39,604 nt of DNA from a virus. Made by a program: the position numbers and the translations under genes. The stretch is taken from IMG/VR virus record IMGVR_UViG_3300049597_000143, positions 1 to 39,604 of that record. One strand, 5' to 3'. The notes under the pieces are model-generated. The model ran no database searches, had not been told where the DNA came from, and saw only the letters and a program-made list of their open reading frames with translations. Below are positions 1 to 39,604 of this stretch, piece after piece (the first letter of the stretch is position 1; each line of letters opens with the position of its first letter).

Positions 1-84
1 CACCACGACTACCGCGCGGGTGCCGGCGGGCTTGACCGAAACAGGAACGTATTCGATGCCATTGATCGTGATCTTGTCGCTCAT
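1..84 (-). CDS. Truncated copy of the 97-aa hypothetical protein gene
   Basis: This is the 5' part (28 codons) of the gene that is complete at 39214-39507, repeated because of the terminal redundancy. It starts at the ATG on 84-82 after a GGGAGG ribosome binding site and runs off the left edge. It is not a separate gene. On the closed genome there is only one copy. Confidence 0.85.
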   Translation of the reverse strand, partial: MSDKITINGIEYVPVSVKPAGTRAVVVV

Positions 85-181
85 GGTGACCTCCCGAGTC
101 GTTGGGTTAATCGTCATTGCTCTGCTCCTTCGCCCCGAGGGCGGCGTCGATAAGTTTGATCAGTCGCTCAGACGCATACTC
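1..181. repeat. Left copy of 181-bp terminal redundancy
   Basis: These bases match 39424-39604 with one difference, C at 128 against A at 39551. Joining the copies gives a unit of about 39,423 bp and restores two leftward genes that the window edges cut. The repeat is either assembly overlap of a circular or permuted genome, or a true direct terminal repeat. The P22-like portal and coat favour headful packaging and permutation, but the sequence alone does not decide. Confidence 0.95.
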
Positions 182-343
182 TGTAGAGTCATGCGTTGCC
201 TGTGACTCGGCGTCGAGCGGTGCGTGGCGGCTAATGTCGGCCATCATCATGACGTCTTGCTCAACGTACCAGCGGGCTTTCCACAGCAGCGAGGCCAGCG
301 CGTCCCGCTCCCGCTCGGCTTTCTCCAGTCGGTCGTCAGCCAT
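107..343 (-). CDS. Small coiled-coil phage protein, paralogue of the next gene
   Basis: A 78-aa charged, probably helical protein of unknown function. Its N-terminal stretch DRLEKAERERDALASLL closely matches DRLEAAERRRDALASLL in the upstream gene (336-692), and both end in a similar EQSN motif, so the two arose by duplication. The start overlaps the upstream stop by 8 nt, indicating translational coupling. The 3' end lies inside the terminal redundancy, where the right-hand copy changes one Lys to Asn near the C-terminus. Next in the leftward operon, across the contig join, is the 39214-39507 gene. No catalytic motif is visible. Confidence 0.75.
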   Translation of the reverse strand: MADDRLEKAERERDALASLLWKARWYVEQDVMMMADISRHAPLDAESQATHDSTEYASERLIKLIDAALGAKEQSNDD

Positions 344-692
344 TGCTCTGCTCCTGCGCCGTTATGGCGGCTTCGATGCGTTCCAGCGTGTCCCGCACTT
401 CCGGGGCCATGCGACTGCCATAGCCGGCCAGCGTGATCGCGTCGCGCGCCTCCCGCAGCAGCGAGGCCAGTGCGTCCCGCCTCCGCTCGGCCGCTTCCAG
501 CCGGTCGATCAGCCGCGTCACAACGTCGGGCGAGGCGCGCAGCGCATTCCGCTCGGCCGCTCCCCGTCGCTCCATCAGCGCCAAGCACTCATCCGCGTGG
601 ATCGTGTGTATCCACTGCCCGCGCATCCGCGAGATCAGCCCCTCGGCAAATTCCAGCCGGTCGAGCAGCACCTTGATGTCGTCGTCGATCAT
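336..692 (-). CDS. Coiled-coil phage protein, paralogue of the 107-343 product
   Basis: A 118-aa protein with an acidic N-terminus (MIDDDIKVLLDRLEFAEGL) and a heptad-like second half. The segment from about residue 63 onward matches most of the 107-343 protein, so this looks like a longer paralogue with an extra N-terminal domain. Start and stop overlap both neighbours (ATGA upstream, 8 nt downstream), typical of this compact operon. Function unknown. The repeated DRLE...RDALASLL block suggests dimerisation, which is inference. Confidence 0.75.
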   Translation of the reverse strand: MIDDDIKVLLDRLEFAEGLISRMRGQWIHTIHADECLALMERRGAAERNALRASPDVVTRLIDRLEAAERRRDALASLLREARDAITLAGYGSRMAPEVRDTLERIEAAITAQEQSNG

Positions 693-859
693 GCTGCCTC
701 CCTCTGCGCGTCTAGCGCGTCCTCGACCAGCGCCAGCGCGTCATCCCACTCCACGTCGGTGACCTGCTCGCAGTCGTGCAGCAGGCACCAAGTCGGGTCG
801 CTGCGGCGCATCGCGTCGCACGCGGCGGCGAGGGCGGTGATGAGGTCGAGGGGCTTCAT
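689..859 (-). CDS. Small hypothetical phage protein (56 aa)
   Basis: Starts at the ATG on 859-857, overlapping the upstream LuxR-KOW gene by 4 nt (ATGA), and ends overlapping the next start by 4 nt. A longer in-frame extension to 1024 exists but would lie inside the upstream gene, so the short form is preferred. The product (MKPLDLITALAAACDAM...) is small and acidic towards its C-terminus (EWDDALALVEDALDA). I do not recognise a family. Coupling on both sides is the main evidence that it is real. Confidence 0.65.
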   Translation of the reverse strand: MKPLDLITALAAACDAMRRSDPTWCLLHDCEQVTDVEWDDALALVEDALDAQREAA

Positions 860-1245
860 GCTGCCTCCCGCACCGGCTCGACGAACCGAGCCGTCACCGC
901 GATCTTTCCCGCGCCAATCGCAACCAGAATCTGCACGCTGTTGGCCGCCTTGAGATACGTCGCCGCGCGCCCTGCGTAGCGGCCGCCGACGATCTGCACC
1001 GCTTGGCCGCGCGTGAGCCCCCATCGCCCGATACGCGGGCGAATCACGACCGCGCAGTCCTGCAGCGCGGCGGCTAGCTCGCGGCGGCCCTCGACGCCCA
1101 GGCGCTTCGACGCGGCGCGGATGTGTTGGTCGATGCAGCTCGGCGTGACGCCGAGTCGGCGGGCGGCCTCGGCGCGCGTGGTGCCGGCCGCGATGAGCCG
1201 CGCGGCTTCGTGCTGGCGTGGCGTGAGCTGGGCAAAGTGGGGCAT
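856..1245 (-). CDS. LuxR/GerE-type HTH protein with C-terminal KOW-like domain (copy 2)
   Basis: A 129-aa protein. Residues about 6-60 (LTPRQHEAARLIAAGTTRAE then RRLGVTPSCIDQHI) form a GerE-type helix-turn-helix as in LuxR/NarL regulators, here without a receiver or autoinducer domain. The C-terminal half (RGQAVQIVGGRYAGRAATY...) resembles a KOW/SH3-like barrel of the NusG/ribosomal-protein type. It is a tandem paralogue of the 1245-1628 product, with nearly identical C-termini. The start could be GTG at 1248 (GTGA overlap) or ATG at 1245 (TGATG). It probably binds nucleic acid; the target is unknown. Confidence 0.75.
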   Translation of the reverse strand: MPHFAQLTPRQHEAARLIAAGTTRAEAARRLGVTPSCIDQHIRAASKRLGVEGRRELAAALQDCAVVIRPRIGRWGLTRGQAVQIVGGRYAGRAATYLKAANSVQILVAIGAGKIAVTARFVEPVREAA

Positions 1246-1628
1246 CACGCTGCCTCCCGCGCCGGCTCGACGAACCGCGCGGTCACGGCAATCTGCCCCG
1301 CTCCAATCGTGACAAGAACCTGCTTGCTACTCGCAACTCGAATAAACGTAGCTGCACGCCCGAAGTAAAGCCCGCCGACGATCTTCACGGGTTGCCCGCG
1401 AACAAGCCCGAAGCGATTGCCAGGCGGTGCAAGTTCGATCTCCCCGCGCTCGACCATCAGAATCAGCTCGACGCGATTGCGTGCGCCAGTGCGGACCAAC
1501 GCGTTGTGCAAGTGAATTTTCACGGTGCCGTATGCGATGCCCATTTGCGCGGCAATCTCGGTGTTCGACAACCCGCGTGCGGCTAGGCGCGACGCAGTGG
1601 CTTGCTGGGGGCTGAGGTAGGTTGTCAC
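1245..1628 (-). CDS. LuxR/GerE-type HTH protein with C-terminal KOW-like domain (copy 1)
   Basis: A 127-aa protein starting at GTG 1628-1626, overlapping the stop of the PAPS-reductase-like gene (GTGA). The in-frame extension to 1775 lies inside that gene and is not used. Residues about 4-55 (LSPQQATASRLAARGLSNTE, then IAYGTVKIHLHNAL) match the GerE DNA-binding helices. Residues about 78-125 (RGQPVKIVGGLYFGRAATF...) look KOW-like. The C-terminal IGAGQIAVTARFVEP is almost identical in the following gene, marking a tandem duplication. Tight coupling to the IbrA/IbrB-like pair suggests shared regulation or a joint role, but this is inference. Confidence 0.75.
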   Translation of the reverse strand: MTTYLSPQQATASRLAARGLSNTEIAAQMGIAYGTVKIHLHNALVRTGARNRVELILMVERGEIELAPPGNRFGLVRGQPVKIVGGLYFGRAATFIRVASSKQVLVTIGAGQIAVTARFVEPAREAA

Positions 1629-2845
1629 GCTGCTGTCCTCTCGCCTTTGCGTTCGCGCTTGATGTCCATGTATCGCTGATACGCGGGGCTCTTGGGTTGA
1701 ACCATCCCAAGCCCCTTGCACCACCAATCGTTCCGAAGCAGCACTTTGCAGAGCCGACGCCATGACGGCGCCCAATACTTCTTTTCAAGCTCCGGCGGCG
1801 CGTAATCCGGGATGCCGCCTCGATAGCCCCGGTCGTGCCAGCCCTTGAGCCACACGCGGAACCGCTTTGTGTAGTGCTCGCGCGTAATCTCGGGCATCGT
1901 CGCCAACAGCAGATTGCAGAAGCTCTGCCAGGTGTGCCCGGCGGGCAAGGTGATCTTGTTGTAGCCGTTCACGTTGCCGCGCTCCTCGATGTACAGCGCC
2001 CCGCTATTGGCGCCACTGACACGCGCAACCACCCGGCCCCAGGTCTGCGGCTCGATTAGGTGATACAGCCACAGTCCGCGCCGCTGGTCGTCGCCGTATG
2101 GCTGGCAGAGCCGCATCTGACTCGGAGACAGGCCCGCCAAGTGCATGCGGTCATAGACTTGGTTGTGCGGCTTGCTCGGGAACTGCGCGTGATACTTCCA
2201 GATGTCCGACACATGCCAGTCATAGATCGGATACACGTTGAACGTGTTTCCAACGATGCGCGTCGTCCATTGCTTGCCGAAATGCGTTTCCTTGCGACCG
2301 GCAATCGTGCGGTATCGGTTCAGGCTTTCGTCTGATCGGATTCCAATGAAAGCAGCAGTGTCTCGGCCCTTGGCGTACCACACGGCAAATAGTTCGATGA
2401 ATTCCTCAAACTCCATTCGAGGCTCGAAGAAATCAAAAAACGATGGATCGGAAATGACGCCCAGTCGGGACGGCATGGGACGAACCCAGTCGTCGCGGCG
2501 CTCAGGGTCCCAGGCACACCACACGGGTTCATAGTTGGACACCGAGTTGCGAAGCTTGATTGGCAGACACACCCAGTGCAGGTCGATGTGGTCGCGGTAC
2601 AGATCGAACATTTGCTCGGCGTGCTCAATCGTGAGTCGGTATTGCGCCTCAAGATCAATCAGCAGCACGCCGACCTTGCGTTTGCGACGGATCGCCTCGT
2701 CCATCACGAGATGGAACATGACGGACGAATCCTTGCCCGCGCTGAAGCTGACGTAGATGGCCTCGAAGTGGTCGAAGGTGTAGCGGATTCGGTCGCGCGC
2801 GGCTTGAAGCACGTCGACGCCGATTGGGGTCTTGCTGGCGGCCAT
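1625..2845 (-). CDS. PAPS-reductase/DndC-like PP-loop enzyme, IbrA-like
   Basis: A 406-aa protein. The PP-loop SFSAGKDSS at residues 33-41 is the ATP-pyrophosphatase motif of the PAPS reductase/DndC superfamily, followed by a hydrophobic strand ending LLIDLEAQY. The length, the aromatic-rich C-terminal half and the ParB-domain neighbour resemble IbrA-type proteins (DUF3440-like), found on phages and islands and implicated in regulation. Some superfamily members reduce PAPS and DndC acts in DNA phosphorothioation; which chemistry applies here cannot be read from sequence. The start is ATG 2845-2843, overlapping the ParB-like stop as TGATG. It is flanked by recombination genes and LuxR-KOW regulators. 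Confidence 0.85.
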   Translation of the reverse strand: MAASKTPIGVDVLQAARDRIRYTFDHFEAIYVSFSAGKDSSVMFHLVMDEAIRRKRKVGVLLIDLEAQYRLTIEHAEQMFDLYRDHIDLHWVCLPIKLRNSVSNYEPVWCAWDPERRDDWVRPMPSRLGVISDPSFFDFFEPRMEFEEFIELFAVWYAKGRDTAAFIGIRSDESLNRYRTIAGRKETHFGKQWTTRIVGNTFNVYPIYDWHVSDIWKYHAQFPSKPHNQVYDRMHLAGLSPSQMRLCQPYGDDQRRGLWLYHLIEPQTWGRVVARVSGANSGALYIEERGNVNGYNKITLPAGHTWQSFCNLLLATMPEITREHYTKRFRVWLKGWHDRGYRGGIPDYAPPELEKKYWAPSWRRLCKVLLRNDWWCKGLGMVQPKSPAYQRYMDIKRERKGERTAA

Positions 2846-3954
2846 CAGTAGAGTTCCGCTTCGGTTCGGCCAACAGCGTCCGCGCGCATCAACTGCCTGC
2901 GCCCGTTGGCCTTCAACCACTCGTTCAGGTACTTGAGCGCGAGCATGTCGGCGGCGTACTTCTCGTCGTCAGTGAGCAATTGATAGCCCGCCCGACAGCC
3001 GGACGGGATGCCGAGTGCCTGTGCGACGGACGCCTGCCCAAGCCACGCAATCCGGTTCATCCGCTCGTTTGTCAGATAGTGCTCAGGCGAAAACTTCCAT
3101 TCGCGCGTGACGACTTGCAGCGCGGCATCGAACCGCGACAAGTCAGAAAGAAATTCACGGTACGCACGCTCCCCGTCGTCCTGCGACATGCCGCGCGGCG
3201 GGCGCTCGGCGTAGAACCCGTGGCGGTAGCACTCCCACTTTTCCCAGGTGTGCAGGATTCGGTCGCTTGCCGGTGCCGCGTACCCTTCAATGACATCAGA
3301 CAGAAGCTCCGCGTCGATACCGGCGTCGTTTGTGACTTCCCACGCCTGCGAGAATTGCTGGTCCGCAAACGCTTCGGCCAGGCCGGTGATTTGGCAAAGC
3401 CGCAGCACTTCATCCGCGTCCATGCCAAGCTCGCGCGCAATTTTGTCGTCTGTCCAATTGCGGCGCTTCAGCTCGATCACAATGTCGGACATCGCTTCGA
3501 CCTTGTGCTTCCCCCGTGCCCGGTTGTGCCGGATCGTCGACGCCATGCGGTGCCCGCGATCCTGCTGCGACTCGCGAATGCGGACGATCGGCAGGTATCC
3601 GTTAACTCGCGCCTGAACGTCCGCGCATTCTTTGCCGACGCGGTTCCGGTGGAAACCGTCAATGACGGTGTGCTGATCGCCTTCAGGGAACGTGACAATT
3701 GGCTGCGTATAGCCGTCGGCCATGATCGACAGGCGCAGCAGTTCCAGCTCAGGCGGTGCGACGCTGTTGGGGTTGTAGTCGTTTGCGTGAACGATGCTCG
3801 CCGGCACCCAGCGCACAAAGTCCACAGGCTCGGACGCAAACGGGCTGTGCTCGTGGATGGTCTCGCGCAGCGCGTTGATAGCCTCAACGCGCGATTCAAG
3901 GGGCGGCGTGGACAGAAGCTCCACGATTGCGGGTTGAAGTTGATCTAGAGTCAT
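2845..3954 (-). CDS. ParB/Srx-domain protein, IbrB-like
   Basis: A 369-aa protein. Residues about 44-110 form a ParB N-terminal-like domain: a VRWVPASIVHANDYNPN strand region, DGYTQPI at 80-86 and DGFHRNR at 99-105, the family's nucleotide-binding/GxHR region. The middle (WTDDKIARELGMDADEVLRL) looks like a helix-turn-helix. The rest is unassigned. It lies directly upstream of, and is coupled to, the PP-loop gene, as IbrB pairs with IbrA, though it is longer than the IbrB proteins I recall. With no ParA nearby, a chromosome-partition role is unlikely. The ATG at 3954 overlaps the exonuclease stop (ATGA). Confidence 0.82.
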   Translation of the reverse strand: MTLDQLQPAIVELLSTPPLESRVEAINALRETIHEHSPFASEPVDFVRWVPASIVHANDYNPNSVAPPELELLRLSIMADGYTQPIVTFPEGDQHTVIDGFHRNRVGKECADVQARVNGYLPIVRIRESQQDRGHRMASTIRHNRARGKHKVEAMSDIVIELKRRNWTDDKIARELGMDADEVLRLCQITGLAEAFADQQFSQAWEVTNDAGIDAELLSDVIEGYAAPASDRILHTWEKWECYRHGFYAERPPRGMSQDDGERAYREFLSDLSRFDAALQVVTREWKFSPEHYLTNERMNRIAWLGQASVAQALGIPSGCRAGYQLLTDDEKYAADMLALKYLNEWLKANGRRQLMRADAVGRTEAELY

Positions 3955-4559
3955 GAAACCAGGGCCTCCCAAAGTTTTTCGACTTCCGCCAAGAACGCTT
4001 GCGCTTTTTCTTCAAGCGCCTCGATCTCGGCGGACGCGGGCGTCCACTCTCGGACGAAAAGCTGCGACCTGGGCGGGCATCGCGGATCAAACGAGACGAA
4101 CACGGCGCGAGTGCGGCGGGTGCATGCAAGCTGGGCAAGAATCTGCAACTTGTGCTGTTCGGGCACTTCGCCAGCAAGCTTCCAGGCAATGTGCGTCGTC
4201 GTCTGCGGGCACTTTGCTTCGAACACTGCATCGCTTCCGATCAGCCCGTCCGGCGTGGCACCAAAGTGCTCAATCGTCGGGTGCGTGATGAACGAGCACG
4301 CTTGCAGAAACTCGCCGCTTGCGACCTCATAGGCCGCCTTCGCAAAAGGCTCTTGCTCAGTGCCCCACCGCATGAAGTCGTTCACGTAGTGCGGCACGCT
4401 GTCTCCGGTCAGCCGCTCGGCCAGGATCTCGTGCATGTACTTGATGCGCGCGGCGGCGGGGTCCCCGTTTTTGAGCACAGCAAATGCATCGTTCATGCGC
4501 GAGCCAGTGAGCCAACCACAACGGCGGTTCAGCCAAACGCCTTTGGGCTCAGTCGTCAC
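3951..4559 (-). CDS. YqaJ/lambda-exo-type recombination exonuclease
   Basis: A 202-aa protein with the PD-(D/E)XK exonuclease pattern of the YqaJ/lambda Exo group: RWGTEQEP around residues 64-71, GATPDGLIG at 100-108 (metal-binding Asp104) and FEAKCP at 113-118 (Glu114, Lys116). It should resect double-stranded DNA ends 5' to 3' to supply single strands to the annealing protein encoded directly upstream. The start is GTG 4559-4557, overlapping the Bet stop as GTGA. Its length fits the family. Function by family is confident, the exact subfamily less so. Confidence 0.88.
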   Translation of the reverse strand: MTTEPKGVWLNRRCGWLTGSRMNDAFAVLKNGDPAAARIKYMHEILAERLTGDSVPHYVNDFMRWGTEQEPFAKAAYEVASGEFLQACSFITHPTIEHFGATPDGLIGSDAVFEAKCPQTTTHIAWKLAGEVPEQHKLQILAQLACTRRTRAVFVSFDPRCPPRSQLFVREWTPASAEIEALEEKAQAFLAEVEKLWEALVS

Positions 4560-5362
4560 TCCGCACCCCCTTGCATGTCGACGGTCTGCAAGTCCGCCTT
4601 GTCAGCGGCCTCCTTGAGCGACGGCAGCACGCCTTTCAGTTGCTCGCGCTGCGGTGCCGGGAGCGACTTCCAGTACGCGCGGAACGCATCGGTTCCGCTC
4701 ATCGCTGCGGTGCGCGCGGCGGTCAGCAGCGCGTCATCCGGCTCGGCCGCATGCGTGGTCGGCAGCGAGTCGATGTCGATGGCCTTGCCCGCCATCTCGT
4801 CCGCCGTCGGCCCGCTGCCGATCTCGGGGAAGCCCTTCCGCAACGCCTGCGCCTCGGCGCACTTTGCGAGCTGCCCATACGGCCGCTTTGCCCACATCGC
4901 ATTAGGCTGCGCGCTGTCCCGCTTGGCCGTCGCATAGTTCTCGGTCCAACGCTCGACCGCCGTGAACTCCGCGATGCTGCCGCCGACGATGCGCCGCACG
5001 GTGATGCGGCACCATGCCGGGAACGTCACTTCGGCGCCACCGAGAACCTGCACGACATCCGGCCCGAATTCCGGCTCGCTGCATCCTGCGTACTGGCCCG
5101 TTCGCGCGGCCTTGACGCGGTACAGTTCGATGCCGGGCATGACCACATCACGCATGTCGCGGGTGTTCTTGTCCCACATCGGGACAATATGCACGGGTTT
5201 TTGCAGCGGGTCCAGCCCGGCCGCTTTGCAGTAGCCAAGCACCATGCGGATCGACTCGTCCTTGGCGCCCGGATACAGGCTGCTACGAAGCACGGACATC
5301 AGTTCGTCGTCGGGCAGCGCGACGGCGTGTGACGCTGCGCGAAATTCAGTTACGTTGCTCAT
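4556..5362 (-). CDS. bet: Bet/RecT-family single-strand annealing protein
   Basis: A 268-aa protein whose first two thirds match the phage Bet/RecT annealing family: an N-terminal helix (LPDDELMSVLRSSLYPGAKD), then a CKAAGLDPLQKPVHIVPMWD segment near residues 45-64 and a YRVKAARTGQYAG strand region. It should anneal complementary single strands during phage recombination, working with the exonuclease encoded next. The start at ATG 5362-5360 is preferred because a GAGGATGAG ribosome binding site precedes it. Extensions to 5557 would overlap the upstream gene extensively. The C-terminus is Ala/Lys rich and probably flexible. Confidence 0.9.
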   Translation of the reverse strand: MSNVTEFRAASHAVALPDDELMSVLRSSLYPGAKDESIRMVLGYCKAAGLDPLQKPVHIVPMWDKNTRDMRDVVMPGIELYRVKAARTGQYAGCSEPEFGPDVVQVLGGAEVTFPAWCRITVRRIVGGSIAEFTAVERWTENYATAKRDSAQPNAMWAKRPYGQLAKCAEAQALRKGFPEIGSGPTADEMAGKAIDIDSLPTTHAAEPDDALLTAARTAAMSGTDAFRAYWKSLPAPQREQLKGVLPSLKEAADKADLQTVDMQGGAE

Positions 5363-5382
5363 CTCATCCTCGTTGTGTGTGT

Positions 5383-5586
5383 TCACGCCACAAGCAGCGC
5401 CACGACGCGCCACACGATCCAAACCATCAGCGCCCACAGCGCAAGCGCGGGCAGCGCCCACAGCACAATTGCAAACGGGCTGGCACGCGGGCCGTGCAGA
5501 TCGCGGTAGCCCTGCCGCCCGGTCTGAATGCCGTTTTGCCGGGCGTGATCGCGCCACGGGTTAGCGTAATAATCGCGTCGAATCAT
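5383..5586 (-). CDS. Small membrane protein with C-terminal TM helix
   Basis: A 67-aa protein starting at ATG 5586-5584 and overlapping the upstream stop (ATGA). The N-terminus is polar and basic (MIRRDYYANPWRDHARQNG). Residues about 42-66 are a strongly hydrophobic Trp/Ala/Val helix (FAIVLWALPALALWALMVWI), so it is probably a single-pass inner-membrane protein with its N-terminus in the cytoplasm. Function unknown. It lies directly upstream of bet, with a 20-nt gap holding bet's ribosome binding site. Confidence 0.7.
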   Translation of the reverse strand: MIRRDYYANPWRDHARQNGIQTGRQGYRDLHGPRASPFAIVLWALPALALWALMVWIVWRVVALLVA

Positions 5587-6098
5587 AGCGTCACCTCGCA
5601 CTGAGCGCATACCTCGCGCAGCCGCTTTGTTTGAGCGGCCCACGCAGCGTCCCCCGCAGCGGCCCCCGCAACGGCAGCGGCCCCCGCAGCGGCCCTCGCA
5701 GCGTCCCCCGCAGCGGCCCTCGCAGCGGCCCACGCAGCGGCCCACGCAGCGGCCCACGCAGCGTCCCCCGCAGCGGCCCACGCAGCGGCCAGCTCGCTAT
5801 CCGTCGCCTCGCCATTTGCAAACCGCTCGGCCACGTCAAGCGCCGCAATGCTGCGCGAGTCGGTCATCAAATGCTGCACTTGACGCGCGCACCACACGGC
5901 ATACAACCGGATCTCTCGGTCGTGCCCCGTGACGGCACGCAGACACCACAGCGCGTCTTCTAGCCCGTTGCTGTTCAGCACAGTGACGATGGGCAGCGGC
6001 TCGTCGTCGGCCTGCGTTTTGCCCAAGTGGCGCAGTAGCTTCGTCCAACCGTCAGCGCACGGTCTGTGCGCGCGGATAGCGTTAAGAGTCGTCCTCAT
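5583..6098 (-). CDS. Ala-rich tetrapeptide-repeat phage protein
   Basis: A 171-aa protein. Residues 1-100 look globular (MRTTLNAIRAHRPCADGW..., with LPIVTVLNSNGLEDALWCLR). Residues about 103-155 are a four-residue-period repeat of WAAA, GDAA and RAAA units encoded by near-identical 12-bp DNA repeats. The C-terminus has CAQC. Repeats of this AAWAAA type occur in phage and plasmid hypothetical proteins and probably form a long helix. Start ATG 6098-6096 overlaps the upstream stop (ATGA), and the stop overlaps the next start in the same way. Longer in-frame extensions sit inside neighbours and are rejected. Confidence 0.72.
   Translation of the reverse strand: MRTTLNAIRAHRPCADGWTKLLRHLGKTQADDEPLPIVTVLNSNGLEDALWCLRAVTGHDREIRLYAVWCARQVQHLMTDSRSIAALDVAERFANGEATDSELAAAWAAAGDAAWAAAWAAAWAAARAAAGDAARAAAGAAAVAGAAAGDAAWAAQTKRLREVCAQCEVTL
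5634..5789. repeat. 12-bp tandem repeat array inside a coding region
   Basis: On the plus strand, units of the type GCGGCCCACGCA and variants GCGTCCCCCGCA and GCGGCCCTCGCA recur in phase. Because the unit is 12 bp, copy changes keep the reading frame and add or remove four residues. It encodes the WAAA/GDAA repeats of the 5583-6098 product. Confidence 0.9.
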
Positions 6099-6331
6099 TT
6101 CGCCCCCCCATTGACGCCGAGGTAGACCTCGACCGACGCAATCGGCACCGTCTCCCATCCCGCCGCTTTTTCTTCGGCGATGTACTGGCGCAGCATCGCC
6201 ATGCGTTGGCGCAGGATGAAGATTTCCGTCATGTTGGCGCGGTGCTCGGCGAGCTCGCGACGGATGTTGTCCGCGACGCTCGACGCATGCGCCTCGGCGC
6301 GCTCCTGCTGCTCGAACGCGGCGCGGCTCAT
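6095..6331 (-). CDS. Hypothetical coiled-coil protein (78 aa)
   Basis: Starts at ATG 6331-6329, overlapping the pentapeptide-repeat gene's stop (ATGA), and ends overlapping the next start (ATGA). The product is highly charged and likely helical (EQQERAEAHASSVADNIRRE, then RQRMAMLRQYIAEEKAAGWE), with a short C-terminal strand (VPIASVEVYLGVNGG). No family recognised. It could be a small dimeric adaptor, which is a guess from composition only. Confidence 0.68.
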   Translation of the reverse strand: MSRAAFEQQERAEAHASSVADNIRRELAEHRANMTEIFILRQRMAMLRQYIAEEKAAGWETVPIASVEVYLGVNGGAK

Positions 6332-6780
6332 GCGGCCTCCGAAACAACGGCAGCCGGAGTCCAGCACTCCGCGTGCATCTCGATCAGTGCAATCGCTGCG
6401 GCGTACTCGCGGGCGTGGATTGACTCGCCGTGCGTCTTGATGACAGCGGCGCGCAACTCGTCCAGCGAGCCGAAGAAGCAACCCGCGCGCACCCGCACGC
6501 CCGCGTCGGTCAGGTACGCAACGACGTACGAGCTGCGCGATCCGATGGGGCCAATTTGAATAATCGGGCGCTTGCCGATCAGCTTGGCCCCGCCGAGGTT
6601 GGCCCCGTCGAGGTTGGCCCCGGCGAGGCTGGCCCCGACGAGGTTGGCCCCGGCGAGGCTGGCCCCGTCGAGGCTGGCCCCGGCGGATACCGCCGCCTCC
6701 ACCACATCTCGCAGCGACTCACCGTCGCCCGTGTACAGCACGGCGCCCGTGTCGCGGTGCTCGATCGTGTGCTTCTCCAT
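6328..6780 (-). CDS. Pentapeptide-repeat protein
   Basis: A 150-aa protein. Residues 35-69 hold seven tandem pentapeptides of the A(S/N)LXG type (ASLDG, ASLAG, ANLVG, ASLAG, ANLDG, ANLGG, AKLIG), the signature of pentapeptide-repeat beta-helices. The array is shorter than in DNA-mimic proteins such as Qnr, so mimicry is not implied. The C-terminal 80 residues contain SSYVVAYLTDAGVRVRAGCF and GSLDELRAAVIKTHG and resemble a small globular phage domain. The start at 6780 overlaps the upstream stop (TGATG). Function unknown. Confidence 0.78.
   Translation of the reverse strand: MEKHTIEHRDTGAVLYTGDGESLRDVVEAAVSAGASLDGASLAGANLVGASLAGANLDGANLGGAKLIGKRPIIQIGPIGSRSSYVVAYLTDAGVRVRAGCFFGSLDELRAAVIKTHGESIHAREYAAAIALIEMHAECWTPAAVVSEAA
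6574..6678. repeat. 15-bp repeats encoding pentapeptide units
   Basis: Seven near-identical 15-bp units on the plus strand (of the form GAGGCTGGCCCCGGC / GAGGTTGGCCCCGTC) encode the A(S/N)LXG repeats of the 6328-6780 protein. Confidence 0.85.
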
Positions 6781-6869
6781 CAAAACACCCGCCCGGCGAT
6801 GAGTTGGTACATGAGCGCCGAGCACAGCGCACACGCGGTCAGGTAGGCGACAATTTTGGCGGCGGTCAT
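6780..6869 (-). CDS. 29-aa single-pass membrane peptide
   Basis: A short gene fitting exactly between its neighbours: ATG 6869-6867 overlaps the upstream stop (ATGA), and TGA 6782-6780 overlaps the pentapeptide gene's ATG (TGATG). It encodes MTAAKIVAYLTACALCSALM followed by YQLIAGRVF, essentially one transmembrane helix with an N-terminal Lys and a C-terminal Arg. Coupling on both sides argues that it is translated. Function unknown. Confidence 0.65.
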   Translation of the reverse strand: MTAAKIVAYLTACALCSALMYQLIAGRVF

Positions 6870-7219
6870 GCATCGCTCCAGTGCGATTCCGGCAGCGCGT
6901 CGCACTCGATCGACGCAGCGTCGGCGGCAAACATGCGATGCAAGCGGTGGCGCGCGGTCGGGCTGTAGATCGCCTCAGCCAGCGTGCGGGCCGCGTCGCC
7001 GCTCGTGTGCATCACCCACTCGACGAGCTCGACGCTGACGGGCGGGGCGGTCTCACGGCTCCAGTGCGCCGTCATGCACGCCAGCAGCGGGCGCGTCTCA
7101 AGGTCGGCGACAATCGCCGTCTCGCGGGTCGCGCGCCAAGCTTCCTTCGCGGCTGTGATGTCAGCGGCCCGGTCTTCGCGGCGCGCTGCCTGCTCTACGT
7201 TGTGATCTCGGAATCCCAT
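6866..7219 (-). CDS. First gene of the leftward early operon, hypothetical (117 aa)
   Basis: Starts at ATG 7219-7217 after a GAAGAGGG ribosome binding site, about 38 bases downstream of the leftward promoter. The product has a charged helical N-terminus (VEQAARREDRAADITAAKEA) and a middle section with WVMHTSGDAARTLAEAIYSP. No catalytic motif or family is recognised. As the promoter-proximal gene it is expected among the first leftward products. Confidence 0.75.
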   Translation of the reverse strand: MGFRDHNVEQAARREDRAADITAAKEAWRATRETAIVADLETRPLLACMTAHWSRETAPPVSVELVEWVMHTSGDAARTLAEAIYSPTARHRLHRMFAADAASIECDALPESHWSDA

Positions 7220-7256
7220 CGTGCCCTCTTCGCCGCTGTCTGTGCGGCATGGAGAG

Positions 7257-7285
7257 AGTATGCGCTAGCGAATGGGCCGAGTCAA
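7257..7285 (-). promoter_or_regulatory. Leftward early promoter (sigma70-type)
   Basis: On the minus strand, TTGACT (7285-7280), a 17-nt spacer and CATACT (7262-7257). The spacer contains the palindrome CGCTAGCG. The ten bases directly after the -10, CTCTCCATGC, are identical to those after the -10 of the 36856-36884 promoter. It drives the operon starting at 7219. Confidence 0.7.
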
Positions 7286-7292
7286 GCGCTTT

Positions 7293-7322
7293 TTGTTGTT
7301 GCGCCATGCCCGCCCGTATGGT
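7293..7322 (+). promoter_or_regulatory. Possible rightward early promoter
   Basis: TTGTTG (7293-7298), 18-nt spacer, TATGGT (7317-7322). It is a weak match. If used, transcription would start only a few bases before the ATG at 7333, giving an almost leaderless regulator message, as with lambda cI from PRM. Confidence 0.3.
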
Positions 7323-7332
7323 TTAATGGGGC

Positions 7333-7533
7333 ATGGACAAGCCCAAGAGTCAGCATCTAGTCGAGTCGCTCGTTGCGGCAGGCTGCACGCAGGAAGAGAT
7401 CGCGCAGGCCGCAGGCGTCACGCAAGCGACCATCTCGCGAATCCTCCACGGCGAGATCACCGATCCGCGTCACTCCACGATGGAGCGTCTGCAAGCGTTC
7501 GCGCTGCTGCGCCCGAAGACGACGAGCGCGTAA
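7333..7533 (+). CDS. Cro/CI-type XRE helix-turn-helix regulator
   Basis: A 66-aa protein consisting of little more than an XRE helix-turn-helix: CTQEEIAQAAGVTQATISRI at residues 18-37 is a textbook HTH_3 motif (QxxIAQxxGVxQxxIS). Its size and position, first rightward gene at a divergent control region facing the leftward promoter, match a Cro-like repressor of early transcription. No larger CI-type partner with a LexA-like protease domain is present. The stop overlaps the next start by 1 nt (TAATG). Confidence 0.85.
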   Translation: MDKPKSQHLVESLVAAGCTQEEIAQAAGVTQATISRILHGEITDPRHSTMERLQAFALLRPKTTSA

Positions 7534-7853
7534 TGTTCGACCAGTCCGCCGCGCTTGCCGCGCACGCACGCCAGTCAACGGGCCGGATCTATCTGCACCT
7601 GACCGACGGCGAGATCACCGCGCCGGGCGTGTCGATTGACGTGACCGACCCGCTGTGGGCCGAGGCTGCTGTCGAGTTCCACATGTCTGCCGACGTAATC
7701 CAAAAGCGGCGGTGTGAGACGCGCGGCGAGACGGAAGCGCGGCTTGCGGTGTGGCGCAAGTGGGCGGCAGAGAGCGGCACCGACTGGCGGGTGTGGCGCA
7801 AGGCTACGGGCAACCGCCTGGAGCGGCTGCGGAAGCGGATGGGGGTCATATGA
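7533..7853 (+). CDS. Hypothetical early protein (106 aa)
   Basis: Starts at ATG 7533, overlapping the regulator's TAA. The longer in-frame version from 7272 would overlap the regulator entirely. The N-terminal half is acidic with strand-like segments (GRIYLHLTDGEITAPGVSID). The C-terminus is basic and Trp rich (WRKWAAESGTDWRVWRKATG, then RLERLRKRMGV), suggesting nucleic-acid or protein contact. No family recognised. It ends in an ATGA overlap with the next gene. Confidence 0.7.
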   Translation: MFDQSAALAAHARQSTGRIYLHLTDGEITAPGVSIDVTDPLWAEAAVEFHMSADVIQKRRCETRGETEARLAVWRKWAAESGTDWRVWRKATGNRLERLRKRMGVI

Positions 7854-8044
7854 GCGCACAGCCCATCGACCCGCGTAGCGCCTTCCTGCGGATTGCCCGC
7901 GAGATTGCCTTCCAGTCGCCCGACCACGGCTCAGACAGGTTGTACGTGCGTTTGAAGGGCATGTACTACGCGACCGGGATCATCGAAAGCCCCGTCGAGT
8001 ACGAAGAAACGATGCGCGAGCTGGCGCGGATGGCTGGCGTCTGA
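7850..8044 (+). CDS. Hypothetical early protein (64 aa)
   Basis: The ATG at 7850 overlaps the upstream stop (ATGA), and the stop overlaps the replication gene start (TGATG). The product (MSAQPIDPRSAFLRIAREIA, then YVRLKGMYYATGIIESPVEY) is small and mixed alpha/beta in appearance. The in-frame extension from 7751 is inside the upstream gene. Function unknown. Its place in front of the initiator suggests a replication-associated role, which is inference. Confidence 0.68.
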   Translation: MSAQPIDPRSAFLRIAREIAFQSPDHGSDRLYVRLKGMYYATGIIESPVEYEETMRELARMAGV

Positions 8045-8751
8045 TGCCGAATCGAATTATCCGCAGCGACCTGCTGACAAGCGAGCGCTATTGGATGGTT
8101 ACTGCTGAGGCGCGGCAACTGTACGTGCACTTGCTTTTGGTGGCTGATGATTTTGGGCTGTACACGGCGTCGAATTACGCGCTGCGGGCTACCTGCTACG
8201 GCTTGGAGAAGCCGTCTGCCGAGAAGGTTGAGCGGTGGCTTAACGAGTTGAACGACGGCGGTTTGGTCGTTGTTTATGAGTGCAAGGGTGCGCGCTTTCT
8301 GTGCCTGCCAAGGTTCAAGCAACTGGTGCGAAACAAGCGCAGCAAGTACCCGGTGCATCCTAGTGTTTTCAAACACTTAGCATCCGAATTGCAGTGCATT
8401 AGTCATGCGGATGACATGCATGTGCAGCGCATCGGGAAAGAAGAAGAAGAAGAAGGAGAAGAAAAGAAGGGCGCAGCAAAGCCGCGCGTGTCCGGCGCTA
8501 AGCGCCTGGAGTTGCCCGACTGGCTTGCAGAGGATGTGTGGCAGAGGTGGCACGCGTTCAGGAACGTGCGCAAGGGATGGACGACAGATGCCAAGAGGCT
8601 GTCGTTGTCCAAGCTTGCAAAGCTCAAGGCTGAAGGACATGACCCTAAAAGCGTGATTGAGCAATCGATAGAGCGCGGTTGGACTGGTCTGTTCCCCGTC
8701 AAGGGCGAGCGGGCCAAGAGTGCCGACACGTTGATGGCAGGTGCGGTGTGA
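8044..8751 (+). CDS. Phage replication initiator / replisome organiser
   Basis: A 235-aa protein. The N-terminal 115 residues look like a winged helix (MPNRIIRSDLLTSERYWMVT, LYVHLLLVADDFGLY, WLNELNDGGLVVVYE), as in phage O-like initiators. A glutamate/lysine linker (GKEEEEEGEEKK, residues about 130-141), encoded by a GAA run, separates it from a DnaT-like C-terminus ending KSVIEQSIERGWTGLFPVK, a hallmark of replisome organisers. It should bind the origin and bring in the helicase encoded at 9068. I could not place the origin, which in such phages often lies within this gene. Confidence 0.8.
   Translation: MPNRIIRSDLLTSERYWMVTAEARQLYVHLLLVADDFGLYTASNYALRATCYGLEKPSAEKVERWLNELNDGGLVVVYECKGARFLCLPRFKQLVRNKRSKYPVHPSVFKHLASELQCISHADDMHVQRIGKEEEEEGEEKKGAAKPRVSGAKRLELPDWLAEDVWQRWHAFRNVRKGWTTDAKRLSLSKLAKLKAEGHDPKSVIEQSIERGWTGLFPVKGERAKSADTLMAGAV
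8439..8475. repeat. GAA/AAG-rich simple repeat in the initiator gene
   Basis: A purine run of GAAGAAGAAGAAGAAGGAG type encodes the acidic linker of the replication initiator. It stands out in an otherwise GC-rich gene and might be a slippage site. Triplet changes would keep the frame. Confidence 0.7.
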
Positions 8752-9080
8752 TTGGGCATCGGCAGATTGAAGAGGCCCGCGCATCAGGATGGAGGCCAGC
8801 CGCAGTGTTCATTGAGATTGGGCAAGCGCCTGACGTCGAGTGGCCGTGGCAGGCTCCCGAGGAGCAGTTAGCCCGCGAGGAGATCCCGGTCGTGTGGACG
8901 CACGGCGAAAAGCCCGAGTTTGCAGATTTGCGGTTTCTGCGTGGCCTGCGTGTGCACTTGGAGTTGCGCGAGGGCGACCCGCTTTTATTTTGGCGGTGGT
9001 GGGAAGCAATTCACGACATTGAGCCGCGTGCTGTGTACGGCATCGATGCAAACGGAGAGGTGGTGGCATGGCAGGCGTGA
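8748..9080 (+). CDS. Hypothetical protein between initiator and helicase (110 aa)
   Basis: Best start is GTG 8748, overlapping the initiator stop (GTGA). An upstream ATG at 8679 lies inside the initiator. The product (MIGHRQIEEARASGWRPAAV, then DVEWPWQAPEEQLAREEIPV) contains WTHGEKPEFADLRFLRGLRV and a Trp-rich FWRWWEAIHD. No family recognised. The position suggests an accessory replication role, such as a helicase loader, but nothing in the sequence shows this. It overlaps the helicase start by 13 nt. Confidence 0.68.
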   Translation: MIGHRQIEEARASGWRPAAVFIEIGQAPDVEWPWQAPEEQLAREEIPVVWTHGEKPEFADLRFLRGLRVHLELREGDPLLFWRWWEAIHDIEPRAVYGIDANGEVVAWQA

Positions 9081-9979
9081 TTGAGCGAGACGACATTGAC
9101 TGGTCGCGGTACATGCGCGACTCAGAGCCGCAGATGAAGGTGCGACCGGCATCCGCGTGGCGCGAAGCGGTTGCGGCGCGGTTTGCCAAGAAGGGGCAAC
9201 CCGACGGGGCGCTTCTGCCTTGGGCCAAGACGCACGAGATCATTGCTTTACGCCCTGGCGAGCTGACGGTGTGGGCTGGCATAAACGGGCACGGTAAGTC
9301 GCTGCTGACCGGGCAAGTCATCCTTGGTCTTATGGCGCAAGGCCAGCGGTGCATGGTTGCAAGTTTTGAGATGAAGCCTGATGCAACCTTGGAGCGCATG
9401 TGTCGCCAAGCGTCGCGCGGGCCTCGGCCGACAGAGCAGTTTGTCGATGAGTTTCACGACTGGACTGACGGTAGGCTGTGGCTGTACGACCAGCAAGGGA
9501 CGGTCGACCCGCTTCGGGTGCTTGCGGTCCTGCGCTACTGCCACGAACGCCTTCACATGCAGCACGTGGTGGTGGATTCGCTGATGAAGTGCGTGCGCGG
9601 CGAGGACGATTACAACGGGCAAAAGAATCTGTTGGACACTTTGACAAGCATTGCCCGCGACACGCGCATGCACGTTCACCTTGTGCACCACATCCGCAAG
9701 GCGGACGACGAGCACAGCCTTCCGGGCAAGTTTGACATGAAGGGCAGCGGGTCAATCAGTGACCAAGCCGACAACGTAATGATTGTGTGGCGCAACAAGA
9801 AAAAGCAGTTTGACATCCAGGCGGGCGGTGAACCCGACGACGACAAGCCCGATGCCATGGTGGTCTGCGACAAGCAGCGCAACGGTGAATGGGAAGGCCG
9901 GGTTGCGCTTTGGTTCGACTCTGATTCGCAGCAGTTCCTTGGCGCCGCCAAGGCGACGCCGCAGGTGTACGTGCGATGA
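9068..9979 (+). CDS. DnaB-type replicative helicase (RecA-fold ATPase)
   Basis: A 303-aa RecA-fold ATPase. Walker A is GINGHGKS (residues 71-78), followed by the catalytic Glu in SFEMK (E101), Walker B HVVVDS (166-171) and the DnaB-like segment MKGSGSISDQADNVMIVWRN, typical of hexameric helicases of the DnaB/T7 gp4/Twinkle group. There is no primase domain and no DnaB N-terminal domain, so it is a helicase core alone and probably relies on host primase. It follows the initiator, as expected for a replication module. The stop overlaps the next start (ATGA). Confidence 0.85.
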   Translation: MAGVIERDDIDWSRYMRDSEPQMKVRPASAWREAVAARFAKKGQPDGALLPWAKTHEIIALRPGELTVWAGINGHGKSLLTGQVILGLMAQGQRCMVASFEMKPDATLERMCRQASRGPRPTEQFVDEFHDWTDGRLWLYDQQGTVDPLRVLAVLRYCHERLHMQHVVVDSLMKCVRGEDDYNGQKNLLDTLTSIARDTRMHVHLVHHIRKADDEHSLPGKFDMKGSGSISDQADNVMIVWRNKKKQFDIQAGGEPDDDKPDAMVVCDKQRNGEWEGRVALWFDSDSQQFLGAAKATPQVYVR

Positions 9980-10116
9980 AAACCTGCGCCACCTGCACGC
10001 ACTGCGAGTCGCGCGCACACCCGCCGATGTACGTGCCGGTGCGCTGGTGCAGGCTGCTTGACGAGCCGGCGGTGTTCGTCTGTAGCGAGTGGCTGCGCGA
10101 GGCGGGGGCGGACTGA
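9976..10116 (+). CDS. 46-aa Cys-rich, probably zinc-binding protein
   Basis: ATG 9976 overlaps the helicase stop (ATGA), and TGA 10114-10116 overlaps the next ATG. The product MKTCATCTHCESRAHPPMYV continues with WCRLLDEP and VCSEWLREAGAD. The Cys pattern (CxxCxxC, then single Cys at 25 and 36) suggests a small zinc-binding fold such as those of lambdoid nin-region proteins. Function unknown. Confidence 0.65.
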   Translation: MKTCATCTHCESRAHPPMYVPVRWCRLLDEPAVFVCSEWLREAGAD

Positions 10117-10364
10117 TGACGTTGTGCGACGACTGCACCCGCGCCGCTAGCGAGCTATGGCCGCTCTACGTCCTGTCGCGGCTGTGCTGCCTCGCGCGGC
10201 ACATCGCAGACACGCCGGGGCGCACGGGGCGCTCTACACGCGGACGGCCGGTGAGTCGCAAGCGGGCGCAGTGGGCGCGGCTGGGGGCGGCACGGGAGCG
10301 CATGAGCGCGGATGACTATGACGCGCTGTTTGCGCGGTTCAAGACGCTAGTGGGGGCGGCATGA
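10116..10364 (+). CDS. Hypothetical protein with CxxC and CC motifs (82 aa)
   Basis: Starts at ATG 10116 (TGATG coupling). An alternative upstream start at 10089 overlaps the previous gene. The N-terminus has LCDDC and LSRLCCLARH, a possible zinc site. The middle is basic (RTGRSTRGRPVSRKRAQWAR) and the end helical (SADDYDALFARFKTL). It may bind DNA or RNA, but no family is recognised. The stop overlaps the next start (ATGA). Confidence 0.65.
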   Translation: MTLCDDCTRAASELWPLYVLSRLCCLARHIADTPGRTGRSTRGRPVSRKRAQWARLGAARERMSADDYDALFARFKTLVGAA

Positions 10365-10561
10365 CGACGCAAGACGCACAGACGCAGGTGGTTGCGATGC
10401 TGGAAGACGCGCTAACCCGCGCACGCAAGGACGGCGCTATCGGCGTCGAAGTGATGCTCGTCCACGGCAACACGACGAGCAGCTACCGCTACTACAACGC
10501 GGACGCGATCAACGAGGCACATGCGCTGGTGGGCGCGGAAGGCGAGGGGGGCATGCAATGA
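10361..10561 (+). CDS. Hypothetical small protein (66 aa)
   Basis: Overlaps both neighbours by 4 nt (ATGA). The product MTTQDAQTQVVAMLEDALTR, then VEVMLVHGNTTSSYRYYNAD, looks like a compact helix-strand-strand-helix fold. No motif or family recognised. Confidence 0.65.
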   Translation: MTTQDAQTQVVAMLEDALTRARKDGAIGVEVMLVHGNTTSSYRYYNADAINEAHALVGAEGEGGMQ

Positions 10562-10950
10562 CAACGATCCGGCTTCCATACCCGTGTTCGGGGAACCTCT
10601 ATTGGCGCCATGTCCGCACGCCGAGCAAAACGCTGGTGATCTTGTCGGCTAAAGCGAAGGCGTACAAGGTGGCCGTGCGCGACGCTTGGAACCGCGCGGG
10701 GATGGACGAGCCGCATCTAGGCCCCGTTCAAGTGGCTGTAACGGTTCATCCGCGCCTGCGCAAGCGTGGCGGTGCGTCCAACACCGTCATCGACTTGGAC
10801 AACGGCCTGAAGGTGCTTCTAGACGCGTTGCAGGGCTATGCGTACATCCGGGACAGTCAGATCCGCAAGCTGGCAGCGGAGTACGGTGAGGCGATGGAGC
10901 TCGGCGGCGTGACGGTGACTGTGCGCGCGTTCGATGAGTACGCAGCATGA
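10558..10950 (+). CDS. rusA: RusA-family Holliday junction resolvase
   Basis: A 130-aa protein matching RusA in length and motifs: the DLDNGLKVLLDALQG signature (residues 79-93), with acidic residues D79, D81 and D89, plus the downstream D99-S-Q-I. RusA cuts Holliday junctions symmetrically as a dimer and in phages resolves branched recombination or replication products before packaging. It sits in the rightward nin-like region, as in lambdoid phages, coupled to both neighbours by ATGA overlaps. Confidence 0.92.
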   Translation: MTTIRLPYPCSGNLYWRHVRTPSKTLVILSAKAKAYKVAVRDAWNRAGMDEPHLGPVQVAVTVHPRLRKRGGASNTVIDLDNGLKVLLDALQGYAYIRDSQIRKLAAEYGEAMELGGVTVTVRAFDEYAA

Positions 10951-11129
10951 CCGCCGCACAGTTCCTGCGCCATGTGCGCGAGATGACGGCGTTCCGCCAC
11001 ACGGACGCGCGGCCGGACTACGAGCTGCACGACTCGCTATGGGCGCAGTACCGGCGCGAAGTAATGAACGTGTCGCCGCAGGAGCGGGAGACGATTGAGC
11101 GGGCTATCCGCACGGGGACGGGGTGTTAG
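10947..11129 (+). CDS. Hypothetical protein (60 aa)
   Basis: ATG 10947 overlaps the rusA stop (ATGA). The product MTAAQFLRHVREMTAFRHTD, then LHDSLWAQYRREVMNVSPQE, is small, helical and slightly basic. It resembles short nin-region proteins in size and place, but I cannot name a family. Confidence 0.6.
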   Translation: MTAAQFLRHVREMTAFRHTDARPDYELHDSLWAQYRREVMNVSPQERETIERAIRTGTGC

Positions 11130-11131
11130 CC

Positions 11132-11377
11132 ATGACAGTGACAGACGACGACATCCGCAAGATTGCCCGCGACACCGTGGCTTACGCGGCAGACGCGATA
11201 GAGCCGGTGTTTGTGTATTGGAGCAAGCACAATCGCAAGTTCAGCAAGTCGCCGCTCCGCAACCTGCGCGGGGAGAAGACATCGCACATCGTCGGCGTCT
11301 ACAACGAGCAGACTCACGAGCACATGATCGAGGACGATATAAAGCACTGGATCGCAAACCGGCCGAGGGCGGAATGA
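11132..11377 (+). CDS. Hypothetical protein (81 aa)
   Basis: Starts at ATG 11132 after a GGGACGGGG-like ribosome binding site. A GTG at 11123 would add three residues. The product (MTVTDDDIRKIARDTVAYAA, YWSKHNRKFSKSPLRNLRGE) has a basic middle and ends with a helix containing HMIEDDIKHWIANRP. No family recognised. The stop overlaps the next start (ATGA). Confidence 0.6.
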   Translation: MTVTDDDIRKIARDTVAYAADAIEPVFVYWSKHNRKFSKSPLRNLRGEKTSHIVGVYNEQTHEHMIEDDIKHWIANRPRAE

Positions 11378-11811
11378 TGGCGGGCGGGAAGTACATATTT
11401 CACATGGGAACGCAAGACCCAACGGTGGCGCAAAGACGAGTCGTGCGGGCTATTGCTGACGATAGCTTTACCAGAACGGTTCCTGACGATTTTGGTTGCC
11501 TTCCGTGCCCGCAAACTTGGCGTCCCGACGCCAAGACGGCAATTGCTTTGCGCGCCAAGTATGTTTCCCCGCACGTAGACGATTGGGTAGGGATTGGAAG
11601 CCCTCCGTCTCGTTATGTGGCTCTGTTTTGGGTGGTGGAAATGCCGAGGTTTGAGCGGCTTACGTTACAAGTCGGAACCGAAGTTTGCCAAATGAGCCTT
11701 GGTGACTTTGTTGTGTTCAATGACACGGTTATGCATAGCGTGTTTGCTGACAAGTTTTGGCGAGGATGCGCGTATCAGGCTCGCTTGACACGAAGTGCGC
11801 GAGGTAGTTGA
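11374..11811 (+). CDS. Possible 2OG-Fe(II) oxygenase-like protein
   Basis: A 145-aa protein. HVDD (H67, D69), a beta-rich core, then H121 in VFNDTVMHSV and R130 nine residues later fit the HxD...H...R facial triad and 2-oxoglutarate site of small 2OG-Fe(II) oxygenases. The segment LGDFVVFNDTVMHSV resembles the second sheet of that fold. If correct, it could hydroxylate a base, nucleotide or protein. The match is by motif only. An ATG at 11377 would remove one residue. The gene is visibly more AT rich than its neighbours (many TTT, TTG and GTT codons), hinting at recent acquisition. Confidence 0.5.
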   Translation: MMAGGKYIFHMGTQDPTVAQRRVVRAIADDSFTRTVPDDFGCLPCPQTWRPDAKTAIALRAKYVSPHVDDWVGIGSPPSRYVALFWVVEMPRFERLTLQVGTEVCQMSLGDFVVFNDTVMHSVFADKFWRGCAYQARLTRSARGS

Positions 11812-12164
11812 TGGACGCGCAACGGCTGACGGACATCCTCGACAACTGGGCGCGCTGGCAGCGACGGCCGAACATCAACATTGGCTTTCCGCCAAGGAGC
11901 CTAGTGTTTGAGAGCGGAGGGGCGGTAGCAGTCGGCGCAGGTAGCAGCTACGACATCCCGCAGTCGGACGCTTACGCAGACGTGGACGACGCCGAGGCAC
12001 GCAGCGTGCAGGCGGTTGTGGACGATCTACCGGGCCGGGAGCGGGATAGCGTCTATAACGTGGTGCTCGGCACTAGGCGGCCGCTCGGCGAGCCGCTAGA
12101 AGTCGTCTACGTGCGTGCGCGGGCGCTGCTCATCGTGCGGCTGCATCGGCGCGGGATCGGCTAG
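11811..12164 (+). CDS. Possible Q-like late antiterminator
   Basis: A 117-aa protein starting at ATG 11811 (TGATG coupling; a TTG at 11808 is also possible). DILDNWARWQRRP near the N-terminus and VQAVVDDLPGRERDSVYNVV followed by a C-terminal helix (YVRARALLIVRLHRRG) resemble the phage antiterminator Q family with a sigma-region-4-like end. The place also fits: last part of the rightward early operon, shortly before a structured leader and terminator ahead of the late genes. Weak at sequence level, supported mainly by context. Confidence 0.45.
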   Translation: MDAQRLTDILDNWARWQRRPNINIGFPPRSLVFESGGAVAVGAGSSYDIPQSDAYADVDDAEARSVQAVVDDLPGRERDSVYNVVLGTRRPLGEPLEVVYVRARALLIVRLHRRGIG

Positions 12165-12181
12165 TCAACTAGGAGAGAGAG

Positions 12182-12526
12182 ATGGCAAAAAAAGGAAAGT
12201 ACGCAAAGTTTGCAGGTTGGGAAAACGAAGGCTTTTGCTTAGAAGATGAGGCTCTTGAAGTATTGCTTGATTGCAAGGATTACCGGGACGTAGCCAAAAC
12301 GGCTCTTAGGGTATACAGCGCAATGCTTCCGCCCGAAGCAGGCGAGGCAGAAGAAGATTCAGCGTGCCATGAGTTGTTTAAGGCCATTGCTGCCGCTGCT
12401 CATATCGCTGCGTGCGGCAAAATTGACGCGGTTCTTGGCGGCGGGGTTGATTCGTACGACGCCATTGAGTTTCACGAATCGGGGCAGGCCGACAAGGCGC
12501 TTGCAGCGTTGACGCCCAAAACATGA
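12182..12526 (+). CDS. Hypothetical protein (114 aa)
   Basis: Has one of the clearest ribosome binding sites in the region (AGGAGAGAGAG directly before the ATG at 12182). The product begins MAKKGKYAKFAGWENEGFCL and continues with acidic helices (ALEVLLDCKDYRDVAKTALR) and a Cys/His-containing middle (DSACHELFKAIAAAAHIAAC). No family recognised. Base use is more AT rich than the flanks. The stop overlaps the next start (ATGA). Confidence 0.65.
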   Translation: MAKKGKYAKFAGWENEGFCLEDEALEVLLDCKDYRDVAKTALRVYSAMLPPEAGEAEEDSACHELFKAIAAAAHIAACGKIDAVLGGGVDSYDAIEFHESGQADKALAALTPKT

Positions 12527-12804
12527 GCACAGCGGCAATCGTGGCAAACAATTCGGCGCAGCAAGCAGCGGCACGGCGGCGCCGAGAAGAACATCAGCGG
12601 GAAGCGTGCGCGCAGTTGATGGTCGGCTACCAGCACGAAAGCGCAACGGCGGCAGAGAAGCGGCAATACGCCGAGTGTGTGGCGCTTACAGTGCCGCCGG
12701 AACCGTTGACAACTCCGCCATTCCGCCCGGACCAAAGCAGCGTCGCGCTGGTGATTGTTTGCGCGGCAGTGGTGGCATTCGGGTTGTGGCGGCTTATTCG
12801 CTAG
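12523..12804 (+). CDS. Small membrane protein with C-terminal TM helix (93 aa)
   Basis: Residues 1-70 are polar, with a basic helix (QQAAARRRREEHQREACAQL). Residues about 74-92 (VALVIVCAAVVAFGLWRLI) form one transmembrane segment at the very C-terminus, as in tail-anchored proteins. It is the last gene before the non-coding 12805-13143 region. Function unknown; a lysis or superinfection role is possible but unsupported. Confidence 0.62.
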   Translation: MSTAAIVANNSAQQAAARRRREEHQREACAQLMVGYQHESATAAEKRQYAECVALTVPPEPLTTPPFRPDQSSVALVIVCAAVVAFGLWRLIR

Positions 12805-12814
12805 GCCGCCGCGC

Positions 12815-12836
12815 CTATAACCGCCGCAGGTTATAG
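12815..12836 (+). promoter_or_regulatory. 8-bp stem hairpin after the early operon
   Basis: CTATAACC pairs perfectly with GGTTATAG across a six-base loop (GCCGCA). There is no T run after it, so it is not a standard intrinsic terminator. It could be an operator, a processing site or a barrier to transcript decay. Confidence 0.5.
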
Positions 12837-12908
12837 ACCGCACACAGGCGCGCGACGAGATGATACGCTTCGTTCTGACGGGGGAATTGCCTCCGCAAGT
12901 TTTAACAT

Positions 12909-13026
12909 CGGCACGGGTTGGCTGAGTGGTTTAAGGCTAACGTCTGGGGCACCGGGCGTTATGCGGCACCTAGGACTACCCGGGAGTTTGTCCGCAACGC
13001 ACGTTAAAATCGTGCACCCGCCGCCG
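12909..13026 (+). ncRNA. tRNA-like structured RNA, non-canonical
   Basis: The segment starts like a tRNA-Ser: TGGCTGAGTGGTTTAAGGC (12919-12937) fits a D arm (GCT/GGC stem, GG in the loop). A T-arm-like hairpin, GCACG-TTAAAAT-CGTGC (12999-13015), is followed by ACCCG, which pairs with CGGGT (12914-12918) as an acceptor-like helix. CGGC (12909-12912) can also pair with GCCG (13023-13026). Between the arms are a hairpin AACGT...GCGTT (12939-12960) and a long arm TGCGG...CCGCA (12962-12996). It is not a normal tRNA: the anticodon-like loop is too long, the T loop lacks the invariant C, the first acceptor pairs mismatch and there is no CCA. A terminator follows. Confidence 0.5.
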
Positions 13027-13049
13027 ATGTTTCCTGCTTCCCTCCTCGT

Positions 13050-13063
13050 CACGGGTAACCGTG
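13050..13063 (+). other. Hairpin with GNRA-type loop
   Basis: CACGG-GTAA-CCGTG forms a perfect 5-bp stem closed by a GTAA loop (GNRA class in RNA), between the tRNA-like segment and the terminator. It is probably part of the same transcript. Confidence 0.45.
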
Positions 13064-13066
13064 TTG

Positions 13067-13093
13067 ACCGCCCCTAGTGGGCGGTTTTCTTTT
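13067..13093 (+). terminator. Intrinsic terminator before terS
   Basis: ACCGCCC pairs with GGGCGGT across the loop CTAGT, followed by TTTCTTTT. It ends the early transcript and/or the tRNA-like RNA. Late transcription from upstream would need antitermination to pass it. Confidence 0.85.
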
Positions 13094-13143
13094 GTGCTTA
13101 CGCTGAACAATCCTGCGGGAACTCAGCAAGGTTGAACTTAACC

Positions 13144-13431
13144 ATGGCGAACCAACACGGCGGCGCTCGGCCAGGATCGGGCAGAAAACCCGGTAGCGTC
13201 ACGCAAAAGACGCGCGAGATTGCTGAACGCGCGATCCAAGAAGGGTTGACGCCGCTCGAATACATGCTGGCCGTTCTGCGCGACGAGGTGAACGACACCG
13301 CTACGCGCATGGAAGCGGCCAAAAGCGCGGCGCCGTACCTGCACCCGAGGCTGAATGCCATCACGGTGGCAGGCGACGACGAGGCCCCGCTGCGACACGT
13401 TTTCCAGTGGGAATCGAAGTCCGGATCGTAA
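13144..13431 (+). CDS. terS: Terminase small subunit
   Basis: A 95-aa protein beginning MANQHGGARPGSGRKPGSVT, the basic, Gly-rich N-terminus seen in many phage small terminase/packaging proteins, followed by helices (REIAERAIQEGLTPLEYMLA) and PYLHPRLNAI. It would recognise phage DNA and present it to the large subunit encoded next. ATG 13144 is preferred over TTG 13132. It overlaps the terL start by 25 nt, which supports the pairing. Confidence 0.8.
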   Translation: MANQHGGARPGSGRKPGSVTQKTREIAERAIQEGLTPLEYMLAVLRDEVNDTATRMEAAKSAAPYLHPRLNAITVAGDDEAPLRHVFQWESKSGS

Positions 13432-14672
13432 TTCCGTACGCGCCTCGTGCGGCCTTCAAGCCGTTCCATGCGCGGACGGAGCGATGGGCCGTCATGGTCT
13501 GCCATCGGCGGGCTGGCAAGACGGTTTCCTGCATTAACGACTTGCTGCGCTCCGCACTGACGACTGAGCGCGACGATTGGCGCGGTGCGTACATCGCTCC
13601 GTACTACGGGCAGGCCAAGGACGTCGCTTGGGGCTATCTCAAGCGGTATGCGGGCGTTGTACCGGGCGTTGAGTTTTCCGAGGTGGAGCTCCGCGCCGAC
13701 TTCCCCAACGGCTCGCGTATCCGGCTCTACGGGGCTGACAACGCGGATGTGCGGCTGCGCGGCATCTACCTTGATGACGTGGTGTTGGACGAGTACGCGG
13801 ACTTCGCACCGTCTATCTACGGCGAGGTAATCCGTCCGCTGCTGGCTGACAGACAAGGCCGCGCGGTGTTCATCGGTACGCCGAAGGGGCACAACGGCTT
13901 CTATCGCGTGTGGGCTGACGCAGAGAGCAAGGCGGACTGGTTCCGTCTGATGCTGCGGGCTAGCGAGACGGGCATCGTGGCCGAGGACGAGCTGATGGCG
14001 GCTGCGTCGCAGATGACGCCCGATCAGTACGCGCAGGAATTTGAGTGCAGCTTTGAAGCGGCCATCCAAGGCGCGTACTACGCCAAGGACTTGCTTGCCG
14101 CAGAGAAGGACGGGCGCGTCGGTGATGTGCCGGTCGATCCGGTGCTGCCGGTGCATACGTCGTGGGACTTGGGCGTAGCGGACAGCACGGCCATCGTCTT
14201 TTGGCAGGCGCTGCGCGGCGGCACGGTTCGCATAGTTGACGCCTACGAAGCGAGCGGGCACGGCCTGGACCACTACGTCCGGGTGCTGAATGAGCGCGGG
14301 TACACGTACGGCGATCACTGGGCGCCGCATGACATCCAAGTACGCGAATTAGGATCCGGGCGCTCTCGGCTAGAGACGGCGGCAAGTCTCGGCATCCGGT
14401 TCAAGGTCACGCCGAATCTACCAGTGCAGGACGGCATCAACGCTGCACGGATGCTGCTGCCGCGCTGCTGGTTCAACAAGCGCCGCGTGTTGCCGCTGCT
14501 GGAAGCGCTCAAGCAATACCGCGAGAAGGTGGACGACAAGCGCCAAGTGTCGCTTGGTCCGCTGCACGACTGGACATCGCACTTTGCAGACGCATTCCGC
14601 TACATGGCGGTAGCTGCAAAAGAGCAAACGCCGAAGCGTAAATCGGCCGATCAAATTCACTGGCTTGCATAA
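13407..14672 (+). CDS. terL: Terminase large subunit
   Basis: A 421-aa packaging motor. The ATPase part has Walker A CHRRAGKT (residues 32-39), Walker B VVLDE (125-129) and the coupling-motif-like FIGTPKG. The C-terminal RNase H-fold nuclease shows SWDLGVADST for the first metal Asp and HFADAFRYMAVA near the end. It cuts concatemers and pumps DNA through the portal. The start is GTG 13407, inside terS. The stop directly abuts the portal ATG. P22-like neighbours suggest headful cutting, which is inference. Confidence 0.93.
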   Translation: MGIEVRIVIPYAPRAAFKPFHARTERWAVMVCHRRAGKTVSCINDLLRSALTTERDDWRGAYIAPYYGQAKDVAWGYLKRYAGVVPGVEFSEVELRADFPNGSRIRLYGADNADVRLRGIYLDDVVLDEYADFAPSIYGEVIRPLLADRQGRAVFIGTPKGHNGFYRVWADAESKADWFRLMLRASETGIVAEDELMAAASQMTPDQYAQEFECSFEAAIQGAYYAKDLLAAEKDGRVGDVPVDPVLPVHTSWDLGVADSTAIVFWQALRGGTVRIVDAYEASGHGLDHYVRVLNERGYTYGDHWAPHDIQVRELGSGRSRLETAASLGIRFKVTPNLPVQDGINAARMLLPRCWFNKRRVLPLLEALKQYREKVDDKRQVSLGPLHDWTSHFADAFRYMAVAAKEQTPKRKSADQIHWLA

Positions 14673-16715
14673 ATGGCAGATCGCGACATCCTCGACGAAG
14701 CGAAAGAGCGTTTCAGGCTTTCGCACGACGCGGAGTCCGAGAACCGTCAAGACGCGCTAGACGATCTCAAGTTCGCGCGCTTGGGTGAGCAGTGGCCCGA
14801 AAAGTACCGCCGCGAGCGCGAGGATGAAGGCCGTCCGTGCTTGACGATCAATCGCCTGCCTGCGTTCGCGCGTCAGATCATCAACGACGCGCGGCAGAAC
14901 AAGCCCGCGATCAAGGTGCGGCCTGCGGACAGCGGCGCGGACGTCAAGACGGCCGACATCTACAACGGTCTAATCCGCAACATTGAGCAGAGCAGCAACG
15001 CCGATGTGGCGTATGACACCGCACTAGAATCGGCCGTCTACGGCGGGTTTGGCTACTTCCGCATCAAGACCGATTACGCGCACGACGACACGTTTGACCT
15101 CGATATCTGCATCGAGCGCGTCGCCAACCCTTTCACCGTCTATGGCGACCCCAACTCTCAGGCCGCCGACGCATCCGATTGGCGCTTCGGCTTCGTCACC
15201 GATCTAGTCCCAAAGGTCGAGTTCCAGGCCAAGTACGGCAAGAACGCGGCAACGCTCGACTGGTCGTCCGACGGCGACGAGCGCGACGAACTGTGGTCCG
15301 AAGAAGAGTCCGTCCGCGTTGCCGAGTACTGGCAGCGGGACGAGACGAAGCGGCTGATTGTCGCGCTGTCGAACGGGCAGATCCTCGACGCCAAGCAATA
15401 CGAAGCCAACCGCGAACTGTGGGACGCCTCGCAGATTGTCGTTGTCGGTGAGCGCGAAACCAAGTCGTACAAGGTTACGCACTACATCCTGACCGGCGCT
15501 GAGGTGCTGGAGACGACGGAGTGGGCGGGGCGCTACATCCCCATCGTGCCGGTCTATGGCGACGAAGTGAACATCGAGGGGAAACGCTATTTCCGCTCGT
15601 TGGTCAGGGATGTCAGAGATCCCCAAATGATGTTCAACTTTTGGCGCACCGCTGCGACTGAGCTTGTTGCGCTCGCACCTAAAGCACCGTTCATCGGCCC
15701 CGTCGGCGCGTTCGATAGCGACATGGGCAAGTGGCAGACGGCGCACGTCAAGTCGCACCCCTTTATCGAGTACGACGGCCCGCTTGCCCCGCAGCGTCAG
15801 GCGTTCGCAGGCGTGCCCGCAGGAGCTCTCCAAGAGGCCCTGAACGCCTCCGACGACATGAAGTCGATCCTTGGCATCTACGACGCATCGCTTGGCGCTA
15901 GGAGCAACGAGACGAGCGGACGCGCGATCCTGGCACGGCAGCGCGAGGGCGACGTCAGCACGTTCCACTTCATTGACAACCTGAGCCGCGCCATCAAGTA
16001 CGCAGGCCGCGTTTTGATCGACCTGATCCCGGCCGTGTACGACAAACCGCGCATGGTGCGAGTGCTCGGCGAGGACGGCAAGCCCGAGGTGGTGCAGATC
16101 AACGCGCCCGATGAAAAAGGGCAGGTGTACGAGCTCGCGCGCGGCAAGTACGACTTGATCGTGGAAGCGGGGCCGTCGTTTACCACCAAGCGCGAGGAAG
16201 CCGCGACGTTCCTGCTTGAGACGATGCGCGCCAACCCGCAGACAGCGCCGCTGTTGATGGACGTGGTTGCGCGGAATCAGGACTTCCCGGAAGCCGACAA
16301 AGTCGCTCGGCGTTTCCAAGCGATGTTGCCGCCGCAGATTCAGCAGGCCGAGTCGCAGGGCGAGGAGCCCGACGCGGGTGCGCTGATGGGCCAACTGTCG
16401 CAAGCGCAGCAGCAAATGCAGGCCATGCAGCAGCAGTTGCAACAAGCCGCGCAGGCGTTGCAGGGCAAGCAAGCCGAGATGCAGGCCAAGGCGCAGGAAT
16501 CGCAGGCTCAGTTGGAGCTTGAGCGGCAGAAAGCCGCCGCGCAATTGCAGCTTGAGCGCGAGATGGCCGCGCAGAAGATCCAGTTGGAGCGCGAGATTGC
16601 GTCCATGAAGCTCATGGCGCAGCGCGACATTGAAGCAATGAAACAGCAGGCGGAAACGGAGCGCGCGGTGCTGGCGCCGCAGCCTGAACCCACGTTCCCG
16701 CAACCGACGGAATAA
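14673..16715 (+). CDS. P22-type portal protein
   Basis: A 680-aa protein similar in length and N-terminal pattern to P22 gp1: ERFRLSHDAESENRQDALDD, CLTINRLPAFARQIINDARQ and a conserved NKPAIKVRPAD segment. The dodecamer forms the head vertex through which terminase packs DNA. The last 120 residues are a Gln/Ala/Glu-rich coiled coil (QQMQAMQQQLQQAAQALQGK and onward), like the barrel helix region of P22 portal. It follows terL without a gap and precedes structural genes. Confidence 0.92.
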   Translation: MADRDILDEAKERFRLSHDAESENRQDALDDLKFARLGEQWPEKYRREREDEGRPCLTINRLPAFARQIINDARQNKPAIKVRPADSGADVKTADIYNGLIRNIEQSSNADVAYDTALESAVYGGFGYFRIKTDYAHDDTFDLDICIERVANPFTVYGDPNSQAADASDWRFGFVTDLVPKVEFQAKYGKNAATLDWSSDGDERDELWSEEESVRVAEYWQRDETKRLIVALSNGQILDAKQYEANRELWDASQIVVVGERETKSYKVTHYILTGAEVLETTEWAGRYIPIVPVYGDEVNIEGKRYFRSLVRDVRDPQMMFNFWRTAATELVALAPKAPFIGPVGAFDSDMGKWQTAHVKSHPFIEYDGPLAPQRQAFAGVPAGALQEALNASDDMKSILGIYDASLGARSNETSGRAILARQREGDVSTFHFIDNLSRAIKYAGRVLIDLIPAVYDKPRMVRVLGEDGKPEVVQINAPDEKGQVYELARGKYDLIVEAGPSFTTKREEAATFLLETMRANPQTAPLLMDVVARNQDFPEADKVARRFQAMLPPQIQQAESQGEEPDAGALMGQLSQAQQQMQAMQQQLQQAAQALQGKQAEMQAKAQESQAQLELERQKAAAQLQLEREMAAQKIQLEREIASMKLMAQRDIEAMKQQAETERAVLAPQPEPTFPQPTE

Positions 16716-16717
16716 TC

Positions 16718-18952
16718 ATGGCAGATATCAAGGCATCGCACGCTGACGGTAGCGGCGCGTCGAAACTTTTGCGCGACATGGGCGACGGCACGCACGCCGA
16801 AGTCATGGCGGCAGAAGCAACCGGCAACATCACCGGCAAGTTCCGCGAGGCTTTTGAGGCTTACGACCCGGTGGCCGGCGGGAAATGGATGGAAACCAAA
16901 ACCGCTGGCGACCTTGTGTTTGTCGACGGCAATGCGGTGGCGGCGTCTTACCTCGTCATCAGCAAAGACCCGCTAACCGCTGGCACGGAAACGGCAGTCG
17001 AGATCGACCCGTCGCTGCACTTCCACCTGCCGACCGAGATTGCTATCGGCTTGTCGATGTCGCAGCGCACGCTCGGGCAAGAGTTTGCGGTTGAAGCCGT
17101 CGACACGGGCGGGCCGCTGGCCGACATCCCGGACATCGCTATTTCGTCCATTACGCAGACGACGACCGTCCTAACGATCGACACCGTGTCGCCGCACGGC
17201 CTGAGCGTTGGCAAGTCGATCGGTGTTGCGGGCTGCTCCAACCCGGTCGCCAACTATCCGGCGCTGGTTGTCGCGTCGGTGCCGTCGCCTACGCAGATCA
17301 CTTGCACGGCCGGCCCTGGCGGAACCATTGCATCGCAGTCGATCACCAATCCGGCGGGCGCGAAGGGCTCGATCTACTTCCGGCAGCGCTTTGGCCGCGC
17401 TCGCAATGGCGTGTCGCAGATTTTCGAGAACGCGACCGTTACCAATGCCTCGCTTTACGTGCGGTCCGAGTCGGGCGACGCGCTGCCGAGCGGCACGGTT
17501 GCGGGTAGCCATTCGGTGACCGTCGGCACGACTGCGCCGGTTCAGCTCGTCAACAGCGCGTATTCCTACGCCTTCGGTCCGACCACCGAGTTTCGGCTGC
17601 TGCTGCAATCGGATCGCATTCAGTGGGCGGATAGCGCCGTTGATGCTACCGCGCAGATGACCTCGCGCCTTGTCCGCACGCAGGTCTGCCCGGACCCGGC
17701 GGATGTCTACAAGCTGCGGTTCCGTGCGACCAACAACAAGGCATTGACCACGCCGTCGGCGCAGATCGTGTCGGCAGTCAAGGCTGGCAGCACGACCGCG
17801 ACGATTGTCACCGCAACCGCGCACGGGTTGGCGCTTGGCGATCCGGTCGTCATCTACGGCATCCGCGATCAGACGGCGACGTCGTTTCCCAATTTGCTGA
17901 CGGCCACCGCTGTGGCGTCGGTTGTGGACGCGACGACGTTCACCATCGTGCAGGGCACCAGCGGCACTGTAACCAGCTACGGCGGATACGTCGCCAAGGT
18001 CAACGGCGGCGCGCTGATGTCGGCGCTTGGTGCGTCGGCAATCGTCGCGCAGTCGGCTGTGCTGTCCACGCTGTCGGATGGCACTCGGCAACTGGTGTTG
18101 ACCGGTAACGGCTCTTGGACCGGTCTGTCGATTGGCGACATGACGGAACTTGTCGGGTGCCGCGCGAACTTGACGGGCGTCTCTCTTGGCGTTGACGGTC
18201 CGTGGAAGGTTGCCAACGTCGTGACGACCGCGCTGACGCTGGTTCTGCCGTATGCGGGTCAGCGCACGCTGCCCGCTGACTTTGCGTCGGCTGACTGCGG
18301 CGGTGGCGTCATCAAACGCACCTGCATGCGCGTCAGCTTCGTGCGGGTGTTTGACTATGAGCGGCTGCGCGTAGAGGCGCTTGCTCGCCCGGCGTCGGAT
18401 GCTGCTGCTGCGATGCCGGTCGCGGTGCAGAACACCGTGCCGGTAAGCGGCAGTGTGACGGCTACAGTCGCGTCTACCACGATCACCGGCGGCCAAGCGG
18501 CGCACGACGCTGCAATCGCTGGCAACCCGATGCGGGCAGGCGGGCGCGCTGTTACTGCGAACTACGCTGCGGTCGCAACTGGCGACACTGCTGATTACAT
18601 TTCGACGCTTGTCGGCGCGCAGATCGTCAAGCCTTACGCAATCCCGGAGGCCGAGTGGTCGTACACGGGCGCTCTTACGACCACCAGCGACGTTGCGGCG
18701 CAGACTGCGGCGGGCGCGGGCTTGAAGCGTTTCCCGACGTGGATTCAGGCCACCAACACGGGCGCCGCTGCGGTTGACGTTCTGCTGCGTGACGGCACGA
18801 CCACGCGGCTGCAAATCACGATCCCAGCCGGGCAATCGGTTGACTCCGCGCTGCCTACCAGCATCCCGCTGACGGCCAATACGGCCCTTAACGTCGCGCT
18901 GTCGGCTGTTGGCACCGTCCGCGTCAACCTGCTTGGCTACACCGCTCCGTAA
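16718..18952 (+). CDS. Large beta-rich virion structural protein
   Basis: A 744-aa protein, Thr/Ala/Val rich throughout, with no catalytic motif visible. The middle carries repeated small beta domains (TVLTIDTVSPHGLSVGKSIG and TATIVTATAHGLALGDPVVI), an Ig-like or adhesin-like pattern of phage surface proteins. The C-terminal 160 residues (PVAVQNTVPVSGSVTATV, then WSYTGALTTTSDVAAQTAAG) resemble domains of phage head-fibre or decoration proteins. It lies between portal and the first beta-helix protein, before scaffold and coat. A virion role is likely, the exact one unknown. Confidence 0.7.
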   Translation: MADIKASHADGSGASKLLRDMGDGTHAEVMAAEATGNITGKFREAFEAYDPVAGGKWMETKTAGDLVFVDGNAVAASYLVISKDPLTAGTETAVEIDPSLHFHLPTEIAIGLSMSQRTLGQEFAVEAVDTGGPLADIPDIAISSITQTTTVLTIDTVSPHGLSVGKSIGVAGCSNPVANYPALVVASVPSPTQITCTAGPGGTIASQSITNPAGAKGSIYFRQRFGRARNGVSQIFENATVTNASLYVRSESGDALPSGTVAGSHSVTVGTTAPVQLVNSAYSYAFGPTTEFRLLLQSDRIQWADSAVDATAQMTSRLVRTQVCPDPADVYKLRFRATNNKALTTPSAQIVSAVKAGSTTATIVTATAHGLALGDPVVIYGIRDQTATSFPNLLTATAVASVVDATTFTIVQGTSGTVTSYGGYVAKVNGGALMSALGASAIVAQSAVLSTLSDGTRQLVLTGNGSWTGLSIGDMTELVGCRANLTGVSLGVDGPWKVANVVTTALTLVLPYAGQRTLPADFASADCGGGVIKRTCMRVSFVRVFDYERLRVEALARPASDAAAAMPVAVQNTVPVSGSVTATVASTTITGGQAAHDAAIAGNPMRAGGRAVTANYAAVATGDTADYISTLVGAQIVKPYAIPEAEWSYTGALTTTSDVAAQTAAGAGLKRFPTWIQATNTGAAAVDVLLRDGTTTRLQITIPAGQSVDSALPTSIPLTANTALNVALSAVGTVRVNLLGYTAP

Positions 18953-18961
18953 GGCCGCACC

Positions 18962-20668
18962 ATGCCGCAAGTCACCCTTGCTCGCGCTGGGCAGATCAGC
19001 GACCCGATCGAAGTAGGCCCCGGCACGCGCGTAACCGCGACCGGCGGCTATGTGCAGTGGACGACCGGGACGCTTGTGGACGTGCGCAACGGCACCGCGA
19101 CATGGCAGACGTGGCCCGCTGGTGCTGTGGCAGGGTATCAGGACACGTTGCGTCGGCTTGTGATTCGTGGCGTGGCTACGGGCGCGATGGCGCTGACATG
19201 GGACGAGAGCAAGCAGGACGAAGGCGAGGAGGGCGTCTACTGGCAAGAGGGCGGCGGCGGCGCGGCCGGCACGTTTCTCGCCCCGTCGGGGGACGCGACC
19301 GGCGCATCGGATCGCGCTGCGGTGCAAGCTGCGCACGACAATGCGTCAAGCGTCGTCGGTGGCTTTCGCATCACGCTCGCAAGCGGGCAATGGTACTTCG
19401 ACGGCCCGGTGACGATTACCAAGCCGATCATCATTGCAGGCATGGGGGCGTCTACCGGAGTAGCGCCACTGCGCGGCACGCTTATTACCAACGTCAGCGC
19501 ATCGCCTACACGGACGTTCTACGTCAACCCGACCACCGAGGCGATCTGGGGTGTGGCAATCTGCGACCTGGCCATTAACGGCAATGGCGTGAACGACGGT
19601 ATCGGCATCCTGGCTGGGACGCCGCACACAGTGTCCCAGTCGCGCTTTTGCGATCTTGTCATCCGCAACGTGCGCGACGGGATCTACGCCACCGGCACCA
19701 GCAGCGCCGAGGTCTACCAGAACGAGTTCCGGAACATCAAGATCACGAGCTGCACGCGGCACGGGTTTTACCTTGATGTCAGTTCGTATAACCAACTCTG
19801 GAACATTGAGACGACGGGCATCACCGGCGCAGCGGGCTACGGGTTCTACCTGTTCGGCACGGCCACGACCGCTCACGGTCTGATGACCGAGGGCTGCGTC
19901 AACATCGACGCGCCGTGGGGCCGTATTAGCAGCGTCAACGTCGAGACGATTTCGGCGGCCACGCCGGTATCGAGCATTGCCGTGCGCCTAAATGGCACTG
20001 GACTTGGCGTTTACGGCGTCTCGCTTGTGAACATCAACCCTGCAAAGTGCAATTACGGAATTTCGTGTTACTCAGCAGCAGCCACCGTGCGGGACGTTGT
20101 TGTCGCCGGCACTCAAGGCCCGGCTTATGTTTTTACGCCGCAGGCCGGCTCGTCGGGTTTGCTTGAAAACTGCCAGACTCAGCTGGCTCACTTCTACGTC
20201 GAGCAGTATTCGTCGATGTCAGACATGGCCGGCTGGCGTTTCCGTGGCTGCGACGGTGCAAACGGCGTTGTGCGCGGAAACGAAGACAACGCAAAGCAAC
20301 TCACACGACTGTTTGCATTACGCACCGCAAACTTTCAATCGACATCCGACCAGACGTTTACGAGACACGGCGGGTTCACGAGCTATCGAATCACTCAGGT
20401 AAAAGCGGTCACTCGCTCAGGAGGCTCGACCGTTGCTTGCTCGGGTGGTATCTACACCGCAGCTGCCAAAAGCGGCACAGCCCTAGTAGCAGCCGGTCAA
20501 TCGTGGCTTGGACTATCGGCTATCGGAAAGATGGTTGACGCAACGGTGGCCGGTGTAAACGTCACCGACGTCCAGACCGCTACGCCGATTCTGTCGCTGA
20601 CGACTGGCAGCACTGCTGCGGCGACCGCCGACGTGTTCTTGTACGGCTACATCATGGACACGGTGTAG
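18962..20668 (+). CDS. Beta-helix tailspike-like protein (first)
   Basis: A 568-aa protein. Residues 1-95 form a small beta domain (MPQVTLARAGQISDPIEVGP), perhaps for virion attachment. A Gly-rich linker (GGGGAAG) leads to a pectate-lyase-type right-handed beta-helix: DGPVTITKPIIIAGMG, ICDLAINGNGVNDGIGILAG and repeated short strands to about residue 420, then a C-terminal beta domain. This architecture is typical of tailspikes that bind or cleave host polysaccharide. No catalytic pair can be assigned by eye. A clear terminator follows. Confidence 0.75.
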   Translation: MPQVTLARAGQISDPIEVGPGTRVTATGGYVQWTTGTLVDVRNGTATWQTWPAGAVAGYQDTLRRLVIRGVATGAMALTWDESKQDEGEEGVYWQEGGGGAAGTFLAPSGDATGASDRAAVQAAHDNASSVVGGFRITLASGQWYFDGPVTITKPIIIAGMGASTGVAPLRGTLITNVSASPTRTFYVNPTTEAIWGVAICDLAINGNGVNDGIGILAGTPHTVSQSRFCDLVIRNVRDGIYATGTSSAEVYQNEFRNIKITSCTRHGFYLDVSSYNQLWNIETTGITGAAGYGFYLFGTATTAHGLMTEGCVNIDAPWGRISSVNVETISAATPVSSIAVRLNGTGLGVYGVSLVNINPAKCNYGISCYSAAATVRDVVVAGTQGPAYVFTPQAGSSGLLENCQTQLAHFYVEQYSSMSDMAGWRFRGCDGANGVVRGNEDNAKQLTRLFALRTANFQSTSDQTFTRHGGFTSYRITQVKAVTRSGGSTVACSGGIYTAAAKSGTALVAAGQSWLGLSAIGKMVDATVAGVNVTDVQTATPILSLTTGSTAAATADVFLYGYIMDTV

Positions 20669-20710
20669 CACCGCGACCCGGACTTAGCCGCCGCGCACCC
20701 GGCTACATGA

Positions 20711-20730
20711 ACCCGCTTTGGCGGGTTTTT
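20711..20730 (+). terminator. Intrinsic terminator after the first tailspike-like gene
   Basis: ACCCGC-TTTG-GCGGGT followed by TTTT. It separates the upstream structural genes from scaffold and coat. Confidence 0.85.
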
Positions 20731-20758
20731 GCATTGGTGCGTCTTTACTGGAATACAC

Positions 20759-21637
20759 ATGAACGAAACCGAGAATAATCCGAGTGAAAGCCCGGAACTC
20801 TCTAACAACGCCGCTCCCGAGCAGGAGCCGGTAGATACCGAGCAGCCCGACACGCTTGACGCCGACGAATCCGCAGATGACGCAGACAGCGCCGTCGAGG
20901 AAACCGAGGAAGTCGAGCTCGACGGGGAAAAGCTAGCCGTACCGAAGTCAGCCGCCGAGAAGTTGCGCGCGGCAATGCTTCGGCAGGCTGACTACACGCG
21001 CAAGACTCAGGAACTGGCGCAGCAGCGCCAACAAGCCGAGGAGTCTTTCCAACAGCGTGAGGCTCGCGTCGCTGCCGAGCAGGCAAACATTCAATCGGTC
21101 GCGCGTGTCATGGCGATTGATGAGCGGTTGCAGCAATACGCAAACGTGGACTGGCAGGCTCTTAACCAGTCCGACCCCGTTCGTGCGCAATCCGAATACT
21201 TCATTTATCAACAGTTGAAGGATGCGCGCGGCGGGCTGGTTTCACAGATCCAGCAGCAGGAGTCCCAACGGGCACTGCGCGACTCCGAGGCGCAAGCCAA
21301 GGCCGCGCAACAAGCTCAGGAAGTGCTCAGCCGCGAGATCAAGGGTTGGGGTCCAGAAGTAGCCAAGTCGTTGCGAGAAGTCGCTAAATCGCTTGGTGCT
21401 GACGCAAAGGCAATCGACAACATCCGCGATCCGTGGATCGTCAAGGCGTTGCACGCGCAAAAGCAACTGATGGACCTGCAAGCCAAAGCTAGCAAGGCGC
21501 CCGCCGCGCCCGCAGCAGTACCCGTCAAGACCATCACCGGAGCCACGTCGAAAGCGACCGTGGATCTCGACAAGTTGCCGATTGACGAATACATGCGCCG
21601 GGAACGAGCCCGCCTCGCTAAGCAACCGCGCCGCTAA
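20759..21637 (+). CDS. Scaffolding protein
   Basis: A 292-aa, highly charged helical protein placed directly before the coat gene, as P22 gp8 precedes gp5. The N-terminus is very acidic (DESADDADSAVEETEEVELD), the middle is coiled coil (KTQELAQQRQQAEESFQQRE) and the C-terminus is basic (MRRERARLAKQPRR), which matches the coat-binding helix-turn-helix end of scaffolds. It would direct procapsid assembly and then leave. ATG 20759 is chosen over 20729 because the longer start lies next to the terminator and lacks a scaffold-like sequence. Confidence 0.85.
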   Translation: MNETENNPSESPELSNNAAPEQEPVDTEQPDTLDADESADDADSAVEETEEVELDGEKLAVPKSAAEKLRAAMLRQADYTRKTQELAQQRQQAEESFQQREARVAAEQANIQSVARVMAIDERLQQYANVDWQALNQSDPVRAQSEYFIYQQLKDARGGLVSQIQQQESQRALRDSEAQAKAAQQAQEVLSREIKGWGPEVAKSLREVAKSLGADAKAIDNIRDPWIVKALHAQKQLMDLQAKASKAPAAPAAVPVKTITGATSKATVDLDKLPIDEYMRRERARLAKQPRR

Positions 21638-21661
21638 TCAGCGGCATATCTCGTAACTGAC

Positions 21662-21683
21662 AAACCGCCTCCGGGCGGTTTTT
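21662..21683 (+). terminator. Intrinsic terminator between scaffold and coat
   Basis: AAACCGCC-TCCG-GGCGGTTT followed by TTTGC. It may set the scaffold to coat expression ratio. Confidence 0.82.
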
Positions 21684-21702
21684 GCATTTCTAGGGACTGA
21701 AA

Positions 21703-22899
21703 ATGGCTACCAATACCCTGCTTAACGCAGACATGATTACGAAGCGTGCGCTTCTGATCCTGCACCAGAAACTCACCTTCATCGGCAACATTAACCGCGC
21801 TTACGATGACTCGTTCGCCCAGGACGGCGCCAAGATCGGCTCGACCCTGCGCATCCGTCAGCCCAATCAATTCACGGTTCGGTCCGGCTCGGCGCTGTCG
21901 GTGCAAAACGTGGTGGAAACCAACACCGCGCTGACCGTCGACACGCAACTTGGCGTGGATTTTGAGTTCTCGTCGAAAGAACTGACGATGAACATCGACG
22001 ATTACGCCAAGCGCTACCTTGAGCCCGCGATGGCCCGCCTAGCCGCGCAGATCGAAGCTAACGTTTGGTCGTCGATGTACAAGTCGGTTGCCAACGTGGT
22101 CGACGCTGACACCGTTGCCCCGGCGCTCATCCACCTGAACCGCGCCCGCAAGCGTCTGACCGATTCGCTGGCCCCGCCCGATAACCGCAACGTTCTGCTG
22201 TCCACCGATCACACTGTCAAATTTGTGGACGCGCTGAAAGGGCTTTTTCAAGACTCGACGCAAATCAAGGACCAGTACCGCGAAGGCATGCTGGGCCGCA
22301 TCGCTGGCTTCGACCTGTATGAGTCGACCCACGTCTCCGACCACCTGACCGGCACCGCTGCTAAGACTACCGGCTACCTGTCGAATGGCGCTACGCAGAC
22401 CGGCGCGGCCATCGTCGTCGACACCGGCACCACCACGTTCCTTGCGGGCGATGTGGTGACCTTTGCGGGTGTGTTTGACGTTCACCCGGAGACCAAAGTC
22501 TCGACCGGTGTTCTCAAGCAGTTTGTGGTGACGGCCAACTCGGGCACTTCGGCGACCTCGCTTGCGATCTCGCCGGCCATCGTGGCCTCGGGTGCGCGTC
22601 AGAACGTCAGCAGCGCAATTGCTGACAACTCGGCGGTCGTCAAGATCGGTGCGGGCGCCAACGAGCTGCTGAACTCGTCGCTGGCGTTCCAAAAGGACGC
22701 CTTCACCTTTGCGACGGCTGACCTCGTGCTTCCGAAGGGTGTCGACATGGCCTCGCGCCAAGTCTACGACGGCATTTCGCTGCGGTTTGTTCGTGACTAC
22801 ACAATCTCGGACGACCAGTTCCCGGCTCGTTTTGACGTGTTGTACGGCGCCGCCGCGATCCGTCCTGAACTCGCCTGCCGCATCCACGCTGACGGCTAA
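21703..22899 (+). CDS. P22-type major coat protein
   Basis: A 398-aa protein matching the P22 gp5 coat family in length and pattern: MATNTLLNADMITKRALLIL at the start, then IGSTLRIRQPNQFTVRSG and FEFSSKELTMNIDDYAKRYL in the N-terminal HK97-fold region. Residues about 225-300 (beta rich, ending near SPAIVASGARQNVS) fit the inserted domain of P22-like coats. The C-terminus (ISLRFVRDYTISDDQFPARF) is conserved in the family. Flanked by terminators on both sides, as expected for a highly expressed gene. Confidence 0.93.
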   Translation: MATNTLLNADMITKRALLILHQKLTFIGNINRAYDDSFAQDGAKIGSTLRIRQPNQFTVRSGSALSVQNVVETNTALTVDTQLGVDFEFSSKELTMNIDDYAKRYLEPAMARLAAQIEANVWSSMYKSVANVVDADTVAPALIHLNRARKRLTDSLAPPDNRNVLLSTDHTVKFVDALKGLFQDSTQIKDQYREGMLGRIAGFDLYESTHVSDHLTGTAAKTTGYLSNGATQTGAAIVVDTGTTTFLAGDVVTFAGVFDVHPETKVSTGVLKQFVVTANSGTSATSLAISPAIVASGARQNVSSAIADNSAVVKIGAGANELLNSSLAFQKDAFTFATADLVLPKGVDMASRQVYDGISLRFVRDYTISDDQFPARFDVLYGAAAIRPELACRIHADG

Positions 22900-22920
22900 T
22901 CCCTGACGCAGTAGCAACCC

Positions 22921-22947
22921 GCCCCGGCGCTCACAAGGTGCCGGGGC
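22921..22947 (+). terminator. Terminator-like hairpin after coat gene
   Basis: GCCCCGGC pairs with GCCGGGGC, with a further short inner stem. Only a short T tract (TGTTTC) follows, so efficiency is uncertain. Confidence 0.65.
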
Positions 22948-22967
22948 TGTTTCACATGGAACACTAG

Positions 22968-23600
22968 ATGACGTACGGGACGCTTAAATCCGACATTGCT
23001 TCGTTCGTGCAACGCGACGACGTTACGTCGATCATCCCGACGTGGATTCGCTATGCAACCGCGCAGTTCTCGCGGGTGCTGCGTGTGCCGCAGATGGAAA
23101 CGCGCGACGTAAGAACAATCTCCACTGAGTACGTCAGTTTGCCAGTGGATTTTCTAGAAGTGATCTCGGCTACTCGAAGCGACGGAAAAGAACTGCGATA
23201 CGTGGGCAGGCCGCAATTTTCCTCGTACGTTTCCCAAGAGAAAAAACCAGAACCGCAGATTTACACAATCGAACAATCGCAATTTCGGTTTCTTCCCGCT
23301 CCGACTATTGCAAACCCGCTGACGGTGACGATTCTAACGTACGAAAGTCTTCCAGACTTTTCTGGCGACACGAGTACAAACTGGCTTCTTGACGAGCACC
23401 CGGATCTATACCTATGGGGAGCGTTGCTGTTTGCTCGCGCGTGGCTGCATGACGACGACAGGCTTGCGAGAATAAAGCCGCTATACGACGAGGGCATGGC
23501 ATTGCTTCGGAAGAAAAAGGTTCATGCAACCGGAATCGTTTCCGCAGTAGGAACGGATATCCCGGAATCAACCTACACTTACAATATCACCCGCGGTTGA
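22968..23600 (+). CDS. Head-to-tail adaptor, P22 gp4-like
   Basis: A 210-aa protein in the position of P22 gp4 (tail accessory factor after coat). MTYGTLKSDIASFVQRDDVT is a typical adaptor N-terminus. The C-terminal part (DLYLWGALLFARAWLHDDDR, LARIKPLYDEGMALL) has the helical hairpin of gp4-like adaptors that bind the portal ring. It is slightly longer than P22 gp4. The gene is more AT rich than those upstream. Confidence 0.78.
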   Translation: MTYGTLKSDIASFVQRDDVTSIIPTWIRYATAQFSRVLRVPQMETRDVRTISTEYVSLPVDFLEVISATRSDGKELRYVGRPQFSSYVSQEKKPEPQIYTIEQSQFRFLPAPTIANPLTVTILTYESLPDFSGDTSTNWLLDEHPDLYLWGALLFARAWLHDDDRLARIKPLYDEGMALLRKKKVHATGIVSAVGTDIPESTYTYNITRG

Positions 23601-23604
23601 TGAC

Positions 23605-24099
23605 ATGGCCAATTTTGTAATTACAACCGCAACTGGGAATAAAACTTTCTCGTCGACAGAAGCGGTTGTTGGCATTGAGACAACCGACGTAAAGGTAATG
23701 ATTGGTGCGCCTGGAACGGCGTCACATGTTAGCGACGCCAACCCAATTCCGGCAAAAGGGCAGCCGCTTTCACCATTTAGGTCCGTCACAATCACCGATG
23801 CGGCCACGCTAGTCATTGCGTCGGCAGTGCAGCTTCGTGCGTTGGACTTGTTCAACCGAGGCGCAGGGGAACTATTTTTTCACTTGTACAACGCGGCATC
23901 CGCAGGCGCGATAATTGTTGGCACAACAAGCCCCTACCTGACGTACCCAATGCTGCCGGAATCCGGCTGGTCGAAGTCTTGGTCACCAGATGGAATCTCG
24001 TTTCCGGCCGGAATTGTTATTGCAGTAACTACGACCATCAGCGGAGCATCCGGAGCAGTAAATTCCGGAGACGTCATCTGCAATCTAGGATATCGCTGA
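23605..24099 (+). CDS. Hypothetical virion protein (164 aa)
   Basis: A beta-rich protein with no known motif: MANFVITTATGNKTFSSTEA, then SVTITDAATLVIASAVQLRA and LPESGWSKSWSPDGISFPAG. The strand pattern suggests a small jelly-roll or head-decoration/fibre domain. It lies between the adaptor and the second tailspike-like gene, so a virion role is likely. Base use matches the AT-richer block 22968-25721. Confidence 0.6.
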   Translation: MANFVITTATGNKTFSSTEAVVGIETTDVKVMIGAPGTASHVSDANPIPAKGQPLSPFRSVTITDAATLVIASAVQLRALDLFNRGAGELFFHLYNAASAGAIIVGTTSPYLTYPMLPESGWSKSWSPDGISFPAGIVIAVTTTISGASGAVNSGDVICNLGYR

Positions 24100-24101
24100 C
24101 T

Positions 24102-25721
24102 ATGCCGTTTTCTACCGGTAGCAATTCTGGGGCCGCTGACGTTTCGGCTGCGGTTCAAGCCGAGTTAAACGCCGGTCGAGACGTCTGGATATCAGACAAC
24201 TACACTTGGCGGTTCGATAACTTTGTGACCGTTCCTGCAGGCCGAAAACTTTTTGGCCCAGGAAGAATCGTGTTGCAAGCCGGGACAAGCGCTGGAATCA
24301 CGCTGCAGAACGGCGCTCGGTTGCTCGGCGTAACGATCGCGGCGTCCGGGACTGGCTACACGGGATCATGCGTCAACCTGCCAGCAGGAACGTCTGGTCA
24401 AGTTGTGGACGGCTGTGAAATTGTTACGACAGGGGCATCCACAACCGCGATTCAGTGCTTGTCTGACGTCGCGACTCAAACGTTTGTGTCGGACGCGACA
24501 ATCCGAGGAAACGTCATCAAGGCGGCGGCTAACGCAAACCATCAGGTAATGCTGCGCGGCGCATTGCGGGTGCGTGTTGACGGCAACACCGTTGACGGTG
24601 GCGGATGGGGGATATACGGCCACAACTTTAGGCGATGTTCAATCGTCAACAACACAGCGAGGAATCAAACGTTTGTTGGTATTGGGTCACTGTCGCAGCG
24701 TAAATTCAATCCGTACGTCAACATCGGCAATGTTATCAGCGGAAACAATGTTTATAACGCTGGCGAAGAATCTATCTCGCTGGATTGCACTGCTAATGTT
24801 CCGGCCGATTGGAACGAAAACGGAGCGCTGCCGGTTGGAACCGTATCGTCGGCAACAGACATCAGCACATCGCAGACACGCATTACTCTTCAAGAAACTG
24901 TATCCGTCTCTGGCGTTGAGCCGGCGTCGACCACGACAAATTGGGCAAATGGGTTTATGGCAATTGTGCTTAGCGGCATGCACGCTGGCACATGCGCTCT
25001 CATTGAAGAATGCACGGCCACGACCATTACGGTATCTCGAAGCGCAGGGTTTGACGCAACCGGACTCGCAAGTGGAACCAAGATCCTGATTACGCTCCCG
25101 TACATCGGAAACATTATTAGCAATAATACGGTAAATAGTACAATTTTGGGGTGTTGGGGAATTCGGTTGTACGGCTCAGCGTGGCACAACATCATCACCG
25201 ATAACACCGTTCAAACGTACCGCCCTCCAGTAAGCGTCACTTCGCTTGTAGATGCAGTGCTAGGCACCACGGGTTCTTGGCGGCCGACTAGTTGGAGCGG
25301 TTTTAACACGATCGCAAGCAATTTTGCGTATCAGCATCGAGATGCTTCGGAGGCCAACTACGGGCCAATTTATAGCGAGATTTTCGGCACGTTGAATATC
25401 CCGGCTGGAGAAATTCCATGGGAGTCAGTCGCCTACTTACCGAAACAGTGGAATCACATGCGGCAAGTAGTGTCTGGTAATCATGTTCCTGGCACGACCC
25501 GTGCGTTCTTTCAAGGCAACCGCGCAATTATTAACGATAACGTGTTTGCTGGCTCCAATGGAATCAGAGTAAACAATAGCACGCAAAATAGACTTGCTTT
25601 AAACGTCAACGCGACGACAAACAACGTTGGAATTCGCGAGTCAGAAGGCACGGGCGGTTCGCATCGCGTTCTAGTTAACGCAACGCGCGGCATCGTGACC
25701 GGCAATGATTATGGAACCTAA
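24102..25721 (+). CDS. Beta-helix tailspike-like protein (second)
   Basis: A 539-aa protein with a pectate-lyase-type right-handed beta-helix: WRFDNFVTVPAGRKLFGPGR near the start, ARLLGVTIAASGTGYTG, then many rungs such as IRGNVIKAAANANHQVML and ISGNNVYNAGEESISLDCTA, and IISNNTVNSTILGCWGIRLY. These match parallel beta-helix (PbH1-like) repeats. ATG 24102 is chosen because upstream in-frame sequence overlaps the previous gene and is not protein-like. Likely receptor-binding or polysaccharide-degrading. The codon and base pattern is clearly AT richer than the surrounding late genes, suggesting horizontal exchange. Confidence 0.75.
   Translation: MPFSTGSNSGAADVSAAVQAELNAGRDVWISDNYTWRFDNFVTVPAGRKLFGPGRIVLQAGTSAGITLQNGARLLGVTIAASGTGYTGSCVNLPAGTSGQVVDGCEIVTTGASTTAIQCLSDVATQTFVSDATIRGNVIKAAANANHQVMLRGALRVRVDGNTVDGGGWGIYGHNFRRCSIVNNTARNQTFVGIGSLSQRKFNPYVNIGNVISGNNVYNAGEESISLDCTANVPADWNENGALPVGTVSSATDISTSQTRITLQETVSVSGVEPASTTTNWANGFMAIVLSGMHAGTCALIEECTATTITVSRSAGFDATGLASGTKILITLPYIGNIISNNTVNSTILGCWGIRLYGSAWHNIITDNTVQTYRPPVSVTSLVDAVLGTTGSWRPTSWSGFNTIASNFAYQHRDASEANYGPIYSEIFGTLNIPAGEIPWESVAYLPKQWNHMRQVVSGNHVPGTTRAFFQGNRAIINDNVFAGSNGIRVNNSTQNRLALNVNATTNNVGIRESEGTGGSHRVLVNATRGIVTGNDYGT
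24380..25700. other. AT-richer core of the receptor-binding module
   Basis: The stretch is visibly richer in A and T (CGA, GGA, ACA and AAC codons) than the portal, coat and ejection genes around it. Compositional mosaicism at tailspike genes is common in phages and fits module exchange. I judged this by reading, without a calculated GC profile. Confidence 0.5.
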
Positions 25722-25723
25722 TC

Positions 25724-25879
25724 ATGTTCCCGCCACTGCTGCAGAACTCGATCATCGTACCTGGGCCGGTTGACTCAGGGTGGGTCGTTGTGCCACCAGT
25801 AGGACAAGGGCAAGGCGAGTGGGTAACGATCAATCCTGCGCCGGCTGTGTGGACGCCAGTTGCTAAGGTTACTCTATGA
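25724..25879 (+). CDS. 51-aa hypothetical protein
   Basis: ATG 25724 follows the tailspike stop by two bases, and TGA 25877-25879 overlaps the next ATG (ATGA). The product MFPPLLQNSIIVPGPVDSGW, then VVVPPVGQGQGEWVTINPAP, is Pro/Val/Gly rich with several Trp, resembling short phage tail-associated proteins. Coupling supports expression. Function unknown. Confidence 0.6.
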   Translation: MFPPLLQNSIIVPGPVDSGWVVVPPVGQGQGEWVTINPAPAVWTPVAKVTL

Positions 25880-27318
25880 CGCCGAACATTCAGCCGCTCG
25901 CATGGATGCCAGACGCAGACCCGACGCAACCGGGCATCATTGCAGAGGTAGAAAACCTGCTGCCTACGGTTCGCGGGTATGCGCCAGACTACGCGCTTGC
26001 AAACAGCTATCGCTACACGCTCACGCTGCCGTCGCGGGTGTTTTCGGCATCGAGTTTTGCGCGGCTTGGCTTGGCCCCGGGGCTTCTGTTCGGTACGGCA
26101 GACAACCTGTATTTTGCGGATTCATCGACGCTGACGCTGCGGTCCCGAGCGGCCCCGTACGCCTCGATTAACGAGGGTTACGAATGGCGGTTTGCGCAGT
26201 TCAAGGACGTTGCAATCGCAACGACTGCGCTGAACCCCATGCAAGCAACGACGAACGTAGCCACGACAAACTTTTCGGATTTGGCCGGGGCGCCTAGAGC
26301 AAACACGCTATGCGTACAACGTAACTTTGTGATTGCCGCCTCGTTTCTAACGGGCTCGTGGCCGTACCTTGATGGATGGTGGTGCAGCGCGCAGGAAGAT
26401 CACACCGACTGGACGCCTGACATTGCCACGCAGGCGGCGCAAGGGCGACTGACAGCGACGTCCGGCGGGATCACGCGCTTGATCCCGTATCAGGACACGG
26501 TGATTGCGTTCAAGCCGTCGTCTATGTATCGGGGCGTCTACACCGGGCCGACGGGAAACACATGGTCGTTTCCGCTGCTGTCGAAGTCGATCGGCCTTGC
26601 TGCGCATGACGCCGTGTGCGAAGCCAACGGCGCGCTGTACTGGATGGGCAACGACGGTTTCTATCGCTACTCGGGCGGTGCCCCGGAGCGCATTGCAAGC
26701 GCGCCGTGGGAGTACGCAAAGGCCATCATCAAAAGATGGCAAAACGTTGTCCTAAGCGTGTGGGACCCGGTGCGACGGTGCGTGCGCTGGTACTTGCCCA
26801 AACCTGGCTCGGGCAATGGTACGTTTCTTGGCATCGCGTACCACGTTGACACGGACCGATGGGGCGCGTTTCAGAACAACGCTTGTTATGCGTTCAGCGT
26901 TGAGGTTGAGAGCGTTCCGGTCGTCGGCAAATACTCCGAGTTCATCTTGTCTCCAATAGAATGGAACACGCCCGGCGCAGTCGCGTGCATTGACGCTACG
27001 TCGTTTAACTTTCAGACGCATTGCGCGCTGCCTGGCGCAAGTTCGTTGACATCCGGCGACGTTGGCGACGACGACCAAGTTACAGCCATGATGCGCGGGC
27101 GGATGCGCTTCTTGCGCAAGCCAACGTCTTCCGACATGACGCATTCATACCGCATGGATTTGGATGACAGTTTGACCATCGGTGCAACGGTTGCGCGCTT
27201 TAGCGGTAAATACGACGTATCGCACGCCGCGCGCTGGCACCGCATGAAGTTCAGCCAAACCGACATGTACGAAGTGACCGGGTTTTCTGTCGCCCCCCAA
27301 ATGGCAGGGAAACGCTAA
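25876..27318 (+). CDS. P22 gp10-like tail hub / DNA stabilisation protein
   Basis: A 480-aa beta-rich protein close in length to P22 gp10 and in the corresponding place after the gp4-like adaptor. Blade-like repeats are visible (GTADNLYFADSSTLTLRSRA, WRFAQFKDVAIATTALNPMQ, ALYWMGNDGFYRYSGGAPER, RCVRWYLPKPGSGNGTFLGI), consistent with the propeller of gp10, which closes the portal channel and anchors tailspikes. It is coupled to both neighbours. The family call is by position, length and pattern. Confidence 0.7.
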   Translation: MTPNIQPLAWMPDADPTQPGIIAEVENLLPTVRGYAPDYALANSYRYTLTLPSRVFSASSFARLGLAPGLLFGTADNLYFADSSTLTLRSRAAPYASINEGYEWRFAQFKDVAIATTALNPMQATTNVATTNFSDLAGAPRANTLCVQRNFVIAASFLTGSWPYLDGWWCSAQEDHTDWTPDIATQAAQGRLTATSGGITRLIPYQDTVIAFKPSSMYRGVYTGPTGNTWSFPLLSKSIGLAAHDAVCEANGALYWMGNDGFYRYSGGAPERIASAPWEYAKAIIKRWQNVVLSVWDPVRRCVRWYLPKPGSGNGTFLGIAYHVDTDRWGAFQNNACYAFSVEVESVPVVGKYSEFILSPIEWNTPGAVACIDATSFNFQTHCALPGASSLTSGDVGDDDQVTAMMRGRMRFLRKPTSSDMTHSYRMDLDDSLTIGATVARFSGKYDVSHAARWHRMKFSQTDMYEVTGFSVAPQMAGKR

Positions 27319-27977
27319 TGCCGCCCGTCTACGTCGATGGCCGAATTGGCGAGTTGCCGACCGAGCCGCAGCGTGTGCTGCGCGAAATGGCGCAAGAGAT
27401 TAACGCGACCGCCGGCTATATGTTTGTTGGCGACGGATCGCCTGAAACGGTTATTGCCGCAAACGTTGGCTCTGTTTACTTGCGCAAAGATGGCGCGGCC
27501 GGGACAAGCCTGTACGTCAAGCAGGCGTCGAGCGGGTCTAATACCGGGTGGTCTGCGTTTGCTGCGCCTGCTGCTGCGGGGCCAGCGTTTAGCGCTTACA
27601 ACAGCGGAACGCAAGCAATCGCGTCAGTCACGTACACAAAGGCCACGTTTAACGCGGAGTATTTTGACACAAATGCTTGCTTTGCGTCTTCTAGGTTTAC
27701 GCCAAACGTCGCCGGGTACTATCAATTAAATACGTCCATTTACACAGGAAGCGCCGGGCTGTTTCTTGTTGCCCTGTATAAAAACGGTGCAATTTACCAA
27801 GAATTTGGACGTATTGCTACTTCAGGAACGATCGGCGGCGGCGCTACGGTTAACGCAAACGGCAGTTCGGATTACTTCGAAGTGTTTGCGTTTTCTACTG
27901 CTGCGGCTCCAGTGCTCGGCTATGCGTCGGGGCCGTACTACATGCACTTTTCCGGCGCTTTGGTTCGTGCGGCGTAA
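27318..27977 (+). CDS. C1q/TNF-like jelly-roll virion protein
   Basis: A 219-aa protein. Residues 1-95 (MPPVYVDGRIGELPTEPQRV, ETVIAANVGSVYLRKDGAAG) look like a virion-attachment region seen in phage neck or fibre proteins. Residues about 95-218 have the C1q-like pattern: an initial strand block, CFASSRFTPNVAGYYQLNTS, YTGSAGLFLVALYKNGAIYQ, then SSDYFEVFAFSTAAAPVLGY and a final HFSGALVRA strand. Such domains form trimers and often cap fibres. It probably binds the tail or a surface receptor. The start overlaps the gp10-like stop by one base. Confidence 0.68.
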   Translation: MPPVYVDGRIGELPTEPQRVLREMAQEINATAGYMFVGDGSPETVIAANVGSVYLRKDGAAGTSLYVKQASSGSNTGWSAFAAPAAAGPAFSAYNSGTQAIASVTYTKATFNAEYFDTNACFASSRFTPNVAGYYQLNTSIYTGSAGLFLVALYKNGAIYQEFGRIATSGTIGGGATVNANGSSDYFEVFAFSTAAAPVLGYASGPYYMHFSGALVRAA

Positions 27978-28008
27978 TTATTGCGCCAGTGATAATTCGG
28001 AATAAAAG

Positions 28009-29637
28009 ATGACATACGAACAGTTGATGTCCATGTACATGGACCCGCGCCAATTGTCGAATGCTGGCGCGCTTGGTGCGCCGATCTACGCTTCGACTGG
28101 CGAGGGCGGCGGTTCGTATATTGCTGGGTACGAGCCTGTCGCGGAAGGGACGCGCGACCCGTACTTCAACCTGGACGCACAAGGCAACTACACTAAAGAC
28201 CCGGGCGCGCGGAACGTGTTTTACGATGCGAACACCGGCCAATTTACCGTAACGCAAGGCTCGTTTGACGGCGGTGGAATTCAGCGGTGGAACGTCAACC
28301 AACAGGGAGTGCAGGATTTAGGGTTTGAGTCGCCGCGTTCGTTTGGCGACCTGTTGCAGAACGCAGCTAGCAATGCCGCGCCGTACCTAGCCGGCATGGC
28401 TGGGCTCGGCGTTGGCGCGGCATACCTGCCGGCGCTGCTCGGCGGCGGTGGGGCGGCGGGCGGCGCGGCGGCAAGCACTGGCGCGGCCGGCGGCGGGCTT
28501 GGCGGCGTTACGTTCGGCGCGGGCCTAGAGTCCATGCCGACGTTTCTAGGCAGCGGCGCGGGCGGCGCAATGGGATCGGCGGGCACAATGGCGGGCGGCA
28601 TTGATGCGGCGGCGCTGTTGGGCGGTACGGGCGGGTTTGCGTCGGGTGCGGGCGGCCTTGCGGGCACGGCGGCTGGTGCGTTTGGCGCCGTTCCGGGGCT
28701 TGGCGAGGCCCTAGGCGGCGCCGCGCCCGCCGGTGGCGGCTCGTGGGCTGACATCTTGCGGCAAGGCGGCAACGCGCTAACCGGCGGCGGCGGACTCGGC
28801 GGACTCGGCGCACTTGGCGCGGCCGGCCTTGGCGCGCTCGCTGGCGTCGCGGGTAACGGCGATATTACCTCGACGCAAAACACCAGCGGCACCAGCAGCA
28901 CCAGCGGCAGCAACTCGCAAAGCCTCGCCCCGTGGCTGCAAGGCTACGCGCAGGATTACGTCGGCCGCGCGCAGCAGCTCGCCAACGCGCCAACGACCAA
29001 TGCCAGCCTGGACACCGCTGGTGGCCTTCTGAGCCAGTACGCGACGCAGGGTGACTCGCTGGTCAACCAAGCCCGCGCGCAGCAGGCAAACGTGATCGGC
29101 GGCGGGCTACTCGGCGGCAATCCGTACCTCGACCAAGTGGCGGGCAACATTGGGCGGCGCATGGGCGATGCGTACGCCACGGGCACGCGCGCGGGCGTGT
29201 TCAGCGGCTACAACAACGACGGCAACAGCGTGCAGGCCAAGAGCGGATTCGGGCAGGCGCTCGGCATGCAGGACCGCAACTATGCGGACGCGCTCGGCTC
29301 CACGATGTCGAACCTGTACATGGGCAACTACAACACGGAGCGCGCGGCGCAAGATGCCGCGTCCCGTGGCTCGCTCGGCTTCGGCACGTTTGGCGTAAAC
29401 AACGCGACCAACCTCGCGGGCTTTGGCGCGGATCAGTTCCAGCGGCCTTTTATGGCGAATCAGGCATACGGCAACGCGATCAATCCCGCGTTCGGCTCCA
29501 CGTCGAACAGCAACGCGACCGGCACGACCAACAACACGCAGACCCAAAACGTGACCGCGCCTAATAGCTGGATGGCGGGCCTTGGCGGCGCTGCTGCTGG
29601 CGCCGGGATCTATCGCAACATTTTCGGGGGCCGCTGA
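28009..29637 (+). CDS. Gly/Ala-rich ejection-type virion protein
   Basis: A 542-aa protein. The N-terminus is MTYEQLMSMYMDPRQLSNAG. Residues about 125-300 are an extreme Gly/Ala low-complexity region that could insert in membranes. The C-terminal half is polar and helical (LAPWLQGYAQDYVGRAQQLA, NPYLDQVAGNIGRRMGDAYA), as in phage internal proteins ejected with DNA (P22 gp7/gp20/gp16 type). It is the first of three such genes in a row. The call rests on composition and position. Confidence 0.65.
   Translation: MTYEQLMSMYMDPRQLSNAGALGAPIYASTGEGGGSYIAGYEPVAEGTRDPYFNLDAQGNYTKDPGARNVFYDANTGQFTVTQGSFDGGGIQRWNVNQQGVQDLGFESPRSFGDLLQNAASNAAPYLAGMAGLGVGAAYLPALLGGGGAAGGAAASTGAAGGGLGGVTFGAGLESMPTFLGSGAGGAMGSAGTMAGGIDAAALLGGTGGFASGAGGLAGTAAGAFGAVPGLGEALGGAAPAGGGSWADILRQGGNALTGGGGLGGLGALGAAGLGALAGVAGNGDITSTQNTSGTSSTSGSNSQSLAPWLQGYAQDYVGRAQQLANAPTTNASLDTAGGLLSQYATQGDSLVNQARAQQANVIGGGLLGGNPYLDQVAGNIGRRMGDAYATGTRAGVFSGYNNDGNSVQAKSGFGQALGMQDRNYADALGSTMSNLYMGNYNTERAAQDAASRGSLGFGTFGVNNATNLAGFGADQFQRPFMANQAYGNAINPAFGSTSNSNATGTTNNTQTQNVTAPNSWMAGLGGAAAGAGIYRNIFGGR
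28440..28860. repeat. Low-complexity GGC-rich coding tract
   Basis: Dense GGC/GCG codons encode the Gly/Ala-rich domain of the 28009-29637 protein. No exact tandem unit dominates. It also creates long open frames on the other strand, which are not genes. Confidence 0.7.
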
Positions 29638-30998
29638 TGGGACTGCTTGACTACAACCCGGACCCGATAGGGCAGGGGCTCCTTGGCCTCGGCACGGCCC
29701 TGATGCGCCCGCGTGCAATGGGCGGCGGGATGGCGGCTGGCTTGGATGCGTTCAACGCCAACGCGCTACAGGCCAAGCAGTTGCAGCGCCAGGCGCAGCA
29801 GGACGCGCTCCGAGAGCAACTGCTGCAAGCACAGATGGCCGAGTACGGCGCGCAGACGGATGAGCGCAAATCACGCGCGGCCCTCATCAAGCAGAAGGCC
29901 GACGAGGAAGCGGCTGCGCGCGCCCGGCAAGATGAATTCTGGAAGATGTTTGGCGGCGGCAACGGCGCGGTTGTTGCGCAGACCGGCGGGCTTGCTCCAA
30001 CCAACGCCAATGCGGCGCTTCGCAATCAGCCAATGCCGATGACGACCGAGGTTGCGCTTGCTGCGGCACGTGCTGGCATCCCGCTTGACACGCTCAAAGC
30101 GGCGGCGACTGCGGGCGATTGGGGGCGGTCGAAGGTCTCGCGCGAGACTACGGTTGCAGGCCCCGACGGCATGCCGCGCACGCTGCTGCTGGACGAGTTT
30201 GGCCGCCCGGTTGGCGACGCCCTCCCGCAAGCCGTCAAGCGCGAGATGCTGAACACCGGGAATGCGTTTACGCCCGTCAACCCGTACACGCAGTCCGGCC
30301 CGCTTCCCATCGGCATGTCGGCAGCGGAGCGAGATTCGTCGGCGCGCGGGTGGGCGTCCAATGCGTTGCAGCGCGAGCGGTTTGCGTATGAGAAGGCGCA
30401 GCAAGGCGGCGGCGGTGGCTTTGAGTACCGGCAAACGCCCGAGGGGCTTGTCGTTGTGCCAAAAGTCCCGAGCGCAGAGGGGCCGGTGCAGGCGCGTCCG
30501 GTGCTGAACGCTGCCGGTGTGCCTGTCGGCGGATCGGGCGCAGGCGGCACGTCGCCGCAGCAGAAAGTCGCGGACGCTACCGAGGCGCTGAGTCTCATCA
30601 AGGACGCAGAAAAGATCATTGACACCGCGACGGGTAGCTTTTTCGGCGCGGGTCTAGACATTGGAGCGCGGGCGTTCGGCAGTTCGACGGCTGGCGCTCG
30701 GGGTGCGGCGCAACTGCAAGCCCTTGAAGGCGCGCTGGTGTCGAAGATGCCCAAGATGAGCGGCCCGCAGTCCGACCGCGATGTGCAACTTTATCGGCAG
30801 ATGGCCGGGCAGATTGGCGACCCGACCATCCCGGCGGAAACCAAACGCGCGGCGCTGAACACCATTCGGCAGATTCAGAACCGGTACGCGGGCGTTCCCG
30901 AGACGGCGACTCCGATCCCCGAGGCGCCGAGCGCGGCCGGGATGCCGCTTAACCTCCAAGAACTGGCGCGGCAAGAACTGCAACGGCGCGGGCGGTAA
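29637..30998 (+). CDS. Ejection-type internal virion protein (453 aa)
   Basis: Starts with a TGATG overlap. MGLLDYNPDPIGQGLLGLGT leads into a Gln/Ala/Arg coiled coil (KQLQRQAQQDALREQLLQAQ). The C-terminal third (VADATEALSLIKDAEKIIDT, SKMPKMSGPQSDRDVQLYRQ, MAGQIGDPTIPAETKRAALN) is a helical domain recurring in podovirus internal/DNA-transfer proteins. Likely injected into the cell envelope during DNA entry. Position, before the largest helical protein, matches P22-like ejection clusters. Confidence 0.65.
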   Translation: MGLLDYNPDPIGQGLLGLGTALMRPRAMGGGMAAGLDAFNANALQAKQLQRQAQQDALREQLLQAQMAEYGAQTDERKSRAALIKQKADEEAAARARQDEFWKMFGGGNGAVVAQTGGLAPTNANAALRNQPMPMTTEVALAAARAGIPLDTLKAAATAGDWGRSKVSRETTVAGPDGMPRTLLLDEFGRPVGDALPQAVKREMLNTGNAFTPVNPYTQSGPLPIGMSAAERDSSARGWASNALQRERFAYEKAQQGGGGGFEYRQTPEGLVVVPKVPSAEGPVQARPVLNAAGVPVGGSGAGGTSPQQKVADATEALSLIKDAEKIIDTATGSFFGAGLDIGARAFGSSTAGARGAAQLQALEGALVSKMPKMSGPQSDRDVQLYRQMAGQIGDPTIPAETKRAALNTIRQIQNRYAGVPETATPIPEAPSAAGMPLNLQELARQELQRRGR

Positions 30999-31000
30999 GC

Positions 31001-33163
31001 ATGGATCTGTCGAAACTTAGCGACTCGGACCTGCAAGCGATTCAGCGCGGCGACCTTCGCATGATGTCCGCCGACGGGCTCAAAGTCCTGGCGGGCGAGC
31101 CCAAGAAGGAAGCCGTGCAGATTGCGGGCGAGTTCCTGACGGGCGTGCCGCGCCAGCTCGGGCTGACCGCACGCGCGGGCATCCAAGGGCTTGGCGGTGC
31201 CGTTGGCGTGCTGTCCGACCCGATTGCGTCCGCTATAAACCTTGCGCGCATTGGGGCCGGCCGCGATGCAGCGGTGCCGACGGCGCGCAAGACGGCGCAA
31301 AACGTGGCTGACTTTATCGGCCTGCCGACGCCCGAGACGCCTACCGAGCGCGTGGCGGGCGGCACTGCGGAGCTCATGGCCGGGGCCGGTGGCGGCATGG
31401 GCATTGGGCGGCTGGTTGCTCAGGGTGCGCCCGGTGCAATGCAACAGGCCGGGCAGTTCCTGTCGCAAGCCCCTGCGGTTCAAGTGTCGTCCGCTGCCGG
31501 CGGCGGCATGGCGGGCGGCTCCGTCAAGGAAGCGGGCGGCGGTCCCGGCGCTGAGTTTGCGGCTGCGCTGCTTGGCTCCGTGGCCGGTGGCGCGGCCCCT
31601 GGTGCGCTCGATCGCACGATGCAGGCTGGCGCGCGTCTGATGACGCCCAAACTCACCGCGCAAGAGATTGACGTCAAGATCCAGCAAGCCTTGACGAACC
31701 AAGGCGTCGATTGGGAGGCGATGCCGAAAGCGGTGCGCTTCTCGCTGCGCAACGAACTGTCCAAGACGCTGCAAGCGGGCGACGAGATCAGCCCTGAGGC
31801 GCTGCGGCGGCTGGCTGACTTCAAGACGATTGGCGCGACTCCGACGCGCGGCATGGTGACGCTCGACCCGGTGCAGATCACTCGGGAAAAGAACCTGTCC
31901 AAGATGGCGGCTAATAGCGGGCAGGACGAGCTATACGGCCTGCCGCGCATCGAGAATCAGAACAATCGCACGCTGATTGACACGCTCAACACGGTGCGCG
32001 GCAAGCCGGTCGATGCGTTTACCGCAGGCGAGCGCGCTATCGGCACGCTTGGGGCCAAGGACGCGCGGTATAGCGCCGTTGAAAACACGCTGTATGAGCG
32101 TGCGCGCGGTGCGGCCGGCCGGGACATCCCGCTAGACCGCGAGGCGTTCCTGCGCACGGCATACGAAAACCTTGCCAAGCAGAACAAGGGTGCATTTTTG
32201 CCCGCTGAGATTGATGGCCTGCTACGTCAGATCCGCGAGGGCAAGGCTGTCATTGGCGGGCAGGACTACCCCATCCCGTTCAACGTGGATGTGATTGACA
32301 ACCTGAAAACGACGCTTGCAGCCGCCTCGCGCAGCAGCAAGGACGGCAACACCCGTTCCGCCATTGCGCAAGTCCGCAACGCGCTAGAAAGCGTCCAGCC
32401 CGCAGGCGCACCGATCAAAACGGCGTTTGGCGGCAACGCGGTGGCGACTGGCGCGCAGGCGGCGGCGATGCAGCAGGCCGACGCGCTGCCCGCCGAGGCA
32501 ATGAAGGCGTTCGACAGGGCGCGTTCAGTGGCCCGCATGCGCCGCACTTGGCAAGAGTCCGCGCCGAGCATCAAGGCGACAATGGACGACGTAGCGCCCG
32601 ATCAGTTCGTGCAGAAGTTTGTGCTTTCCCCGAGCGCATCGGCTGACGATGTGTCGGCGCTTGCCCGCGAACTGAAGCGCAACCCCGAGGCGGCGCAGTC
32701 TATGCGCTCGGCCATTGTGGAACACCTAAAGGAAAAGGCGCTGAGCGGCGCATCCGACGAGGTGGGCAAGTTCAGCCAAAGCGCATACAACAAGGCTCTA
32801 GGCGCGCTAGATCGCAAGCTGCCGTCCTTTTTCTCGCGCGAGGAAATTGCGCAGATGGAAGCGGCGGGCAGGGTTGCGAGCTACATGCAAGTCCAGCCGG
32901 TCGGCTCGGCGGTCAACAACAGCAATTCCGGCGCGATGGTTTTGGGCCGCGCGCTTGACGGGATCGCGGGTATCTCAAGGTTCCTGCCGCTCGGGCGTGG
33001 CCTGGTGGCTGACCCGCTGCAATCGCTGCAATTGTCCATCGGCACGCGCAACGCGCAGAACGTGTCGGGCGGATTGCTCGCGCCGCGTCAGCCTGCGCCA
33101 ATGCTCACGGGTAGCGCGCTGCTGCCGGCAGTAATGGCAACCGGGCTACTTTCGTCCCCGTAG
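31001..33163 (+). CDS. Large ejection-type internal virion protein (720 aa)
   Basis: A mostly helical 720-aa protein with hydrophobic Gly/Ala stretches near the N-terminus (LTARAGIQGLGGAVGVLSDP, GTAELMAGAGGGMGIGRLVA) and a hydrophobic end (GSALLPAVMATGLLSSP). The middle and C-terminus are polar helices (KTLQAGDEISPEALRRLADF, MRSAIVEHLKEKALSGASDE). The pattern fits the largest of three P22-like ejection proteins. It is the last head/tail gene before lysis. A transglycosylase motif is not evident. Confidence 0.65.
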   Translation: MDLSKLSDSDLQAIQRGDLRMMSADGLKVLAGEPKKEAVQIAGEFLTGVPRQLGLTARAGIQGLGGAVGVLSDPIASAINLARIGAGRDAAVPTARKTAQNVADFIGLPTPETPTERVAGGTAELMAGAGGGMGIGRLVAQGAPGAMQQAGQFLSQAPAVQVSSAAGGGMAGGSVKEAGGGPGAEFAAALLGSVAGGAAPGALDRTMQAGARLMTPKLTAQEIDVKIQQALTNQGVDWEAMPKAVRFSLRNELSKTLQAGDEISPEALRRLADFKTIGATPTRGMVTLDPVQITREKNLSKMAANSGQDELYGLPRIENQNNRTLIDTLNTVRGKPVDAFTAGERAIGTLGAKDARYSAVENTLYERARGAAGRDIPLDREAFLRTAYENLAKQNKGAFLPAEIDGLLRQIREGKAVIGGQDYPIPFNVDVIDNLKTTLAAASRSSKDGNTRSAIAQVRNALESVQPAGAPIKTAFGGNAVATGAQAAAMQQADALPAEAMKAFDRARSVARMRRTWQESAPSIKATMDDVAPDQFVQKFVLSPSASADDVSALARELKRNPEAAQSMRSAIVEHLKEKALSGASDEVGKFSQSAYNKALGALDRKLPSFFSREEIAQMEAAGRVASYMQVQPVGSAVNNSNSGAMVLGRALDGIAGISRFLPLGRGLVADPLQSLQLSIGTRNAQNVSGGLLAPRQPAPMLTGSALLPAVMATGLLSSP

Positions 33164-33229
33164 CCATTGCACGAACAGCAGCGCGCCAAGTCCAGCCAGC
33201 CAGCCGAGAACCGTCGGGTTGAATTCCAT
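33146..33229 (-). CDS. Speculative antisense 27-aa membrane peptide
   Basis: On the minus strand, an ATG at 33229 opens a short frame encoding MEFNPTVLGWLAGLGALLFV followed by QWLRGRK. It looks like one transmembrane helix with a basic C-terminal tail. GGCGG directly precedes the ATG, a poor ribosome binding site. It overlaps the end of the ejection gene on the other strand and lies just before the holin. Chance is possible. I see no leftward promoter. Confidence 0.25.
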   Translation of the reverse strand: MEFNPTVLGWLAGLGALLFVQWLRGRK

Positions 33230-33292
33230 CCGCCAATCATGCCACGCCGCCTGTGGGCGTGACAGCCACGCCTAGCCCAAAAGCGTACCCAC

Positions 33293-33517
33293 ATGGCATC
33301 CCTCCACGAACGCACTGACCTCGCGGCCGAAACCGTGTCTCAAGCCATGCGCGCCTCGCCTGCCGTCGCAGTGGCTGCACCAACGCTGCTAGGGGCCGAT
33401 TTGAACTCATTTGTTCTGATTCTGACGGCCGTGTACATCCTGCTACAGATCGGCTTCCTGTTGCACAGATGGGTACGGATGTCGCGCAGCAAACGGCCGT
33501 CTGAGTCCGCAGAGTGA
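33293..33517 (+). CDS. Holin
   Basis: A 74-aa protein with a polar N-terminus (MASLHERTDLAAETVSQAMR), a modest hydrophobic stretch at residues about 22-35 and a clear transmembrane helix at about 39-59 (FVLILTAVYILLQIGFLLHR), then a basic tail (RWVRMSRSKRP). It is immediately upstream of and coupled (GTGA) to the endolysin, the classic holin place. With a SAR endolysin downstream it may act as a pinholin-type protein, but topology is unproven. Confidence 0.78.
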   Translation: MASLHERTDLAAETVSQAMRASPAVAVAAPTLLGADLNSFVLILTAVYILLQIGFLLHRWVRMSRSKRPSESAE

Positions 33518-33984
33518 GGGAGCGTATTGCGCCCCTGCTGCTGTCCTTGTCAGCGGCGGGGCTAGTAGCAATTGCGGGGTATGAGGGGTATCGCGCGCAG
33601 GCGTATGACGACGGCGTGGGCGTGCAAACAATCGGGTTCGGCAGCACGACGCGCGAGGACGGCACGCCCGTGCAGCGCGGGGACAAGACGACGCCCGAGC
33701 GTGCACTTGCCAAACTCGCAGCAGACGCGGACAAACACGCGCAAGCGGTTTTGCGATGCGCGCCCGTGCCAATGCACGAGTACGAATTCTCTGCGTTCGC
33801 ATCGTTTGCGTACAACGTAGGGGGCGCTGCGTTCTGCCGCTCTACGCTCGCAGAGAAACTTCGGCGCGGTGACTACGCGGGCGCGTGCGCTGAGCTGCTT
33901 CGCTGGACCTACGCGGGCGGGGTGCAACTGCGCGGGCTAGTCATCCGCCGACAGAAGGAATACGCGCAATGCATCGGCCAGTAG
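33514..33984 (+). CDS. SAR-type endolysin (GH24 lysozyme)
   Basis: A 156-aa muramidase of the T4/P21 lysozyme family. The catalytic triad spacing is exact: E24, D33 and T39 (E-9-D-6-T, as in T4 E11-D20-T26), in YEGYRAQAYDDGVGVQTIGF. The N-terminal residues 5-22 (IAPLLLSLSAAGLVAIAG) are a weakly hydrophobic, Ala/Gly-rich helix typical of signal-arrest-release endolysins, which the Sec system exports in inactive, tethered form. The start is GTG 33514, overlapping the holin stop. It degrades peptidoglycan after membrane depolarisation. Confidence 0.92.
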   Translation: MRERIAPLLLSLSAAGLVAIAGYEGYRAQAYDDGVGVQTIGFGSTTREDGTPVQRGDKTTPERALAKLAADADKHAQAVLRCAPVPMHEYEFSAFASFAYNVGGAAFCRSTLAEKLRRGDYAGACAELLRWTYAGGVQLRGLVIRRQKEYAQCIGQ

Positions 33985-34124
33985 ACAACCCCGACGCTGT
34001 GCGGATGCTGATAGCGCAGGCGTACGTCGCGGGCCAGTCGTCGAAGCCCGATTGGTCGTGGCGCTCGTTCCGCTATGGCGTTGCCGCTGGCCTGCTGATG
34101 GCCGCGCTGCTCATCGTCGTCTGA
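33969..34124 (+). CDS. 51-aa membrane protein in lysis cassette
   Basis: ATG 33969 lies inside the endolysin 3' end (16-nt overlap), and TGA is at 34122-34124. The product is MHRPVDNPDAVRMLIAQAYV, a polar middle (KPDWSWRSFRYG), then one C-terminal transmembrane helix (VAAGLLMAALLIVV). Location between endolysin and Rz suggests an accessory lysis role such as a second holin or antiholin. That is inference from context. Confidence 0.6.
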   Translation: MHRPVDNPDAVRMLIAQAYVAGQSSKPDWSWRSFRYGVAAGLLMAALLIVV

Positions 34125-34176
34125 TTTATCGCGGCGGCATAAACCGCCTAACTTCGCAATAACTCGCGGGGCTTCC

Positions 34177-34686
34177 ATGTTTGGACTAGATCGGCTGACG
34201 CTCTACGGCGTCGGCGTGGCGCTGCTCGTCCTGTCGCACGGCGGACTGTACGCCTACGGCTGGCATCGCGGCTATGACGCATCATCCGCCAAGTGGGCGC
34301 TTGAGAAGGCGCAGATCGTGGCCGACGCGCAAGCCAAAGCCGACACGTTGCGCGCAAACGGTGAGCGGCTAGCGGCTGAACTTGAGTTAGCCAAATCGAC
34401 ATATCGAGTCGAATATGTCGAAAAAATCCGCTACATCGTACATAAGGCATCCCGCACAAAAGCCTGCCTGTCGGGCAATGTGACCGCCGCGCTCAACGCC
34501 TCGCCGATCCGCGAGACAGTGGAACGCCCCGGCGAGCCGCCGCGTGACGTTGTAGGCCCCTCTGCGGGCACCAGCGAGGCAGCGGTGGCCGAGTGGATTG
34601 CGGGCGCACAGGCAGCGCATGCGGAGTGCCGCGCCCAGGTGCAGCGGCTAGGCGACTGGATACGTTCCGCGACGGGAGGCAAGTAA
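34177..34686 (+). CDS. Rz: Rz-like inner-membrane spanin (i-spanin)
   Basis: A 169-aa protein with an N-terminal transmembrane helix (LYGVGVALLVLSHGGLYAYG, residues about 9-28) followed by a long Ala/Lys/Glu coiled coil (WALEKAQIVADAQAKADTLR, ERLAAELELAKSTYRVEYVE). This is the classic Rz architecture: inner-membrane anchor and periplasmic coil that pairs with Rz1 to fuse inner and outer membranes at the end of lysis. The downstream Rz1 gene overlaps by one base. Confidence 0.85.
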   Translation: MFGLDRLTLYGVGVALLVLSHGGLYAYGWHRGYDASSAKWALEKAQIVADAQAKADTLRANGERLAAELELAKSTYRVEYVEKIRYIVHKASRTKACLSGNVTAALNASPIRETVERPGEPPRDVVGPSAGTSEAAVAEWIAGAQAAHAECRAQVQRLGDWIRSATGGK

Positions 34687-34859
34687 TGCGTTGCATCGCA
34701 TATGCGTGCGCAAAACGGGTGCTTTATGCGTTTTTATGCGCGGGCGTTATAACCGGCTGCGCGTCTACGCCAATCGTCTGCAAGCTGCCCGAGCCGCCCG
34801 CGTCGCTGCTGGCAGTGCCTGCGCCGCTGCCGCCGATCCCCGCTGACATGCCGCGCTGA
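34686..34859 (+). CDS. Rz1: Rz1-like outer-membrane lipoprotein (o-spanin)
   Basis: A 57-aa lipoprotein. The signal peptide (RVLYAFLCAGVITG) ends at a lipobox with Cys25 (ITGC). The mature part is 33 aa and Pro rich (PEPPASLLAVPAPLPPIPAD), as in Rz1. The start at 34686 overlaps the Rz stop (TAATG), so the pair is side by side rather than nested. A longer frame from 34593 lies within Rz and lacks the signal at its start, so it is not used. Confidence 0.87.
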   Translation: MRCIAYACAKRVLYAFLCAGVITGCASTPIVCKLPEPPASLLAVPAPLPPIPADMPR

Positions 34860-35128
34860 TGGGCAAGCCGACAAAGCCGCGCCCCGTCATGGTCCGCTGG
34901 GTTGACGCCGCGATGTCGGCCGATTCCCACTGGTCCGAGGGCGATCGCCCTCAGCCGCCTAAAGGCAAATCCATGCATATGTGCCTAACCGTCGGCTGGC
35001 TCGTCCACGCCGACAAAGAGTGGGTGCAGATCGTTGCAACGCTCGCAGACGGCGCACACGCGCATCTGACTGAGATTCCGCGCGGCATGGTGCGCGAGAT
35101 CAAAGCCCTGACGGGCAAGGGCATCTGA
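34859..35128 (+). CDS. Hypothetical protein (89 aa)
   Basis: TGATG coupling to Rz1 upstream and to the phosphoesterase downstream. The product MGKPTKPRPVMVRWVDAAMS contains TVGWLVHADKEWVQIVATLA and ends KALTGKGI. It has the look of a small beta-barrel protein found in phages, such as proteins with a short WVQIVAT strand, but no family is certain. Function unknown. Confidence 0.62.
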   Translation: MGKPTKPRPVMVRWVDAAMSADSHWSEGDRPQPPKGKSMHMCLTVGWLVHADKEWVQIVATLADGAHAHLTEIPRGMVREIKALTGKGI

Positions 35129-36114
35129 TGCCGGTCCGTAAAGTCACCGACGAGCAACTGCACGACGCGCTACAGGAAACCAACTCACCCACAGCACTGG
35201 CAGCGCAGTTCGGAATCTCGATGCGCGCGATCCAGACGCGGCTGCGCAAGCTTGGCGTGCCGCCGCTCGACAATCACGCACAGGCGCGCAAGCCGCCCGT
35301 CTACCGCGCCAAACCCGAAGGCCGCTTAGACGTCAACATTACCGATGGATCGGTAATCATTGGCTCAGACTGCCACTATTGGCCGGGTATGGTATCGACT
35401 GCACATCGCGCGTTCGTTCGGACGATCTGTGAGTTGCGGCCGAAAGTCGTGATTATGAATGGCGACGTGTTTGACGGTGCCAGCGCAAGCCGCCACCCGC
35501 GTCTAGGATGGGCCGAGAAGCCGCCATCCGTGCGTGACGAGCTGCGCGCCGTCGAGGAGCGCCTCGCGGAGATCAAGGCCGCATGCCCGCCAGGCTGCAT
35601 CACGGTATGGACGCGCGGCAATCACTGCATGCGCTTCGAGATGATGCTAGCCGCCAACGCCCCGCAATATGAAGGCGTGCAGGGCTTCTCGCTGTCCGAC
35701 CATTTCCCAGAGTGGAAGCACTGCATGGCGGTATGGCTTGGCGAAAAGTGCGTGGTCAAGCACCGGCTCGCAGGGGGCGTGCATGCCACCTACAACAATA
35801 CGCTGCGCTCCGGCGTCACGCTGGTAACAGGGCACCTTCACCGGCTGCAAACGACGACATTCTCGGACTATAACGGCACGCGGTGGGGCGTCGATACCGG
35901 CACGATGGCCGACCCGTACGGCCCGCAATTCGCCGGGTACACGGAACTTGGCCCCGTCAATTGGGCTAGCGGGTTCGCGGTGCTGACGTTTGCCGATGGC
36001 GAACTGCTGTACCCGGAACTCGCGCACGTTGTGGACGAGGGCAAATTTTCGTTCCGAGGGCAAGTCATCGACCTAGGCGACCAGTCCGCAATGCACAAGG
36101 CTGCAAAAGCGTAA
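35128..36114 (+). CDS. Calcineurin-like metallophosphoesterase with N-terminal HTH
   Basis: A 328-aa protein. Residues about 19-47 (SPTALAAQFGISMRAIQTRL) are a helix-turn-helix that could bind DNA. The catalytic part has the metallophosphoesterase signature: D81-C-H83, N111-G-D113, G164-N-H166 and, later, TGHLHR for the distal His pair. Members of this superfamily cleave phosphodiesters in nucleic acids or nucleotides. HTH fusion suggests action on DNA, possibly in repair or counter-defence, which is inference. Last rightward gene before the convergent hairpin. Confidence 0.85.
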   Translation: MPVRKVTDEQLHDALQETNSPTALAAQFGISMRAIQTRLRKLGVPPLDNHAQARKPPVYRAKPEGRLDVNITDGSVIIGSDCHYWPGMVSTAHRAFVRTICELRPKVVIMNGDVFDGASASRHPRLGWAEKPPSVRDELRAVEERLAEIKAACPPGCITVWTRGNHCMRFEMMLAANAPQYEGVQGFSLSDHFPEWKHCMAVWLGEKCVVKHRLAGGVHATYNNTLRSGVTLVTGHLHRLQTTTFSDYNGTRWGVDTGTMADPYGPQFAGYTELGPVNWASGFAVLTFADGELLYPELAHVVDEGKFSFRGQVIDLGDQSAMHKAAKA

Positions 36115-36127
36115 GGGGCTGAAAGCG

Positions 36128-36149
36128 AACACGTCAGCCGCGACGTGTT
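36128..36149. terminator. Bidirectional terminator-like hairpin between convergent operons
   Basis: AACACGTC pairs perfectly with GACGTGTT across the loop AGCCGC. It sits between the ends of the rightward late operon and the leftward 36164-36625 gene. There is no long T run in either direction. Confidence 0.65.
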
Positions 36150-36163
36150 AAAGGCGTCATTGG

Positions 36164-36625
36164 TTAGTCTGCGGGCGGTCCTGCGTACAGCGGTCTGACA
36201 TAGATTGTTTTTGCCACGTCAGTCCCGCCGTCGCAGTATGTTTTTAGAAGGTCATCAAGGTCAGGGGTTGTCCCGTCGTTGAGTTTGTAATCTTCCACCC
36301 ACAAAACAGTGTGGCGGGTTTCGCCTGGGGCGCCGTAGCGGCGGAAATGAAACCAGTCCCATGCTATCGGCTCGGGCGTCGGGTCGGCAAACTCCGCGTT
36401 CAGATTGCGGTAGTGCTGCGTGACATTGCGAATCGCCCTAACCATTGCTGGCTCCGGCCCAATGTCGGCCGCAAGTGCGCCGCGCGCCGCATAACGCCTG
36501 ACGAGCTCGACGTTCTCGGGCCGCACCCAGACCTCTACTCGCACTAGGCCGAGGGCCGCGCGCCGCTCGCGCAGGGCGGCGACGCGCGGGGCGGATGGTT
36601 TCGGGGCGGTCACCCGCTTGGGCAT
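36164..36625 (-). CDS. Hypothetical protein (153 aa)
   Basis: Starts at ATG 36625-36623, overlapping the upstream stop (TGATG). The longer in-frame extension to 36697 is rejected. The N-terminus is basic (MPKRVTAPKPSAPRVAALRE), followed by VRVEVWVRPENVELVRRYAA, which resembles a short strand-helix DNA-binding or antitoxin-like segment. The rest contains WDWFHFRRYGAPGETRHTVL and DLDDLLKTYCDG. No family recognised. Expressed from the 36856-36884 promoter with the preceding gene. Confidence 0.62.
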   Translation of the reverse strand: MPKRVTAPKPSAPRVAALRERRAALGLVRVEVWVRPENVELVRRYAARGALAADIGPEPAMVRAIRNVTQHYRNLNAEFADPTPEPIAWDWFHFRRYGAPGETRHTVLWVEDYKLNDGTTPDLDDLLKTYCDGGTDVAKTIYVRPLYAGPPAD

Positions 36626-36813
36626 CAGGCAGCCTCGCCGCGAGTCGCGTGGTCCGGCACCGTCACCAGGATGGTGTCGCGCTGGCGGTCGCCCCAACGC
36701 GGGTCGAGATCCCAGCCCGCGAGGCCGTACTGCGCCGACACGTCGGCAGCGGCCGCGGCAAGGCAGTCGTCGTGGTCGATGTACTTAGAAGCGTCGATGG
36801 TGATTGTCTTCAT
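36625..36813 (-). CDS. Hypothetical small protein (62 aa)
   Basis: First gene after the leftward promoter at 36856-36884. A GGAGCTGACC ribosome binding site precedes ATG 36813-36811. The product MKTITIDASKYIDHDDCLAA continues with AADVSAQYGLAGWDLDPRWG and DTILVTVPDH. It resembles short regulatory-type accessory proteins but no family is clear. A start further out, at 36849, lacks a ribosome binding site. Coupled to the downstream gene. Confidence 0.68.
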   Translation of the reverse strand: MKTITIDASKYIDHDDCLAAAAADVSAQYGLAGWDLDPRWGDRQRDTILVTVPDHATRGEAA

Positions 36814-36855
36814 GGTCAGCTCCAGGTGGCGCCGCGGTGTGCAGCGCATGGAGAG

Positions 36856-36884
36856 ATTGTATCGCGTTACCGGTAACGTGTCAA
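36856..36884 (-). promoter_or_regulatory. Strong leftward promoter P1 with palindrome in the spacer
   Basis: On the minus strand, consensus TTGACA (36884-36879), an exact 17-nt spacer and TACAAT (36861-36856). The 14-bp palindrome CGTTACCGGTAACG fills most of the spacer, so a bound protein would block RNA polymerase. It drives 36813-36164. Confidence 0.85.
36865..36878. promoter_or_regulatory. Operator candidate, 14-bp palindrome (site 1)
   Basis: CGTTACCGGTAACG, a perfect palindrome lying between -35 and -10 of P1. An identical copy is at 37158-37171. The central CG and flanking GTTAC halves resemble LacI/GntR(gluconate)-type operators. Confidence 0.75.
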
Positions 36885-36930
36885 CACCCTATCCCGCTGT
36901 AACTAGCCCTGTTTGGGGATGGGCAAGGGC

Positions 36931-37110
36931 TTACGCCCATCCCAGCCACCGGGCGTGCTCCACCGCCTCGGCTTTGGTGTCGTACAGGGCGTACACATGC
37001 GCCCCGTCGTTCCACCGGATATCGACCCGGAAGCAGTCACCGAAATCCGTTATCGAAACAAAGTCGGCGGTAATGTGGTTGCGGCCAAGGGCAAGTTGAT
37101 TAGCGTTCAT
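36931..37110 (-). CDS. 59-aa hypothetical protein under its own promoter
   Basis: ATG 37110-37108, TAA at 36933-36931. The product MNANQLALGRNHITADFVSI continues TDFGDCFRVDIRWNDGAHVY and ends YDTKAEAVEHARWLGWA. The strand-strand-helix layout resembles small phage accessory domains. It is transcribed from P2, whose spacer holds the same palindrome as P1. The ribosome binding site is weak (GGAACC). Function unknown. Confidence 0.68.
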   Translation of the reverse strand: MNANQLALGRNHITADFVSITDFGDCFRVDIRWNDGAHVYALYDTKAEAVEHARWLGWA

Positions 37111-37146
37111 GTTTGGTTCCGTTGCGTTTGCGGTTTCGATGTAGTG

Positions 37147-37174
37147 ATTCTACACGACGTTACCGGTAACGCAA
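37147..37174 (-). promoter_or_regulatory. Leftward promoter P2 with the same palindrome
   Basis: On the minus strand, TTGCGT (37174-37169), 16-nt spacer, TAGAAT (37152-37147), with CGTTACCGGTAACG at 37158-37171 overlapping the end of the -35 and the spacer. It is weaker in -35 than P1. It drives the 36931-37110 gene. Confidence 0.7.
37158..37171. promoter_or_regulatory. Operator candidate, 14-bp palindrome (site 2)
   Basis: Identical to 36865-36878 (CGTTACCGGTAACG), again set within a leftward promoter. Two copies in similar promoter positions make a common regulator likely. Confidence 0.75.
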
Positions 37175-37190
37175 GGGGTTTTTTCGGCTG

Positions 37191-37340
37191 TTACAAACTG
37201 CTTTTTACCCGCCGCATCACCGGCCCCTCACCACCGGCACCACCCGATCCCGCAGGTAGATGCGCGTCAAGCACCCGCCGCTGCGCCGAGTGCCGCGTGC
37301 GGCCGGTGAGCAGCTCAAGGTCGGCGGGCGTGAGGATCAC
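37191..37340 (-). CDS. DUF4224-like small protein (49 aa)
   Basis: Starts at GTG 37340-37338, overlapping the upstream stop (GTGA), and ends at TAA 37193-37191. The product begins with ILTPADLELLTGRTRHSAQR, the LTxxELxxLTGxxxxSxQ pattern of DUF4224-type phage proteins, which I recall often lying near integrase or excisionase genes. The C-terminus (GSGGAGGEGPVMRRVKSS) differs from the usual family end, so it may be truncated or diverged. A DNA-binding role is inferred only. Confidence 0.65.
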   Translation of the reverse strand: MILTPADLELLTGRTRHSAQRRVLDAHLPAGSGGAGGEGPVMRRVKSSL

Positions 37341-37549
37341 AGCGCGTCCTTCCCAGGCGCAGCCTTCTTTGCTCGCCTTTTGACCCGCAACTCCTCCAGC
37401 GGCTGGCCCTCTACGTCGTAGCGCACGCAGTACGTAACGCCGTTGATCGTGCAGCCGCCGTAGTGGCGCGCAATGCTCAGGTGCGAGTGCTGCCAGTCGT
37501 AAATGCGCTTTGGCACGTCGAGGTCGAGCATGTCAGTGATGTCGCTCAT
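37337..37549 (-). CDS. Hypothetical protein (70 aa)
   Basis: ATG 37549-37547 overlaps the upstream stop (ATGA). The longer frame to 37669 lies in the upstream gene. The product begins MSDITDMLDLDVPKRIYDWQ, then HYGGCTINGVTYCVRYDVEG, and ends in a strongly basic tail (RVKRRAKKAAPGKDAL). No family recognised. Confidence 0.65.
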   Translation of the reverse strand: MSDITDMLDLDVPKRIYDWQHSHLSIARHYGGCTINGVTYCVRYDVEGQPLEELRVKRRAKKAAPGKDAL

Positions 37550-37854
37550 TTCACCCCCAACGCCGCACGCAGTGCCGCACGCATGGCTGAACGCGCGTCG
37601 TCGTCGATGTCCGCCGCGTCGTACTTGCTGCCGTCGATTTCCGCCCACTCGCGCGTGTGTGCCTCGCACGCCGCCTTGACCATCTCGTCGGTGATATCGA
37701 CTGGCGCGTCAACCTGCCGCCAGTCGAAGCCTCCCGTCTCTGCCGACCCTGCGCCGCTATAGAGACAGCCGATCCAGTCCTCGATCAGCAACTCGTCGGC
37801 CTCGTCGTCGTACTCCTCGGGACGGTCGATGCGGATGTACACGGGCTTGCTCAT
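37546..37854 (-). CDS. Acidic hypothetical protein (102 aa)
   Basis: ATGA overlaps on both sides. The product is strongly acidic (RPEEYDDEADELLIEDWIGC; then DVDITDEMVKAACEAHTREW-like second half with the motif DITDEMVKAACEAHTREWAE). The DEMVKAACEAH segment followed by a Met/Arg/Ala-rich end (AMRAALRAALG) recurs in phage hypothetical proteins. Function unknown. The charge profile could suit a nucleic-acid mimic, but that is speculation. Confidence 0.68.
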   Translation of the reverse strand: MSKPVYIRIDRPEEYDDEADELLIEDWIGCLYSGAGSAETGGFDWRQVDAPVDITDEMVKAACEAHTREWAEIDGSKYDAADIDDDARSAMRAALRAALGVK

Positions 37855-38327
37855 CGCCCGCCCCCGATCTGCCCGATCTGCGCGCGGAGTGTGTCGATGG
37901 CGCGCTGCCGTAGCCGCTTCGCCGCTTCTGGCTGGTCGCTCTTAAAGATCCAGTCCGATGTCTGCTCTAGCGCCTCCAACGCCATCCGCATCGCCTCCAC
38001 CGCAGCGGCAGGCAGGGCGGGCGCGGGGTGGGCGTAGAGCGCCATGCCCACCGGCAGCACCATCGCGCGGTTGATCGGCTCGACGACCGTGCGGCCTGCG
38101 TGGACCCCGGTGACGCTGGCGATCGGCTCGCTCGGCTCCGCGACGCCCACGACGATGGCCCCGCACGTCGTGCATTCGGTCGTCTGCTCCGCGCTCGGTG
38201 CGGGCAGGTCGGTTGCAAGAGCGTCGCGCAGTCTATCGATCCACTCGCGCAGGCATTCCGCCGTGCCGTAGTGGTCCCACGCGGAAAGCACGTCGCGCGC
38301 AGCTTTGTGCAGGTCGCGGCGGCTCAT
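37851..38327 (-). CDS. Hypothetical protein with CTTC motif (158 aa)
   Basis: ATG 38327-38325 and the stop both overlap neighbours (ATGA). N-terminal helix SRRDLHKAARDVLSAWDHYG, a CTTC pair near residue 52 that may bind zinc, a middle strand region (INRAMVLPVGMALYAHP) and a C-terminal helix (AVEAMRMALEALEQTSDWIF). Similar modular composition (Ala-rich helix plus LYAHP) occurs in phage hypothetical proteins. No function assigned. Confidence 0.68.
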   Translation of the reverse strand: MSRRDLHKAARDVLSAWDHYGTAECLREWIDRLRDALATDLPAPSAEQTTECTTCGAIVVGVAEPSEPIASVTGVHAGRTVVEPINRAMVLPVGMALYAHPAPALPAAAVEAMRMALEALEQTSDWIFKSDQPEAAKRLRQRAIDTLRAQIGQIGGGR

Positions 38328-38665
38328 CGCGTCTGCTCCTTCTCGTCGTCAGCGAGGTCGACCGCCTCGCACACCGCCACGCACCGCGCACGTTCCTGCG
38401 CCATCCCCGCCGCGACGCCACGGGCGCGCATCTCGCGCATCTGCTCGTCGGTGTAGGCGTATATTGGCAGGGCGCCGCCGCTATCGCGGCTGAAGCGCTG
38501 CCAAAGCACCGTCGGATCCGGCAACTCCCCGCCCATCGCCAGCTTCTCGACGACGGCGCGCTCGACTGCGCGGGCAAGGTCTCGGTCCGTGTTGCCACCG
38601 TAGCCTGCACCTAGCAGTCGCATTCCAATCGCGTCAATCTCGTCGTCGGTCAGGATCTCATCCAT
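38324..38665 (-). CDS. Hypothetical protein (113 aa)
   Basis: ATG 38665-38663 lies within the last bases of the upstream zinc-ribbon gene (8-nt overlap). An extension to 38695 is not favoured. The product starts MDEILTDDEIDAIGMRLLGA, contains LARAVERAVVEKLAMGGELP and YTDEQMREMRARGVAAGMAQ, and ends acidic (DLADDEKEQ). These motifs recur in phage accessory proteins of unknown function. Confidence 0.68.
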   Translation of the reverse strand: MDEILTDDEIDAIGMRLLGAGYGGNTDRDLARAVERAVVEKLAMGGELPDPTVLWQRFSRDSGGALPIYAYTDEQMREMRARGVAAGMAQERARCVAVCEAVDLADDEKEQTR

Positions 38666-38795
38666 TGCCCTTCCCCATTGCAAATGCACACTCAAGGCAC
38701 ACGCTCACCCCGTCGCCTAAGTACCGCTCGCCGCACGACGGGCAAGTCGGTAGCGGTGCAGGCGGTCTCTCAACCCGCTCTCCGGGGAGTCGCAT
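38658..38795 (-). CDS. 45-aa zinc-ribbon protein
   Basis: ATG 38795-38793 to TGA 38660-38658. The product MRLPGERVERPPAPLPTCPS has two CxxC knuckles, CPSC and CLEC (residues 18-21 and 33-36), the minimal four-Cys zinc ribbon. Such proteins often bind nucleic acid or act as adaptors. It is coupled to the next gene by an 8-nt overlap. Confidence 0.65.
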   Translation of the reverse strand: MRLPGERVERPPAPLPTCPSCGERYLGDGVSVCLECAFAMGKGNG

Positions 38796-38833
38796 GAACG
38801 CGTTAAACCATTCCTAGATGTGCGGAGGCTCAG

Positions 38834-39214
38834 TCATCGTCTCCTCCCGTCGCGCGACAACGTGATCGTTCCGTCGCCGCAGCCGTCGCCGTAGCCGTAG
38901 CCGTAGCCGTCGCCGTAGCTGTAGCCGTAGCCGTAGCCGTAGCCGTAGCCGTTGCCGTTGCCGTTGCCGTAGCCGTAGCCGTTGCCGTCGCCGTAGCCGT
39001 TGCCGTTGCCGTCGCCGTAGCTGTAGCCGTAGCCGTAGCCGTTGCCGTTGCCGTTGCCGTTGCCGTAGCCTTTGCCGTAGCCGTAGCCGTTGCCGTAGCC
39101 GTTGCCGTTGCCGTTGCCGTCGCCGTAGCCGTTGCCGTAGCCGTAGCCGTTGCCGTAGCCGTAGCCGTAGCCGTAGCCGTAGCCGTTGCCGACCGGTCGC
39201 ATCACTGCATCCAT
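38834..39214 (-). CDS. Gly-Tyr/Asn dipeptide-repeat protein
   Basis: A 126-aa protein. After MDAVMRPVGN, residues to about 115 alternate Gly with Tyr, Asn or Asp (GYGYGYGYGNGYGYGNGYGD and onward), ending TITLSRDGRRR. The frame is chosen because ATG 39214-39212 overlaps the upstream stop (TGATG); the alternative frame reads Arg/Leu repeats without coupling. Gly/Tyr/Asn-rich tracts are disordered and can self-associate. The role here is unknown. The encoding DNA is a long hexamer array. Confidence 0.65.
   Translation of the reverse strand: MDAVMRPVGNGYGYGYGYGYGNGYGYGNGYGDGNGNGNGYGNGYGYGKGYGNGNGNGNGYGYGYSYGDGNGNGYGDGNGYGYGNGNGNGYGYGYGYGYSYGDGYGYGYGDGCGDGTITLSRDGRRR
38870..39190. repeat. Hexanucleotide repeat array (GCCGTA/GCCGTT family)
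   Basis: About 50 six-base units of the type GCCGTA, GCCGTT and GCCGTC on the plus strand, with few substitutions. The unit keeps the reading frame, so length change alters the Gly-Tyr/Asn repeat without frameshift. Likely prone to slippage and hard to assemble. Confidence 0.95.
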
Positions 39215-39507
39215 CACAACCCCCAATTGTCCGCCACCGGGACGCAGAAAATCTCAGCGCCCTCTGGCATGTCGACGTCAGCGATTGGGCGCAGATCCGC
39301 CTTGGCCGTCTCAACCATTTTCGCGAATCCGATGAACTCCCACTTGAAAACATGCAGCGCACGGCTGATGCGGATGCGTCCGTTCTCTCTCGTGACATCG
39401 CCTGCAAAAATCCAACCGCGATCCACCACGACTACCGCGCGGGTGCCGGCGGGCTTGACCGAAACAGGAACGTATTCGATGCCATTGATCGTGATCTTGT
39501 CGCTCAT
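39214..39507 (-). CDS. Hypothetical protein (97 aa)
   Basis: ATG 39507-39505 follows a GGGAGG ribosome binding site. An extension to 39552 is not favoured. The product MSDKITINGIEYVPVSVKPA has strands and a WIFAGDVTRENGRIRISRAL segment, ending PVADNWGL. This looks like a small beta protein that recurs in phages. Its 5' part is duplicated at the left edge by the terminal redundancy. On the closed genome it follows the 107-343 gene. Confidence 0.72.
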   Translation of the reverse strand: MSDKITINGIEYVPVSVKPAGTRAVVVVDRGWIFAGDVTRENGRIRISRALHVFKWEFIGFAKMVETAKADLRPIADVDMPEGAEIFCVPVADNWGL

Positions 39508-39604
39508 GGTGACCTCCCGAGTCGTTGGGTTAATCGTCATTGCTCTGCTCATTCGCCCCGAGGGCGGCGTCGATAAGTTTGATCAGTCGCTCAGACGCAT
39601 ACTC
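39424..39604. repeat. Right copy of 181-bp terminal redundancy
   Basis: Matches 1-181 except A at 39551 versus C at 128. Confidence 0.95.
39530..39604 (-). CDS. Truncated copy of the 107-343 coiled-coil gene
   Basis: The 3' end (24 codons plus stop) of the 107-343 gene, repeated by the terminal redundancy and cut at the right edge. The single base difference changes a Lys to Asn near the C-terminus relative to the left copy. Not a separate gene. Confidence 0.85.
   Translation of the reverse strand, partial: EYASERLIKLIDAALGANEQSNDD

Follow-up and report, generated by a model that had tools for sequence, protein, structure and literature searches.

The late leader and the genes around it

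The window (the whole stretch of DNA analysed here) is a virus record of 39.6 kb, 39,604 nucleotides in full, in which positions 1–200 and 39405–39604 overlap nearly perfectly, differing by one mismatch or more. The overlapping ends of the record suggest a circular or circularly permuted genome, and the phage encodes a P22-like portal protein. On the plus strand, a gene for a Q-like (late antiterminator-like) protein (11808–12164, the coding sequence probably starting at the ATG at 11811) is followed by two small ORFs, by a non-coding interval (12805–13143) and then by the two terminase genes with which the late genes open: terS, for the small subunit (13144–13431; PHROG 641, E 1.1e-6), and terL, for the large subunit (13407–14672; PF03237, E 4.7e-9). 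The Q-like protein has 46 related loci in viral contigs. Searches of the window protein against Pfam and PHROG gave no family match. One distant relative, in MW202481, is annotated 'phage antitermination protein Q', and a second, from Methylophilales phage Venkman, is annotated 'antitermination-like protein'; the Venkman protein itself matches PF06530 at E 0.0086, below the cut-off. By profile, the product of 11808–12164 can be assigned only weakly, as a putative Q-like protein.

The interval between this gene and the late genes holds a tRNA-like element (12904–13031) within a leader that ends in an intrinsic terminator. Ahead of the leader lies an inverted repeat, CTATAACC-GCCGCA-GGTTATAG (12815–12836), the arms of which are kept in the related contig L085 while the loop is changed; it is a possible regulator site. 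A promoter scan of the window returned no consensus promoter. By position, TGATAC (12861–12866) is a weak candidate for the −10 element of a late promoter, and it aligns near TGTAAT/GATAAT of related leaders. Downstream of it is leader hairpin 1, CGGGGGAATTGCCTCCG (12879–12895), with a C-rich loop segment that is common to relatives (22 leaders aligned). Beyond the tRNA-like element come a C/U-rich tract, TTCCCTCCTCG (13038–13048), a GNRA hairpin, CACGG-GTAA-CCGTG (13050–13063), and the terminator, GACCGCCCCTAGTGGGCGGTT with a T-rich tail (13066–13094, hairpin 13066–13086); all lie on the plus strand, and terminator hairpins occupy the corresponding position in related leaders. The C/U-rich tract reads UCUCCUCCUC in relatives. 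This conserved tract resembles the anti-Shine-Dalgarno core and could pair with Shine-Dalgarno sequences. The initial annotation had put a tRNA-like RNA downstream of a possible Q-like gene and near a GNRA hairpin and a strong terminator, and this layout holds, the order being Q-like gene, leader element, terminator and terS.

When 22 relatives that have no such element were aligned with the three carriers, from which the element had been excised, the −10-like site, hairpin 1, the C/U-rich tract and the terminator were common features. The element, approximately 125 nt long, is inserted after hairpin 1 and before the C/U-rich tract. In L085, the leader and terminator are 91–97% identical to those of the window and flank a diverged tRNA-like core. 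The window and a second related contig, L167, are identical at 12182–12863 and then diverge into different terS/terL late modules; identity up to the leader and divergence after it point to a recombination or exchange point at the leader.

The distal part of the leader recalls RF02278, a toxic small RNA family of Betaproteobacteria. The stretch L167:4227–4276, comprising the C/U-rich tract and terminator, scores 32.8 bits against a cut-off of 50 bits, and L178:3441–3486 scores 24.4 bits, also below the cut-off; the window gave no match to this model. The phage leaders and the family share a C/U-rich tract of the UGUCUCCUCC type followed by a terminator, but the family has no tRNA-like domain and the leaders score under its cut-off. 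RF02278 RNAs have been seen by Northern blot in Burkholderia cenocepacia, where their function is unknown (PMC4603805). A sub-threshold match to RF02423, a Burkholderia small RNA, was found at L180:3506–3660.

Fold of the element and its conservation

The minimum-energy fold of 12904–13031 is a closed, class-II, four-helix cloverleaf of −57.4 kcal/mol (z −2.78; 4 of 200 shuffles were equally good), and the extent of the element is supported by this fold, by covariation and by covariance models. An outer 9-bp stem that pairs 12904–12912 with 13023–13031 makes it slightly longer than the 12909–13026 first noted. The 5′ strand of this extended acceptor stem, AACATCGGC, is separated by a bulged A from the 5′ strand of the inner acceptor, CGGGT (12914–12918), which pairs with ACCCG (13016–13020) and is supported by compensatory changes in L167 and L085 as well as by the fold. 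On the 3′ side (13016–13031), ACCCG is followed by a CC internal loop and by the outer strand GCCGATGTT, with no CCA end, so that the acceptor in the window consists of 5 bp, an internal loop and 9 bp. A U8 G9 linker leads from the inner acceptor to the D arm, GCTGAGTGGTTTAAGGC (12921–12937), which is laid out as GCT-GAGTGGTTTAA-GGC with G18 and G19 present; the D arm of a genuine tRNA-Ser in contig L083 matches it except for one base. The position of the anticodon arm is occupied by a 9-bp helix with a GGCA tetraloop, AACGTCTGG-GGCA-CCGGGCGTT (12939–12960). The variable arm (12962–12996) is made of two stacked stems, the outer TGCGG/CCGCA and the inner CCTAGG/CCCGGG with an ACTA loop, and the T arm (12999–13015) is GCACG-TTAAAAT-CGTGC, with a loop of 7 nt. 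This T loop is without C56, a loss that weakens the D/T elbow of the window element. The parts as first described, namely a D-arm signature, a 5-bp/7-nt T-arm-like hairpin, an acceptor-like helix joining the two, an oversized anticodon arm, an extended variable arm and the lack of the T-loop C and of CCA, are all found at these positions, and folding of the region, which had been proposed as a check, returned the closed cloverleaf.

To gauge chance occurrence, a descriptor combining T arm, acceptor, U8 and D arm was run on real and shuffled windows. It gave one match in the real window against 0.05 per Markov-shuffled window, and its stricter D-arm form gave none in 300 shuffled windows; the descriptor was composed after the element had been seen, so these figures are yardsticks rather than clean p-values, and comparison with homologues is the stronger test.

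Two further members carry a tRNA-like element at the equivalent position: L085, found through its terS (92% identical), and L167, found through its Q-like protein. The cloverleaf folds in both, as in the window (z −2.20 in L085 and −2.98 in L167). All three have an acceptor of 5 or 6 bp, an internal loop and a further stem of 5–9 bp, and none encodes a CCA end; the outer stem is present in L167 and L085 with a sequence unlike that of the window. In L167 the acceptor is AGGGT/ACCCT, the D arm is that of the window plus one inserted base, and the variable arm is again in two parts with an identical ACTA loop. The helix at its anticodon position has 9 bp and a GTTA loop, ACCGTCCGG-GTTA-CTGGGCGGT, with every pair kept. 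The element of L085 has a D stem GAT/GGC with one mismatch, a simpler variable arm and an anticodon-position helix that folds as 7 bp with a 5-nt loop and contains two mismatches. The T arm of both is GTCCG-TTCAAAT-CGGAC.

Covariation was assessed in these three members only. In a MAFFT alignment, 93.5% of pair cells were standard, against 33–45% when the partners were slid, and eight pairs had changed on both sides compared with a shuffled mean of 3.4 (0 of 500 shuffles as high), counts that rest on few independent changes given the three members. The comparison of the window with L167, made in a hand-set structural register, covered 38 pairs, of which 24 were unchanged, four had changed on one side and ten on both, at a divergence of 0.32 substitutions per stem site. 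No pair is broken in L167, and the window has a single A-C mismatch. When 24 substitutions were placed at random, a mean of 16.2 pairs was broken and the minimum was 5 (200,000 trials). The helices were defined on the same sequences on which the pairs were then counted, a bias that favours pairing, yet the observed gap is far larger. That L167 and L085 keep the fold with matching base changes indicates that the shape is under selection and did not arise by chance. The initial annotation had called for covarying pairs in the D, T and acceptor helices: compensatory change is seen in the T and acceptor helices, whereas the D helix shows almost no variation and carries one mismatch, in L085.

The distribution of the element is narrow in the sets searched. 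Contig L082, which shares 98% identity with the window across 12.8 kb, is unchanged across 361 bases around the element. Among 80 loci related by terL, the element occurred only in a near-identical contig; a further 80 loci related to the terL of L167 gave no additional member beside terL, except for the unlike sequence in L284, and genome contigs with an alignment to the Q-like protein included no carrier. The L284 sequence (L284:1529–1669) combines a canonical D arm and T arm with a 14-bp acceptor that has no break, and is closely followed by a terminator and terminase genes; its fold is no better than that of shuffles (z −1.18). Two other candidates were rejected as members. L164 was a chance pattern match, and L009:2490–2660, where fragments resembling a D arm and a T arm precede a terS homologue, had no model match; from their sequence these fragments are possibly decayed tRNA genes. 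With blastn, the element region of the window had no match among phage records, and the L167 element gave chance and tRNA-Thr pieces only.

Relation to class-II tRNA

Standard detectors place the element near, and outside, the tRNA family. ARAGORN called no tRNA in the window, and Rfam at gathering thresholds reported no family there. A focused Rfam search aligned the RF00005 tRNA model over its full length (1–71 of 71) to 12912–13023, at 20.4 bits against the cut-off of 29 bits; two of the detectors that the initial annotation had recommended thus fail to recognise a tRNA at their own thresholds. The focused search gave no tRNA match in L167 or L085. Relaxed ARAGORN models of the element were rejected since they had low scores and were mutually inconsistent.

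We also built a covariance model, R1, from the three phage RNAs alone (window, L085 and L167). R1 detects genuine tRNA genes, tRNA-Ser/Leu among them, at 40–59 bits, and its tRNA matches that had not been fetched by a tRNA pattern include L336:2246–2343 (46.1 bits) and L330:5067–5171 (40.2 bits). Applied to two further sets of related loci, 1.1 Mb in total, it found nothing at E ≤ 1. The anticodon position of L085 carries CTGGAAT, as does the anticodon loop of tRNA-Ser(GGA). Since R1 and RF00005 detect across from one group to the other, and given the CTGGAAT of L085, descent of the element from a class-II (Ser/Leu) tRNA is well supported at the level of sequence and profile. A search of genome contigs with an acceptor/D-arm pattern returned seven stretches outside proteobacterial phages; most of these match R1 as tRNA genes, and so no donor tRNA was identified.

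With class-II tRNAs (tRNA-Ser/Leu, RF00005) the element shares the D arm, the T arm with its 7-nt loop, the long variable arm, the U8/G9 linker and the four-way junction, a set of class-II features that profiles recognise. It differs from them in its 9-bp tetraloop helix, its extended and closed acceptor, its lack of an anticodon loop and of CCA, and its Rfam score below the cut-off. In no member is there a 7-nt anticodon loop on a 5-bp stem, nor a 7-bp acceptor with a free 3′ NCCA, and with neither an anticodon loop nor a free CCA end, membership of the functional tRNAs is unsupported. Functional non-canonical tRNAs do exist (PMC7609411). The allo-tRNAs and tRNA-Sec-like tRNAs resemble the element in having a lengthened acceptor, variable arm and anticodon stem (PMC7609411); they nevertheless retain an anticodon and are charged, in contrast to the phage element, which has no anticodon loop or CCA.

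Other odd tRNA-like sequences were encountered in phage contigs. An exact T-arm scan found L305:3993–4104 (minus strand), in an unrelated phage contig, which is ARAGORN-negative, has a tetraloop at the anticodon position and no CCA, folds unaided into a full cloverleaf and scores 49.2 bits with R1. L303:6729–6847 and L310:11922–12070 are likewise odd tRNA-like sequences with an exact T arm and no ARAGORN call, the former lying upstream of apparent terminase genes. In a 300-kb contig, L320:10687–10807 is tRNA-Met-like with an insert of about 34 nt in the anticodon loop, and is uncalled by ARAGORN without the intron option.

Proposed role in the leader and alternatives

The account that we consider probable is that the element is a structured RNA domain of tRNA origin, without a decoding function, that forms part of a terminated late leader. 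A class-II tRNA-like sequence would have been inserted between hairpin 1 and the C/U-rich tract. Its anticodon loop would then have been replaced by the 9-bp tetraloop helix and its CCA end by the long closed stem, the D/T elbow and the cloverleaf being retained under selection. We infer that a late promoter after the Q-like gene would give a leader RNA of about 200 nt, which would stop at the terminator (13066–13094) as a small RNA, and that the Q-like protein would let polymerase pass this terminator into terS and the other late genes. The retained elbow suggests that the RNA is recognised by host enzymes that bind tRNA, or that it is protected: the elbow and the stacked acceptor/T helix may be a ligand of RNase P, of nucleases of the PNPase type or of enzymes that modify tRNA, or may shield the transcript, in which case the terminated leader would be processed or would accumulate. 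Taken by itself, this step of host-enzyme recognition or stabilization is tentative, and we would give it somewhat less than an even chance.

Parts of this proposal have counterparts in known systems. A comparison with lambda 6S RNA had been offered from the outset, and it fits in position, from the Q-like gene to the terminator before terS. Like lambda 6S and StxS, the leader follows a Q-like gene, precedes the late genes and is terminator-ended (PMC7873438), its transcription in the window phage being a prediction; unlike the phage element, those leaders are not described as having a tRNA-like domain (PMC7873438). In Stx phages, StxS is a processed regulatory RNA that arises from the terminated late leader (PMC7873438). 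YrlA (RF02553), a tRNA mimic without a decoding function, serves DusA and TruB as a substrate and also binds PNPase (PMC8394870). As in the phage element, its 5′ and 3′ ends form a long stem that bears a tRNA-like D/T domain (PMC8394870); the phage element, however, is a full cloverleaf with a variable arm. A search of the window and of four related records with the RF02553 model gave nothing at E ≤ 10.

The alternatives rank in likelihood as a trans-acting decoy, then a pseudogene slightly above a put-like RNA, and last an unusual working tRNA. As a decoy, the accumulated leader would titrate one of the host factors that handle tRNA, for instance seryl-tRNA synthetase, a tRNA-modifying enzyme or a defence nuclease directed against tRNA. 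SerRS recognises the tRNA elbow and the long variable arm, and it is these parts that are kept while the decoding and charging ends are lost. YrlA provides a precedent for a non-decoding mimic in contact with PNPase and with enzymes that modify tRNA (PMC8394870), and StxS shows that a terminated late leader is able to act in trans (PMC7873438). For anticodon nucleases, however, the element offers no anticodon to cut. We regard the decoy as the best placed of the alternatives, though unlikely.

If the element were instead a decaying pseudo-tRNA, a captured tRNA-Ser gene would have lost its function and be drifting. Many phages hold real tRNA genes, the CCA and anticodon loop are missing, C56 has been lost in the window, and the Ser(GGA)-like CTGGAAT of L085 makes tRNA ancestry plausible. 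The initial annotation had suggested a decayed tRNA-Ser, and the class-II ancestry in that suggestion stands. Simple decay does not agree with the ten compensatory changes, nor with the finding that none of the 38 pairs is broken in L167 at its level of divergence, which argue that the element is not a freely decaying pseudogene; moreover, the relatives have the same departures from tRNA, in the 9-bp tetraloop helix and the extended acceptor. We consider this explanation improbable.

HK022 put RNA is a folded part of the nascent transcript where a phage operon begins, and the element would be of this type if the folded RNA modified polymerase so that it passed the following terminator. The likeness lies in a structured RNA at an operon start, and nothing specific favours put. 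Terminators do follow the element immediately, where the late genes begin, but about 20 related leaders share this terminator arrangement and lack the insert, so the element is dispensable for the basic circuit. The phage also has a Q-like gene, and no put-like sequence was identified; a put-type antiterminator seems a shade more improbable than the pseudogene. Last, an unusual but functional tRNA, for example intron-bearing or specially charged, could be entertained from the class-II cloverleaf, the D and T arms and the existence of non-canonical functional tRNAs (PMC7609411), but it is hardly credible with a 9-bp helix that leaves a 4-nt loop, a 7-nt anticodon loop absent from all members, an acceptor closed by a further stem without CCA, and rejection by ARAGORN and Rfam.

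Beyond this locus, the tRNA-derived late-leader domain favoured here may belong to a class of phage-encoded, non-decoding tRNA mimics in late leaders, in which the D/T elbow would exploit host tRNA-binding proteins, charging and decoding would be avoided, and the RNA would be swapped together with late modules; we consider such a class less likely than not. Our observations suggest that non-decoding tRNA-like RNAs are commoner in phages than tRNA finders show; the finders discard such sequences, so counts of these RNAs are probably too low. Provided that the leader is expressed, phages would have a tRNA mimicry comparable in principle to that of YrlA and sited at the early–late switch, which would raise the question of the host factor for tRNA handling that they engage at that point.
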